Positions 1 through 48,694 of a stretch of 48,694 nt of DNA are shown piece after piece. The DNA lies in the NCBI RefSeq assembly GCF_900167015.1, contig NZ_FUXX01000016.1:1-48694 (forward strand). The letters are read 5' to 3'. Every line of letters starts with the position of its first letter. Within the stretch, counting starts at the first letter, position 1. The notes under the pieces are model-generated. The model did not search any database and was not told the origin of the DNA. It worked only from the letters and a program-made list of their open reading frames with translations. Made by a program: the position numbers and the translations under genes. The DNA is from Succinivibrio dextrinosolvens DSM 3072 (lineage in GTDB: Bacteria > Pseudomonadota > Gammaproteobacteria > Enterobacterales > Succinivibrionaceae).

Positions 1-201
1 CAGGATATACCTTATCAGGCAGCAATAGATTCTCTAATGAGATGCTTCATTTATATTCCAAAGATTTTAGAAGAAGCAAGCCTGCTAAAGAAAGGTTGTC
101 TTGTTAAAGCAGAGCAGATCATAAATGATCTGTTAGGCTCATGGTTTAACGGGATCTGTAACTTCCTTAAGCAGGTAATTCCATTGCCTCTAGCAAGATA
201 A
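1..201 (+). CDS. C-terminal end of an unrecognised protein (partial)
   Basis: Frame 1 is open from the window edge to a TAA at 199-201 and encodes the last 66 residues of a protein. The fragment is mixed hydrophobic and charged, contains KKGCLVKAEQII and ends in IPLPLAR. I do not recognise a family. It could be a real gene end or the tail of a remnant, since the upstream part is outside the window. The next gene, padC, has its own promoter about 190 bases further on, so the two are probably not co-transcribed. Confidence 0.45.
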   Translation, partial: QDIPYQAAIDSLMRCFIYIPKILEEASLLKKGCLVKAEQIINDLLGSWFNGICNFLKQVIPLPLAR

Positions 202-387
202 TAAATCAATACAAGTTTTTAAAGAGCATCAATCCTAGAGTGGATCTGGATTTACTTAAATTTTTTATCTGGGAAACTCGAGTTATTCATTATATTTTCA
301 CAATTTTTTTTATCAGATTTCCCAAAATTGTCTTTTAAACAGGGCTTGTTGCAGACAATCAGAACTTTTTTCTTAACAAAAATCTTA
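202..387. other. AT-rich intergenic stretch before padC
   Basis: No ORF with coding character is visible. A loose pairing is possible between GGGAAA near 276 and TTTCCC near 322, followed by AT-rich sequence, which could help end transcription of the upstream gene. The evidence is weak. Confidence 0.3.
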
Positions 388-415
388 TTGACATAAATAA
401 AATTAGATATATTAT
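388..415 (+). promoter_or_regulatory. sigma70-type promoter of padC
   Basis: A perfect TTGACA -35 box at 388-393 is followed after 16 bases by TATTAT at 410-415. The predicted start of transcription is near 422, immediately before the palindromic operator at 430-449. Confidence 0.6.
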
Positions 416-429
416 GTATTTCAATACAA

Positions 430-449
430 ACATGTAATTAATTACATGT
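430..449. promoter_or_regulatory. PadR-type operator (20-bp perfect palindrome)
   Basis: The 20 bases form a perfect palindrome containing ATGT-N8-ACAT, the half-site arrangement known for PadR repressors of phenolic acid decarboxylase genes. It sits just downstream of the predicted +1 and about 35 bases before the padC start, a position suited to repression. No padR gene is visible in the window, so the repressor would be encoded elsewhere. Confidence 0.65.
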
Positions 450-484
450 ATTAAATTACATAAGAAGGAAGAGAGGTAAGAATA

Positions 485-1045
485 ATGCTAAGAAAAGTTA
501 ATGGAAGCGAAATAAAAGATCTGAAGGATTTTATCGGTAAGCATTTCATTTATACCTACGATAATGGCTGGGAATATGAGTGGTACTGCAAGAATAACCA
601 CACCTGCTGCTATCGTATTCACGGAGGAATGGTAAAAGGCAGATGGGTAACTGATCAGAAAATAAACCTTTTTAAAATTGCGGATGGAATATTTAAAATT
701 ACCTGGACTGAACCAACAGGAACAGATGTTGCTTTAGACTTTATGCCTGCTCAGGGAAAAATCAATGGAGTAATCTTCTTTCCGAAATGGGTTCATGACC
801 ATCCTGAAATCACAGTCTGCTATCAGAACAAACACCTTGACAGAATGTACGAAGCTCGTGAGAAATATGAAACCTATCCAAAGTATCTGGTACCAGAGTT
901 TGCAACAATTACTTACATTGGGGATGCAGGTGCAGACAATAACGATGTAATTAATGAAACACCATATGAGGGAATGACTGACGATATCAGAAATGGAAAG
1001 TTCTACGATGACAATTATCATCACGTTTCCAAAAGACAGGATTAA
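485..1045 (+). CDS. padC: phenolic acid decarboxylase
   Basis: This cytoplasmic enzyme decarboxylates hydroxycinnamic acids such as ferulic and p-coumaric acid to vinyl phenols, a detoxification step. The protein (186 aa) matches the PAD family nearly throughout: [12 protein letters not shown] near residues 22-33, [11 protein letters not shown] at 44-54, [14 protein letters not shown] at 75-88 and [18 protein letters not shown] near 99-116. By alignment with the Bacillus enzyme the catalytic residues Tyr23, Tyr25, Arg53 and Glu76 are all present. About 12 extra residues precede the usual start. An AAGGAAGAGAGG stretch upstream provides the ribosome binding site. Regulation is probably by a PadR repressor at 430-449. 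The gene stands alone and fits a plant-fibre habitat. Confidence 0.93.
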
Positions 1046-1085
1046 CTTCTGCCGATAGCCACTCAAAAATCAGGCTTATATTAAG

Positions 1086-1106
1086 ATGGGAGGCAAGGCC
1101 TCCCAT
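1086..1106. terminator. stem-loop between padC and apbE
   Basis: A 9-bp perfect stem with a 3-base loop lies between the convergent padC and apbE genes. Neither side has a proper T-run, so factor-independent termination is uncertain. It may act as a shared 3' barrier. Confidence 0.4.
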
Positions 1107-1133
1107 AGACAGAAGGATCTTTTTATGGGAGAG

Positions 1134-2213
1134 CTATTTATTGGCGGTTTCTGAACCACATTTCAGGTAAGGTTCAAACTGCTTTGTATGACGCATAACA
1201 GGCTTACCGTCTTTATATTCAATTGTAGCTAATGGGTAGTTATTCTTCTCGCCCCACTCTAAGGTCTTATCTGCACCTAAAACTAGAAGTCCAGTATCAA
1301 GAGCATCTGCTTCAAAGGCACTGTCAGAGATTACGGTAACAGATAATGTCTTGTGTGATACAGGATAGCCTGTTTTAGGATCAATAGCGTGAGAATAAAC
1401 TGTTCCGCTTTTTTCATCCTTAAAGAAATTTCTATAGGATCCGGCAGTTGTAACAGCTTTATCCAAAGCACATATAGGAGCAAAAAGCTTAGGAGTAGGA
1501 GAGGTTGGATCTTCGATTCCAAGCTTCCATTTTCGGCCTTCAGCATTAACACCATAGGATCTGGATGCACCGGCAACATTAACCATAAAATTCTTATAGC
1601 CCTGTTTTATAAGTTCCTCCGCTACAGCATCTGCCCCCAAACCTTCTCCAACAGTTGAAAGGTCAAGTCTTACATCAGGATCCTTTTTTAAAAGGTAATT
1701 CTTATGATTTTCAAAGCGTAATTCAAATTTGTCAAAACCAACTAATTTTTTTACTTCTTCAATCTGCTCTGGAGATGGGGCACTATCGTTTCTTTTGTTT
1801 ATACCAAAGCCCCAAAGATTTACCAGAGGACCAACGGTAATATCTGTGGCATCATCAATTCTTCTGCCCTGATAAACTGTATCCTGAATAATCTTGGATA
1901 AATCAGAAGATATTTCAAAAGGTTCTGTTGATTTAAACTCATTGAATTTTGCCAGTTCAGCATTCTTATCAAAGGTTGAGATTTCATCACAGATTTTTTT
2001 AAAGCAGTTTTCAGCAAGTTCGGTAAGAGCCTGTTCTCCTCCTTTATATCCTCCAACTACGTTTACAGCATAAAAGGTCCCCATTGTTTTACCCTGAACT
2101 TTTGTCGAAACCTGCTCTGTAGTTTTCTCAGACTTAGTGTCATCACATCCATAAAGAAAAGTACATAAAGATAAGCAGAGCACTGCAGTAAACATTAGTC
2201 GATTTTTTTTCAT
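1134..2213 (-). CDS. apbE: FAD:protein FMN transferase ApbE (lipoprotein)
   Basis: ApbE covalently attaches FMN to threonines of exported flavoproteins such as the NqrB/NqrC and RnfD/RnfG subunits. The protein (359 aa) has a lipoprotein signal peptide with lipobox LYGC (Cys23), so it is anchored in an envelope membrane. Family motifs are visible: GKTMGTFYAV near residue 42, DLSTVGEGLGADAVAEEL in the middle, AGSYRNFF, HAIDPKTGYPVSH and EADALDTGLLVLG. It lies 48 bases downstream of the nqrM-like gene and is probably co-transcribed with it. That pairing points to flavinylation of a Na+-translocating NADH:quinone reductase, whose structural genes are not in the window. Confidence 0.93.
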   Translation of the reverse strand: MKKNRLMFTAVLCLSLCTFLYGCDDTKSEKTTEQVSTKVQGKTMGTFYAVNVVGGYKGGEQALTELAENCFKKICDEISTFDKNAELAKFNEFKSTEPFEISSDLSKIIQDTVYQGRRIDDATDITVGPLVNLWGFGINKRNDSAPSPEQIEEVKKLVGFDKFELRFENHKNYLLKKDPDVRLDLSTVGEGLGADAVAEELIKQGYKNFMVNVAGASRSYGVNAEGRKWKLGIEDPTSPTPKLFAPICALDKAVTTAGSYRNFFKDEKSGTVYSHAIDPKTGYPVSHKTLSVTVISDSAFEADALDTGLLVLGADKTLEWGEKNNYPLATIEYKDGKPVMRHTKQFEPYLKCGSETANK

Positions 2214-2261
2214 AAAAGTTCCTTAGGATTTAAATCCGTTATCAATCATTCTTGTTCTGAA

Positions 2262-2528
2262 CTAGACTTCTTTATGTGGAATCTCAACCTCATTTAATTC
2301 GTTTACATTACATTTGATTTTACTTTTTACTTTTTTTGAAACCTTCGATCTGCCAGCCATAGCACACATCTGCTGACAGGTTGAACATGCACTATCGCCC
2401 ATGATGGAAGCTGTTGCTTCATCCTCAGTCATTAAAGTCTTTTTTCTAAAAATTAGGCTTAGAGAGAGACCTAAAACAAATAGCAGAAAAACAACAAAAC
2501 TTGCGACAAATACCATCATAAAAGACAT
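2262..2528 (-). CDS. nqrM: NqrM-like small membrane protein (Na+-NQR maturation)
   Basis: This 88-residue protein has one N-terminal membrane helix (about residues 3-27), then an RKK stop-transfer patch and a cysteine cluster CSTCQQMC. The layout matches NqrM (DUF539), which is thought to deliver iron for the Fe site between NqrD and NqrE. The lysine-rich C-terminal tail is longer than I expect for the family. Its place directly before apbE, another NQR maturation factor, supports the call. The start is uncertain because two further ATG codons lie nearby and no strong ribosome binding site is seen. A generic small Cys-rich membrane protein is the alternative. Confidence 0.6.
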   Translation of the reverse strand: MSFMMVFVASFVVFLLFVLGLSLSLIFRKKTLMTEDEATASIMGDSACSTCQQMCAMAGRSKVSKKVKSKIKCNVNELNEVEIPHKEV

Positions 2529-3020
2529 CCCGTTTAGAAGATTTGATACATTTTCAAAATTAGAACTGCATAGCTGACTATCATCAGATTATTTGGCTAT
2601 AACAAAGATATCTATACGATGACAGCACGAAAAATTATAACATTACTCAAACAATATCATCTGAGAAAAAATATTATCCGAAAACCATTAAATATCGATT
2701 TCTAAGAACAATGATATAAATAATAAAAAATGATATACTGCTCACCATTAAATTCAGTTCAATTTACGGAAATTACAAAATTTCTATAATTTCTCGCCAT
2801 ATAAGACCATAAAATGAGGTCTGCGAAGTAAATTAGTCTTAAAATCAGATAAAAGTAACTATCTGAGATTTTGGAAATTTTCTTGTCAAAACAAGATATT
2901 GAATAACAACGAATTGTTGCGATTTCGATTATTCCCTAATTGAAAAAGATTTTGTTGAAATTAATCAGGAGACGAATCAAATCTCTAAATATCAATGTTG
3001 AGATTCATTCGCTATAAAAT
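2529..3020. other. 492-base intergenic region: proS promoter and structured leader
   Basis: No coding ORF is seen. A TATAAT box at 2785-2790 with a weak TTTACG 16 bases upstream is a possible proS promoter, giving a leader of about 220 bases. Inverted repeats follow near 2841-2872, a small one at 2906-2920 (AACAA, CGAA loop, TTGTT), and one pairing CGAAT/ATCTC near 2974 with GAGAT/ATTCG just before the proS start. No convincing Shine-Dalgarno precedes proS. Confidence 0.35.
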
Positions 3021-4745
3021 ATGAGAACTAGTCAATTTCTAATTTCTACTTTAAAAGAAGATCCAAAAGAAGCAGCTGTTGAAAGCCATCGTTTAATGCT
3101 TCGCGCTGGAATGATCAGACAGATTGCTTCAGGAATTTATACCTGGCTGCCAACTGGAATGAGAGTTTTATCAAAGGTTCAGAACATCGTTCGTGAAGAA
3201 ATGGATAAAACCGGCGCATTAGAAATTGCAATGCCAATGGTTCAGCCTGCAGAGCTGTGGAAAGAGTCTGGAAGATATACAAAGTACGGTCCGGAGCTTT
3301 GCCGCTTTACAGACAGAAAAGAAAACGAATTCGCTTTAGGTCCTACTCATGAGGAAGTAGTTACTGATATTGCAAGAAGAGAAATCAAATCAGCAAGACA
3401 GTTACCAATCTGCTTATATCAGATGCAGAACAAATTCAGAGACGAAATCAGACCTCGTTTCGGTGTAATGAGAGGAAGAGAGTTCCTGATGAAGGATGCT
3501 TACTCATTCCACATGGATAAGGAATCTCTGAATAAGACCTATCAGGATATGTATGATGCCTATTCACGTGTATTTACAAGAATGGGACTTGAGTTCAGAC
3601 CTGTAGAGGCTGACACAGGCTCTATCGGAGGAAATCACTCTCATGAGTTCCAGGCTCTTGCAGAGGCTGGTGAAGATACTATTGCATGGTCAGATGGTTC
3701 CTCATACGCAGCGAATATCGAAATGGCGGAGGCTCTTGCTCCAACTTATGACAGAGCGGCTCCTGGTGCAGAATACTCTGAGGTTGCAACTCCTGGCTGT
3801 CACACTGTTGATGAAGCAGCTAAGGCTTTAGGAATTGAGTCTAATCAGGTTCTAAAGAGTCTGATTGTACACGGAGAGAAGAAGGAAGACGGTTCAAACG
3901 AACTAGTTATGATCTGTCTTCGTGGTAACCACGAATTAAATGAAGTTAAAGCGATCAAGATCCCTGGTATTGCAGATCCTCTTGAGATGGCAACCGAGGA
4001 AGAAATCAATAACTTCACAAATGCTCACACCGGTTCATTAGGACCTGTAGGCTTTAAAGGCAGAATTCTTGTAGACAGAACTGCTGATAAGATGGCAAAT
4101 TTTGCTTGTGGAGCAAACAAGACAGGATTCCATTTAATCAACGTAAACTGGGATAGAGATGTCCCTTCATACGAAGTATTTGATCTTCGCAACGTTGAGG
4201 ATGGAGATCCAAGCCCAGATGGCAAGGGAACCTTACATTTACGCAAGGGTATTGAGGTTGGTCAGGTATTCATGCTTGGCACAAAATATTCAGAGGCAAT
4301 GAAGGCAACTGTTAAAGATGAAACCGGTAAAGATGTTCCTATGATCATGGGGTGCTATGGTATCGGTGTTACTCGTGCCATTGCTGCTGTAATTGAACAG
4401 CATCATGATGAAAGAGGTATTATCTGGCCTGAATCAATTGCCCCATTCAAGGTAGCAATTATTGCTATTAAGCCATCTAAATCTCAGGAAGTAAAGGACG
4501 TAGCCGAGAATCTGTATGCAGAACTTCAGAAAGCTGGCGTAGACGTTATTTACGACGATAGAGATGAGCGTCCTGGTGTTATGTTTGCAGACATCGAACT
4601 TATGGGTATTCCTCACATCATAACTATCGGTGAGAAGAGCCTGAAAGACGGTGTTATAGAATATAAGCTAAGAAAGACAGGCGAAAAGGAAACTATTCCT
4701 GTAAACGATGCTTTAAAGACAATCATGTCAAAGTTTGAAAACTAG
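3021..4745 (+). CDS. proS: prolyl-tRNA synthetase
   Basis: This class II synthetase charges tRNA-Pro in the cytoplasm. The protein (574 aa) has the usual length for the bacterial type with an editing insertion. The start [15 protein letters not shown] matches the family N-terminus. Motif 2 is seen as [21 protein letters not shown]. The editing (INS) domain spans roughly residues 225-390 and includes [15 protein letters not shown]. Motif 3 is seen as [17 protein letters not shown], and the anticodon-binding domain follows from about residue 475. It is a single-gene unit with a strong terminator. The absence of a clear ribosome binding site is odd for such a gene. Confidence 0.97.
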
Positions 4746-4763
4746 CATCAGCTCTACAGCTCA

Positions 4764-4792
4764 AAAAGCCCGAGTTTTAGGCTCGGGCTTTT
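4764..4792. terminator. bidirectional rho-independent terminator (proS / flgI)
   Basis: An 11-bp stem whose core is GCCCGAG/CTCGGGC closes a short TTTTAGG loop, with A-rich sequence on the left and T-rich on the right. It therefore serves proS on the plus strand and the convergent flgFGHI transcript on the minus strand. Confidence 0.88.
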
Positions 4793-4808
4793 ATCTTTGT
4801 AGATTATA

Positions 4809-5927
4809 TTAAATTACTTCAAGCTTTCCGTCTATCGCACCGGCTTTATCCAAAGCCTCCAGTACTGACATCAGATCACCTGGAGCCAGTCCAACCTGAT
4901 TCACCGCACGTACGAGATCATCTAAGGTTGCACCAGTATCAAACTTAAACATCTTACCCTTTTTCTCTTCAACATTTATCTGAGAATCAGGAACTACTGT
5001 AGTCTGGCCCTGAGAGAAGCTGTTTGGCTGAGATACTCTAGGATCTTCAGAAACAGTTACGGTGAGCCCACCATGGGTAACAGCAACAGGCTTTAATCTT
5101 ACATTGCTACCGATAACGATTGTTCCAGTTCTTGAATTTACAACAATTCGGGCTGAATCATCACCCTGCTGTATATCCAGATTTTCCAGACTTGCAAGAT
5201 AAGCTACTCTCTGAGCAGGATTTCTTGGAGCACTGACTCTGATTGAGGTTGAATCTTCAGCAACAGCACTGCCGTCACCATACATATCATTTATGGCATC
5301 CACGACATTTTTCGCGGTTGTAAAATCAGATCGGTTCAGATTAAACACAAATGAATCTGTATTAGAAAAGCTGTCAGGAACCTCGCGCTCTATAATTGCA
5401 CCATTTGAAATTCTGCCGACAGTTGGAGTATTTACAGTTACTTTAGAACCATCTGCACCTTCTACACCTAAACCGCCGACAACAAGTGAGCCCTGAGCAA
5501 TTGCATAGACGTTTCCATCTACACCTCTAAGCATTGACTGCAGAAGAGTACCTCCTCTTAAAGAGGCAGCTTCACCAATTGCAGAAACAGTCACATCAAT
5601 AGTCTGGCCTACCTTGGCAAAAGGAGGCATGGTAGCATGAATAGCTACAGGAGCCACATCCTTAATCTTAAGACTTGAACCCTCACTGATCTTTATTCCA
5701 AAGGTATTCAGCATTGAACGAAAACTCTGTTCAGTGAATTTTGAGTTTTTCTCACCTGTACCTGACAGACCAACAACCAGACCATAGCCTAACAGCTGAT
5801 TTTCACGGATTCCCTGTATCGAGGCAATATCCTTCAAACGGGTGGCCTGAGCAGGTAGAGACGCAGCTGTCATAAAAATGACAGCTCCAGTCACTATGAA
5901 TTTAAGAAATCCTTTTAAAAGTTTCAT
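4809..5927 (-). CDS. flgI: flagellar P-ring protein FlgI
   Basis: FlgI forms the periplasmic ring around the flagellar rod at the peptidoglycan layer. The 372-residue protein is of normal family length. It has a Sec signal peptide ending near AQA, then the hallmark [20 protein letters not shown] and [13 protein letters not shown] conserved C-terminal segment, [20 protein letters not shown], is present. It is the last gene of the flgF-flgG-flgH-flgI set and is followed by the shared terminator. The gene flgJ, which often follows flgI, is missing here. Confidence 0.97.
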
Positions 5928-5944
5928 AGCCGCTCTCCTGCATA

Positions 5945-6664
5945 CTAGAAGAATATATTAAATGCGCTGTTAAACAGTCTTGAGATAAAACCTCTTTCCT
6001 GAGTATCAGCAAAATCTCCGGTTCCACCATATTGTATTCTAGCATTTGCAATTCTCTGTGATGAAACAGTGTTATCAGAACTGATATCAGAAGGTCTTAT
6101 TAGACCTGTTACACGAACATATTCATTGCCATTGTTAAGCATCAGCCACTTTTCACCCTGTACCTGCAGATTTCCGTTTGCATAAACCTTAACCACACTA
6201 ACAGAGATTTGACCTTTCAGACTGTTAGACTGGCTTCCCTTGCCTGTTCCGCTGAATGTATTTGAATTATTGGAAGTTAATGTTGGGCTATACCTGTTTA
6301 TGTATTTGTTTGCGTATTTGTTTACAGTATTGTCATCAGTACCAAATGCCAAATTCATTCCACCGTAATTATTCTGGTTATTCTTGGTTAGAGAAGTATT
6401 TGCATTCTTACTTGCTGAAGTTGCTTCCTCAAGTGTTACAGATATAATATCGCCAACCTTATGAGCAGAGGTATCTGAATACATTCCATTATTCAGAGTG
6501 TATGGATTATAAATACCTCCTGTAGGAACAACATTTGAGTAATCCTCTTCAGGTAGAGCAGGTGCAAATTTCGGATCATCTGGTTTTGGCGAGAATGTAT
6601 CCAAAGCACAGCCCTGAAGAAGCAAAGCATTCACTACAGCTGTAATCAGTACAATCTTATTCAT
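5945..6664 (-). CDS. flgH: flagellar L-ring lipoprotein FlgH
   Basis: FlgH builds the outer-membrane ring of the flagellar basal body. The 239-residue protein begins with a lipoprotein signal ending in LLQGC (Cys19). It contains family features such as [19 protein letters not shown] and a C-terminal block reading [11 protein letters not shown] followed by [10 protein letters not shown]. It lies 17 bases upstream of flgI and 25 bases downstream of flgG on the minus strand, so all belong to one operon. Confidence 0.96.
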
Positions 6665-6689
6665 TTTCCTCTCCTCCTCTAATTAAACG

Positions 6690-7478
6690 TTATACTGATT
6701 GAATTAAAGATCCCATCATTGAATCAACAGTTGTCAGAACCTTTGAATTCATTTCATATACACGCTGAGCCTGAATAAGATTTACAAGCTCTTCAGTAAC
6801 CTTAACATTTGATGTTTCAAGCATATTCTGACGAATAATGCCCATTCCATCTTCACCGCCAATACCCTGCTGAGGAGCTCCTGACGCGGTGGTCTCAAGG
6901 AAAAGATTGTCACCGATTGATTCAAGTCCGGTAGGATTGATGAAATCTGTTACAGTAATCTGACCTAGATCCTGGCTGGCGTTTTCATTTGCGACAACAA
7001 CTGAAACCTGACCATCACGACCAACAGTAAGAGATACAGCATTCTCTGGAACCTGAATCTGAGGAAGCAATGGATAACCTTCACCAGAGGTTACAATTGT
7101 TCCTTCTTCATTTTTTGTAAACTGACCATTTCTGGTATAAGCAGTAGTTCCGTCAGGCAGCTCAATTTCAAAGAATCCTCTACCCTGAATCATCAGGTCG
7201 AAAGAATTGTCTGTGGTTTCAACGTCACCCTGACCAAACTGACGCTGTGTAGCAACTACCTTTGCACCAGCACCTATCATTAAACCTTCAGGTAAATAGC
7301 CATCTGCAGAAGATCTGCCTCCAGGCTGATTAATCTTCTGATAGAGAAGATCTTCAAAAATAGCTCTACCACGTTTAAAACCAACGGTTGATGCATTGGC
7401 AAGGTTATTTGATGTCACAGAGATATTTGTCTGTTGAGCATCTAAACCTGTCTTACTAATCCATAATGCCGGAATCAT
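6690..7478 (-). CDS. flgG: flagellar distal rod protein FlgG
   Basis: FlgG makes the distal rod of the basal body. The protein has 262 residues, the normal size. The N-terminal rod signature ALWISKTGLDAQQTNISV with NNLANASTVGFKRGRA is clear, and the C-terminal helix ELVNLIQAQRVYEMNSKVL is typical. The gene lies 13 bases downstream of flgF. The FlgG and FlgF ends are similar because both belong to the axial rod/hook family; the NLANASTVGFKR sequence and full length favour FlgG here. Confidence 0.97.
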   Translation of the reverse strand: MIPALWISKTGLDAQQTNISVTSNNLANASTVGFKRGRAIFEDLLYQKINQPGGRSSADGYLPEGLMIGAGAKVVATQRQFGQGDVETTDNSFDLMIQGRGFFEIELPDGTTAYTRNGQFTKNEEGTIVTSGEGYPLLPQIQVPENAVSLTVGRDGQVSVVVANENASQDLGQITVTDFINPTGLESIGDNLFLETTASGAPQQGIGGEDGMGIIRQNMLETSNVKVTEELVNLIQAQRVYEMNSKVLTTVDSMMGSLIQSV

Positions 7479-7491
7479 AATCTTCTCCTCG

Positions 7492-8241
7492 CTATTCGTA
7501 TGTCAAAATCATATTTTGACGTTCATCCATCTGATTAGCTGTTTCCATTAGCTTAACTGTTGCATCATACTGTCTTTGGATTCTAATCAGGTTTGTTAGT
7601 TCCTCTACTGGATTAACATTAGACTGTTCTAACATTCCGTTTCTAACTCTAACTGTATTTTCCTGTGCAAGAGTTGTGCCATCAACTCTTCTGAATAGAC
7701 CGTCATAGCCCTTTTCAATATCCTTGTAATTTTCAGGTTTAACCAGCTTTATTCGGGCATATTCCTCAATTACATTAGAATCACCGCCCTGAGGTCTACC
7801 TGAAATTACACCATCCTTACTTATGGTGATGTCTGCCAGCATGGCAGGCAGAACAATTGGTTCACCATCTTCGTTTAGAACATTTAAACCGTTAGAGGTA
7901 ACCAGATTACCTTCTACGTCTATATCTAAACTTCCGTAACGTGTATAAGCCTCGCTTCCAGACTTATCGTTTACTGCTATAAAACCGTCACCATCGATAG
8001 CGATATCCAGTTCTCTGTCTGTTGTTTCAATTGCGCCGCCATCCATGTTGTAACCAGGACGTTCCGTCATGGCAAATGCACGAGTAGGATAAGCATCTGC
8101 AAATACAGACATAGCTCTGCTGTTTTCAAAATCCGCTTTGAAACCAGTAGTTCCTGAATTCGCTAAATTATTGCTTCGTACAGCAAGACTATGGAAATTT
8201 TCCTTAGCTCCTGACATTGCGACCCACAATAACTTATCCAT
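7492..8241 (-). CDS. flgF: flagellar proximal rod protein FlgF
   Basis: FlgF is a proximal rod subunit. The 249-residue protein starts MDKLLWVAMSGAKENF, contains NNLANSGTTGFKADFENSRA and ends with the coiled segment ELTNLIRIQRQYDATVKLM. A GGAGG ribosome binding site lies about 6 bases before the ATG. It is the first gene of the flgFGHI unit and has its own sigma54-type promoter at 8280-8295. The expected upstream neighbour flgE is absent. Confidence 0.96.
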   Translation of the reverse strand: MDKLLWVAMSGAKENFHSLAVRSNNLANSGTTGFKADFENSRAMSVFADAYPTRAFAMTERPGYNMDGGAIETTDRELDIAIDGDGFIAVNDKSGSEAYTRYGSLDIDVEGNLVTSNGLNVLNEDGEPIVLPAMLADITISKDGVISGRPQGGDSNVIEEYARIKLVKPENYKDIEKGYDGLFRRVDGTTLAQENTVRVRNGMLEQSNVNPVEELTNLIRIQRQYDATVKLMETANQMDERQNMILTYE

Positions 8242-8279
8242 CTGTACCTCCGGATAATTTCCTTCATTGCAGATGAAGT

Positions 8280-8295
8280 AGCAAATTACATGCCA
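8280..8295 (-). promoter_or_regulatory. sigma54 promoter of flgFGHI
   Basis: On the minus strand the sequence reads TGGCATG-N4-TTGCT, with GG and GC separated by exactly 10 bases, matching the -24/-12 consensus TGGCACG-N4-TTGC. Transcription would start near 8268, upstream of the flgF ribosome binding site. FlrC or a relative would be the expected activator. Confidence 0.8.
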
Positions 8296-8360
8296 TTAAA
8301 TTTTTTAGTTAAAAATTAGATAGTTAACAGAAGAAAGGTATTTTATCTGACAGGAAATTG

Positions 8361-8390
8361 ACAAGAGTTCCCTCGAAGGAGAACTCTTGT
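8361..8390. terminator. 10-bp stem-loop between flgD and flgF
   Basis: A perfect ACAAGAGTTC/GAACTCTTGT stem closes a 10-base loop that can pair further. It lies right after the flgD stop on the minus strand. There is no T-run, so it may be a weak terminator or an mRNA-end stabiliser that separates flgD from flgFGHI. Confidence 0.5.
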
Positions 8391-8404
8391 AATGACTTGA
8401 AAAT

Positions 8405-9094
8405 TTACAGAGAAATTGAGCCGACATTATCCAGTGATACTTCACCATAACCTAGAATATTAAGTTTTGTATCACTTACTGTATTGCCAAGAACAACTGA
8501 ACCGACTGTACCATATGTCTTAACCGGCAAATTAACTTCCTTGCCGCCCTGCATTGCGGAAACGACAACTGTATACTTTCCTGCAGGATACATTTCGCCA
8601 GTTTCGGCATCCTTAACACCATCCCAGGAGAAATCTGTAACGCCATCAATGTTTGATGCAGAGAAACTTGAGATAATGGAACCAACATTATCGGTAATGG
8701 TAACCTTAACATCAGATGCTCCTGAGCCGGCATCTATCTGAGCCATAAGAGGAGAATTACCATCAAAGAAGGCTGTGCTTGAATCGACAAGAACACTTCT
8801 TCCAACCAGACTTGATGCTGATAACGCAGAGCTTGATGAAATCGAATTTACAATATTATCCATGCCATTGGTAATAGTTGTTAGGTTATCAACTATTGAA
8901 AGCTGAGACATGGTGCTTACCATCTGATTATTATCAACAGGAGAAGATGGATCCTGATTGGTCAACTGTGTGGTTAACAACTTCAGGAAGTCTGCCTGAT
9001 CTAGAGCATTATTATTCTTTTTGGCCGAAGCGGCAGCTTCTTGCTGATTTATATAACTGGATGTTTTACCAATTGAACTGAAATCCACTGACAT
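8405..9094 (-). CDS. flgD: flagellar hook-capping protein FlgD
   Basis: FlgD is the scaffold cap needed to assemble the hook. The N-terminal signature is clear: LDQADFLKLLTTQLTNQDP followed by SPVDNNQMVSTMSQLS. The C-terminal half carries the FlgD Ig-like domain with FSWDGVKDAETGEMYPAGKY. I place the start at the ATG at 9094 (MSVDFSS, 229 aa), because a GGGGGA ribosome binding site precedes it at about 7 bases; a TTG 15 bases upstream is less likely. It is a single-gene unit with its own sigma54-type promoter. Its usual partner flgE does not follow. Confidence 0.94.
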   Translation of the reverse strand: MSVDFSSIGKTSSYINQQEAAASAKKNNNALDQADFLKLLTTQLTNQDPSSPVDNNQMVSTMSQLSIVDNLTTITNGMDNIVNSISSSSALSASSLVGRSVLVDSSTAFFDGNSPLMAQIDAGSGASDVKVTITDNVGSIISSFSASNIDGVTDFSWDGVKDAETGEMYPAGKYTVVVSAMQGGKEVNLPVKTYGTVGSVVLGNTVSDTKLNILGYGEVSLDNVGSISL

Positions 9095-9122
9095 AAAACT
9101 ATCCCCCAAACCTTTTTACCAC

Positions 9123-9141
9123 ACCGGCAAACTTTGCCGGT
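9123..9141. repeat. 19-bp inverted repeat in the flgD leader
   Basis: ACCGGCAAA and its complement flank a single base. The repeat sits between the predicted sigma54 start site (about 9153) and the flgD ribosome binding site. It could fold at the 5' end of the flgD message or serve as a protein site. Its stem is notably GC-rich for this region. Confidence 0.55.
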
Positions 9142-9164
9142 TAACTAAATCTTACCATATATGA

Positions 9165-9180
9165 TTCAATTAACGTGCCA
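9165..9180 (-). promoter_or_regulatory. sigma54 promoter of flgD
   Basis: The minus strand reads TGGCACG-N4-TTGA, with a perfect -24 element and GG-N10-GA spacing. The -12 GC is GA here, a variant shared with the flrB promoter at 22273-22288. Its place about 70 bases before flgD supports it. Confidence 0.68.
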
Positions 9181-9256
9181 ATTATTATGGCAATAAGATC
9201 TTTTATTTTTCTGAATAATTATTCAGAGAAAAATTATTCAGAAACTATTCTATCAA

Positions 9257-9297
9257 TAAAAAAAATCTGACCAGTTATAGAACAAACGGATCAGATT
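9257..9297 (-). terminator. terminator after flgBC
   Basis: On the minus strand an AATCTGA/TCAGATT stem with a loop of about 20 bases is followed by a run of eight or more Ts. It ends the flgB-flgC message before the flgD promoter. Confidence 0.7.
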
Positions 9298-9335
9298 CTT
9301 TCTGTTAAAAATAATTAAGTTAAGCTGACTGATGA

Positions 9336-9803
9336 CTACATATTAGGATTTGTTCCCATCTGCAGTGTTGCCTGCATCATTTTCTTTGCACTTGTAGCCA
9401 TCTGAACCGCAGTCTGATAAGAACGGTTGGCACTGATCATATCAGCCATTTCTTCAACAGTATTTACATTTGGTCTGTAAATGTATCCCTCATCATCGGC
9501 CAGAGGATGATTTGGATTGTATTCCTTGATTGTTGGAGCATCAGACTCGATAACACCTTTTAAAGCAACGCCAACACCATAAGGTTCACCTGTTACAGGA
9601 TCTGTTACACCGCCTTCGGAAACCTCAAACTGCATAGCTTCATCAAATGCGGCAGAAAACAGAGGACGTCTTGCCTTATAGGTTGTTTCTACAGATAAAC
9701 TGACTGATTCAGCATTAGCAAGGTTAGATGCTGTCGCATTCAATCTAACAGACTGGGCATTCATTGCTGTACCAGCAATATCAAGTATTCTGAATATTCC
9801 CAT
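9336..9803 (-). CDS. flgC: flagellar proximal rod protein FlgC
   Basis: FlgC is a proximal rod protein. The 155-residue product starts MGIFRILDIAGTAMNAQSVR and contains ATASNLANAESV, with the family C-terminal segment VNTVEEMADMISANRSYQ. In most relatives the text after NLANA reads proline-rich, but here it is ESVSLSVETTYKARRP, still compatible with the family. It follows flgB by 12 bases and ends this small operon, which is closed by a terminator at 9257-9297. Confidence 0.96.
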   Translation of the reverse strand: MGIFRILDIAGTAMNAQSVRLNATASNLANAESVSLSVETTYKARRPLFSAAFDEAMQFEVSEGGVTDPVTGEPYGVGVALKGVIESDAPTIKEYNPNHPLADDEGYIYRPNVNTVEEMADMISANRSYQTAVQMATSAKKMMQATLQMGTNPNM

Positions 9804-9815
9804 TTTACACCTCTA

Positions 9816-10244
9816 CTACATTGATGCTCTTAATGCACTCTTAAGTTTAGAAATACGTCCGTTTAGGAATCTAAGAGTTGCCTGATACTCAAGATTGTTA
9901 TTCATATACTTCATTCTTTCAGTTGATACTTCGACCGTGTTACCATTTCCTGTATCTGCCTGATATGGCATTCTGTATTTCATGGTTAATTCAGGCTCAT
10001 CTTCAATAGCACTGTGCTTCATATGTTTAGAATTTGTAACAATCATATTTGAAGGTTCTTCCATCTGAACATGTGCGGCATTTTTAAAAGCAATATCAAA
10101 ATCTAGATCGCGGGCTTTAAAGCCAGGAGTATCTGCATTTGCAAGATTACCTGCAAGAACTTCAGCTCTCTGATTTCGAATTCCCATCGTGTACTGGAAA
10201 ACGCCAAAAGCTTTATCAAAACTGATACTCATACCTTTCACCAT
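9816..10244 (-). CDS. flgB: flagellar proximal rod protein FlgB
   Basis: FlgB is a proximal rod subunit, about 138-142 residues here. It contains FGVFQYTMGIRNQRAEVLAG, NLANADTPGFKARDLDFD and the C-terminal LEYQATLRFLNGRISKLKSAL. The start may be the ATG at 10244 or an internal ATG at 10232 (MSISFDKAFG), which fits the family N-terminus better; neither has an ideal ribosome binding site. It is the first gene of flgBC and lies about 30 bases downstream of the sigma54 start point. Confidence 0.95.
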   Translation of the reverse strand: MVKGMSISFDKAFGVFQYTMGIRNQRAEVLAGNLANADTPGFKARDLDFDIAFKNAAHVQMEEPSNMIVTNSKHMKHSAIEDEPELTMKYRMPYQADTGNGNTVEVSTERMKYMNNNLEYQATLRFLNGRISKLKSALRASM

Positions 10245-10284
10245 TGCGTCAAAAAAATATTATTATTTTGCGTTTAAACGTATA

Positions 10285-10300
10285 AGCATATTTTGTGCCA
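10285..10300 (-). promoter_or_regulatory. sigma54 promoter of flgBC
   Basis: The minus strand reads TGGCAC-N5-ATGCT with GG-N10-GC spacing. It lies 41 bases before the flgB start and just after the cheR terminator, so cheR and flgBC are separate units. Confidence 0.75.
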
Positions 10301-10301
10301 T

Positions 10302-10334
10302 AAAAAAAGCGTTATCAAACAATATGATAACGCT
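10302..10334 (-). terminator. rho-independent terminator of cheR
   Basis: A GCGTTATCA/TGATAACGC stem with a 7-base loop is followed on the minus strand by seven Ts. It lies 25 bases after the cheR stop. Confidence 0.88.
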
Positions 10335-10358
10335 TCATTTTAGGATTAAAGAAAAGAA

Positions 10359-12158
10359 TTAGAAGGCATATTTCTGAGGTTTTAATCGATAAAGAATACC
10401 AGGACTATGCCTTACCATTTCATATTTATCAGCAACACCAACCAGAGTTTCTGTAGATCCTAAAATCAGGTAACCTTCAGGATTCAAACACATGGTCAGT
10501 TTACGAAGAATATCGGCCTTAACATCATTGGAGAAGTAAATCAGAACGTTTCTGCAGAAAATAACGTCAAATTTACCCATAAGCGCATAAGAACCTAAAA
10601 GATTCATAGGACGGAACTCAACCATTGACTTAACCCTAGGATCAATCTGCATGATATTAGGGTTTCTGGTAGGTTTGAAGAATTTAGCCTTGCGTTCTGC
10701 AGACAGACCTCTTGATAATGCGTGAACATCATACTGTCCGAGCTTACATGTATTTAACATCTCTGGAGACAGATCTGTTCCGATGATCTGAGTCTGTTTA
10801 GGATCAACATGAATCATCTTAGCCATCTGTTCCTGAACAATAATACCGATAGAATATGGCTCCTGTCCTGATGAACATGCAGCAGACCAGATTCTGACAG
10901 GATATTTACCCTTCTTAGCAAGTTCAGGAAGAATAAACTGTTCCAATGCTGTATAAGGATACGTATCACGGAACCATAAAGTTTCGTTGGTGGTCATTGC
11001 ATCAATTACAGCATCCTGAATCTTATTATTAGGAGTGTTCTCCATAGCCTTATTAATAAGCTCATCAACGTTTGAGATGCGGAACTTAGACAGAAGAGTT
11101 GATAAACGGCTGTTAACAAGATACTGTTTACCAACACCTAGAACAATACCGCATTTTTCTTCAATAAATGCAGCAAAGCGTCTGTACTGCACATCTGTTA
11201 CTTCCTGACCAGGAGCAACAGGAGGTACATTACCACTATCTGTTGAACCTGATGATAAAGGTGCTTTTTTAACTGTTGACAAAGCTGCTTTGGTTTCGGC
11301 AAACTTTTTCGCAAACTCATCGCTGCTAACAGGTGCAGATGTTTTGGTTCCTAGTGTACTACCTGCTGATGCTGTTGTTGATGCAGTAAATGAGGATGGT
11401 CTTGCAGCAGTTGCGGTTGTACCAGCTGATGCTGCTGTTGAAGTAAAAGCAGATGGTCTTGCCGCTGCCGTAGTTGCACCTGCTGTAGAAGCAGGAGTTG
11501 TAGCAAATGCTGAAGGTCTTGGAGCGGTTGTTGCAGCAGTACCTGCAGCTGAAGTTGAAGCAAAAGCAGATGGTCTTGCTGCTGTAGCAGTTGAGGAAGC
11601 TGCTGTTGCCGTTGTCTGTGCAGTTGCGGCTGAGAATGTAGTAGCTCTTGGAACAGCCGCAGCAGCTGTACTCTGTGGGGCAGCAGCTCCAAAAGCAGAA
11701 GGTCTGGCAGCAGTTGCAGTAGCACTTGCACCTGCAGGAGCTGCAGTTGTAGTAAATGCAGATGGTCTTGGTGCTGAAGCAACTGTATTAGCTGTAGCAG
11801 GAGTAGATGATAAAGAAGCAGGACGAGCTGCAGTTGCACTGCTTACCGATGTCAAAGGAACAGTTTTTGACATGGAAGATGATCCAAATGCAGAAGTTGT
11901 TCCTGGAGCTGAGCCTGTACTACCTGCTGCAGAAGAACTACCTACACCTAAACCTGCAGGTCTTGCCGCATTAGATGACAATGAAGAAGAAACTCCAGCA
12001 GATGGCGTCTTATTTAGAGTAGATCCTGCATTAGATGACAGTGTACTGCCACCAGTTGCAGGGGCTGAGGCTGGTGAACCGGTTGATGAAGAAAATGTTT
12101 GATTAAACTTACCTTCATTATTGTTATTATTTGAATTTGTAAATGTCATCTCATCCAT
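10359..12158 (-). CDS. cheR: chemotaxis methyltransferase CheR with long repeat-rich N-terminus
   Basis: CheR methylates glutamates of chemoreceptors using S-adenosylmethionine. The last 280 or so residues form a complete CheR: an N-terminal helical part from TDVQYRRFAAFIEEKCGI, then the SAM site IWSAACSSGQEPYSIG, GTDLSPEMLNTCKLGQY, FRPMNLLGSY and FDVIFCRNVLIYF. The first 310 or so residues are different: a low-complexity Ala/Ser/Thr/Pro tract with about nine copies of an (A/P)RP(S/A)xF-like unit, which no ordinary CheR (about 275 aa) has. The total is 599 aa. The start may instead be the ATG at 12149. The gene lies upstream of flgB, as in Vibrio, but cheV is absent. Confidence 0.93.
   Translation of the reverse strand: MDEMTFTNSNNNNNEGKFNQTFSSSTGSPASAPATGGSTLSSNAGSTLNKTPSAGVSSSLSSNAARPAGLGVGSSSAAGSTGSAPGTTSAFGSSSMSKTVPLTSVSSATAARPASLSSTPATANTVASAPRPSAFTTTAAPAGASATATAARPSAFGAAAPQSTAAAAVPRATTFSAATAQTTATAASSTATAARPSAFASTSAAGTAATTAPRPSAFATTPASTAGATTAAARPSAFTSTAASAGTTATAARPSSFTASTTASAGSTLGTKTSAPVSSDEFAKKFAETKAALSTVKKAPLSSGSTDSGNVPPVAPGQEVTDVQYRRFAAFIEEKCGIVLGVGKQYLVNSRLSTLLSKFRISNVDELINKAMENTPNNKIQDAVIDAMTTNETLWFRDTYPYTALEQFILPELAKKGKYPVRIWSAACSSGQEPYSIGIIVQEQMAKMIHVDPKQTQIIGTDLSPEMLNTCKLGQYDVHALSRGLSAERKAKFFKPTRNPNIMQIDPRVKSMVEFRPMNLLGSYALMGKFDVIFCRNVLIYFSNDVKADILRKLTMCLNPEGYLILGSTETLVGVADKYEMVRHSPGILYRLKPQKYAF
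11290..12110 (-). repeat. degenerate codon-level repeats in the cheR N-terminal tract
   Basis: The DNA coding for the Ala/Ser/Thr/Pro-rich tract repeats GCA, GCT and ACT-type triplets with a recurring RPSAF-coding unit every 20-30 codons. The opposite strand is accidentally open over the same stretch (11290-12102) and gives a Val/Ala-rich translation, a shadow of the repeats. Confidence 0.75.
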
Positions 12159-12646
12159 GCCTTTACATACAATTTATTAACAAAAACGTTGAAATTCTTA
12201 ACGTTCGGCTATTTTTATATTTCTAAAAATATATTATTCTGCTTTAACCACTATATATACAGAGCCTCTTGTATCAAACAGATCAATTGAATTTAATTAC
12301 TCTATCTTCTTGAATTTTAAGCATAAAGTATACATATCCAGTGATTATTTTTCAATAAGAAACGATTACATAAAATTAACTATCTAATAATAATCCCAAC
12401 ACAAATACACTATAGTAAATCTTTTAAGATCAATACATTAAATATAAAAAAAACAATAACAGATTTTTCTTAGTAAATACGGATAAAAAAGGCAATACTC
12501 CCCTAGTGGCAATTTACCCACCGTATACAATAAAGAATAATTAGCAAATCCGGGTAAACAAAAGAAATCTCAAAATTTTGCGGATTAAATCACACCGGAA
12601 AAACGATTTATTCAAAATAAGTGCGACAAATCCAACTTTGTTGGTA
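12159..12646. other. AT-rich intergenic region between divergent cheR and flgA
   Basis: No coding ORF is supported. The region must contain the cheR promoter, which I cannot place with confidence: a GCCGAACG element near 12227 lacks a matching -35, and a GG-N10-GC motif on the minus strand at about 12508-12523 is more than 340 bases from cheR. The flgA promoter begins at 12647. Confidence 0.4.
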
Positions 12647-12662
12647 TGGCCCGAATCTTGCT
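12647..12662 (+). promoter_or_regulatory. sigma54 promoter of flgA
   Basis: The sequence TGGCCCG-N4-TTGCT matches the -24/-12 consensus with the required 10 bases between GG and GC. Transcription would start near 12673. An ATG start for flgA at 12646 is therefore impossible, because it would lie inside the promoter. Confidence 0.82.
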
Positions 12663-12768
12663 ACATTCTCCACCATTAATTATAGAAACTGTGGCTGTTT
12701 GTACGGATGTATATGTCATTATGTGCTATTATCATAATGAGACTCAGATTCTGTTCAAGGAAAATCCA

Positions 12769-13476
12769 GTGTTATTTTTTATAAAAAAAATTTCAACAAT
12801 TTTTTTGTTATTCCTTTCCATATTACCTGCTGCAACTAATGCAACACAGGCAGAGGCAGAATTTCTATCTAATGTTGCAAAGCAATACATGCTTGCACAA
12901 TTCACAAATAAGGATGTCGATAAAAAGTATGTAGTCAAGGTTGCAAAGCTCGATCCTAATCGTGACTATGGAGGAAAATGTTCAGGTTACCTGACAGCAG
13001 AATTACAGAATTCAGAGATCAAAAAAAGTAATGTTGTAAGAATTACATGCTCAAGAAAAGAGAATCCGTATGTAATCAACATTCCTGTTACAGTTTCTGT
13101 TTTAAGAGCATCCGTAGTGGCAGCATCTAATATACAGAGAGGAAATGTAATCACCTCAAGTATGGTTGAAGATGCATTCGTTAATGAAAATACAACAGCA
13201 GCTTCAATTATTAACGACAAGAACCAGATCATTGGAAGTAAGGCAAAAAAAGATATCAGAGCCGGAGAACAATTTAAAATCAGCGATATAACTCTGATTG
13301 CTAAAGGTGATATCGTAACTATCGAGGCAAGCTCAAAGAATCTGTATATAAAAACACAGGGAATTGCACTTGAAGAAGGAAAATTAAACGACACAATTCA
13401 GGTCAGAAACAGTAAAACAAACAAAATAGTAACCGGCATAGTCGAAGGCCCAGGAATTGTGCGAGTAATTTTTTAG
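12769..13476 (+). CDS. flgA: P-ring assembly chaperone FlgA
   Basis: FlgA is a periplasmic chaperone for P-ring formation. I choose the GTG at 12769: an AAGGAAA ribosome binding site precedes it at about 8 bases, a signal peptide follows directly (MLFFIKKISTIFLLFLSILP to ATNA), and the sigma54 promoter lies upstream. This gives 235 residues; a reading from 12646 would be 276. The SAF-like domain is seen as VLRASVVAASNIQRGNVI, and the C-terminal region reads IVTIEASSKNLYIKTQGIAL, then GVVEGPGIVRV-like GIVEGPGIVRV. flgM follows on the same strand after 156 bases. Confidence 0.92.
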   Translation: MLFFIKKISTIFLLFLSILPAATNATQAEAEFLSNVAKQYMLAQFTNKDVDKKYVVKVAKLDPNRDYGGKCSGYLTAELQNSEIKKSNVVRITCSRKENPYVINIPVTVSVLRASVVAASNIQRGNVITSSMVEDAFVNENTTAASIINDKNQIIGSKAKKDIRAGEQFKISDITLIAKGDIVTIEASSKNLYIKTQGIALEEGKLNDTIQVRNSKTNKIVTGIVEGPGIVRVIF

Positions 13477-13632
13477 AAAATTCAATAAGAAAAGTTTTTT
13501 TTCATTTTTTTTTATTTTTTTTGAAATTTTTATTTAAGTTTTTTTTATTAATTCCGTTAACAAATTAACAGTGGTAAATATTAAATCTGCTGATAATATA
13601 TCTTAAGAGAGAGAAAGATTGAGGGTAGTATC
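13477..13632 (+). promoter_or_regulatory. T-tract and probable flgM promoter region
   Basis: A very T-rich tract at 13494-13551 follows flgA and may weaken transcription reading through. A GCTGATAA element at 13589-13596 resembles the sigma28 -10 box, but the nearest TAAA is only 10 bases upstream rather than 15. The flgM promoter is thus not settled. Confidence 0.35.
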
Positions 13633-13962
13633 ATGGCAATAGATGCATTAAATAGCCGCATATATAAAAGCGGCGTAAAAGAGTCCGTTGCTACTGCCAA
13701 AAACGTAGCACAGGATCCTAAGGGAAATGTTGCTTCAAAGGAAACCGTATCAAAATTTGGTTCAGATTCAGTTGTTCTGACTAACGCAGCACAGATTTTG
13801 ACAAAAGGAACTCAAAAAGCAAAAGAATCCTCAGGAGTAGATTCTGCTAAAGTAGAAAAACTAAAAAATGCAATTAAAGATGGCTCATACAAAATTGATT
13901 ATGAATCTGTAGCAAACAAGCTGATCGATTCAGAAGACGAGTTATCTTCCATCTTTGGATAA
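13633..13962 (+). CDS. flgM: anti-sigma28 factor FlgM
   Basis: FlgM binds the flagellar sigma factor FliA (sigma28) and is exported when the hook is complete, which releases late gene expression. The protein (109 aa) is near the usual size of about 100. The N-terminal half is polar and low in order, and the C-terminal sigma-binding region reads KVEKLKNAIKDGSYKIDYESVANKLID, shown here in two parts: KVEKLKNAIKDG and SYKIDYESVANKLID. Its place after flgA and the presence of sigma28-type promoters elsewhere support the role. Confidence 0.93.
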   Translation: MAIDALNSRIYKSGVKESVATAKNVAQDPKGNVASKETVSKFGSDSVVLTNAAQILTKGTQKAKESSGVDSAKVEKLKNAIKDGSYKIDYESVANKLIDSEDELSSIFG

Positions 13963-14023
13963 AGCAGTTTTGCAGGAGAACTGCTTACCCAGATATAACC
14001 TCATTATGCAGGAGAATGAGGTT
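13962..14023 (+). ncRNA. two stem-loops with the same GCAGGAG loop, 3' UTR of flgM
   Basis: Directly after the flgM stop lie two hairpins. The first has an 8-bp stem (13962-13969 with 13979-13986) and loop TTGCAGGAG. The second has a 9-bp stem (13997-14005 with 14015-14023) and loop ATGCAGGAG. The stems are unrelated but the 9-base loops differ at one base. Unpaired GGA in a hairpin loop is the known recognition element of CsrA/RsmA proteins. A CsrA-binding 3' UTR is an inference. Confidence 0.5.
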
Positions 14024-14027
14024 AAAG

Positions 14028-14058
14028 CCCAGCATGAGTATGCTGGGTTTATTTTTTT
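14028..14058. terminator. rho-independent terminator of flgM
   Basis: A CCCAGCAT/ATGCTGGG stem with a 4-base loop is followed by TTTATTTTTTTT. It also lies after the stop of the convergent AAA ATPase gene. Confidence 0.88.
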
Positions 14059-14062
14059 TAGC

Positions 14063-15019
14063 CTATTCCGTTTTTACAGTCGGCTTTCCACCTTCGTGTC
14101 CAAAAATATCATTACATAGTCTCATCACATACTCGTATTCAACTGCAGGCAATCTTAAGGCAAAACACATTTTTATTATTTTATGAATGTCCAGATCTGT
14201 ATCAAGAGACATAAGCCCTGCGATTTTGATTAGAGATCTTGTTGAAAAAGGCGCTGACAACTGCCTTACACCGTTCTCAAAACCAACTTCTATTACCTGC
14301 CTTAAATCGTGAGCAAATTTAAGAAGCTTTACACATAGCGACTCATCAATGGAAGGAAACATACTTAGAATCATGGCTTTTTCTACGTTAGTTTTAGGAT
14401 AAGACATTTCCATAAATCTGAACCTGTCAAGAAAAGCCTGATTTAAGAGACGAACTCCATTATAAAAACCGCTAGTATCTCCATTTCCCTTTGAGTTAGC
14501 AGTAGCAACAACACGGAAATTAGGATGAGGTTTGATGATCTCCCCCTGATTTGCCACAATAGTTAAATCCTTTCCATCAAGAACATCATTCAATACAGTT
14601 AAATCACCAGGGGACATCAGGTCAACTTCATTTAAAATTAAAATTTCACCGTACATCATGGCCCTGGTTAAAGGTCCATATTCATAAATCAGTTCCCCAT
14701 TCTTTAAAGAAGAATGCCCTATAAGTTCTAAAGATTCAGATTTGTTAGATAAGGTGATCTGTTCTACAGGCCAGTTTAATCTTGCCGCAACCTGAAGAAC
14801 CAGAGAAGTTTTGCCACACCCCGAAGGTCCGCTTATATACAGACAGTCTTTAAAAGGATGAACCAGATATAGTAATAGATCATTCAGACTGTTCAGTTCA
14901 AAAACATATTCCGCATCAAGATTTGGCACATGCTGAGTATAGTTTACAGGTGAAAAATCAAACTCAGAAATTACAAGTTTATCATTGCCAAAGATATTAC
15001 AAAGATTAACCAATCCCAT
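14063..15019 (-). CDS. MoxR/CobS-like AAA ATPase (orphan)
   Basis: The 318-residue protein is an AAA+ ATPase of the AAA_5/MoxR-CobS type. It has Walker A GPSGCGKTS (about residues 64-72), a Walker B strand ILILNEVD (126-133), sensor-1 RVVATANSKG and an arginine-finger-like segment LNQAFLDRFRFMEM. In the Walker B motif the usual DE is NE (Asn130). Such ATPases normally remodel a partner that carries a von Willebrand factor A domain, such as CobT, but no partner gene is nearby. It lies between flgM and flgN inside the flagellar region, with a GGAGC ribosome binding site. A flagellar role is possible only by location. Confidence 0.8.
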   Translation of the reverse strand: MGLVNLCNIFGNDKLVISEFDFSPVNYTQHVPNLDAEYVFELNSLNDLLLYLVHPFKDCLYISGPSGCGKTSLVLQVAARLNWPVEQITLSNKSESLELIGHSSLKNGELIYEYGPLTRAMMYGEILILNEVDLMSPGDLTVLNDVLDGKDLTIVANQGEIIKPHPNFRVVATANSKGNGDTSGFYNGVRLLNQAFLDRFRFMEMSYPKTNVEKAMILSMFPSIDESLCVKLLKFAHDLRQVIEVGFENGVRQLSAPFSTRSLIKIAGLMSLDTDLDIHKIIKMCFALRLPAVEYEYVMRLCNDIFGHEGGKPTVKTE

Positions 15020-15218
15020 TTTTGCTCCAATGTAATTTGTATTTATGCATTATTCTTAGACTAGAAAAAGAAGCGTAAGCTATTAAATGCACATTCATCT
15101 TAAATTACATTTTTTTTAGCTGTTTTCTAACATACCCATAATTTGTAGCAATTCTGAGTATCACTTTGATTTTTATAATAAAAAATGGTTTAAAGAGAGA
15201 AGAGCAAAGATAAGAATA

Positions 15219-15247
15219 ATAGTCCTGCTTCAAGAAAACAGGACTAT
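15219..15247. terminator. stem-loop after flgN
   Basis: An ATAGTCCTG/CAGGACTAT stem with an 11-base loop lies 14 bases after the flgN stop on the minus strand and is followed there by the T-rich TATTCTTATCTTT. It probably ends the flgO-flgP-flgN message before the AAA ATPase gene. Confidence 0.6.
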
Positions 15248-15260
15248 CTGAATTTAAAGA

Positions 15261-15746
15261 TTAAGCTGAAACAGAAACTCTAAGAGGAGCTCTTGCGGAT
15301 GCACTTCCCTTGTTGTTATAAGTCATATTACGGGTTACAAGATCTCTTGCTTCTACAAGTAAAGCCTGAAGCCTATTGGAAGACTGCATACACATGGTAA
15401 TCAGTTTGCCATTTACTTCATTTCTAAAATGACATTTCTTCATTTTGTTCTTTATTATCAGCACTTCTGCACTGTATTTGGTTTTAAGAGTTCCAACATC
15501 AGGGTGTAGTTTCAGTTTCTGATCATTTGACTGTAGTTTCAGCATCAGATCAGACTTTTCTGTTGAAAGCCCCTGTAACAGCTCAAAGTGTCTTTCCTTC
15601 AAAGCAAGATATTCCCTGCTGATAACCTGTTCCAGACAGGATAGAACCTTATCCTGCATCATTAGATAGTCTTTTATAGGTTTTACAGCTGCTTCCTGAG
15701 TATTAGGAGTTATCTTTTTGAAAACAAATCTGTTGGCAGTTTCCAT
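15261..15746 (-). CDS. flgN: FlgN-like flagellar export chaperone
   Basis: FlgN escorts the hook-filament junction proteins FlgK and FlgL to the export gate. This 161-residue protein is mostly helical with heptad-like leucines. LSCLEQVISREYLALKERH at residues 35-53 is the family-type N-terminal helix, and NGKLITMCMQSSNRLQALL is the C-terminal helix. The sequence is divergent, so the assignment leans on size, helix pattern and position as the last gene after flgO and flgP, in a block that also has flgM. Another small flagellar chaperone is the alternative. Confidence 0.68.
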   Translation of the reverse strand: METANRFVFKKITPNTQEAAVKPIKDYLMMQDKVLSCLEQVISREYLALKERHFELLQGLSTEKSDLMLKLQSNDQKLKLHPDVGTLKTKYSAEVLIIKNKMKKCHFRNEVNGKLITMCMQSSNRLQALLVEARDLVTRNMTYNNKGSASARAPLRVSVSA

Positions 15747-15757
15747 ATTAACCTCCC

Positions 15758-16210
15758 CTATAAAGCGCCACGCATATCATACATGTCGTAGACTACACGG
15801 GTATCAAGCTCAACCTCGGTTGCATAGGTATCTCCCATGGCATACTGTCTGATTACTCGTGCACCATGAATGAATCCATCAACTTCTGTTTTTACGTTAT
15901 TGGAGGTTTCCACACTGTTACTGTTCAGTGAATCCTTAGCATTTATATATACGCCATTTACCTGCTCTGACAGCTCCCTGTAAGCCTCTATCTTTGAAGC
16001 TCTCATGGCTTTTATCTGTTTCATCTGAGATGTTGCTCCCGGCTGTCTTGAAATTGAGGCATAACCAGTTGCACGGAGAACAGGAAATGCGTTTGGCTTT
16101 TTCACACCAGAATCAGTAAAACTGATATTTCTGGTTAAAAAAGTAGAAGAGCATGATGTCAATGTTAATGACATTGCAATTGCAACTGCAACTATCTTTA
16201 ATATCTTCAT
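15758..16210 (-). CDS. flgP: flagellar outer-membrane lipoprotein FlgP
   Basis: FlgP is an LPP20-family lipoprotein that forms an outer-membrane-associated disk around polar flagellar motors. The 150-residue protein has a lipoprotein signal ending in LTSC (Cys20). The family block RATGYASISRQPG is followed by KAMRASKIEAYRELSEQVNG, and the C-terminal strand region reads VIRQYAMGDTYATEVELDTR. It lies 10 bases downstream of flgO and 11 bases upstream of flgN. Confidence 0.9.
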   Translation of the reverse strand: MKILKIVAVAIAMSLTLTSCSSTFLTRNISFTDSGVKKPNAFPVLRATGYASISRQPGATSQMKQIKAMRASKIEAYRELSEQVNGVYINAKDSLNSNSVETSNNVKTEVDGFIHGARVIRQYAMGDTYATEVELDTRVVYDMYDMRGAL

Positions 16211-16220
16211 TTTTTCTCTC

Positions 16221-17249
16221 CTAATCGCTCACCCTTGAATAATGACTTTCATCATGAACATCTCTGGTGATTCTGTCCTTATACATATATGACTGGGCTG
16301 GATAAACAACTGATGACTTTCCTGATGCACCAAGTGAAGATTTATTCTTTTCGTACATGTAACGCTCATAATTGCCGGTTGAGGTTCCTGGAACTTTCGC
16401 TCCCTCAACATAGTATTTAGCATTAAAGTCTTTCTTATCAGACATATAGTAGTTGTTTATAAATTCCTCTTCCTTTCTCTTCTTAACAATTTTTTCCTGT
16501 TCTGGAGTTAATGTTGAGTGATAGGAATAGGATGATACTCTTACACTGGTTACAGTATCTGTAACACCGCCTCCATTGGCCACCTTCTTTCCATTTTCAT
16601 GAAGATAATACTGATATGAAAGAGCTCCATTTATAGAACAGTTTTTCTCGCCTGTTCTATAGCAGTAAGGAAGTCTCTCGTAAGGAATAAATCCGGTTGA
16701 AGACCCTACGACGGTTGAATTTGACATATTAATGATACGTCCGACAACAACAATACCTTTTTCATTACGAGTAATTGTTCCTGCCAGAATGTGTCTAACC
16801 ATAGCCTGGCGGGCTACCTTCTTCCAGTTTCTTGAGAATACAAACTCACCGTCTTTTGTTATTGAAATAGATCCTGTCAGTTTATACTCGAAGACCTGAA
16901 TACCTCTGCGGTCAAGTTCATGAACAAACATTTCCGCCATTGATCTACCAAGATAACCAGCATTCTCATAAGTATCAGTATCAACAAAAGAGGTTACTGC
17001 AACCTTAGGGATTGTCACTTTTTTGACTGGACCATTTCCATTTGCAGAATCAATTGCTTTAAGATCAGCAATCATTGTGGCATATAAAGTATCAGCCATC
17101 TCAGAGACTGTTTTGCTGATTTCCATGCCTTTTTGCTCATATACTGGAGGCTGAGGGGAATCTTTGCCACCATGGGCAGGATTTGCCGTACAGCCAGAAA
17201 TTGCAATCAATGATGCAATACTTAGCATTTTTAAAAACATTCTCTCCAT
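16221..17249 (-). CDS. flgO: flagellar outer-membrane lipoprotein FlgO
   Basis: FlgO is an outer-membrane lipoprotein associated with the flagellar H-ring of polar flagellates. The 342-residue protein begins with a lipoprotein signal ending in AISGC (Cys20). The FlgO domain follows: VAVTSFVDTDTYENAGYLGR, MAEMFVHELDRRGIQVFEYK and ILAGTITRNEKGIVVVGRI. The C-terminal 130 residues are polar and unusual, with KKRKEEEFINNYYMSDK. An AAGAAGG ribosome binding site supports the start. It is first in flgO-flgP-flgN and diverges from flgT, with a sigma54-type promoter between them. Confidence 0.9.
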   Translation of the reverse strand: MERMFLKMLSIASLIAISGCTANPAHGGKDSPQPPVYEQKGMEISKTVSEMADTLYATMIADLKAIDSANGNGPVKKVTIPKVAVTSFVDTDTYENAGYLGRSMAEMFVHELDRRGIQVFEYKLTGSISITKDGEFVFSRNWKKVARQAMVRHILAGTITRNEKGIVVVGRIINMSNSTVVGSSTGFIPYERLPYCYRTGEKNCSINGALSYQYYLHENGKKVANGGGVTDTVTSVRVSSYSYHSTLTPEQEKIVKKRKEEEFINNYYMSDKKDFNAKYYVEGAKVPGTSTGNYERYMYEKNKSSLGASGKSSVVYPAQSYMYKDRITRDVHDESHYSRVSD

Positions 17250-17330
17250 CCTGACCTTCTTTTGTACGTATAATCAATGTATTACTGTTACAGAGAAGAT
17301 TCGTTACAAAAATAACGATTTCTCAAATCT

Positions 17331-17346
17331 TGGTCTAAATAATGCA
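17331..17346 (+). promoter_or_regulatory. possible sigma54 promoter of flgT
   Basis: TGGTCT-N5-ATGCA keeps the GG-N10-GC spacing but departs from consensus in the -24 element (TGGTCT for TGGCAC). It lies 43 bases before the flgT start. Its last four bases overlap the minus-strand element for flgO. Confidence 0.45.
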
Positions 17347-17358
17347 ATTTCAATGCCA
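17343..17358 (-). promoter_or_regulatory. sigma54 promoter of flgOPN
   Basis: The minus strand reads TGGCATT-N4-TTGCA with GG-N10-GC spacing, a near-consensus site. It lies about 94 bases before the flgO start. It shares TGCA (17343-17346) with the divergent flgT element. Confidence 0.78.
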
Positions 17359-17388
17359 TATGACAAAAATCAATCATCTGGGGTTTTT

Positions 17389-18546
17389 ATGAAATTTTCA
17401 AAAATTGCAAAAGTGTCTGTCACTTTATTTTTAGCCTCACTATCGTTTCAGACTAATGCCAGCTGGCAGGTTGCAACAGGTATAGGCCCAAACCGTGAAG
17501 ATGCCGTAAATGATGCTATTCATAATCTTCTGATGCAGACAGGAGCGGATATAAGATTAGAACAGACATATAAAAGTGGCATTCTAAGCGGAAATTCGTA
17601 CGGACCAGGATCTGGCAATATAATCAAAAAAATTGTCATACTTGAAAGTCAGAGCACTCTAAACAGAACAACTGTAAAAATAAAGGCTTTTATCGATGAC
17701 AAAAAAGCAAAAGTTAAGTGCACCGGTTCAACAGTCAACAAATCAATTCTGCCTTTATCCTTTAAATATGCGGATTCTCAGTCTTTCCAGGGAGCTTTAG
17801 GTATTGAGGATGTAAACAAGGAACTGGATAAGATGCTCTATGATCAGCTCACGAATTCAGCAACCTTCAATACAAGACCTGTGTTAAGACTTAATGTAAT
17901 CAATGACAATGGAAAGAATGTACCAAACAAGACTAAACTGGATAATCTCAAGGCAATTTCCACTCAGTATGGAAGTCAGTATATTATTACAGGAACCATC
18001 AATTCTCTAAGCAAATCCAAGGTTGGAAATAATGTCATAACCAATATGCTGTTCATTCCAACAAGAACCATTGATTTTGATGTTGAAGTTTTTGATGCCA
18101 TTAACCAGCAGATAATCTTCCATAAAAACTACTCGGGAGAAACTGATTGGCCTTTTGATTCCAACGAATTCATTGATCTTCGTTCAGACAGATTCAGAGG
18201 TTCAGATTATGGACAGAGACTATATGATCTGACATCCAGTGCAGCAAAGGATCTGGTCAGAGAACTGCAGTGTGCTCCTGTTTCTGCACGAGTTATAGAT
18301 ACAAAGGGTGATGATATTATCATCAACATGGGAAGAGATAATGGAATTACAAAGGACATGAAGTTCTCTTTAGCTCAGTCCTCAAATATGATTAGTTCAG
18401 TTGGAACTGAATATGAAATACACGAGGATGCAAAGGGATTATACAAAGTTACAGCAGTCTATCCTCATTCGGCAAAACTAAAGCCAGTGGACCTTCAGAA
18501 CAATACATTGAATGTAGATGTTGACGATATAGTAAATTTAGAGTAG
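17389..18546 (+). CDS. flgT: flagellar H-ring protein FlgT
   Basis: FlgT forms the H-ring, which surrounds the L and P rings and helps hold the sodium-motor ring. I choose the ATG at 17389 (385 aa): a GGGG stretch lies just upstream, and a signal peptide (MKFSKIAKVSVTLFLASLSF to NAS) follows. Upstream in-frame codons would run through the promoter region. The N-terminal domain shows TGIGPNREDAVNDAIHNLLM. The middle domain includes QYGSQYIITGTINSLSKS, and the C-terminal domain includes INMGRDNGITKDMKFSL, typical of the family. It is transcribed away from flgO. Confidence 0.9.
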   Translation: MKFSKIAKVSVTLFLASLSFQTNASWQVATGIGPNREDAVNDAIHNLLMQTGADIRLEQTYKSGILSGNSYGPGSGNIIKKIVILESQSTLNRTTVKIKAFIDDKKAKVKCTGSTVNKSILPLSFKYADSQSFQGALGIEDVNKELDKMLYDQLTNSATFNTRPVLRLNVINDNGKNVPNKTKLDNLKAISTQYGSQYIITGTINSLSKSKVGNNVITNMLFIPTRTIDFDVEVFDAINQQIIFHKNYSGETDWPFDSNEFIDLRSDRFRGSDYGQRLYDLTSSAAKDLVRELQCAPVSARVIDTKGDDIIINMGRDNGITKDMKFSLAQSSNMISSVGTEYEIHEDAKGLYKVTAVYPHSAKLKPVDLQNNTLNVDVDDIVNLE

Positions 18547-18558
18547 CTCTGTTGCTAA

Positions 18559-18612
18559 TTTATGGTAGATTATTTTCCATGATTAATTTTTCGGAATATT
18601 ATCTACCATAAA
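18559..18612. repeat. 20-bp imperfect inverted repeat after flgT
   Basis: The arms 18559-18578 and 18593-18612 share TTTATGGTAGAT exactly and continue with two mismatches for 20 bases, around a loop of about 14. It lies 13 bases after the flgT stop and overlaps the end of the adenylation-domain remnant. It may fold in the flgT message, but there is no clean T-run. Confidence 0.65.
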
Positions 18613-18810
18613 TGCTCCTAAGGTATTTCTTGCAAACAGCATAACCAGAGATCTTGATTCTACACGGGAACATAATTCTCTTTCATATGACAAAAGATCT
18701 CCATAGGAAAGATTATTGCCTTTGTCATCTATAACAGCTGTATTTGATGAATACCTTTCAAGATCCCACATAAAAGACCAAAACCATTTAAAATTCAAAT
18801 AAAAAAACAT
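18583..18810 (-). pseudogene. N-terminal remnant of an adenylate-forming enzyme
   Basis: The 75-codon ORF contains WDLERYSSNTAVIDDKGNNL and LSYGDLLSYERELCSRV, which resemble the first 60 or so residues of AMP-binding ligases (compare LCLVDDYGSVTYKEYADLI in the intact ligase at 29623-31101). An intact enzyme needs about 500 residues; here the reading stops inside the inverted repeat at 18583 with no downstream A3 motif. I take it as a decayed gene fragment beside a tRNA gene, possibly left by recombination. A small functional protein is less likely. Confidence 0.55.
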
Positions 18811-18829
18811 TCTTAAACAAAATATACTG

Positions 18830-18835
18830 TATAAT
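18830..18835 (+). promoter_or_regulatory. -10 box of the tRNA-Arg gene
   Basis: A perfect TATAAT preceded by TG lies 20 bases before the tRNA. No convincing -35 box is at the expected distance. Confidence 0.45.
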
Positions 18836-18855
18836 GTTCAGATGTTTATGATGCT

Positions 18856-18932
18856 GTCCCTGTAGCTCAGTTGGATAGAGCGTTCGCCTCCTAAGCGAAA
18901 GGTCGGCGGTTCAATTCCGCCCAGAGACGCCA
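18856..18932 (+). tRNA. tRNA-Arg (anticodon CCU)
   Basis: The 77 bases fold as a full tRNA with encoded CCA at 18930-18932. The D-arm region reads TAGCTCAGTTGGATAGAGC. The anticodon arm GTTCGCCTCCTAAGCGAAAG carries CCT, which reads AGG. The T-arm is GGCGG-TTCAATT-CCGCC. In the acceptor stem position 4 (C) faces 69 (A), a mismatch; the other six pairs are normal. It lies 4 bases from the stop of the convergent iclR-type gene. Confidence 0.92.
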
Positions 18933-18936
18933 TAAA

Positions 18937-19698
18937 TCAAAGCATAAGTCCCGATGAAATCGAAATCGAGCTTCTCTTCATTAAATCAATGATTGAAGGC
19001 AGTTTTGCAGTTGTAAAATTATTGATTGTGCCAACCACAGATATCGCTCCTATTAAATGATTGTCCAAATCGAAAATCGGCACAGCTATGCATCTGAGTT
19101 CTAAACCGACCTCGGCATTATCAAATGCATATCCTCTGTTACGAATCTGGGCAAGCTCCTTACGTAAAGCCTCTGGACTGGTAATTGAGTTAGCTGTAGC
19201 AGGAGTATAATCAAGGGTTGTAACAATTCGCTCTCTGAGCATGCTGTCCTGATAAGCCAGAAGACATTTTCCCAAAGCAGAATGCACTAGAGAAACCTCA
19301 GCACCTTCACGAGAAAGAATTCTCATACCTGATTTTGAACTGGTGCGTTTTAGGACATAGTAGGCCTTGTCATCGTCCATAATTCCAAAATGAACAGCAA
19401 GACAGTCGACAGAAGAAATCAGCTTATCAAGATAAGGAGAAATCATCTCCTTAAGATCAAGAGAGTCAGAAGCGGAATTACCTAAAGATACCAGTTTCAT
19501 CCACAACTGCACAGTCTTGTCAGAGTTCTGCCTTAACAGGCGAAGTTTAACCATATCATCAACCAAAACGTAAACAGAGCTTCTTGGCAGCCCTGTTATC
19601 GAAATAAGCTCTGATATAGTACAGCGATGATGTTTTTGTAGGACCTCAAGAATATTAAGAGCTCTTTCCAGAGCTGGAACTCTAATTTTTGAGGCCAT
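18937..19698 (-). CDS. IclR-family transcriptional regulator
   Basis: The 253-residue protein has the IclR plan: an N-terminal winged helix-turn-helix (ALERALNILEVLQKHH, then TISELISITGLPRSSVYVLV) and a C-terminal effector domain with LVHSALGKCLLAY, RNRGYAFDNAEVGLELRCIA and VPIFDLDNHLIGAISVVGT. IclR proteins mostly control carbon catabolism genes by binding small acids. No catabolic operon is adjacent, so its target and ligand are unknown. It lies 75 bases downstream of flrC on the same strand and ends next to the tRNA. Confidence 0.9.
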   Translation of the reverse strand: MASKIRVPALERALNILEVLQKHHRCTISELISITGLPRSSVYVLVDDMVKLRLLRQNSDKTVQLWMKLVSLGNSASDSLDLKEMISPYLDKLISSVDCLAVHFGIMDDDKAYYVLKRTSSKSGMRILSREGAEVSLVHSALGKCLLAYQDSMLRERIVTTLDYTPATANSITSPEALRKELAQIRNRGYAFDNAEVGLELRCIAVPIFDLDNHLIGAISVVGTINNFTTAKLPSIIDLMKRSSISISSGLML

Positions 19699-19773
19699 AA
19701 AAAAACTCCTTTGATTCTGCTTTAAGAAAAAATACTTTATGCTAGTCCATAATGCTTAAGAAAAGTACTCCAA

Positions 19774-21198
19774 CTAGCCAGGAATAATCATTCCCATTTC
19801 TCTCATTTTAGCTATTTTATATCTTAAAGTACGAGGAGAAATGCCTAATTTTTCTGAAACTTCCTGTCTTGAGCCTCTGAACTCAATTAAGGCATCTAAA
19901 ATAATCTGATATTCCTGCTGCTTTAATTCGCCACCAAGATCCTGAGGAATCTTCTGATTTCTAACTGCATCGTCAGATACACCTGAAGGCTTTTGAACCT
20001 GCTGCTCGAGATCAAGAGTAGGAGAAATCCCCTCAATATTTAAAGACTGAGTAAGCAAAGCCTCTTCAAGAGAATTCTCGTCAAGAATGATACAGCCCGC
20101 ATCGATTTTACCACCTGAGGCAAGAATCAAAGCTCGCTGCATTACATTATCAAGCTCTCTGACGTTTCCTGGCCAGGCATATGATAAAAGTTTTTTCTGA
20201 GCATCTTCAGTAAGCTCAGGAATTGAAATAGATGCCTCTGATGCATGCTTTGACAGTACAGATTTTGCAATTGGAATAATATCCAAAGGTCTCTTGGATA
20301 AAGGAAGCCATCTTAATGGGAAAACATTTAATCTGTAATACAGATCTTCTCTAAATTTCTTTTCAGCAACCGCCTGCTTTAAATCTCTGTTTGAAGTTGC
20401 AATAACTCTGACATCAAGAGAAATAGTTTTTCTTGAACCGAGTCTTTCGACTTCTTTTTCCTGCAGAACTCGTAATAACTTGGCCTGAAGAGATAAATCC
20501 ATTTCTGTTATCTCATCTAACAGAATAGTTCCTCCCTGAGCCTGTTCAAACTTACCTGGACAAGCCTGAACTGCGCCTGTAAATGCGCCCTTTTCATATC
20601 CAAATAAAGTTGATTCAAGCATAGTGTCAGGAATCGCAGCACAGTTAATAGCAACAAATGGGCCTGAAGCACGAGCAGACTTATCGTGAATATATCTAGA
20701 TAAAACCTCTTTACCAGAACCAGATGGACCGGTAATCATTACTGTTGCATCTGTGGATGCCACCTTAAGAGCAAGTGCTAAAAGCTCAGCTGTACTTGGG
20801 TCTGCAAATACAGGCTCACCGCTTACAATCTTGCTCACAGGAACATAGCGAGAAACCTGATTTAATAATACCTCAGGAGCAAATGGCTTTGAAAGGTAAT
20901 CAATCGCACCATCGCGCATTGCCCTAACTGCACCGTTGATATTCGCATAGGCAGTCATCAGAAGAACAGGAAGCTGTGGGTATTTTTCATGAATGGTATT
21001 AAGAAGGGTATGACCATCCATTCCGCCCATCTGGATATCTGAGATAACCATATCTATTCTGTTCTTAGAAAGCACCTCAAGAGCGGCTTCACCACTTGAG
21101 GCCTCAAGACAGACATAACCTGTTAGCATTAATGTATCGACGATAGCTTCTCTAAGTTCGCTATCGTCGTCAACAATTAGAATCTGGCTATTACTCAT
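19774..21198 (-). CDS. flrC: sigma54-dependent flagellar response regulator FlrC
   Basis: FlrC activates class III sigma54 flagellar promoters after phosphorylation by FlrB. The 474-residue protein has a receiver domain with Asp54 (VISDIQM), a central AAA+ domain with GPSGSGKE, the sigma54 loop GAFTGA, GGTILLDEITEM and ATSNRDLKQ, and a C-terminal Fis-type helix-turn-helix (RQEVSEKLGISPRTLRYKI). It follows flrB by 15 bases. The many sigma54-type promoters in this window fit it as their activator. An NtrC-type regulator for another process is unlikely given the context. Confidence 0.92.
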   Translation of the reverse strand: MSNSQILIVDDDSELREAIVDTLMLTGYVCLEASSGEAALEVLSKNRIDMVISDIQMGGMDGHTLLNTIHEKYPQLPVLLMTAYANINGAVRAMRDGAIDYLSKPFAPEVLLNQVSRYVPVSKIVSGEPVFADPSTAELLALALKVASTDATVMITGPSGSGKEVLSRYIHDKSARASGPFVAINCAAIPDTMLESTLFGYEKGAFTGAVQACPGKFEQAQGGTILLDEITEMDLSLQAKLLRVLQEKEVERLGSRKTISLDVRVIATSNRDLKQAVAEKKFREDLYYRLNVFPLRWLPLSKRPLDIIPIAKSVLSKHASEASISIPELTEDAQKKLLSYAWPGNVRELDNVMQRALILASGGKIDAGCIILDENSLEEALLTQSLNIEGISPTLDLEQQVQKPSGVSDDAVRNQKIPQDLGGELKQQEYQIILDALIEFRGSRQEVSEKLGISPRTLRYKIAKMREMGMIIPG

Positions 21199-21213
21199 TT
21201 AAAAATCCTTAAT

Positions 21214-22239
21214 TCAGGCAACATTATCGGCTGACCTCATACTTTCTGTCGGCTCTAATGTACCTTCGTATTTTGGAATTATCATTGAAAAAACAGTTTC
21301 TTTTTCATCTGATAACAGTTGTAGACGTCCCTGATGAACTTTTGCCACAGCAGCAACTACAGCCAAACCAAGACCGGTTCCATTGCTCTTTGTGGTAAAA
21401 AATGGCTCAAAAATCTTTCTCTGAACATTCAAAGGAATCATTGGACCATCGTTTTTTACACTGATTACAATATTTTTTTCATCAGCTTCCAGCTTTATAT
21501 TAACTTTTTTTGCACCTGCTTCAATGGCATTTGTCACTAAATTTGTAATTGCTCCGTTTAATGCAGTTACATTACCCAGAATGATCATTGGACGAGGACC
21601 GATATCTGTAGTTAATTCTGCCCCATGCTTTTCAACAAGTGAAACAACACTGCTTGAGACATCTTCTACAATATCAACCGCATCCAGGGACTTAACTGAT
21701 TGCTCTCCAGATCTTGCATACATAAGAATATCGCTAACCTGTGATTCAAGAGCCTGAAGTCTAGACATAAGCTTCTTCTGGAATATACCTCGTGAAGCAG
21801 GAGGCAGTTTTGCGTTACCCAGATTTGCGGCATACAGTATTGCGGCAGAAAGAGGAGTTCTAATCTGATGAGCCAGTGAAGCCGCCATTTTTCCTAGAGA
21901 AGATAATCTCTCCATATGATTTAGCTTATCTGTAAGCTCTCTGGTTGCAGTCTGATCTGTCATCTGAACCAGCTGACCATGAGATAAAGGCTTTGTAGAA
22001 ACCTGCAGTCTTTTACCGTTTTTAGTCGAAATTTCCTGACCATCATCCTGTTGAGGGCGGAAAACTTCACCGATAACCTGATACCATTTTCTGCCGATAA
22101 GACTTTCCACGCCCAGCATATCAAGAGCTGACTGGTTAACTTTGCATACTACACCACGCTCGTCCAGTATGATTATTGCTGAAGGCTCTTTCTCAAAAAT
22201 TTCCTGATACAGTTCTGCATCACTTACGAAATTTGGCAT
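21214..22239 (-). CDS. flrB: flagellar sensor histidine kinase FlrB
   Basis: FlrB is the cytoplasmic kinase that phosphorylates FlrC. The 341-residue protein has no membrane segment. It shows a PAS domain (about residues 10-60), a dimerisation/phospho-acceptor helix with SLAHQIRTPLSAA (His124), and a HATPase domain with the N box NLVTNAIEAGA, the G1 box VKNDGP and the G2 box GTGLGLAVV. It is first in flrB-flrC and is preceded by a sigma54-type promoter at 22273-22288. flrA, often upstream of flrBC, is replaced here by purL. Confidence 0.92.
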   Translation of the reverse strand: MPNFVSDAELYQEIFEKEPSAIIILDERGVVCKVNQSALDMLGVESLIGRKWYQVIGEVFRPQQDDGQEISTKNGKRLQVSTKPLSHGQLVQMTDQTATRELTDKLNHMERLSSLGKMAASLAHQIRTPLSAAILYAANLGNAKLPPASRGIFQKKLMSRLQALESQVSDILMYARSGEQSVKSLDAVDIVEDVSSSVVSLVEKHGAELTTDIGPRPMIILGNVTALNGAITNLVTNAIEAGAKKVNIKLEADEKNIVISVKNDGPMIPLNVQRKIFEPFFTTKSNGTGLGLAVVAAVAKVHQGRLQLLSDEKETVFSMIIPKYEGTLEPTESMRSADNVA

Positions 22240-22272
22240 AAAATCTCTCCAAATTACTTTTTGGGAGAATTA

Positions 22273-22288
22273 TTCAAAATTTATGCCA
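22273..22288 (-). promoter_or_regulatory. sigma54 promoter of flrBC
   Basis: The minus strand reads TGGCATA-N4-TTGA, with GG-N10-GA spacing. The -12 GA variant is the same as at flgD. It lies 34 bases before the flrB start; in Vibrio flrBC is itself sigma54-dependent. Confidence 0.62.
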
Positions 22289-22376
22289 TTAGAATTTTAT
22301 TATTATATATCAATATGATAGTTATACTTATTCAAAGGTATGACAAATTTATGGCGAAGAAAAATGAATAATAAAA

Positions 22377-22405
22377 TGTCGCAATTGATTAACACAACTG
22401 CGACA
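22377..22405 (-). terminator. rho-independent terminator of purL
   Basis: An 11-bp stem (TGTCGCA core, one G-T pair) closes a 7-base loop and is followed on the minus strand by TTTTATTATT. It lies 40 bases after the purL stop. Confidence 0.85.
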
Positions 22406-22444
22406 CTTTAAATAATTAGATAAAATCAGTCTGTTATATCTGTA

Positions 22445-25400
22445 TTAACCAACAAATACACGGGCATTTCTGAATAATCTTACCCAAGGACTATCCTCGC
22501 CCCAGTTATCTGGATGGTAAGAATTTGAAACAGTACGCATTACACGTTCTGGATGAGGCATCAGAATGGTAAAGCGACCGTCAGCATTAGTTACAGAAGT
22601 AATACCATTTGGAGAACCATTTGGATTTAGAGGGTATTCCTCAGTAACCTTACCAGCATGGTCAATATAACGAACTGCAACCTGACCTGCAGATTCTAAA
22701 GCCTGAAGATGCTTTTCATCTCTGAACTCTGCTCTACCTTCTCCGTGAGATACAACGATAGGAAGACGAGAACCTTCCATACCAGCAAATAGAACAGAAT
22801 TGGTCTTCTGAATTTCAACTTCAACAAAACGAGCCTCAAATCTTTCTGACAGATTTGTAACAAAACGAGGCCAGTTCTCTGCACCAGGAATCAGTGATGA
22901 TAATGTTGACATCATCTGACAGCCGTTACATACACCTAAGGCAAAAGTATCCTTTCTGTTGAAGAATCTAGAAAACTCTTCAGCAGCAACAGAGTTGAAC
23001 AGAATTGATTTAGCCCAGCCTTCACCAGCACCTAAAACGTCACCATATGAGAAGCCACCGCATGCAGCAAAGCCCTTGAAGTCATCAAGTTTAACCTTTC
23101 CAGTCAGAATATCTGACATATGGACATCTATACAGTTAAAGCCAGCACGATTGAATGCTGCAGCCATTTCACCATGAGAATTTACGCCCTGTTCGCGCAG
23201 AATTGCAATCTTTGGAGCAATGCCCTTGGAAATGTAAGGAGCAGCAACATCTTCGTTAATATCAAAGGTTAATTCAGCAAACAGACCTCTGTCATTTGAT
23301 TCATCCTTTGCATCAAACTCCTGTTTAGCACATTCAGGATTATCACGAAGAGACTGCATGTGATAGGTTGTTTCTGCCCAGATCTTTCTGAAGTACTGAC
23401 GTGGCTCATTGATTACATCGTTACCGTCTCTGCTGAATACGATACGATCATCATCTCTTAGAGAACCAATCTCAAAGATGCAGTTAGCAAGACCGTGACC
23501 TGAAAGAATATTCATAACAGTTTCTGCTTCTTCAGTCTTAACCTGAATAACAGCACCAATTTCCTCAGAGAACAGTACAGGTAAATCGTCTTCACCTAAA
23601 TGATCGATTCTTACAGACACACCTGTATGTCCGGCAAATGCCATCTCACATACAGTGGTGAATAGACCGCCATCAGAAATATCGTGATAAGCTAAAAGCA
23701 GATTCTTTCTATTCAGGAACTGAATTGCATCAAACAGTCCCTTCAGACGTAGTGGATGATCCAGATCTGGACACTTATCACCGAGCTGACGGTAAACCTG
23801 AGCTAAAGCAGAACCTCCAAGACGATTCTGTCTTTCACCTAAGGTTATGTAGATAAGAGTGGTTTCACCCTTGTCGGTACGTAACTGTGGAGTTAAGGTC
23901 TTTCTGATATCCTCAACACGGGCAAAAGAGGAAATAATCAGAGACATAGGAGCTGTAACTGATTTAGATTTGCCATCCTCTTCCCAGGTGGTCTTCATTG
24001 ACATGGAGTCCTTACCTACAGGAACAGTAATTCCCAGCTGAGGACAGATTTCCATACCAACAGCCTTAACAGCACTAAACAGACCAGAATCCTCACCTGG
24101 GTGACCATTTGGAGCCATCCAGTTAGCTGAAAGCTTAACACGCTTTAAATCACCGATATCTGCAGCAGCAATATTTGTAATTGCTTCAGCAACAGCAAGA
24201 CGTGCAGAGGCAGCATGATCAAGCAGAGCTACAGGAGTTCTTTCACCGACAGCACCAGCTTCACCCTGATAAGAATCATATGATGCTGCGGTTACGGCAA
24301 CATCTGCAACTGGAACCTGCCAAGGACCAACCATCTGATCTCTTGCAACTAAACCTGTAACAGAACGGTCACCAATTGTAATCAGGAAGGTTTTCTCTGC
24401 AACAGTTGGTAAACGTAGTACTCTTTCAGCTGCATCTCTAGCTGTTACACCAGAAAGATTTAACTCTGGAGAATTCTGTTTAAGAGTCTTAACGTCCTTG
24501 TGCATACGAGGAGGTTTACCTAAAAGAATATCTAAAGGTAAATCAATTGGCTTATTGCCAAAGTATGGATCCTCAAGAACAACTCTTCTCTCCTCTGTAG
24601 CCTCGCCGATCACAGCATACTGAGCTCTCTCGCGCTTACAGAAGGATTCAAATAAATCAAACTTTTCAGCAGCAACAGCTAAAACATATCTTTCCTGAGA
24701 CTCGTTACACCAGATCTGAAGAGGTGACATGCCTGGCTCATCATTTGGGATCTTTCTTAAATCAAAGCGACCGCCAACACCACCATCTGCAACCAGTTCA
24801 GGCATAGCATTTGACAAACCGCCTGCACCAACGTCATGAATAAACATGATTGGGTTGTCTTCACCAAGCTCCCAGCATGCATCGATTACTTCCTGACAGC
24901 GACGCTGCATCTCAGGATTTCCACGCTGAACAGAAGCGAAATCAAGATCCTCTGATGAAGCGCCTGAATTCATTGAAGATGCAGCTCCACCACCTAAACC
25001 GATGTTCATAGCAGGACCGCCTAAAACAATCAGTTTTGCACCAGGATCAATGTGATCCTTGATAATGTGCTCTCTGCGAATGTTACCCCATCCGCCAGCA
25101 AGCATGATTGGCTTGTGATAACCGCGAACTTCCTTACCGTTGAAGCTTGTAACTTCTTCTTCATAGGTTCTGAAATAACCGCATAGATTTGGTCGACCAA
25201 ACTCATTGTTAAAGCTTGCACCTCCTAAAGGACCATCAATCATGATCTGTAGAGCTGAAGCTAAACGATCTGGTTTACCAAAATCATGTTCCCATGGCTG
25301 AATAGCACCAGGGATTTTAAGATTTGATACGCTGAAACCACTGATGCCTGCTTTTGGTTTTGAACCAACACCAGTTGCGCCTTCATCACGAATCTCTCCA

Positions 25401-26338
25401 CCTGAACCTGTAGCAGCACCAGGGAAAGGAGAAATCGCAGTTGGGTGATTATGAGTTTCAACCTTCATTAAAATAGGCATATCTTCCTGATGATATGCCC
25501 ATTCGTGATTTGGATTTGGAAAGAATCTGCCTGCACAAGAGCCTTCCATAACAGCAGCGTTATCCTTATAGGCGGATAACACATAGTCAGGAGTTGACTC
25601 ATAAGTATTTTTAATCATGCCAAACAGAGATTTATCCTGTTTCTTGCCATCAATTTCCCATTCTGCACTGAATACCTTGTGACGGCAGTGTTCAGAGTTC
25701 ATCTGAGCAAACATGTAAAGCTCAATATCAGTAGGATCTCTGCCGATGCCTTTGAAACTCTCTAACAGATACTCCATCTCGGGCTCAGATAAGGCCAGAC
25801 CAAGCTCAACATTGGCAACTCTTAGGGCATTCATTCCCTGAGTTGTCAGAGCAACAGTCTTAAATGGTTTTGGAGTCTGTTTTTCAAATAGATTTGCAGC
25901 AGCTTCGAATGAAGGTAATACATTCTCCATCATTCTGTCGTGAATCAGAGCACTGATAACTTTCTTTTCACTTTCATCAAAAGAGCCCTGCTCTTTCTTA
26001 ATGTAGTAGGCAATACCGCGCTCAATTCTTAGAATCTTGTTTAAACCACAGTTGTGGGCAATATCAGTTGCCTTTGTAGCCCATGGGGAAATTGTGCCAA
26101 TTCTAGGAATAACAAAGAACAATTCTCCATCAGAATCTGTATCTGATTTTGAAGGACCGTAACTCAAAATCTTCTTTAATACAGAATTTTCCTCATCTGT
26201 AAGAGGTTCCTTAATATCAACTAAGTGAACAAAATGAGTATTGATTGAACTTACCTTGATGCCATCTTTTGCTAAAGATTGAATGATTTTTTCAAGTCTA
26301 AAGATAGAAACGGCTGGAGAACCTAAAATGATATCCAT
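22445..26338 (-). CDS. purL: phosphoribosylformylglycinamidine synthase PurL
   Basis: PurL converts FGAR to FGAM with glutamine and ATP in purine synthesis. The protein (1297 aa) is the long, single-chain form typical of gammaproteobacteria. An N-terminal PurS-like domain is followed by two AIRS-type domains with [35 protein letters not shown] and a second set including [18 protein letters not shown]. The C-terminal glutaminase has the nucleophile in [12 protein letters not shown] and the catalytic His/Glu in MPHPERVMR. It is a single-gene unit with its own terminator. Confidence 0.97.
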
Positions 26339-26401
26339 CAGAATTGTTCCTGTAATGACTATGATGTGAAATGAAATATCTAGCGGAGAATTCCTCCGAC
26401 T

Positions 26402-26429
26402 AAAATATTTTATGATTTTACCATATCAA
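26402..26429 (-). promoter_or_regulatory. possible purL promoter
   Basis: The minus strand has TTGATA (26429-26424), 16 bases, then TATTTT (26407-26402). A CGGAG/CTCCG hairpin at 26384-26398 would lie at the very start of the message. No PurR operator of the ACGCAAACGTTTGCGT type is visible. Confidence 0.35.
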
Positions 26430-26493
26430 AGCATGTTGTTGGATAGAAGACGAACAACTTCACACTTTTGGAACATGTGTTTCAACACTAATA

Positions 26494-26520
26494 TAAAATT
26501 CCATATAAAACAGCCGAATA
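26494..26520 (+). promoter_or_regulatory. sigma28 (FliA) promoter of the fliS group
   Basis: TAAA at 26494-26497, exactly 15 bases, then GCCGAATA at 26513-26520, against the consensus TAAA-N15-GCCGATAA. The start would be near 26527, before the small basic ORF, fliS, the fliT-like gene and the acetyltransferase. Confidence 0.68.
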
Positions 26521-26614
26521 GCATAAAAAGAACAAGAGGCAGATTGCAGAATACCCAAATTTGCTTGCATTAGGAAAAGGAGGGTGACAAAATGCTCTTT
26601 CGGAGGTTTTAATC

Positions 26615-26755
26615 GTGAAAAAATCAAGTCGTTTACTTCATAACAGTACAGCTCAGAGACGTTCTCGCCTAAGACAGGCTTTTATTAAAAATGCTCGCGC
26701 CCGTCGCCAGGCTAGACAGGAAGTATTCTTCATTCAGGAACAGTCTCACTCTTAA
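26615..26755 (+). CDS. small basic protein of unknown function, fliS operon
   Basis: A GTG start at 26615 is preceded by CGGAGG at a spacing of about 8 bases, a strong ribosome binding site. The 46-residue product is very basic (STAQRRSRLRQ, NARARRQARQE) and ends at TAA 26753-26755. It sits between the sigma28 promoter and fliS. I do not recognise a family; ribosomal proteins L34 and S21 do not fit. The charge suggests binding to nucleic acid or to an acidic partner, as an inference. It could also be a short regulatory ORF upstream of fliS. Confidence 0.55.
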   Translation: MKKSSRLLHNSTAQRRSRLRQAFIKNARARRQARQEVFFIQEQSHS

Positions 26756-26849
26756 TCTCGGCACTCTTCTTGCATTAAAACATTACAAAACTTATGGTGG
26801 CAAAAACATGCCACCTAGAAATAATATTGTAAAAAGCAAGGAGAGATCT

Positions 26850-27317
26850 ATGTACGGCCGTAATCTAAAAGCCTATCAGAAAACCAACGTCAATGCAGAA
26901 TTGTCCGTTGCTGATCCCTATTACGTAACCAAGCTGCTTTATCAGGGACTGTTCGAGAGAATTGCACAGGCAAAAGGTGCAATTGAACGAGGAGATCTTG
27001 CATTGAAAGCAAAAAAACTATCTACAGCAACAGCAATCTTAGAAAATCTTAGAAGTACTCTGGATTTTTCTCAAAGTCCTTCTATTGCACAAAGTCTTTT
27101 TGACATATACTCATACATGATTGATCAGCTGGCAGAAGCTTCTATCCAGATTAAAACAGAGCCTCTGGATAACGCTCTTCGAGCATTCATGCCAATTAAG
27201 AAAGCATGGGATGCTATTCCGATTGAGGCTCAGAGAGAAGCTCAGGCAAAAAGATCAGATGAACAACTTAATATTGATTTAAATCATGATGCTAATATAG
27301 CAAAAGGATTTATTTAA
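26850..27317 (+). CDS. fliS: flagellin export chaperone FliS
   Basis: FliS keeps flagellin unfolded-competent and delivers it to the export gate. I choose the ATG at 26850 (MYGRNLKAYQKTNVNAE, 155 aa), since AAGGAG lies 6 bases upstream and the family begins this way; a reading from 26691 would add 53 unrelated residues. VTKLLYQGLFERIAQAKGAI and LSTATAILENLRSTLD are typical FliS helices. The C-terminal 25 residues beyond AWDAIP are an extension. The flagellin genes are not in this window. The fliT-like gene follows after 1 base. Confidence 0.92.
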   Translation: MYGRNLKAYQKTNVNAELSVADPYYVTKLLYQGLFERIAQAKGAIERGDLALKAKKLSTATAILENLRSTLDFSQSPSIAQSLFDIYSYMIDQLAEASIQIKTEPLDNALRAFMPIKKAWDAIPIEAQREAQAKRSDEQLNIDLNHDANIAKGFI

Positions 27318-27318
27318 A

Positions 27319-27645
27319 ATGGAACTGCAAGAAATCATCAAAAAAATAACAGAAACAGAGGCATCAATTTCAAAAGAGCTTGAAAAAGATAATCTGGAGC
27401 TTGCCCAGGAGTATTTAAATCGTTCACATGAGCTTTTAAAAGAATTAGTAAAAATAAAAGACTCTCTAACGGATGAGAATCTCAATATGGCAAAGGAGTT
27501 TGCATCAGCTTATGCCGAGCATATAAAAGAGCAGGTAAAGATTCTTGCTGTTGAGCAGGCAAAAATCTCTGATGAATTCAAAAAAGTAAGAAAACAGCAT
27601 CAGGTATCAAATAAATACGCAAAGATCCAGAAAATTCCTTATTAA
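27319..27645 (+). CDS. fliT: FliT-like flagellar chaperone
   Basis: The 108-residue protein is almost entirely helical and charged, with heptad leucines (NLELAQEYLNRSHELLKELV). Size, helix pattern and position directly after fliS fit FliT, the chaperone of the filament cap FliD, or the FlaI-type proteins of Vibrio. Sequence identity to FliT is too low to see by eye. It is co-transcribed with fliS from the sigma28 promoter. Confidence 0.6.
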   Translation: MELQEIIKKITETEASISKELEKDNLELAQEYLNRSHELLKELVKIKDSLTDENLNMAKEFASAYAEHIKEQVKILAVEQAKISDEFKKVRKQHQVSNKYAKIQKIPY

Positions 27646-27676
27646 ATTAGTTGTTTTTGAGAAACAATAGACTACG

Positions 27677-28285
27677 ATGCAGATCGAATTCAATAATATA
27701 ACTACTCTGACTAAAGAAGAACAACTCCAAATTCTCGAATGGCGAAATAGGGACTTCATTCGAGAAAAAATGCTCAACCAGAACATCATTTCCAAAGAAG
27801 AGCATCTTGTATATTGTAAAAATTTAACAAAAGACAAATCAAATTTAGTATATCGAGTATCGATTAATAAAATACCTTGTGGTGTCATCAATTATACAAA
27901 ACTTGACTACACAAATAAGACAGGAGAATTTGGGATTTATGTGTTAGATAAAAGCAGACGCATAGGAATTTGTGTAGGAAGACTTGCTATATATTATTAT
28001 TTTGAGGTACTCAATTTTTCTGAACTAAGAATTCGAGTTTTATCCAGCAACAAACGAGCCATTCTATACTTTGAGAAGTTATTATTTTTTTCAGCTCCGT
28101 ATCTTTATAAAAAAGAATTCATTATTAACGGTTCTAGCATTGACATTATTCATTATTCAATGAGTTATAGACATTGGAATAATGTAGTAAAAAATAGATA
28201 TATGGATACCATTTGTCATAATTCATTCATAGTTGATGAAAAACCAGAAAATATTTATTATCAAAAATCTCCTCTAACCATTTGA
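27677..28285 (+). CDS. PseH-like GNAT acyltransferase
   Basis: The 202-residue protein resembles PseH, which transfers an acetyl group to the 4-amino group of an amino-sugar nucleotide during pseudaminic acid synthesis. Typical is ILEWRNRDFIREKMLNQNII with SKEEHLVYCKNL, then the VYRVSINKIPCGVINYTKLD strand pair and a GEFGIYVLDKSRRIGICVG acyl-CoA-type loop. It lies 31 bases after the fliT-like gene and converges with the KAS III gene, whose stop is 3 bases away. The acyl donor may be acyl-ACP rather than acetyl-CoA, as an inference from the neighbours. A second, different PseH-like enzyme is at 34266-34796. Confidence 0.8.
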   Translation: MQIEFNNITTLTKEEQLQILEWRNRDFIREKMLNQNIISKEEHLVYCKNLTKDKSNLVYRVSINKIPCGVINYTKLDYTNKTGEFGIYVLDKSRRIGICVGRLAIYYYFEVLNFSELRIRVLSSNKRAILYFEKLLFFSAPYLYKKEFIINGSSIDIIHYSMSYRHWNNVVKNRYMDTICHNSFIVDEKPENIYYQKSPLTI

Positions 28286-28288
28286 AAT

Positions 28289-29365
28289 CTAACCACAAGG
28301 ATATTCTTGAACAGAACAAAAATCCAGTTTGCCCACGTTACAAATAGCACATCCTGCTGACATACCTGCACCAAAAGCAGCAAAACAGATTTTTTTGTAT
28401 TCCTTTAACAACGTTTCTGACAAATTGAAGCATAAATTTACAGGAATAGTTGCACTGGAGGAATTACCGAAGTTTTCAACAATATTATCAAAAATAATAT
28501 CCTGCTTAACACCAATAAGATCTGTTAGTTTATCAACTAAAAATTTATTAGGCTGATGAGTAATGAAATAGTCTATCTGAGTTTTGCTAATACCGGAATA
28601 ATCACAAGTATCCTCAATAAGTTTTGGAATATTATCCATTACAAAATGAAAAACACGAGTTCCATCCATATGAAGTTCATCGTCCCGAACAAGATTTCCA
28701 AATGAATCTTCCTTCAATATTTTTGATTCTTCGGAAGATGGATTCCTCATGCCTCCAGAAGGCACAATCAGAGTATGTAATTCAGAACTATCATGATAAA
28801 AATCAAAATAAATACAATCATCTGGATTACTAGTTTTTTTTATAAGTGTAATCCCGGCAGCATCTCCCATAATAGGATAAGTATTTCTGTCTTTGATATT
28901 TAAATGACATGTACCAGCACAGGAATTAACAAGAATTACATTCTTAATGTCAGAGGAAGAAATAAAACACGCTGCATTGTATAATCCAGAAATAAAGCCA
29001 TTACAGTTATCGTATAAATCGACACAATGAGTTAACGTACTCAGCTTCAGTCGATTGTGTAATACCTTTGAATTGCCAGGAACTGGATATTCACACTGCT
29101 GACTAACAAAAACTAAAGCATCAATATCTTCCTTTTTAATAATATTATTATCAAATAGACAGTTAACCCCATATTCAGCAAGATCTATTAGAGTTACATC
29201 AGCTGGAGCAATTCTATGTTCCCTAAACCCCATTGTCTGAGCAAGTTTTCTTGAAGATCTCTCTGGGAATGGATAATACTTTATCTCGTCCTCAAATTTA
29301 GAAACTCTAGAAGGAACAACTGCGCATACAGAGGAAATTGATACTCCTTTTATTGTTGCTTTCAT
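28289..29365 (-). CDS. 3-oxoacyl-ACP synthase III (KAS III, FabH-like)
   Basis: KAS III enzymes condense an acyl thioester with malonyl-ACP. All three catalytic residues are present: Cys121 in YDNCNGFISGL, His270 in ITHQPNKFLV and Asn301 in FGNSSSATIP. The protein (358 aa) is longer than housekeeping FabH (about 317), with an insertion around residues 185-235. An AAGGAG ribosome binding site precedes the start. It is the last gene of the nine-gene operon and lies 5 bases after the ACP gene. It is probably not the housekeeping fabH, as it lies with a ligase and a permease rather than with fabD and fabG. Confidence 0.87.
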   Translation of the reverse strand: MKATIKGVSISSVCAVVPSRVSKFEDEIKYYPFPERSSRKLAQTMGFREHRIAPADVTLIDLAEYGVNCLFDNNIIKKEDIDALVFVSQQCEYPVPGNSKVLHNRLKLSTLTHCVDLYDNCNGFISGLYNAACFISSSDIKNVILVNSCAGTCHLNIKDRNTYPIMGDAAGITLIKKTSNPDDCIYFDFYHDSSELHTLIVPSGGMRNPSSEESKILKEDSFGNLVRDDELHMDGTRVFHFVMDNIPKLIEDTCDYSGISKTQIDYFITHQPNKFLVDKLTDLIGVKQDIIFDNIVENFGNSSSATIPVNLCFNLSETLLKEYKKICFAAFGAGMSAGCAICNVGKLDFCSVQEYPCG

Positions 29366-29370
29366 AACAA

Positions 29371-29613
29371 TTACTCCTTAATCTTAGAGTTAACTAAATT
29401 TTCAATTGACTGAATCGATGAAAAGTTTTCAGGAATAAAATCCAATCCAGATATTTTTATGTTGAATGATTTCTCAATATCATCAATAATCTGCAATATG
29501 TCAAAACTAACCAAAATTCCAGAAGATACAAAATTTCTTGATTCAGTACGAAAATCGATTTCAGGATGAATATCCTCTAATATAGAAAAGAGGATCTCTT
29601 TAATATCTTTCAT
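29371..29613 (-). CDS. acyl carrier protein, variant attachment motif
   Basis: The 80-residue acidic helical protein has the ACP fold pattern. The phosphopantetheine serine is Ser36 in GILVSFDILQIIDDIE; the usual DSL reads VSF here, so the serine is kept but the preceding Asp is replaced by Val. It would carry the growing acyl chain. It lies 9 bases after the ligase gene and 5 bases before the KAS III gene, which makes it the likely carrier for that ligase. Confidence 0.82.
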   Translation of the reverse strand: MKDIKEILFSILEDIHPEIDFRTESRNFVSSGILVSFDILQIIDDIEKSFNIKISGLDFIPENFSSIQSIENLVNSKIKE

Positions 29614-29622
29614 ATTTAATAC

Positions 29623-31101
29623 TCATTTCAGTAAATTACGCTGTAAACTTCCCTTATAAGTTCTCGGTATTTTGGAAATAAATTCATAAAACTCTGGAAT
29701 CTTATACGATTCTAAACGTTCAGACAGAAAACATCTTAATCCCACAAGATCAAACAACTCCTCTTTTACTTGATTTTCAAGTTGAATAAACAGTTTGGGA
29801 GTTGTCCCCTTTGTACTATCGTTAACAGGAATACAGGCACAATCTGCAATTCCGTTAAATTTTAAGACTATATTTTCTACATCTTCAGGAGAAAATTTAT
29901 AGCCACCTACGCTCAGGATATCCCCTTTTCTTCCTAAAAGAACAATATCTCCGTCCTCATCAATATAAGCAATATCGTTTGAATAAACAATTCCGTCACA
30001 CATTACATCTTTAATTGAAGAAGCATTCTCTCCATAATAGCCAATCATATTAGCTCTGCTCTTGCATGAGAGTAATCCCGGATTATTCTCTGATGAGCTT
30101 ATTATTCTATGATTGTCATCAACTATCATAATATTAGAATTTTTTGCAGGTTTTCCAATGCTTCTCTGCTTATAATCACGACTAAAATCAGAAATACAGC
30201 TTATTCCACTTTCTGTAGAACCATACATATTTAAAAGTTTCGTGTCTGGTAGTATTTTCCTTAGCGTTTCTTTGTCTTTCTCTGAAAGTGGCGCAGATCC
30301 AAACTGGATATAACGTAACTGTTTTGAATATTTCCCTAGTTCTCCACCAGACATTTTCAAAATAATAGATAAAGCAGAAGGAACCATATCCATCGAGTTA
30401 ACATGAAATTGACTCATCTTTTCGAAAAGATTGGTTAAATAGACAACGCTATTCTGCATCACAACAGATGCTCCAATATACATATTTGCATAGTATCGTC
30501 TTAGACCATGGGAATGGTTAAAAGGAGATAGAATAAATTCGATATTGTCTGATTTTAATTCTGCCCCATGAATTACGTTTTCTGCTAAGGCAACATTGTT
30601 ATCATAGGATATGATTATTCCTTTTTCACTACCTGTTGTTCCTGTTGTAAATAGAATCTCACTAACATCATTAGGTTCAGGGTATTTGCTAACTTGTGCC
30701 GGTAAAACGTTAAAAACAGAGTTTTCAAAGGAATCGAAATAAAGAATATTAACAAAATTCAATCCCTCCCTTTTTGAATTAAGAATCAAAAAATCTGGAC
30801 TGACTTTCGAAATAAAATCCTGTATTTTTTCATTTGAGCAATTCGCAGGAATCGGTATAAATACTGCATCTGCAAGTTGTAAAGAAGCCTGTATAGCCAA
30901 GTACTTTATTGTCTGGCTAGATTCAACAAGAACCTTGCTTTTTCTTTTAACTCCATATGAGAAAAGACAAGTTATTCCTTTTAATATCAAATCGGCATAC
31001 TCTTTGTATGTAACAGATCCATAATCATCAACCAGACACAATTTATCTGGATTATCAAATGAATGTTGTATTATTGCTTCTGGAATAGACTTAAACATCA
31101 T
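29623..31101 (-). CDS. adenylate-forming acyl ligase (AMP-binding)
   Basis: The 492-residue protein activates a carboxylic acid with ATP, probably to load the adjacent ACP. The A3 motif is ILFTTGTTGSEKG (about 149-161), A5 is NMYGSTESG (291-299) and A8 is GRKGDILSVGGYKFSPED. In A10 the family reads PRTxxGKxxR, but here it is PRTYKGSLQR: the essential lysine is Ser485, and a lysine occurs two residues earlier (Lys483). An AAAGG ribosome binding site fits the start at 31101. The substrate cannot be read from the sequence. It is co-transcribed between the permease and ACP genes. Confidence 0.87.
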   Translation of the reverse strand: MMFKSIPEAIIQHSFDNPDKLCLVDDYGSVTYKEYADLILKGITCLFSYGVKRKSKVLVESSQTIKYLAIQASLQLADAVFIPIPANCSNEKIQDFISKVSPDFLILNSKREGLNFVNILYFDSFENSVFNVLPAQVSKYPEPNDVSEILFTTGTTGSEKGIIISYDNNVALAENVIHGAELKSDNIEFILSPFNHSHGLRRYYANMYIGASVVMQNSVVYLTNLFEKMSQFHVNSMDMVPSALSIILKMSGGELGKYSKQLRYIQFGSAPLSEKDKETLRKILPDTKLLNMYGSTESGISCISDFSRDYKQRSIGKPAKNSNIMIVDDNHRIISSSENNPGLLSCKSRANMIGYYGENASSIKDVMCDGIVYSNDIAYIDEDGDIVLLGRKGDILSVGGYKFSPEDVENIVLKFNGIADCACIPVNDSTKGTTPKLFIQLENQVKEELFDLVGLRCFLSERLESYKIPEFYEFISKIPRTYKGSLQRNLLK

Positions 31102-31114
31102 ATGCTAACCTTTA

Positions 31115-32512
31115 TCACATAAAACTAATGTAACTCAGCAAACTTAGGGACACTAGCATAATAACAGTGATAGGAATACCTTTTTTCAACATATAAGAAG
31201 GTAACATTCCGTATCCTATGGGAATTGCTCTTATTGACGTTGGAAGCATATATGATAGATTTACACCAATTGCAGCTATATAAACATAAGGAATAGAATC
31301 TTTACCTAATCCAGAGGTTACCGCTATAACTATAGGAATGGCAACAGCTGCTGTAGCCGTATTACTGGTTATATCAGAAAGTAGAATAGTGAAGACTAAT
31401 ATAGTAGCAACCAGAATAAATGAATTATCACTATTTAAGTCAGACATATAGTTTCCAATTGCATTTGCGGCTCCACTTTGATTAATCATGCAACCAACAG
31501 CCAGACCACCGGCAAAAACATATATCAGCTCCCATACAACCTTTTGTTGGGTAACTTTCCAAACAAGAACTCTTGTTCCATTTTTTCTAACAATCAAAAA
31601 AGATAGAATCGCGCAAATAATGAATACATATGCAGGTTTAAGACCAGGGAGAAATGAAGCATAAAACTGTCTTGTAAAGGATAATACAGTTGCAACCGCA
31701 AACAGAATCAACACCAGTTTTTCTTCAAATGTTGCCTTATTAAGCTTTTTATATTCATTTAAATAGAAATCTTTTGTTCCTCGTAATGTATCAGTTTTTT
31801 TACACTGAAATATTAAGTAGATAATATTAGATACAACTAAAAAAAACATTATAGGAAGGAAGTTAATTACCCAATCCAAATACATAAATTCTTCTTTAGT
31901 TATATCTTCAATGTACTTTACAGTAACCAAATTCATTGCACCACCTAAAGGAGTAGCTAATCCTCCAACACCTGCTCCATAGACAATAGTAAGAAGAACC
32001 AAAGAAGCTTTTTCTGATTTAGCTATGTCTACTTCACCAGCAAATCTAAGCATAGCAACAGCAATTGGGATGATTGAGGCACACACAACTGCATTAGGAA
32101 GAATTGAAGATAAACATGCAGACATAAGGAACCAGAGAGAAACCTGAATACGAAGATTCGGCCCCATACAAGATAAGATTAAAGAAGCTATCCTCTTATC
32201 AACTCCTGTTACCTCCCATGAAACGGTCATTATAGAAGCGCCCAAAAGAAGAAGAATTGTCTCCGACGAATAATTTGAGATAACAGCATTCATATCTGCA
32301 ATTTGGAAAATTGCATTTACAGCAATAGGTAAGAAAGCAGTTACAGCAAGATCCACTGGACAGGTTACCCACCATAGGGCCATCCAAATAACCGTGCCAA
32401 CAGCTCCATTAGCTTCCTTAGAACCAAATACATAAGTAGGAATAAAAAAATAAAATAAAGAAAACAATAGAGGACCTGCAAGAATGTAGCTCCATCTCAG
32501 CCTATTATTCAT
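31115..32512 (-). CDS. DASS/SLC13-type anion permease
   Basis: The 465-residue integral membrane protein has about 11 hydrophobic segments. The second sodium/substrate motif SNT is present in SDITSNTATAAVAIPIVIAV, while the first pseudo-repeat reads SILPNAVVCASIIP instead of SNT. The family moves dicarboxylates, citrate or sulfate with sodium. It lies 2 bases after the SDR gene and 13 bases before the ligase gene. In this context it might import the acid that the ligase activates, an inference. Such a permease is unusual in a flagellin-modification operon. Confidence 0.85.
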   Translation of the reverse strand: MNNRLRWSYILAGPLLFSLFYFFIPTYVFGSKEANGAVGTVIWMALWWVTCPVDLAVTAFLPIAVNAIFQIADMNAVISNYSSETILLLLGASIMTVSWEVTGVDKRIASLILSCMGPNLRIQVSLWFLMSACLSSILPNAVVCASIIPIAVAMLRFAGEVDIAKSEKASLVLLTIVYGAGVGGLATPLGGAMNLVTVKYIEDITKEEFMYLDWVINFLPIMFFLVVSNIIYLIFQCKKTDTLRGTKDFYLNEYKKLNKATFEEKLVLILFAVATVLSFTRQFYASFLPGLKPAYVFIICAILSFLIVRKNGTRVLVWKVTQQKVVWELIYVFAGGLAVGCMINQSGAANAIGNYMSDLNSDNSFILVATILVFTILLSDITSNTATAAVAIPIVIAVTSGLGKDSIPYVYIAAIGVNLSYMLPTSIRAIPIGYGMLPSYMLKKGIPITVIMLVSLSLLSYISFM

Positions 32513-32514
32513 TT

Positions 32515-33240
32515 TTATATCTTCCCCGCGTTCAAATATATTGCTGTTCCTGTAACCTTAGTTGATTTTTTGTAAAGCATGAATCTTATCTGTTCAACAA
32601 CATCATCAACTGATAGAATTCCTTGTGGCTGAAATGAATTAATAAAAGATTCATATTGAAATCCATGTGCCTCTTTAATTGTTTGAATCATAGGAGTATC
32701 AACCATAACAGGCTGTATAGTATTAATTTCAACATTGCTTTTTATCAAACCTTGAGAAATCGATCTTACAAAACTATCTAGCGCACCTTTTGTTGCAGAG
32801 TACATTGATGTTCCAAAAGTTCCTCTAAAAGAGGCAATTGAAGATAATGCTACAACCCTAAACTGACTAGTTTTATCCTTATTACATACAAGTAAACGTA
32901 ATATTTCTACAAATGAAAAAAAATTCACATTCATAATATTTGAGAAAGCATCATATTTAATCTTCCTAAGAGGAACTTCCATTGATATACCTGCACAGTG
33001 AATAAATCCATCAATTTTATCGTTCAAAATCGAAGATATTGAATCTTTAATTGAGGGAACATTACTTAATTCAATTAAGACTGTATCTATTTGAACTTTT
33101 CCCATTAAAGACTGTTTTAGTCGCTCTAACTTTTCCTGAGATCTTCCTAAAGCGTAAACATGAACAGACTCTCCCTCAAAAGAACGAATCAAGCTTTCAC
33201 CTATCCCAGAGGTTGCTCCTGTAATAACATAAGTCTTCAT
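32515..33240 (-). CDS. SDR-family oxidoreductase (FabG-like)
   Basis: The 241-residue protein is a short-chain dehydrogenase. It has the NAD(P) loop TGATSGIGES (residues 7-16), HCAG (81-84) and the catalytic Ser134, Tyr147 and Lys151 in SSIAS and SMYSATKGAL. In this operon the likely job is reduction of a 3-oxoacyl-ACP to a 3-hydroxyacyl-ACP, like FabG. A sugar-nucleotide reduction is also possible. Its start overlaps the hydrolase stop by 4 bases, an ATGA, so the two are translationally coupled. Confidence 0.88.
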   Translation of the reverse strand: MKTYVITGATSGIGESLIRSFEGESVHVYALGRSQEKLERLKQSLMGKVQIDTVLIELSNVPSIKDSISSILNDKIDGFIHCAGISMEVPLRKIKYDAFSNIMNVNFFSFVEILRLLVCNKDKTSQFRVVALSSIASFRGTFGTSMYSATKGALDSFVRSISQGLIKSNVEINTIQPVMVDTPMIQTIKEAHGFQYESFINSFQPQGILSVDDVVEQIRFMLYKKSTKVTGTAIYLNAGKI

Positions 33241-34028
33241 AAAAGAGGTTCCTTTAAAATCGTTGGTAATTCACTGATAAATTTTCGCCAAGTTTTAATA
33301 TCATGCATTCCATTCTCAATTATCCTTAATGTCGATGGAATTCCCTTGTTTGAAATAATATTAAAAAAATACTCAGTCTGATTTAAACTTAAATAATCAT
33401 GATCTCCACATATAAAATCAAACTTTGGAAAAAAACTTAGAGAAGATGAGTCTATTATCTCAAGCTGCTTTAGAATATCGGCCGAAAACTTTATTGAATT
33501 ATCTTCCTCACACGCAGTTTTCATATAAGGAAACAGAATACTAGCTAATATTTTAGTTTCTCTTTGATTTTTTATTCTAAAATCAACAGGTAATCTGTAA
33601 TCATAAAATCCAGAAAGTAAAAATACCCTATAAAAATAGCTACTCCGTCTAATACTCCAGTTCAATGCACCATAAGCCCCCATTGAGAGTCCAAGACAAA
33701 TATTATTCTCTCTTAAACTTGATAACGGTAATAAATCTAGCAAGTATGGATACAATTCAAGATCAAGAAAATCAGCGACATTCCTGTTGAAAGAATTCAA
33801 GTAAAAGGAATTTGAAAGAGAAGGACAAATCACAACATAGCCGTTATCAACCAAATCCAAAAGATTTAATCTTTCAAAAAACAGATTTCCACCTGAAATG
33901 GCACCATGAAGGCACCATATATTTTTAAATGACTGTTTTTTGAAAGACAGAGGCTGAGGTAAAGCTATATTTATTTCAATTGGTTCATTTAGAACAAGAG
34001 AATCTAAAGATAGTTGTATTTTGAGCAT
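33237..34028 (-). CDS. alpha/beta hydrolase (esterase or thioesterase-like)
   Basis: The 263-residue protein has an alpha/beta hydrolase pattern: HGAISGG near the oxyanion hole, nucleophile Ser115 in GLSMGAYGALNW, an acid residue in CGDHDYL (Asp209 or Asp211) and His242 in GMHDIKTW. The closing HD-x(2)-W resembles esterase D/S-formylglutathione hydrolase relatives. No signal peptide is seen. In the operon it could release or transfer an acyl group, but a proof-reading thioesterase is equally possible. Confidence 0.8.
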   Translation of the reverse strand: MLKIQLSLDSLVLNEPIEINIALPQPLSFKKQSFKNIWCLHGAISGGNLFFERLNLLDLVDNGYVVICPSLSNSFYLNSFNRNVADFLDLELYPYLLDLLPLSSLRENNICLGLSMGAYGALNWSIRRSSYFYRVFLLSGFYDYRLPVDFRIKNQRETKILASILFPYMKTACEEDNSIKFSADILKQLEIIDSSSLSFFPKFDFICGDHDYLSLNQTEYFFNIISNKGIPSTLRIIENGMHDIKTWRKFISELPTILKEPLL

Positions 34029-34035
34029 TATGAGT

Positions 34036-34251
34036 CTATTTCAAAGCAAGATCAACAAGATCACCTACAGTATTACACTTGCCCAAATCTGCTAAGGAAT
34101 AATTTTTGCCCTGATTTTTAAGAAAAACAACAAGACTAAATAAAGCCAAAGAATCGATATCATCACATTCAGAAATAACTGTTTCAGAAGTTATTTCATC
34201 TATAGGGTCAATAACTTCAATTATTTTTTGTAGCATTTCTTCTTTATTCAT
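34036..34251 (-). CDS. acyl carrier protein
   Basis: The 71-residue acidic protein has the classical phosphopantetheine site DIDSLALFSL (Ser34) within helical sequence. It lies between the GNAT gene and the hydrolase gene, with gaps of 14 and 7 bases. Its C-terminal half (SLADLGKCNTVGDLVDLAL) resembles ACPs of the PKS/NRPS type. It is distinct from the ACP at 29371, so the operon has two carriers. Confidence 0.87.
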   Translation of the reverse strand: MNKEEMLQKIIEVIDPIDEITSETVISECDDIDSLALFSLVVFLKNQGKNYSLADLGKCNTVGDLVDLALK

Positions 34252-34265
34252 AAGAATCTCCTTAA

Positions 34266-34796
34266 TTATCCAATTATTTTAAAACTATATTTTGAAAAAA
34301 AAGGATCGTTATCATAATCTTCCGGAAATGAATAAAACTCAAAATAAACAGCCTTATCATCCTCTTTTACAAGATTGCCTTTTAATTTCATTAAGTTATA
34401 CAAGATTGCCTTTGTATTAAATTTAAGAACATGTGTACGTATAACAATTAAGCCAAAGTGATTGCACAATGAATTTGCACATCTGCTTATAGGATAAGCA
34501 TATTCATTATGTTCTCGAATTATATAAAAACCACTTTCTGCACTGTGATCACGTTCATTGATATTAACAAAATCAAGTACTGCACAAGGATTGTTATTTA
34601 CATAAACTAAAAAATATTTTTTATCTTTTTTTTCTTTTAAGCTCTGACAGAATCTGATGTGCGAATCATAAGAAAAACCATCTGAATTATCCATGTTTTC
34701 TCTTATATAATCGAGAGTTCTCCACTGATAAACTAACTTTACTTCATTTTCATCTAGCAATCCAAAATTCTTGAAGGTAATTAGTTTTTTTTCCAT
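34266..34796 (-). CDS. PseH-like GNAT acyltransferase, second copy
   Basis: The 176-residue protein shares the PseH-like opening pattern with the protein at 27677: LVYQWRTLDYIRENMDNSDG, then SHIRFCQSLKEK and YFLVYVNNNPCAVLDFVNIN. The acyl-CoA loop is poorly conserved. I choose the ATG at 34796; a TTG one codon earlier is possible. The ATG overlaps the KAS III stop as TGATG, a tight coupling. It probably transfers the acyl group made by the operon to an amino sugar. Confidence 0.75.
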   Translation of the reverse strand: MEKKLITFKNFGLLDENEVKLVYQWRTLDYIRENMDNSDGFSYDSHIRFCQSLKEKKDKKYFLVYVNNNPCAVLDFVNINERDHSAESGFYIIREHNEYAYPISRCANSLCNHFGLIVIRTHVLKFNTKAILYNLMKLKGNLVKEDDKAVYFEFYSFPEDYDNDPFFSKYSFKIIG

Positions 34797-35968
34797 CAAA
34801 TCTTTCCTGCAACTTTAGATTTCCAATAATCAATCCACTGAGATCTTGTCTTAAAATCTGCATCTTTTTCAAAATTTTTTATTCCTGAAGAAAATGTATT
34901 TTTTAAATCTAAAATTGCGGTAGCCACGACAAGACCATTCCCAAAACCTGAGCATAAATAAGGTTTAGTCTCTAGTTTTGACTCCTCTTTTGATAAAATC
35001 TCGGATAAAACAGAAGGAATTGAACACATTGTGTTATTACCGTAGTTTTCAAAAACAGAACAAGGTGCATCTTCAATACTAAATCCAGCAGCACAGGCAA
35101 CTGTCTGAACAATTTGCTTATTCGCCTGATGAAGACAGCACTTGGCTATGTCAGAGTGTTTATATCCAGAAAAAGATAGAACAGATTTAATCTGCTCAGG
35201 AACTTTATTCATTGTGAATTCGAATACAGCATCTCCATCCATATGACCTGCCATAAGACGGGTTAAATAACCTGCTTTTGAAGTGAATTTATCAACAAGA
35301 GGGGCATTAAATGGATCATCTGGTGGAAGATTATGATTATATCTTAATCGACAACCACCAGCAGGAGAAATAATTGTGTCAAAACCAGAACTAAAAGTAG
35401 ATACTCCAAAAAAGGATTCAATTTGTTCTTCTGAGAATTCAATAAAAGTTGCACTTCCGCCATCTCCAAAAATAGGAGCTAAGTTTCGATCCTTTATATT
35501 AATTCCAACAGAAGGAGTATCTGCATTTAAAAGAAGAATTCTTTTAATCCCCCCACTCTCAATCATCTGTGAGCACAAAAACAGACCATAAACCCATCCG
35601 GCACACCCCTGCAAAACACTTGTGCAGATACAATCTGGAGATAATCCTAATTTATGGTGAATCTCATAAGCATCAACAGGCCCCGGATACGAAAGCTTCT
35701 GATGAACGTATATGAGTGCATCTATACTTCCTTTCTCAATTGACTGTTCTTCAAATAAGTTATTAGCCGCCGCAATTGCCAAATCTGAGGGAGTAACATC
35801 TTCATCTGCGGTTCTTCTTTTGAAAAAACCTACAATTTTTCTCATTCTATCTATTTTTTTTATGTTATTGTCATAATACATAGCCTCATCATAGATAGAT
35901 ATTTCGTGCTCTGGTACCACAACAGAAATCGCAGAAACCTTAACATGATTAAATTTATAAAAGGACAT
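34796..35968 (-). CDS. 3-oxoacyl-ACP synthase III (KAS III), second copy
   Basis: The 390-residue protein has intact KAS III residues: Cys122 in LQGCAGWVYGL, His280 in CCLHQANKQIV and Asn311 in NYGNNTMCSIP. About 70 residues longer than FabH, it has an insertion near 200-235 and a C-terminal tail of about 45 residues ending in WIDYWKSKVAGKI. It is the first gene of the operon, about 120 bases after a sigma28-type promoter. It is only distantly similar to the KAS III at 28289, so the two may use different primers or extend successive cycles. Confidence 0.87.
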   Translation of the reverse strand: MSFYKFNHVKVSAISVVVPEHEISIYDEAMYYDNNIKKIDRMRKIVGFFKRRTADEDVTPSDLAIAAANNLFEEQSIEKGSIDALIYVHQKLSYPGPVDAYEIHHKLGLSPDCICTSVLQGCAGWVYGLFLCSQMIESGGIKRILLLNADTPSVGINIKDRNLAPIFGDGGSATFIEFSEEQIESFFGVSTFSSGFDTIISPAGGCRLRYNHNLPPDDPFNAPLVDKFTSKAGYLTRLMAGHMDGDAVFEFTMNKVPEQIKSVLSFSGYKHSDIAKCCLHQANKQIVQTVACAAGFSIEDAPCSVFENYGNNTMCSIPSVLSEILSKEESKLETKPYLCSGFGNGLVVATAILDLKNTFSSGIKNFEKDADFKTRSQWIDYWKSKVAGKI

Positions 35969-36343
35969 AAATACACCCTCTGAAACATATTTGTTTTATA
36001 AATACAGCAAACTCTGTTTTGCTAAAAAAAAACGAATCATAAAAAGAAAAAAAAATAAAAGAATGAATTCGAGAAAAGGCCTACCTTAATCTATTATCGT
36101 AACAGTTAGAAATAAATTTAAAACCAATTTCTATAGTTATACATACAACACTTAAAAAAAATCAAATATACCAAACAAGAAATCTCGTTCTCTCCATTTT
36201 TTCACAATTGAAAAATAAAAAAAAAGCGAACGCTCACAATAAAGAGTTTGACAACCTCATAAAAGATACAGATACTAGGCTCCATACATTTTTATGGGAA
36301 TATTCCCTCATCGAACCATGTTTCGAGAAAAGAAATAGTATTT
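35969..36343. other. AT-rich intergenic region upstream of the acyl operon
   Basis: It holds the sigma28-type promoter at 36094-36120, an AGCAAA/TTTGCT inverted repeat near 36004-36024 with A-rich flanks, and a GGGAATATTCCC palindrome near 36297. I see no gene with a ribosome binding site. Confidence 0.4.
36094..36120 (-). promoter_or_regulatory. sigma28 (FliA) promoter of the acyl operon
   Basis: On the minus strand TAAA (36120-36117) is followed after exactly 15 bases by TACGATAA (36101-36094), against TAAA-N15-GCCGATAA, so 10 of 12 positions match. The start would be near 36087, about 120 bases before the KAS III ATG. The distance is long but no other promoter is as good. Confidence 0.6.
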
Positions 36344-38572
36344 TCACTCGTACCTCTTCACAAATGTTTTCAGAGGATCGTCAAACAGGGTTCTGATAAT
36401 CTCAAATTTACCCGGGAATGGAGGAGCCTTACCATAGGATGTATCCATTCCTACCTGACAATCTTTAAAATATTTTCTATGATCCCACATGGCATAATCA
36501 GGTAGATAAGAGAATAGCACCTGAGCTTCATTTAAGAAGTCTTTCACCAGACTCATAATCCTGTTGGCAGCCTCTATACATTTAGACTCATCTGCGCAGT
36601 GATAAAGAGCTCTTGAAACCAGAATAAACAGATTCTGAATACTGCCATTTAAGACAGATCCATAGTAGAATGTTTCTCTGTCATTCATAAGATCAGATAT
36701 ATATTCTGAAAGCTTTACCATCACCTTAACATAATCAACTCTATTATCTGGCAGGTTATCAAGTATATTAAGAGATTTCTGACAGATTTCATTAAACTTC
36801 ACAGAATCAAAGAGCTTGCTGAAGGCATGTTCAGGGAAGTGTAAAACAGCAGTTTTCTCCCCAATTACATATTCAGAGAACTTCTGTTTATCAATATCAG
36901 GCTTTGCTGAAAACTCTTTGATAAGATCTTCAGAATGAGTAGGAATGGTATTCTCCATAAAAATACCATCAGAACAGTTATGACAGACAAGCTTTTCATT
37001 GTTTAGTTTCTCCATCTGCAACAGGAAGCTTATATTATGCCCCGACATGACAAAAAAGAAACTGCTCTCACATTGTCCACCGAAATTACCCGGCAGAACT
37101 TTCTCTATCTGATAAGGACCAGCATTATCCACAACACCTCTGTTGGTGTACAGGGTGGTGTAGGAGGAGTGCATATTGTTAGTACCTATCTTTTTACCGT
37201 TATCAACTCCGAAAAGATAGATATTTTCAAACCCAAAGTAGATGGCAGAAGCCAGTCCCGCATTTCCTACCACAGGATTTGACAGCTTTATCTCCTGTAT
37301 TTTTTCAAGCTCAGGATAATAAGCGGTTAAATAAGGGAAAAACGGTTCATCATTCTTGGCAAAAATAGCTGAGTTCTTAAAATATTTAAGAGTATTTCTG
37401 TGGCAGGTATCTGATGCAACAATGATAATATCCTGTAAAAACTTCTGATCTGGAATAACACCAAGAGTTGAATCTCCAACGTTAAACGTTCTTTCCAGAT
37501 TTACATAAAAATCAGGTTTTATCCCTGCATGGTAAAGAGAATCAATAGCCGTTCCACAGGCGACTACAATTGCCTTATCCTGATATTTTCTTAAAAAAGG
37601 AATATCGTGATCGAAGGATGGACCAGCACCAATTACAAATACAGGCAAATCTTTATATTCTTTCTTTAAAGGCTTATTTAAGACAAACCTATGCTTGTTA
37701 TTTATAAGCTCAATGCCCTGACTTGTCGCAAACAGGTGATCATCAAAGAAGCCTATGGCTTCGTGGATCTGATCAAAGTGTTTTTTTATCTCATCCCAGG
37801 TCTTCCTGGTCTCATCATTTATGTAATGAATATATGTAAACCAGGAGCCGGATAAGAACAGACCAGATTTCTTATAGGCAGATTCTATATCTAAAAATAG
37901 ATGATCTGTATCAACTCCGATAATAAAATGAATCAGATGCTCACTTTCATGCAGATAATCAAGAAGATTACTCCAGTCAAAAGCAAACATTGAAGCATAA
38001 AACAGGTCTGGATCAGGTTCAACCAGTACCAGATTCTCAATCTCAACCTGTTCATAGAGTCTTGCAAGATGATAGCCAAGACCTATACCAATCATCAGGC
38101 AGTTTGGGAATGACTTAATATCCTTTATTAAAAGCTCTTTATCTCTAGGTAGGGAATTCTCAATCGCCACAGCTTGGTTACTGTATTTAAAATGAATCTG
38201 CCCATATGGGTCAAATTCTTTCTGATATTTGGTCTGCTGAACTTTGGCCTCTGACAGAAACTTATCCATCTCCTCCTGACAGTACTGGATAGGGTCTTCA
38301 GTTTTATAAAAGAATTCATTCTTCTGAGTAAATATCAGGTTAGGAATGCCGTTTGTGGTACAGAAGAATTCAAAACTTTTGACAGGGGTATAAGACTCAA
38401 ATCTTTTGGCTATATCTGGGTAGTACTTTTTAAATGACTCCAAGTTATTACAGAATCTCTCTTCGAGAAACTGATACATATCAGACTGGATTTTCTTTAA
38501 TTCAGCAAGATTCTGTACAGATAATTCCTGATTATTCTCGGAGCTGATTTCATTTCCTTTATTCTTTTGCAT
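36344..38572 (-). CDS. Maf-family flagellin glycosyltransferase
   Basis: Motility-associated factor (Maf/PseE) proteins transfer nonulosonic or similar sugars to flagellin serine or threonine in the cytoplasm. This 742-residue protein shows the MAF/DUF115 core LMIGIGLGYHLARLYEQVEI, VFVIGAGPSFDHDIPFLRKY and ACGTAIDSLYHAGIKPDFYV, with long helical ends. It diverges from its paralogue at 38790. No signal peptide is seen. It lies upstream of, and on the same strand as, the acyl operon but is separated from it by 375 bases. Confidence 0.87.
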   Translation of the reverse strand: MQKNKGNEISSENNQELSVQNLAELKKIQSDMYQFLEERFCNNLESFKKYYPDIAKRFESYTPVKSFEFFCTTNGIPNLIFTQKNEFFYKTEDPIQYCQEEMDKFLSEAKVQQTKYQKEFDPYGQIHFKYSNQAVAIENSLPRDKELLIKDIKSFPNCLMIGIGLGYHLARLYEQVEIENLVLVEPDPDLFYASMFAFDWSNLLDYLHESEHLIHFIIGVDTDHLFLDIESAYKKSGLFLSGSWFTYIHYINDETRKTWDEIKKHFDQIHEAIGFFDDHLFATSQGIELINNKHRFVLNKPLKKEYKDLPVFVIGAGPSFDHDIPFLRKYQDKAIVVACGTAIDSLYHAGIKPDFYVNLERTFNVGDSTLGVIPDQKFLQDIIIVASDTCHRNTLKYFKNSAIFAKNDEPFFPYLTAYYPELEKIQEIKLSNPVVGNAGLASAIYFGFENIYLFGVDNGKKIGTNNMHSSYTTLYTNRGVVDNAGPYQIEKVLPGNFGGQCESSFFFVMSGHNISFLLQMEKLNNEKLVCHNCSDGIFMENTIPTHSEDLIKEFSAKPDIDKQKFSEYVIGEKTAVLHFPEHAFSKLFDSVKFNEICQKSLNILDNLPDNRVDYVKVMVKLSEYISDLMNDRETFYYGSVLNGSIQNLFILVSRALYHCADESKCIEAANRIMSLVKDFLNEAQVLFSYLPDYAMWDHRKYFKDCQVGMDTSYGKAPPFPGKFEIIRTLFDDPLKTFVKRYE

Positions 38573-38789
38573 AAATCACAAGCCTGTCTTATTTCCTGTT
38601 TAGTGGTCAAAAAACTAAGTGATAGAGATATTCTTTTGTATCTAGTTTACAAGAACCAATTATTACAAACTCCAATACAGATTTGATTTTTCTTATTCAT
38701 TTTTGGAGTAAAGTCTAAAACGCAGAACAATAATAAATGATATGATAGGAAAAACAAATAACTATCTCAAATACAAGATTTTTTTATAA
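38573..38789. promoter_or_regulatory. divergent promoter region of the two Maf genes
   Basis: The 217 bases between the divergent Maf genes must hold both promoters. TAAAG near 38712 with AATAATAAATGA downstream resembles a sigma28 element but matches poorly. I could not settle a promoter on either strand. Confidence 0.3.
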
Positions 38790-41054
38790 ATGACAGAACA
38801 ACAGATTAACCCATTCATACACAAAGATTCAGAATTAGAACAGCTTGAAAAAAAGTATTCTGATATCTTTATTAAAAGTCTTGAAGACCTCCATGAAATA
38901 ACCTCTCTGCAGCAGGTTATGAAAGAAGGACTTAAGGATCGTTTTAACAGAAATATGGAAGCTTTTAGGAAATATATTCCAGATGTAGCCAAAACATTTG
39001 AAAAATACACCCCTAAAACAAATATGGACTTTTTCTGTCTAAAAAATGAAATTCCAAATCTGATTTTTACAGACAGCAATGATATTCTGTATAAAACAGC
39101 AGATCCTTTTGAGCTAACTCATAATCAGATTTCAAATATCATAAACAATTCAAACATCAACCAGTTAAGGTATCAGGTTGAGTATGACCCATATGGTCAG
39201 CTTCATTTTAAATACAACAACAGACTTGTTGAAATTGAACAGTCTGTTATCAGAGATAAAACTGTTACTCCCAAGCAGATCGAATCTCTTCCAAACTGTG
39301 TAATGCTTGGAATTGGACTGGGATATCCACTTGCTGATCTTTACAATCAGGTAGAAATAGCCAACCTGATTATTGTGGAACCAAATACTGATATATTCTA
39401 CGCATCGTTACAGGCTTTCGAATGGGCTCCTTTTCTAGATTACATATTTGAAAACAAGCTTGGAATTCATCTGATGCTGGGGCAGAATTCAGATCAGTTC
39501 TTTATTGATCTGGAAAGATTCTATGAACGTCATGGAAGATTCCTTTCTGGAACCTGGCTTGGATTTATCCATTATTCCAACAAAAAAGTAAAAGAATTCA
39601 TTTCATTATTTGATAAGCACTACAGATCAATTAATGCAGCAATGGGCTTTACCGATGATCATCTTTTCGGAGCATCCCATGCATGTTATGCAGTCTTAAA
39701 TGAAAAGAACTTTGTTTTAAATACCCCATTAAAAGAAGAATACAAAAACAAACCTGTATTTATCATCGGTTCTGGTCCATCTTTAGATCACGATATTCCT
39801 TTTATTCGTAAATATCAGGATAAGGCAGTTATTATTGCCTGTGGAACAGCAATAGATGCTTTATACCATGCGGGAATAAAACCAGATTTTTATGCTAATA
39901 CCGAAAGAACTCCACAGATAAAACAAGCTCTAAGCACAATTTCTGATAAAGAGTTTTTTGATGATATTGTTCTTTTAACCGGTGATGTATGCCATCCATA
40001 TACCTTAAACGAATTTAAGCATACAGCTATATTCGGTAAGCCAGATGAACCATTCTATCCATATTTTGCAATGAATTTTCCTGAGTTCAGAAAAGTTCAG
40101 CACATTCAGCTTATGAACCCGCTTGTCGGTAATATGGGACTATCCGGAGCAGTATACTTCGGGTTTAACAATCTCTATCTGTTTGGATTAGATAACGGTA
40201 AAAAGACTGGTACTAATTCAATGCATTCAGAATTCACCACTCTGTACAAGGAAAGAGGTGTTGGAGATACAGGAGGAAACTATACTATCACCAAGACCGT
40301 TCCAGCTAATTTCGGTGGAACATGTGAAACAGGATATCTTTTTGATCTATCAAGAAGAAATATGGATTTTGTGCTGCAGATGGAAAAGCTTGGCAGACCT
40401 GATCTTGTCTGTCATAACTGTTCTGATGGAGCATTGCTTGAACAGGCACAACCAGTTCACAGTGAAGATTTGAACAACATTTTTGATAAGCTTCCTGATA
40501 TAGATAAAAAAGAATTATTCACTTATATAACACAGGAGAAAACATCTAAAATCAGCCTTTCAAAGGAGCTGATTACAAAGGCTTTCAATAATGAGATCTT
40601 TACTCAAACCTGTAACAAAATAAAGTCCATAATACTCAAAAAACCAGACAACAGAGTTGATTACATAAAGAATATGGAAACAGTTTCCGAGGTTCTTTAT
40701 TACCTGAAAACGGATCCATCAACATATTTCTACGGAGCATCATTAGAAGGTTCGATACAGACCTTCTTTATGCAGATCGCAAGAATGCTTTATCACAGCA
40801 GAGATGAAAAAGCATGTATAGCTCTTGCTGACAAGGGAATGGACGTTATCGCAGACTTTCTGGATGAAATTCCTAACCTGTTCAGTCATATGCCTTTCAT
40901 ATACCTAGGAGAGCATCAGAAAATCTATAAGGATGGAAAGGTTGGAATTGATATGCCTAACTGTAAGGCGCCAAATCTGCCTCAGATGCAGATTCTGGTA
41001 AAGGATGACGGATATAGAGATCCTTTATCTAAGTTTATAAAAAAACACGAGTAA
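38790..41054 (+). CDS. Maf-family flagellin glycosyltransferase, second copy
   Basis: The 754-residue protein is a paralogue of the product at 36344 and collinear with it: EIPNLIFTDSNDILYKTADP, VMLGIGLGYPLADLYNQVEI, VFIIGSGPSLDHDIPFIRKY and CGTAIDALYHAGIKPDFYAN. Both end with a related block (APPFPGKFEI there, APNLPQMQIL here). Two Maf proteins may recognise different flagellins or different sugars. It lies on the plus strand and reads toward the structured RNA at 41341. Confidence 0.87.
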   Translation: MTEQQINPFIHKDSELEQLEKKYSDIFIKSLEDLHEITSLQQVMKEGLKDRFNRNMEAFRKYIPDVAKTFEKYTPKTNMDFFCLKNEIPNLIFTDSNDILYKTADPFELTHNQISNIINNSNINQLRYQVEYDPYGQLHFKYNNRLVEIEQSVIRDKTVTPKQIESLPNCVMLGIGLGYPLADLYNQVEIANLIIVEPNTDIFYASLQAFEWAPFLDYIFENKLGIHLMLGQNSDQFFIDLERFYERHGRFLSGTWLGFIHYSNKKVKEFISLFDKHYRSINAAMGFTDDHLFGASHACYAVLNEKNFVLNTPLKEEYKNKPVFIIGSGPSLDHDIPFIRKYQDKAVIIACGTAIDALYHAGIKPDFYANTERTPQIKQALSTISDKEFFDDIVLLTGDVCHPYTLNEFKHTAIFGKPDEPFYPYFAMNFPEFRKVQHIQLMNPLVGNMGLSGAVYFGFNNLYLFGLDNGKKTGTNSMHSEFTTLYKERGVGDTGGNYTITKTVPANFGGTCETGYLFDLSRRNMDFVLQMEKLGRPDLVCHNCSDGALLEQAQPVHSEDLNNIFDKLPDIDKKELFTYITQEKTSKISLSKELITKAFNNEIFTQTCNKIKSIILKKPDNRVDYIKNMETVSEVLYYLKTDPSTYFYGASLEGSIQTFFMQIARMLYHSRDEKACIALADKGMDVIADFLDEIPNLFSHMPFIYLGEHQKIYKDGKVGIDMPNCKAPNLPQMQILVKDDGYRDPLSKFIKKHE

Positions 41055-41340
41055 AACTCATTAACGGCTTCGGCATGAAAATGCGGAACATCTCATTTAT
41101 TACTTATATATTCAAGAATCCAAGTAGGCTATACCCAAGATATTGAGAAATATGATTTCGAAAAAAAATTAGTAACTCTTCTACAAGGAGTACAGAATTT
41201 TTCAAATTTATTCTTTTCTTGTTTGATTAGAATTCTTAATATTGGATTTTTGTAAAAGTGACAATGCAATTTTTCAAATAAGAGATAAAAACGTAAATTA
41301 ATAAAGAGATAACAAAACAAACAGAAAAAGGAATGTAATA
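41055..41340. other. AT-rich intergenic region after the second Maf gene
   Basis: A small GCAT-GAAA-ATGC hairpin near 41071-41082 follows the Maf stop. The rest, 41100-41340, is AT-rich with no coding ORF. The promoter of the following RNA is likely near 41332-41345 (TAATAAT or TATAAG). Confidence 0.35.
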
Positions 41341-41345
41341 ATATA

Positions 41346-41552
41346 AGCGCGCGGTTTTCCCGCAAGGGTGGCTCTAGCTCATACTAGAGTCATTTCCGCT
41401 GACCCTAGTAGGTAGAGCCTTGTAATAAACGAAAGATAAGGTTTCAAAATGAAATATATCTTTATATTTATTATCCTGGTTTTACTATTCTGGTGTCCAG
41501 CCGCTTGGTAAAACCGCAGTCAAGGGTGGAGAGAAATCTCTGCCCTTTGTCT
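41346..41552 (+). ncRNA. structured RNA with alternative stems and a 20-codon ORF
   Basis: Several stems can form. A CCC-GCAA-GGG stem with a GNRA loop lies at 41359-41368. An 8-bp hairpin (41370-41377 with 41384-41391) competes with pairing of GGCTCTA (41370-41376) to TAGAGCC (41413-41419). GCGGTTTT (41351-41358) is complementary to AAAACCGC (41510-41517) at the ORF stop. A terminator-like hairpin follows at 41521-41549. CAAGGGTGG occurs twice, at 41363-41371 and 41521-41529. Competing stems and 5'-3' pairing are known in toxin mRNAs and leaders; which this is remains unknown. Confidence 0.5.
41449..41511 (+). CDS. 20-residue hydrophobic peptide
   Basis: An ATG at 41449 is preceded by AAGATAAGG at a spacing of about 7 bases, a good ribosome binding site. 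The peptide starts MKYIFIFIIL and ends WCPAAW before TAA at 41509-41511. It is one hydrophobic segment with a Lys near the start, like membrane-active type I toxins (Ibs, Ldr) or a leader peptide. No antisense promoter is established. Conservation elsewhere would decide if it is real. Confidence 0.45.
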   Translation: MKYIFIFIILVLLFWCPAAW

Positions 41553-41556
41553 TTAT
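41521..41556 (+). terminator. terminator-like hairpin after the micro-ORF
   Basis: CAAGGG pairs with CCCTTTG and an inner AGAG/CTCT stem closes an AAAT loop, followed by TCTTTATTAT. The T-run is interrupted. Confidence 0.5.
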
Positions 41557-41573
41557 TATAGCCTAAAAAATTC

Positions 41574-41604
41574 AAAAACTCACATTCTGTATAAAGCTGT
41601 GAGT
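41574..41604. terminator. terminator for clpB and the upstream RNA
   Basis: An ACTCACA/TGTGAGT stem with a 13-base loop has A-rich sequence on its left, which gives TTTTTGAATTTTTT on the minus strand after clpB. On the plus strand ATTATTTT follows. Confidence 0.65.
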
Positions 41605-41638
41605 ATTATTTTGATAGGATAATGATGCTATACAACAG

Positions 41639-41683
41639 ACCTCGCCATAAGATTCTGACTTAAGGTCAAAACGATGGCGAGGT
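41639..41683. repeat. 10-bp perfect inverted repeat after clpB
   Basis: ACCTCGCCAT and ATGGCGAGGT flank 25 bases, about 44 bases after the clpB stop. The stem would be very stable in RNA, though no T-run follows. It could be a 3' stabiliser or half of a two-part terminator with 41574-41604. Confidence 0.55.
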
Positions 41684-41726
41684 TATTCCTAACGTTAATA
41701 CAAATTACACGTTATCAAAAAGCCCA

Positions 41727-44321
41727 TTATGCCTGCTTTACAGCTTTACAGCTGAGCTTGCCATCCTTATCAATCTCAAGATTCAAAGCCTTGTTGGTTG
41801 GAATCTTGCCTGACAACAGCAGCTTAGATAGAGGATCTGCAATCTCATTCTGAATTGCTCTACGTAAAGGTCTTGCACCAAATACAGGATCAAAACCAAC
41901 TGTTGCAACTCTCTCGTAGATACTGTCACCAAGTGATAGCTCAAAGCCTGCATTCTTAAGTCTGTTGGACAGAGTCTCAAGCTGAATCTTGGCAATACTC
42001 TTAATGTGCTCATGATTCAGAGGATGGAATACCACTGTCTCATCAACACGGTTGAGGAATTCAGGTTTAAAGTTCTGTTCAAGGATATTAAGAAGCTTTG
42101 CTTTTATCGCATCATAATCACTCTTGCCACTCTCCTCCTGAATCATTGCTGAGCCAAGATTTGATGTCATGATGATTACTGTATTTCTAAAATCAACAGT
42201 TCTTCCCTGACCATCAGTCAGACGACCATCATCCAGAACCTGCAGAAGAATATTGAAAACGTCAGGATGAGCTTTTTCAATTTCATCCAGAAGGATCACA
42301 GAGTAAGGTCTGCGACGTACTGCTTCTGTCAGATATCCTCCCTGCTCATAACCGACATATCCTGGAGGCGCACCAACCAATCTGGAAACGGTGTGCTTTT
42401 CCATAAACTCAGACATATCGATACGAACCATTGCCTTTTCCGTATCAAACAGGAATTCAGCTAAGGCTTTACACAGCTCAGTCTTACCAACACCAGTTGG
42501 GCCTAGGAACATGAAAGAACCAATTGGTCTGTTTGGATCAGATAGACCTGCTCTGCTACGTCTGATAGCATTGGCAATAGCTTCAACCGCTTCACTCTGT
42601 CCGATAACACGCTTATGCAATGACTCTTCCATTCTCAGAAGTTTTGAACGTTCTCCCTCAAGCATCTTTGATACAGGAATACCGGTAGCTTTAGATACAA
42701 CCTCTGCAATTTCTGCGTCTGTAACCTTGTTACGAACAAGCTGAGTATCAGATCCATTTCCGGAAGCCTCGTTGATTTGTGCAATCTGCTTTTCAAGAGT
42801 TGGGATGATACCGTACTGCAGCTCACTCATTCTGTTAAGATCACTGTTTCTCTTGGCAACATCAAACTCATGACGAGCAGCATCAAGTTTAACCTTCAGC
42901 TTCTGGGTACCATCTAAAATCAGCTTATCGTGCTTCCACATATCGGTGAGTTTTTTGTATTCCTCATCCTTCTGTGCAATTTCTTCATCAATAGCAGCAA
43001 GACGTTTCTTACTTGCATCATCAGTTTCCTTTGCAACGGTCTGACGTTCCATCTTCAGCTGAATAAGACGTCGATCCAGTTTATCCAAAGGCTCAGGCTT
43101 AGAGTCAATCTGCAGTCTGATACTTGCAGCAGCCTCGTCAATAAGGTCAATAGCCTTATCAGGAAGCTGTCTGTCAGATATATATCTGTTGGACAGAGTT
43201 GCTGCTGCTACAATTGCAGGGTCTGTAATCTGAACGTGATGATGAATCTCATAACGCTCTTTAAGGCCACGCAGAATAGCGATTGTGCTCTCAACTGAAG
43301 GCTCCCCAACGAAAACCTTCTGGAAACGACGCTCTAAAGCTGCATCCTTTTCAACATACTGACGGTACTCATCAAGGGTTGTTGCACCCATGCAATGTAA
43401 ATCACCACGAGCCAGAGCAGGTTTCAACATATTGCCAGCATCCATTGAGCCCTCAGACTTACCTGCGCCAACCATGGTATGTAACTCGTCTATGAACAGA
43501 ATGATCTTTCCCTCTTCCTTGGCAAGATCGTTTAAAACTGCCTTTAGACGCTCCTCAAACTCACCACGATATTTTGCACCGGCAATCAGAGCACCTAAAT
43601 CCAGAGATAAAACTCTTTTGTTCTTTAGCCCCTCAGGAACCTCGCCCTTTACAATACGCTGAGCCAAACCTTCAACAATAGCAGTTTTACCTACACCAGG
43701 CTCACCAATTAGTACAGGATTATTCTTGGTTCTTCTCTGCAGAACCTGCATAGTACGACGGATCTCGTCATCTCTACCGATTACAGGATCAAGCTTACCC
43801 TTCTCTGCGCGCTCGGTTAAATCAATGCAGTATTTCTTTAAAGCACCACGGGTGTTTTCTGCATTCTCATCATTAACCTTCTTACCACCACGAATTTCTT
43901 TTAGCGCTGCATTCAGTTTCTCTTTTGTAAGGTTACAACGGGAGAAAATCTCCTTTAATTCGCTGTCTCCTTCCAATGCTGCTAACACAAAGAGTTCAGA
44001 GGAAATATAAGAGTCACCAGCTTTCTGAGCAAGTTTGTCACATAGATTCAATAATCTTCCGGTCTGAGGTGAAAGCTGAATGTCTCCACCAACACCAGAT
44101 ACTTTTGGAAGCTTGTCTAATGCCTTATCTACAAGTAATTTCAATGCAGTAGGATCTGAACCTGCCAATGTAACCAGAGGTCTAATAGCACCATCTTCCT
44201 GTGCCAGAAGAGCTGACATTACATGAATTGGTTCGATAAACTGATTATCATGTCCTACAGCTAAAGATTGAGCATCAGCAAGCGCTTCTTGGAATTTAGC
44301 TGTAAATCTGTCTAAACGCAT
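41727..44321 (-). CDS. clpB: ATP-dependent disaggregase ClpB
   Basis: ClpB pulls apart protein aggregates together with the DnaK system. The 864-residue protein is full length: an N-terminal Clp repeat domain ([20 protein letters not shown]), a first AAA+ domain with GEPGVGKTA and [15 protein letters not shown], a middle coiled-coil region (about 400-530), a second AAA+ domain with GPTGVGKTE and [20 protein letters not shown], and a C-terminal D2-small domain. A sigma32-type promoter lies upstream. It is followed by the hairpins at 41574-41683. Confidence 0.97.
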
Positions 44322-44332
44322 GATTGATACCT

Positions 44333-44380
44333 CATATTCATATTCTTTCAGTTTACTTATCTTGTCTAAATATGAATATG
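44333..44380. repeat. 12-bp perfect inverted repeat in the clpB leader and promoter
   Basis: CATATTCATATT at 44333-44344 and AATATGAATATG at 44369-44380 are exact complements 24 bases apart. One arm overlaps the sigma32 -10 box; the other abuts the clpB ribosome binding site (GAGG). Confidence 0.6.
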
Positions 44381-44404
44381 GGGGCTTATTGCAATTTTTT
44401 AAAG
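44376..44404 (-). promoter_or_regulatory. sigma32 heat-shock promoter of clpB
   Basis: On the minus strand CTTTAAA (44404-44398; consensus CTTGAAA) is followed after 14 bases by a perfect CCCCATAT (44383-44376). Transcription would start near 44369. It lies between pgeF and clpB, so clpB can be induced apart from rluD-pgeF. Confidence 0.72.
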
Positions 44405-44418
44405 AGAAGGGATATTTT

Positions 44419-45198
44419 TTAATTGATAGATATTATCGATGCCATACGTCCTGTCACATTTGATCTGCGATAGGAATAATACTTCTCATCAGAATATGTG
44501 TCTTCTCCACTGTAAACAATGTTGTTAACGCCACACTCAGTTAAAGCCTGAGAGCAAAGCAAAGGCAGAGAGCAAAGATATTTGCCGTTGTCTTCTGAAA
44601 CGAAGGCTTCTTTTGCATGAGAGAAATTCTCAGAAAACAGATCTAAGACTTCCTGTCCTACCTCAAAACTCTTTGGTCCAATACATGGACCAATATAAGC
44701 ATGAATATTTGAAAGAGAACACCTTCTCATAAGAGTTACAGCATTCTTAACGATTCCTGCCTTCAGACCTTTCCATCCACAGTGTACTGCAGCTATAACC
44801 TTTTTATCTTCACTAGCCATAAGCAGAGGAAGACAGTCTGCTGTAAGTACAGCCAGAGCAACATTTCTGTCATTTGTTACGATGCCATCAGCCTCTATGC
44901 CTAAAGAAACGGCCTCAGTACCTCTAAGCATAGCCTTGGCACTCTGCGCATTTCTGTAATCACACAGAACAACCTTGTCAGAATGAGTCTGATTCATCCA
45001 CACAATGCTCTTATGAACGGACTTCTCCAGAGTCTGTCTATTTTTCAGAACAATATGCTCATCATCACCGACATGAAGACCTAGATTAAAGCCTTTATAT
45101 GGATCTTCACTGTTACCGCCATCCCTGATGGTATAAGCAGCAGTTATTCCGTTAAGAAAATTCTCGACCTCAACAAGAGAACTACAGTTTTTCGCCAT
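44419..45198 (-). CDS. pgeF: purine nucleoside phosphorylase PgeF/YfiH (laccase-domain)
   Basis: The YfiH/LACC1 family enzyme cleaves purine nucleosides by phosphorolysis; it was once named polyphenol oxidase, and has been linked to peptidoglycan precursor editing. The 259-residue protein contains [10 protein letters not shown] and [19 protein letters not shown] with the metal ligands, and [19 protein letters not shown]. It overlaps the rluD 3' end by 17 bases. The order rluD-pgeF-clpB is the same as in E. coli and related bacteria. Confidence 0.93.
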
Positions 45199-46156
45199 TT
45201 ACCCTTTCATCCTCTCTAAGAAGTTCAATCAGCCTATTAAAATCGTCTGGGATAGGAGCATCAAAAGACATTGGCTCTCCACTTATAGGATGAATAAATT
45301 CAATATGAGCTGCATGAAGAGCCTGATGGCGATAGTTTCTTAACGCATCTGACAGCTCCTCTGAAGCGCCCTTCATCAGACGCAGACGTTTAATGCCATA
45401 GGTACCGTCACCTAATAGAGGATGATCGATTGATGCCATATGAACACGGATCTGATGAGTTCTACCGGTTTCAAGACGCAGTCTTAAAAGAGTATGTTCT
45501 CGGAACTGTTCCATAACTCTGTAGTGAGTTACAGCCTCTCTTCCCATGCCGTCACAAACTGTAGCCATTTTTGTACGGTTATGAGGGTCACGACTAATAT
45601 CTTTTTCGATAGTACCACCAGCAGTAATCAGACCTTCACAGATTGCCTCATATTCGCGAACAACATCGTGTTTACTGATTGCGCGGACAAGTTTAATCTG
45701 AGCATATTTTGAAAGAGCAATCACCATTAAACCTGAGGTGTCTTTATCAAGACGGTGAACAATACCTGCTCTTGCAAGCTGTGCTGTGCAAGGGAAATGG
45801 TATAGCATAGCATTCATAACAGTACCGTCCTTTACACCGGCACCAGGATGAACAACCAGTCCGACAGGCTTATTTATAACAATAAGATCATCATCCTGAT
45901 AAATGATGTCCAGAGGAATATCCTGAGGAACGGCATCAAGATTCTCTGGTTCAGGAAGATCTACTTCAATTTCCTGACCTGTACTTACCTTTACGCTAGG
46001 CTTTTTTGTAATTGTTCCATCAACGCTGACAAGTCCATTCTTGATGAACTCACCCAATGTACTTCTTGAGTTTGTGTCATCAAATGAAGCCAATGCAGCA
46101 TCCAGTCTCTTACCATGAAGCTCGTCAGTTACTATATATTTAATTTTTTCAGCCAT
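45182..46156 (-). CDS. rluD: 23S rRNA pseudouridine synthase RluD
   Basis: RluD makes pseudouridines 1911, 1915 and 1917 in helix 69 of 23S rRNA. The 324-residue protein has an N-terminal S4 domain (LDAALASFDDTNSRSTLGEF) and the catalytic motif HRLDKDTSGLMV, then LETGRTHQIRVHMASIDHPL. Length and the S4 domain favour RluD over RluA. It is divergent to bamD, as in other gammaproteobacteria, and translationally overlaps pgeF. Confidence 0.95.
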   Translation of the reverse strand: MAEKIKYIVTDELHGKRLDAALASFDDTNSRSTLGEFIKNGLVSVDGTITKKPSVKVSTGQEIEVDLPEPENLDAVPQDIPLDIIYQDDDLIVINKPVGLVVHPGAGVKDGTVMNAMLYHFPCTAQLARAGIVHRLDKDTSGLMVIALSKYAQIKLVRAISKHDVVREYEAICEGLITAGGTIEKDISRDPHNRTKMATVCDGMGREAVTHYRVMEQFREHTLLRLRLETGRTHQIRVHMASIDHPLLGDGTYGIKRLRLMKGASEELSDALRNYRHQALHAAHIEFIHPISGEPMSFDAPIPDDFNRLIELLREDERVNGEKL

Positions 46157-46261
46157 AAGCTCACTATCAAAAATTTAGATTAGATATTTACTCCTGCATA
46201 AGATAACATATACAATGATAAATTGTATCTATATTAAAAATAAAACATGAGGCTGAATTTG

Positions 46262-47011
46262 ATGTTTAAGAAGATTCTCATGCCATTTGTAATTGCAACA
46301 GCAATTGCAGTAACAGGCTGCTCTTCAGACAAAATTGAAAAAGATGCGGTGCCAGATTTATCTCAGGAAGCTTTACATGCAAAAGCTCGTCAGATGGCTG
46401 CATCAGGTGATTATGCAAAAGCTAGAGATTATCTTGAAGCTCTAGATTCAAGATATCCTTTTGGCGAACTTACCGATCAAGTCCAGCTAGATCTTATTTA
46501 TGTAAACTACAAATCACGCAAATCTGCTGAAACTACAGCTGCAATTGAAAGATTCCTACGTTTAAATCCAAATTCACAGTATGCAGATTATGTTCTGTAT
46601 ATGAAGGGTTTAAACGAAATGCAGAAACACGGCTCTCTGATTCAGGATTTCTTAGGATTCGATCGCTCTCAGAAAGATCCTCAGAATTATTTTGATGCCT
46701 ATAAGGCCTTCAAGGATCTTATAGACAGATATCCTAACTCTCCATACGCAGCTGATGCATATCATCGTCTTGTCTATATCAAGAATCAGCTTGCAAAGAG
46801 AGAATGGGCTATCGCAAGCTATTATCAGGATAGAGGAGCACTGGTTTCAGCAATTCGTCACTGCCAGGCAATTATCTATACCTACTATGACACTGAGTAC
46901 TGCGAAAAAGCTTTCAAGATGATGGCTGAGGATTATAAGAAGTTAGGTCTACAGCTTCCTTCATCTAATGTAGAGAAGGTAATTGCTGCTTCTACCTTCG
47001 AGAAGAAATAA
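46262..47011 (+). CDS. bamD: outer-membrane assembly lipoprotein BamD
   Basis: BamD is the essential lipoprotein of the BAM complex that inserts outer-membrane proteins. The mature part has TPR-like helices (ALHAKARQMAASGDYAKARDYL and SRYPFGELTDQVQLDLIYVN are shown in part) and RYPNSPYAADAYHRLVYIKN. I choose the ATG at 46262 (MFKKILMPF, 249 aa), which has GAGG upstream and gives a good lipobox VTGC (Cys20); an ATG at 46247 would add five residues. It is divergent to rluD. Confidence 0.93.
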   Translation: MFKKILMPFVIATAIAVTGCSSDKIEKDAVPDLSQEALHAKARQMAASGDYAKARDYLEALDSRYPFGELTDQVQLDLIYVNYKSRKSAETTAAIERFLRLNPNSQYADYVLYMKGLNEMQKHGSLIQDFLGFDRSQKDPQNYFDAYKAFKDLIDRYPNSPYAADAYHRLVYIKNQLAKREWAIASYYQDRGALVSAIRHCQAIIYTYYDTEYCEKAFKMMAEDYKKLGLQLPSSNVEKVIAASTFEKK

Positions 47012-47062
47012 TATTCGTCACATGGCATGAGTAGCTCTTACTCATGCCTCTAGGACTAAAAC

Positions 47063-47761
47063 TTGAACAGTTTTAAATACAATCCACCAAAAGAACCATT
47101 TCTCGACATACTTTTCCATGACGAACATATCATGGTGGTTAACAAACCATCCGGTCTATTGAGTGTTCCAGGACGTCTTCCAGAAAACCATGACAGCATT
47201 ATTGCCAGAATTCAGACAATGCACGCTGATGCTATGGCAGTACACAGACTTGATATGGATACCTCTGGAATCATGGTTGTAGGACTCAACAAACAGGCTA
47301 TATCCAATCTTGGACGACAGTTCAATATAAAAACAGTCTCAAAAAGATATGTTGCCCTTGTGAATGGAGAGATTCCTGAATCAGGTGAAGTAAATTTACC
47401 TTTACGCTGTGATATTGAAAACAGACCACTTCAGATCGTCGATTTTAAACAGGGAAAGGAATGTAAAACGCTGTTCAGTAAACTGAAGAACTGCATTATA
47501 AGCGATGAATACCAGTCAGATAATATAAGTGCCGTGAAACTCACCCCTGTAACAGGAAGATCTCATCAGCTCAGGGTTCATATGGCACAGATTGGACACC
47601 CAATATTGGGAGACAGATTCTATGCATCAGAAGAGGTAATGAACAAAACTGACAGATTATGTCTGCATGCCTTTTATCTGAAATTCAGCCATCCTGAAAC
47701 AAATCAACCGCTTGAGTTCTCAGTTAAAACTGATTTTCTAAATAATCTACCTTCTCTATAA
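47063..47761 (+). CDS. rluA: dual-specificity RNA pseudouridine synthase RluA
   Basis: RluA modifies U746 of 23S rRNA and U32 of some tRNAs. The 232-residue protein has the catalytic motif AVHRLDMDTSGIMVVGLNK and TGRSHQLRVHMAQIGHPILG. It lacks an S4 domain, as RluA does. The start is a TTG at 47063 preceded by TAGGA at about 7 bases; no upstream ATG fits. It lies 51 bases after bamD. Confidence 0.92.
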   Translation: MNSFKYNPPKEPFLDILFHDEHIMVVNKPSGLLSVPGRLPENHDSIIARIQTMHADAMAVHRLDMDTSGIMVVGLNKQAISNLGRQFNIKTVSKRYVALVNGEIPESGEVNLPLRCDIENRPLQIVDFKQGKECKTLFSKLKNCIISDEYQSDNISAVKLTPVTGRSHQLRVHMAQIGHPILGDRFYASEEVMNKTDRLCLHAFYLKFSHPETNQPLEFSVKTDFLNNLPSL

Positions 47762-47869
47762 AAATAGAGTCACTTCACACAAAGAAACATCTTTCTTTGA
47801 ATATATTAATAATTTTTTGTTTTTTTAATATGATAAAGACAGATATAGTGAACTTGTGGTGAATTATGT

Positions 47870-48085
47870 ATGAACTATACCTCCAACTACGATCTTTCTC
47901 ATGATGAGCTTATAAAATCACAAGCAATCCTAAGAAAGATTCATGATAAAACAAAACAGGGAATTGATAATGGAAAAGGTCCTTTCTATGCAGAGCTTTA
48001 CGATGAGCATTTCAATTTCGTTTTGGGAGCATCAAACAGCGTAGTTGAAACTCAATGTGCCTTGAATCATGCTGAAATGAAGTAA
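47870..48085 (+). pseudogene. N-terminal fragment of a cytidine/guanine-type nucleoside deaminase
   Basis: The 71-codon ORF contains GKGPFYAELYDEHFNFVLGA and SNSVVETQCALNHAEMK. It matches the start of the CMP/dCMP deaminase fold up to the zinc motif HAE. The second zinc motif PCxxC, about 30 residues further on, is missing because the reading stops right after HAEMK. Other frames beyond 48085 show no continuation. The palindromic repeats begin about 45 bases later, so truncation by a mobile segment is likely. Confidence 0.65.
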
Positions 48086-48128
48086 GATTCCCAAACCTGT
48101 TTTTTCGCACTTTTAAATAAAGCTTTTG

Positions 48129-48243
48129 CTAATCCCAGGAACGCGTTCCCAGGATTTAATCATGTATCTGGGATTATTCCAATGAACGCGTTCCTGGGAT
48201 TTAATCAGGTTTCTGGGATTTCCAACAAACGCGTTTGTTGGAT
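48129..48243. repeat. three ACGCGT-centred inverted repeats at 43-45 base spacing
   Basis: ACGCGT occurs at 48141-48146, 48186-48191 and 48229-48234. Flanks are CAGGAACGCGTTCCCAGG, AATGAACGCGTTCCTGGG and TCCAACAAAC-GCGTTTGTTGGA; the third is a perfect 22-bp palindrome (48221-48242). The stretches between share GGATTTAATCA and TCTGGGATT. This looks like a tandem array of a degenerate unit of about 45 bases. It could be iteron-like binding sites or a mobile-element end. Confidence 0.6.
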
Positions 48244-48533
48244 TGGCAGGATCAGCGTTTGATTATCTGATATTTAGTGAATTCAAAACCTTCTGACAGG
48301 GATACCATATCCCAGGTGAGGATTTTCTTTGTCAGAGACTTACCTTCTCTGATGTAGGCTGTCCATTGCTTTTCAATACAGTACTATATGAATAGTATGT
48401 AGAGAATGGAAATAAATTTAACGGACGCAATTTCCAGACTCTAGGTACTTCAAAATAAGCTTGTATTCCTAGGTTCACCATAGCTTTGATTGAAGTTGTA
48501 ATCAACAGACATTTAATCGGAGCTACCTTTCGT
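48244..48533 (+). ncRNA. non-coding region upstream of an IS110-type transposase; candidate bridge RNA
   Basis: No ORF is supported. Hairpins are seen: TCAGAGA/TCTCTGA with a 7-base loop (48332-48352), ACTAT/ATAGT near 48383, and GTTG-TAAT-CAAC near 48495. IS110-family elements of the IS110 group carry a guide (bridge) RNA in the non-coding end before the transposase. The element's left boundary cannot be fixed from one copy, so this is only a candidate. Confidence 0.3.
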
Positions 48534-48694
48534 ATGAAACCTAAGCTTAGTGATTATGAACTTGCAACCATTGCTTACCATCGTGACACGCTTGGTGTAA
48601 ATCCTGTCGCTGTTGATGTGGCAAGCAGAGTTATGCAGGTCTGTTATTTTGACAGCGATAAGAAGCTACTCAAAAACTTTCAGCTTGCCCGCAG
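48534..48694 (+). mobile_element. IS110-family transposase, 5' end (partial at window edge)
   Basis: The ATG at 48534 opens a frame to the window end, giving 53 residues: MKPKLSDYEL, then NPVAVDVASRVMQVCYFDSD and KKLLKNFQLAR. The VDVAS motif followed by CYFDSDKKL resembles the start of the DEDD catalytic domain of IS110-type transposases (D of AVDVAS). These enzymes recombine DNA without forming target duplications. The rest of the protein lies beyond the window, so family assignment is from a short stretch. Confidence 0.6.

Follow-up and report, generated by a model that had tools for sequence, protein, structure and literature searches.

Which molecule receives the product of a compact set of acyl-assembly genes that lies beside flagellar and Maf glycosyltransferase genes in Succinivibrio dextrinosolvens DSM 3072? 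The stretch of DNA analysed here (the window) comprises 48,694 nucleotides of contig NZ_FUXX01000016.1. A preliminary description of it had proposed a nine-gene operon in a flagellin glycosylation region, dedicated to building a 3-hydroxyacyl or longer chain on an acyl carrier protein (ACP) and passing it to an amino sugar. All nine open reading frames were found on the minus strand at 28289-35968 as described, and profile searches agree with the families named for them. The operon opens with KAS2, a KAS III enzyme (34796..35968), followed by a PseH-like N-acyltransferase (GNAT, 34266..34796), ACP2 (34036..34251), an alpha/beta hydrolase of an esterase family (ABH, 33237..34028; PF00756), a 3-oxoacyl-ACP-reductase-like SDR (32515..33240; PF00106), a DASS-type anion permease (31115..32512; PF03600, PF00939), an AMP-forming acyl ligase (LIG, 29623..31101; PF00501, PF13193), ACP1 (29371..29613) and, as the last gene, a second KAS III (KAS1, 28289..29365). 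Packing is as tight as had been claimed: the junctions in transcription order measure -4 (KAS2/GNAT), +14, +7, -4, +2, +13, +9 and +5 bases, from a 4-base overlap to a 14-base gap, and the first overlap shrinks to 1 base if GNAT starts with the ATG at 34796 (TGATG). A tenth gene, beyond the nine described earlier, also belongs to the insert; PseH2, another PseH-like GNAT N-acyltransferase (27677..28285, plus strand), is the first gene of the insert and is convergent with the operon.

The flanks of the insert are flagellar. Upstream of PseH2 lie FliS (26691-27317, plus strand; PF02561) and a FliT-like gene (27319-27645, plus strand), which has no Pfam match and was assigned from its position and its resemblance to the corresponding gene of relatives. 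On the other side are two neighbouring Maf glycosyltransferase genes, Maf1 (36344..38572, minus strand) and Maf2 (38790..41054, plus strand). Both products carry PF20157 and PF01973, the combination of Maf N and MptE-like domains expected of the earlier assignment; the Maf N model was silent in all 14 control genomes. FliS, a FliT-sized gene and Maf are contiguous in 16 of the 18 loci compared, window included, and cargo between the FliT-sized gene and Maf was found only in the window and one relative. Maf1 and Maf2 are 49% identical, and the FliT-linked Maf of genome G032 is 54% identical to Maf2 and 43% to Maf1; by this sequence comparison it is Maf2 that corresponds to the Maf found after FliT in relatives. 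In 1-kb windows the insert has a low GC content of 29.7-36.1%, vs 38.9, sd 3.3, in the rest of the window, which is at most suggestive of mobility or acquisition, and a search for flanking repeats as a sign of mobility revealed none that was convincing around the insert. The assignment to a flagellin glycosylation region holds for FliS, the FliT-like gene and Maf, which flank the operon, but not for flagellin itself, which has no gene in the window; the nine flagellin-family matches in the genome are all on other contigs. The best consensus score of a sigma-28-like site upstream of KAS2 was reached by 10% of shuffles, in a scan that found no clean sites upstream of flagellin genes and covered the wrong side for three loci on the other strand, L001, L004 and L006.

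The genome encodes PseB (523 bits), PseC (484), PseF (273), PseG (190) and PseI (430), all above curated cut-offs. No PseH over the cut-off was found in the genome, the best score being the 90.0-90.3 bits of PseH2 against TIGR03585 (cut-off 93.1). PseH2 is the highest-scoring of five matches to this model in the genome, and its best PDB match is the Campylobacter jejuni PseH 4xpk (E 1.2e-11). The operon GNAT is more distant: no Pfam match was obtained at E 0.01, TIGR03585 gave 66.4 bits, and C. jejuni PseH was the sole PDB sequence match at E<=1. The closest fold to its AlphaFold model (pLDDT 63, built on a four-row alignment) was also PseH, with FdhC similar as well. PseH (TIGR03585; 4XPK, 4RI1) is thereby the best match of GNAT in both sequence and fold; unlike PseH, however, GNAT stays below the curated cut-off, lacks the Gly-rich CoA pyrophosphate loop in a loop comparison and is directly adjoined by an ACP gene. 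Loss of the loop is not proof of ACP use, because the loop of Helicobacter pylori PseH is itself atypical and the solved structure of FdhC contains CoA together with a 3-hydroxybutanoyl-amino sugar. At the thresholds applied, the PseH model lacks specificity, matching six of 14 control genomes at E<=1e-13 and all but one of the 14 at E<=1e-3. Since PseC exceeds its cut-off in 43 of 56 relatives and PseH-like matches at E<=1e-13 occur in only 15 of 56, none over cut-off, a PseH that escapes recognition may exist in the genome, in which case this step would not depend on the island. The same counts weaken the idea of the island as the genome's only source of PseH. Nor is the GNAT that G030 carries at this site a PseH common to the whole genus (2/56).

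We hold it somewhat better than evenly probable that the operon builds a short 3-hydroxyacyl-ACP and N-acylates a precursor of the pseudaminic acid with which Maf decorates flagellin. The domains of the operon agree with the earlier suggestion of an acyl-on-ACP pathway whose last step falls to a PseH-like acyltransferase. We infer the substrate, the step order and the acceptor, as well as the roles of a second arm and of ABH, as follows. In a sugar-acylation island acquired between FliT and Maf, KAS2 would join a short acyl unit to a malonyl unit carried by ACP2, and reduction by the SDR would give a 3-hydroxyacyl-ACP, in all likelihood 3-hydroxybutyryl. From there GNAT would pass the acyl group to the PseC product, at its free 4-amino group, where an acetyl is usual. 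PseG, PseI and PseF, whose genes lie in other parts of the genome, would yield CMP-pseudaminic acid with an N7-acyl group, and Maf1 and/or Maf2 would attach the acylated sugar to flagellin. In the second arm (DASS permease, LIG, ACP1 and KAS1), a carboxylic acid would be imported, loaded on ACP1 by LIG and so activated as an alternative starter. ABH is a possible editing thioesterase, clearing wrong acyl groups.

Both KAS III enzymes (PF08545, PF08541) retain the aligned Cys, His and Asn of the family, invariant in the alignment as C122, H280 and N311; KAS2 also matches PRK12880 (225 bits, cut-off 436). ACP2 reaches 18.7 bits against PF00550, slightly under the cut-off of 20.8, and has the DSL motif. 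ACP1 has no Pfam match at E 0.01, and its best NCBIfam ACP model (E 1.7e-7) is below cut-off; in its attachment motif, VSF, the serine is retained and the preceding Asp is replaced by Val. The SDR scored 118 bits against YmfI and 105 bits against 3-oxoacyl-ACP reductase, both NCBIfam models being below cut-off, and matches PF13561 and other SDR models; the name of PF13561 includes enoyl-ACP reductase, yet it is a general SDR model. ABH matches PDB esterases at E 1.4e-11. Profile searches recognised neither a KAS I/II nor a dehydratase in any of the nine operon proteins. Of the proposal of a 3-hydroxyacyl or longer chain, the short acyl-on-ACP part is upheld; a long chain is unsupported by an operon with no recognised KAS I/II or dehydratase and an SDR whose named NCBIfam matches are all below cut-off.

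In another account, the ligase arm alone supplies the acyl group: an imported carboxylate would be loaded on ACP and transferred directly, the KAS III enzymes acting as acyl-shuttling transferases and not condensing. The permease, whose TIGR00785 match is under cut-off, appears to favour this, being co-inherited with KAS1. KAS1 is matched at E<=1e-45 in seven of 394 genomes of the order, its own included, with 57% identity to G032 and 29-33% to the other five matching genomes; the permease is matched at E<=1e-60 in two of 56 family genomes, its own included, and these are also the two genomes with a close KAS1. A dicarboxylate symporter (PF00375, another family than DASS) also lies near the LIG-KAS-ACP-KAS cluster of G016, and ACP with ligase in the lack of KAS III occurs in the G043 locus and, in the published material on it, the Aeromonas group II island. 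We nevertheless consider the account quite improbable, given the Cys-His-Asn kept in both KAS III enzymes, the reductase-like SDR and the recurrence of KAS III, SDR and ACP in stretches with no ligase match (L065, L066, L141). In the G032 cluster, the ACP adjoining the KAS1 counterpart is 56% identical to ACP1 and the SDR is 41% identical to that of the window; its ligase is only 22% identical to LIG. ABH homologues occur in the G032 and G034 clusters.

KAS III, ligase, ACP and hydrolase genes are also usual in small biosynthetic clusters, which speaks for an operon product with no glycan role, namely a small acyl compound in free form that acts as a signal or is antibiotic-like. The PseH-like GNATs, the Maf neighbours and the recurrence of the cassette with sugar-nucleotide genes make this very improbable, and in profile searches none of the nine operon genes was recognised as coding for an exporter or a tailoring enzyme.

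A more serious alternative, though still an unlikely one, is that the acyl group is destined for another surface sugar (an amino sugar of LPS or capsule) and that the insert came to lie near Maf by chance. Within the order, 13 of 394 genomes have a KAS III of this kind (>250 bits to A1). A PseH-like GNAT (E<=1e-13) is present in 11 of these 13 vs 140 of 394 overall (hypergeometric P 3e-4, the genomes being related), and Maf in all 10 family genomes with these KAS III vs 42 of 56 overall (P 0.04, again among related genomes). In all nine other family genomes with such KAS III genes, however, the KAS III and Maf matches fall on separate contigs of draft assemblies, and Bacteroidota also carry the cassette, adjoining amino-sugar or glycosyltransferase genes. 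The Bacteroidales among these are not flagellated. The idea of a flagellum-dedicated cassette does not survive these observations. Scatter of the operon genes away from Maf and flagellin in relatives, which the preliminary description had named as a refutation, is seen in position (9/9 on other contigs) but not in genome content (Maf in 10/10). In favour of another surface sugar are also cassette relatives next to dehydratase and aminotransferase genes in G287, G405, G333, G146 and Flavobacterium, and contig C41 of the genome itself, which carries amino-sugar genes (FdtA-GNAT, DegT). Against it, the insert sits in a FliS-FliT-Maf locus with a second Maf alongside, and PseH is the best solved-structure match of both acyltransferases in a comparison that left FdtC and VioB sequences outside. 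Homologous KAS III-SDR-ACP-PseH-like cassettes moreover lie within pseudaminic acid loci, with PseI and PseG in L067, L085, L086 and L140, for example next to PseG and PseI in a Selenomonadaceae genome. L067 encodes, on one strand, PseG (303 bits), PseI (481), a PseH-like GNAT, ACP, SDR and KAS III. L085 encodes PseI (507 bits), PseG (154, barely over cut-off) and PseH (97, over cut-off), together with ACPs, two KAS III, SDRs and an MptE-like/Maf-type protein. With PseB/C/F/G/I present in the genome and the cassette inside Pse loci elsewhere, the suggested link to Maf is sustained, as is one to pseudaminic acid, and acylation of a flagellar pseudaminic acid is the reading we retain.

The missing loop of GNAT raised the question of an association with neighbouring ACP genes. 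With a first glycine pattern, an ACP lay within 300 bases in 22 of 38 GNATs lacking the pattern vs nine of 22 with it (P 0.28); this pattern also caught glycines upstream of the loop. It was then limited to the last 11 aligned residues, a revision made after the first result was known. With the revised pattern, an ACP was found within 1.2 kb in 34 of 43 loop-less GNATs vs four of 17 with the loop (P 1.8e-4), and within 300 bases in 27 of 43 vs four of 17 (P 0.009). Forty extra loci (L161-L200), mutually related, had been picked by loop state before the ACP search. A tree-based test yielded only three supported independent contrasts, too few for significance. We regard the apparent association of loop loss with a neighbouring ACP as a lead, because the pattern is post hoc, the loci are related and the tree offers only these three contrasts. 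The looser pattern matched none of 15 KAS-linked GNATs (including PseH2 of the window and the second GNAT of L031) vs 34 of 60 others, where at least five of the 34 matches are glycines upstream of the loop; one group among the 60 has neither loop nor any KAS III. This count dropped the duplicate loci L116, L118 and L119, excluded proteins of >=240 residues and set aside the GNATs of L045, L120 and L142, whose KAS linkage is unclear and none of which matched.

Tentatively, and with rather less than an even chance, the PseH family may have loop-less branches that acylate straight from a dedicated neighbouring ACP, N-acylation of pseudaminic acid being modular, with swappable KAS III, ligase and LuxC/E units and the FliT-Maf junction as an exchange site. 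If so, the acyl group of the sugar could be changed by swapping such modules, and the acyl decoration of flagellar nonulosonic acids could be diversified with the sugar pathway unchanged. A PseH-like GNAT with no Gly-rich loop and an adjacent ACP would then be a sequence rule for acylated (not acetylated) pseudaminic acids, and one enzyme step would account for ACP, ligase and KAS III genes that have had no explanation in flagellin islands.

Systems of related kinds are already known. The Cj1298-Cj1308 region of C. jejuni presumably lies in the flagellar region and includes KAS III and ligase genes. Its likeness to the operon is one of description, Cj1308 and acpP2 being named as putative ACPs in the available part of the source (PMC6338021). 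A pseudaminic acid with a 7-N-(R)-3-hydroxybutanoyl group has already been described (PMC6333632, PMC3628348); the Shigella boydii type 7 psb and Acinetobacter K93 loci share the proposed product class, according to the relevant sections of these reports, and carry it on O antigen and capsule, not on flagellin. The Pseudomonas precedent cited earlier is sound: in the parts of PMC3927599 that describe it, the P. syringae viosamine island comprises vioS (KAS III), vioR (reductase), acp and vioB (acyltransferase) and makes 3-hydroxybutyryl viosamine, a short 3-hydroxyacyl amide on the flagellin sugar that is lost with vioR. The window resembles this island and P. aeruginosa PAK orfB-E in its KAS III, reductase, ACP and N-acyltransferase genes, with Cys-His-Asn in the KAS III and a reductase-like SDR and ACP in the operon (at family level, the reductase models being below cut-off). 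By family assignment, neither a vioA aminotransferase nor a vioT transferase is among the nine operon genes, and Maf genes follow instead. In contrast to the P. syringae cassette, the window has two KAS III and two ACPs, plus ligase, permease and hydrolase; its acyltransferase is PseH-like, its sugar probably pseudaminic acid and its transferase Maf, not VioT. The set is thus much fuller than in Pseudomonas, as had been remarked, but not uniquely so. As far as the cited passages go, Aeromonas group II and enterobacterial flagellin islands hold ACP, 3-oxoacyl-ACP reductase and AMP-dependent synthetase or CoA ligase genes, in Aeromonas together with pse genes and Maf (PMC7874193, PMC4875605). 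ACP, reductase and AMP synthetase are shared with the window; LuxE and LuxC are found in those islands, with no KAS III, DASS or hydrolase named in the same passages, and are absent from the nine operon genes in profile searches. The LuxE/LuxC form occurs in the same-genus relative G043 (L038), and both genes also in L027. Against the P. syringae viosamine cassette and the Aeromonas and enterobacterial islands, the paired KAS III/ACP arms, the co-inherited permease and the PseH-type GNAT lacking a CoA pyrophosphate loop are new here.

Nine minus-strand genes at 28289-35968 of the window, which is contig 59 in a draft assembly totalling 2.67 Mb, are transcribed in the order KAS2, GNAT, ACP2, ABH, SDR, DASS, LIG, ACP1, KAS1, with junctions of -4 to +14 bases. 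The preliminary description of this run as a packed operon with two KAS III enzymes (KAS1, KAS2), two ACPs, a ligase (LIG), an SDR, an alpha/beta hydrolase (ABH), a DASS permease and a PseH-like acyltransferase (GNAT) agrees with the family searches and the junctions. Catalytic Cys, His and Asn are kept in both the first gene, KAS2 (34796-35968), and the last, KAS1 (ending at 28289). Every gene name is backed by family searches, the least firm being ACP1, ACP2 and GNAT. ACP2, which follows GNAT, falls just under the Pfam cut-off and has the usual DSL motif; ACP1 (29371-29613) has no Pfam match and is recognized by NCBIfam ACP models only, below cut-off. In ACP1, Val replaces Asp before the phosphopantetheine serine, which is kept (the G032 counterpart has DSF), and the usual transferase may modify this protein poorly. 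GNAT (34266-34796), also without a Pfam match, scored 66.4 bits against the PseH model TIGR03585 (cut-off 93.1); its sole match among solved structures at E<=1 was Campylobacter jejuni PseH (E 5e-11). A second PseH-like GNAT, PseH2 (27677-28285, plus strand; 90.0 bits), is convergent with the operon and lies 3 bases from its end.

The FliS and FliT-like genes (26691-27645, plus strand) and two Maf glycosyltransferase genes, Maf1 (36344-38572, minus) and Maf2 (38790-41054, plus), flank this ten-gene block. We compared 24 stretches with a Maf gene, of which one is the window and the others come from 23 loci in related genomes. FliS and Maf were both found in 18; FliS was absent from the other six, partly owing to contig ends. 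FliS, one FliT-sized gene (two small genes in one case) and Maf follow in the same direction in 16/18, FliS and Maf being 348-775 bases apart. Cargo at this site was observed only in the window and in G030, where FliS is 9.0 and 10.5 kb, respectively, from the first Maf; in both, the first Maf is reversed and a second lies behind it. The FliT-linked Maf of G032, a member of the same genus, has 54% identity to Maf2 vs 43% to Maf1. Because the cargo-free order prevails and Maf2 is nearer to this FliT-linked Maf, the ten-gene block plus Maf1 appears to have been inserted in a flagellar locus that is conserved. The G030 cargo (L201:3300-16500) is unlike that of the window, comprising a GNAT, integrase- and transposase-like genes, AAA genes and a PD-(D/E)XK nuclease domain gene; from its presence at the same site, the FliT-Maf1 junction looks like an exchange point. 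Maf1 and Maf2 (36344-41054) are divergent paralogues with inverted stretches in common, one of them a perfect inverted repeat of 26 bases (36966-36991 and 40404-40429); these could allow inversion or gene conversion between the two genes.

G032 is the nearest relative. Identity to its cluster is 61% for DASS, 57% for KAS1, 56% for ACP1, 41% for SDR and ACP2, 32% for GNAT, 30% for ABH and only 22% for LIG; KAS2 reaches 30% at best, and to the KAS1 counterpart. The DASS gene lies about 5 kb farther, past MotY-like and Sel1-like genes. This larger sister cluster (L031, contig 27:6001-26000) has three KAS III, four ACP genes, two PseH-like GNATs, a formyltransferase and a radical SAM-SPASM protein, with the MotY-like gene behind it. 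As to the proposed comparison of gene order, homologues of all nine genes are clustered in G032. In each of the nine family genomes besides the own one that have such a KAS III, its matches and those of Maf fall on separate contigs, the assemblies being drafts.

The KAS III alignment used as query matched 366/394 genomes of the order at E<=1e-40, since ordinary FabH was also caught. Scores above 250 bits were confined to 13/394 genomes, separated by a gap from scores of 213 and below, which include ordinary FabH but also the ligase-linked KAS III of G008 (213) and the third KAS III of G032 (208). A PseH-like GNAT at E<=1e-13 was present in 11 of the 13 vs 140/394 overall (P 3e-4); this threshold was also met by 6/14 control genomes, which means that the 140 include other GNATs. 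The GNAT lies within 10 kb of KAS III on the same contig in nine of the 11, about 16 kb away in G016 and on another contig in G146. In G405 the sole GNAT is weak (31.6 bits) and lies about 1 kb from KAS III; no PseH-like GNAT was found in G333. KAS1 matches at E<=1e-45 occurred in seven of 394 genomes, including its own (57% identity in G032, 29-33% in the other five). Among the 56 family genomes, close KAS1 was restricted to the own genome and G032, as was DASS (E<=1e-60); this shared restriction argues that the permease would be part of the pathway.

Related cassettes adjoin sugar genes elsewhere. In a Selenomonadaceae stretch from sheep rumen (L067), PseG (303 bits) and PseI (481 bits) are followed on one strand by a PseH-like GNAT (82 bits, under the cut-off), an ACP, an SDR and a KAS III. 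Within 20 kb, G406 (L085) has PseI (507), PseG (154), PseH (97, over the cut-off), ACPs, SDRs, two KAS III, a ligase-like protein and an MptE-like (Maf-type) protein; G366 (L086) and G059 (L140) are much like it, with no ligase match in either stretch and no MptE-like match in G366. Dehydratase and DegT aminotransferase genes adjoin the clusters of G287, G405, G333, G146 and Flavobacterium L061 and are on the cluster contig of G016; a DegT gene is present in L062 and L063, glycosyltransferases adjoin L060 and L066, and a NeuB-like gene accompanies the cluster in G019 (L027). None of the sugar genes searched was found in the stretches L028, L029, L031-L035, L064 and L065, some of them short; L031 has the formyltransferase and L035 a pyruvyl transferase. 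Its occurrence in Bacteroidota shows that the cassette is not inherently flagellar.

In the own genome, PseB, PseC, PseF and PseG are clustered on contig 39, about 6 kb from a flagellin-family gene, whereas contig 11 carries PseI; the five all score above NCBIfam cut-offs. The top two of five PseH-like matches are the GNATs of the island. That the island supplies the PseH step is only a possibility, because most relatives with PseC also have no strong PseH match (PseC in 43/56 family genomes, a PseH-like match at E<=1e-13 in 15/56). A second nonulosonate set on contig 67 (L042, 30001-47996), with a NeuB-family protein and a cytidylyltransferase/PseG-like fusion, none of them reaching the cut-offs of the named models, lies between Maf genes, one interrupted by an in-frame stop, and a flagellin gene.

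GNATs bind the CoA pyrophosphate through a Gln/Arg-x-x-Gly-x-Gly/Ala loop (PMC4964394). The operon GNAT has HNEYAYP at this position. Among 60 PseH-like GNATs with known neighbourhoods, from genomes related to one another, an ACP gene was within 1.2 kb of 34/43 without Gly-x-Gly/Ala vs 4/17 with it, an association that varied with pattern placement and vanished under an alternative one; a tree-based test had too few contrasts. It is possible that loop-less PseH-like GNATs switched donor from CoA to ACP; the loop is also atypical in Helicobacter pylori PseH, an acetyl-CoA enzyme (PMC4964394). In the AlphaFold model of GNAT (pLDDT 63; loop residues 92-102 under 50), the best structure match was PseH; FdhC, whose solved structure contains CoA and a 3-hydroxybutanoylamino sugar, also matched.

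The closest tested precedent for the mechanism is Pseudomonas syringae, in which vioS (KAS III), vioR (reductase), acp and vioB accompany a flagellin viosamine carrying 3-hydroxybutyryl, and deletion of vioR abolishes the modified sugar (PMC3927599). By analogy, KAS2, SDR and ACP2 would form a 3-hydroxyacyl-ACP, from which GNAT would transfer the acyl group to the 4-amino group made by PseC. A 7-N-(R)-3-hydroxybutanoyl group on pseudaminic acid has been described in capsule and O antigen (PMC6333632, PMC3628348). LIG, ACP1, KAS1 and DASS resemble a second supply arm, one fed by an imported acid; a different dicarboxylate symporter lies near the LIG-KAS-ACP-KAS cluster of G016. From family membership, our guess for ABH is an editing hydrolase.

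In the literature searched, mostly outside subscription journals, we found no description of an ACP-using PseH or of a flagellar locus that combines two KAS III and two ACPs with a permease. KAS III in flagellin glycosylation is known from Pseudomonas (PMC3927599), and the flagellin islands of Aeromonas and Enterobacteriaceae are known to carry ACP, reductase and ligase genes (PMC7874193, PMC4875605). Within the genus, G043 (L038, contig 139) has an acyl supply of the Aeromonas group II type, with ACP, SDR, ligase, LuxE, LuxC and a PseH2 relative in a single run. The set is, as first proposed, fuller than the Pseudomonas KAS III islands, having a second KAS III and ACP and a permease, and the operon is a real, richer form of the acyl sets known from flagellin islands.
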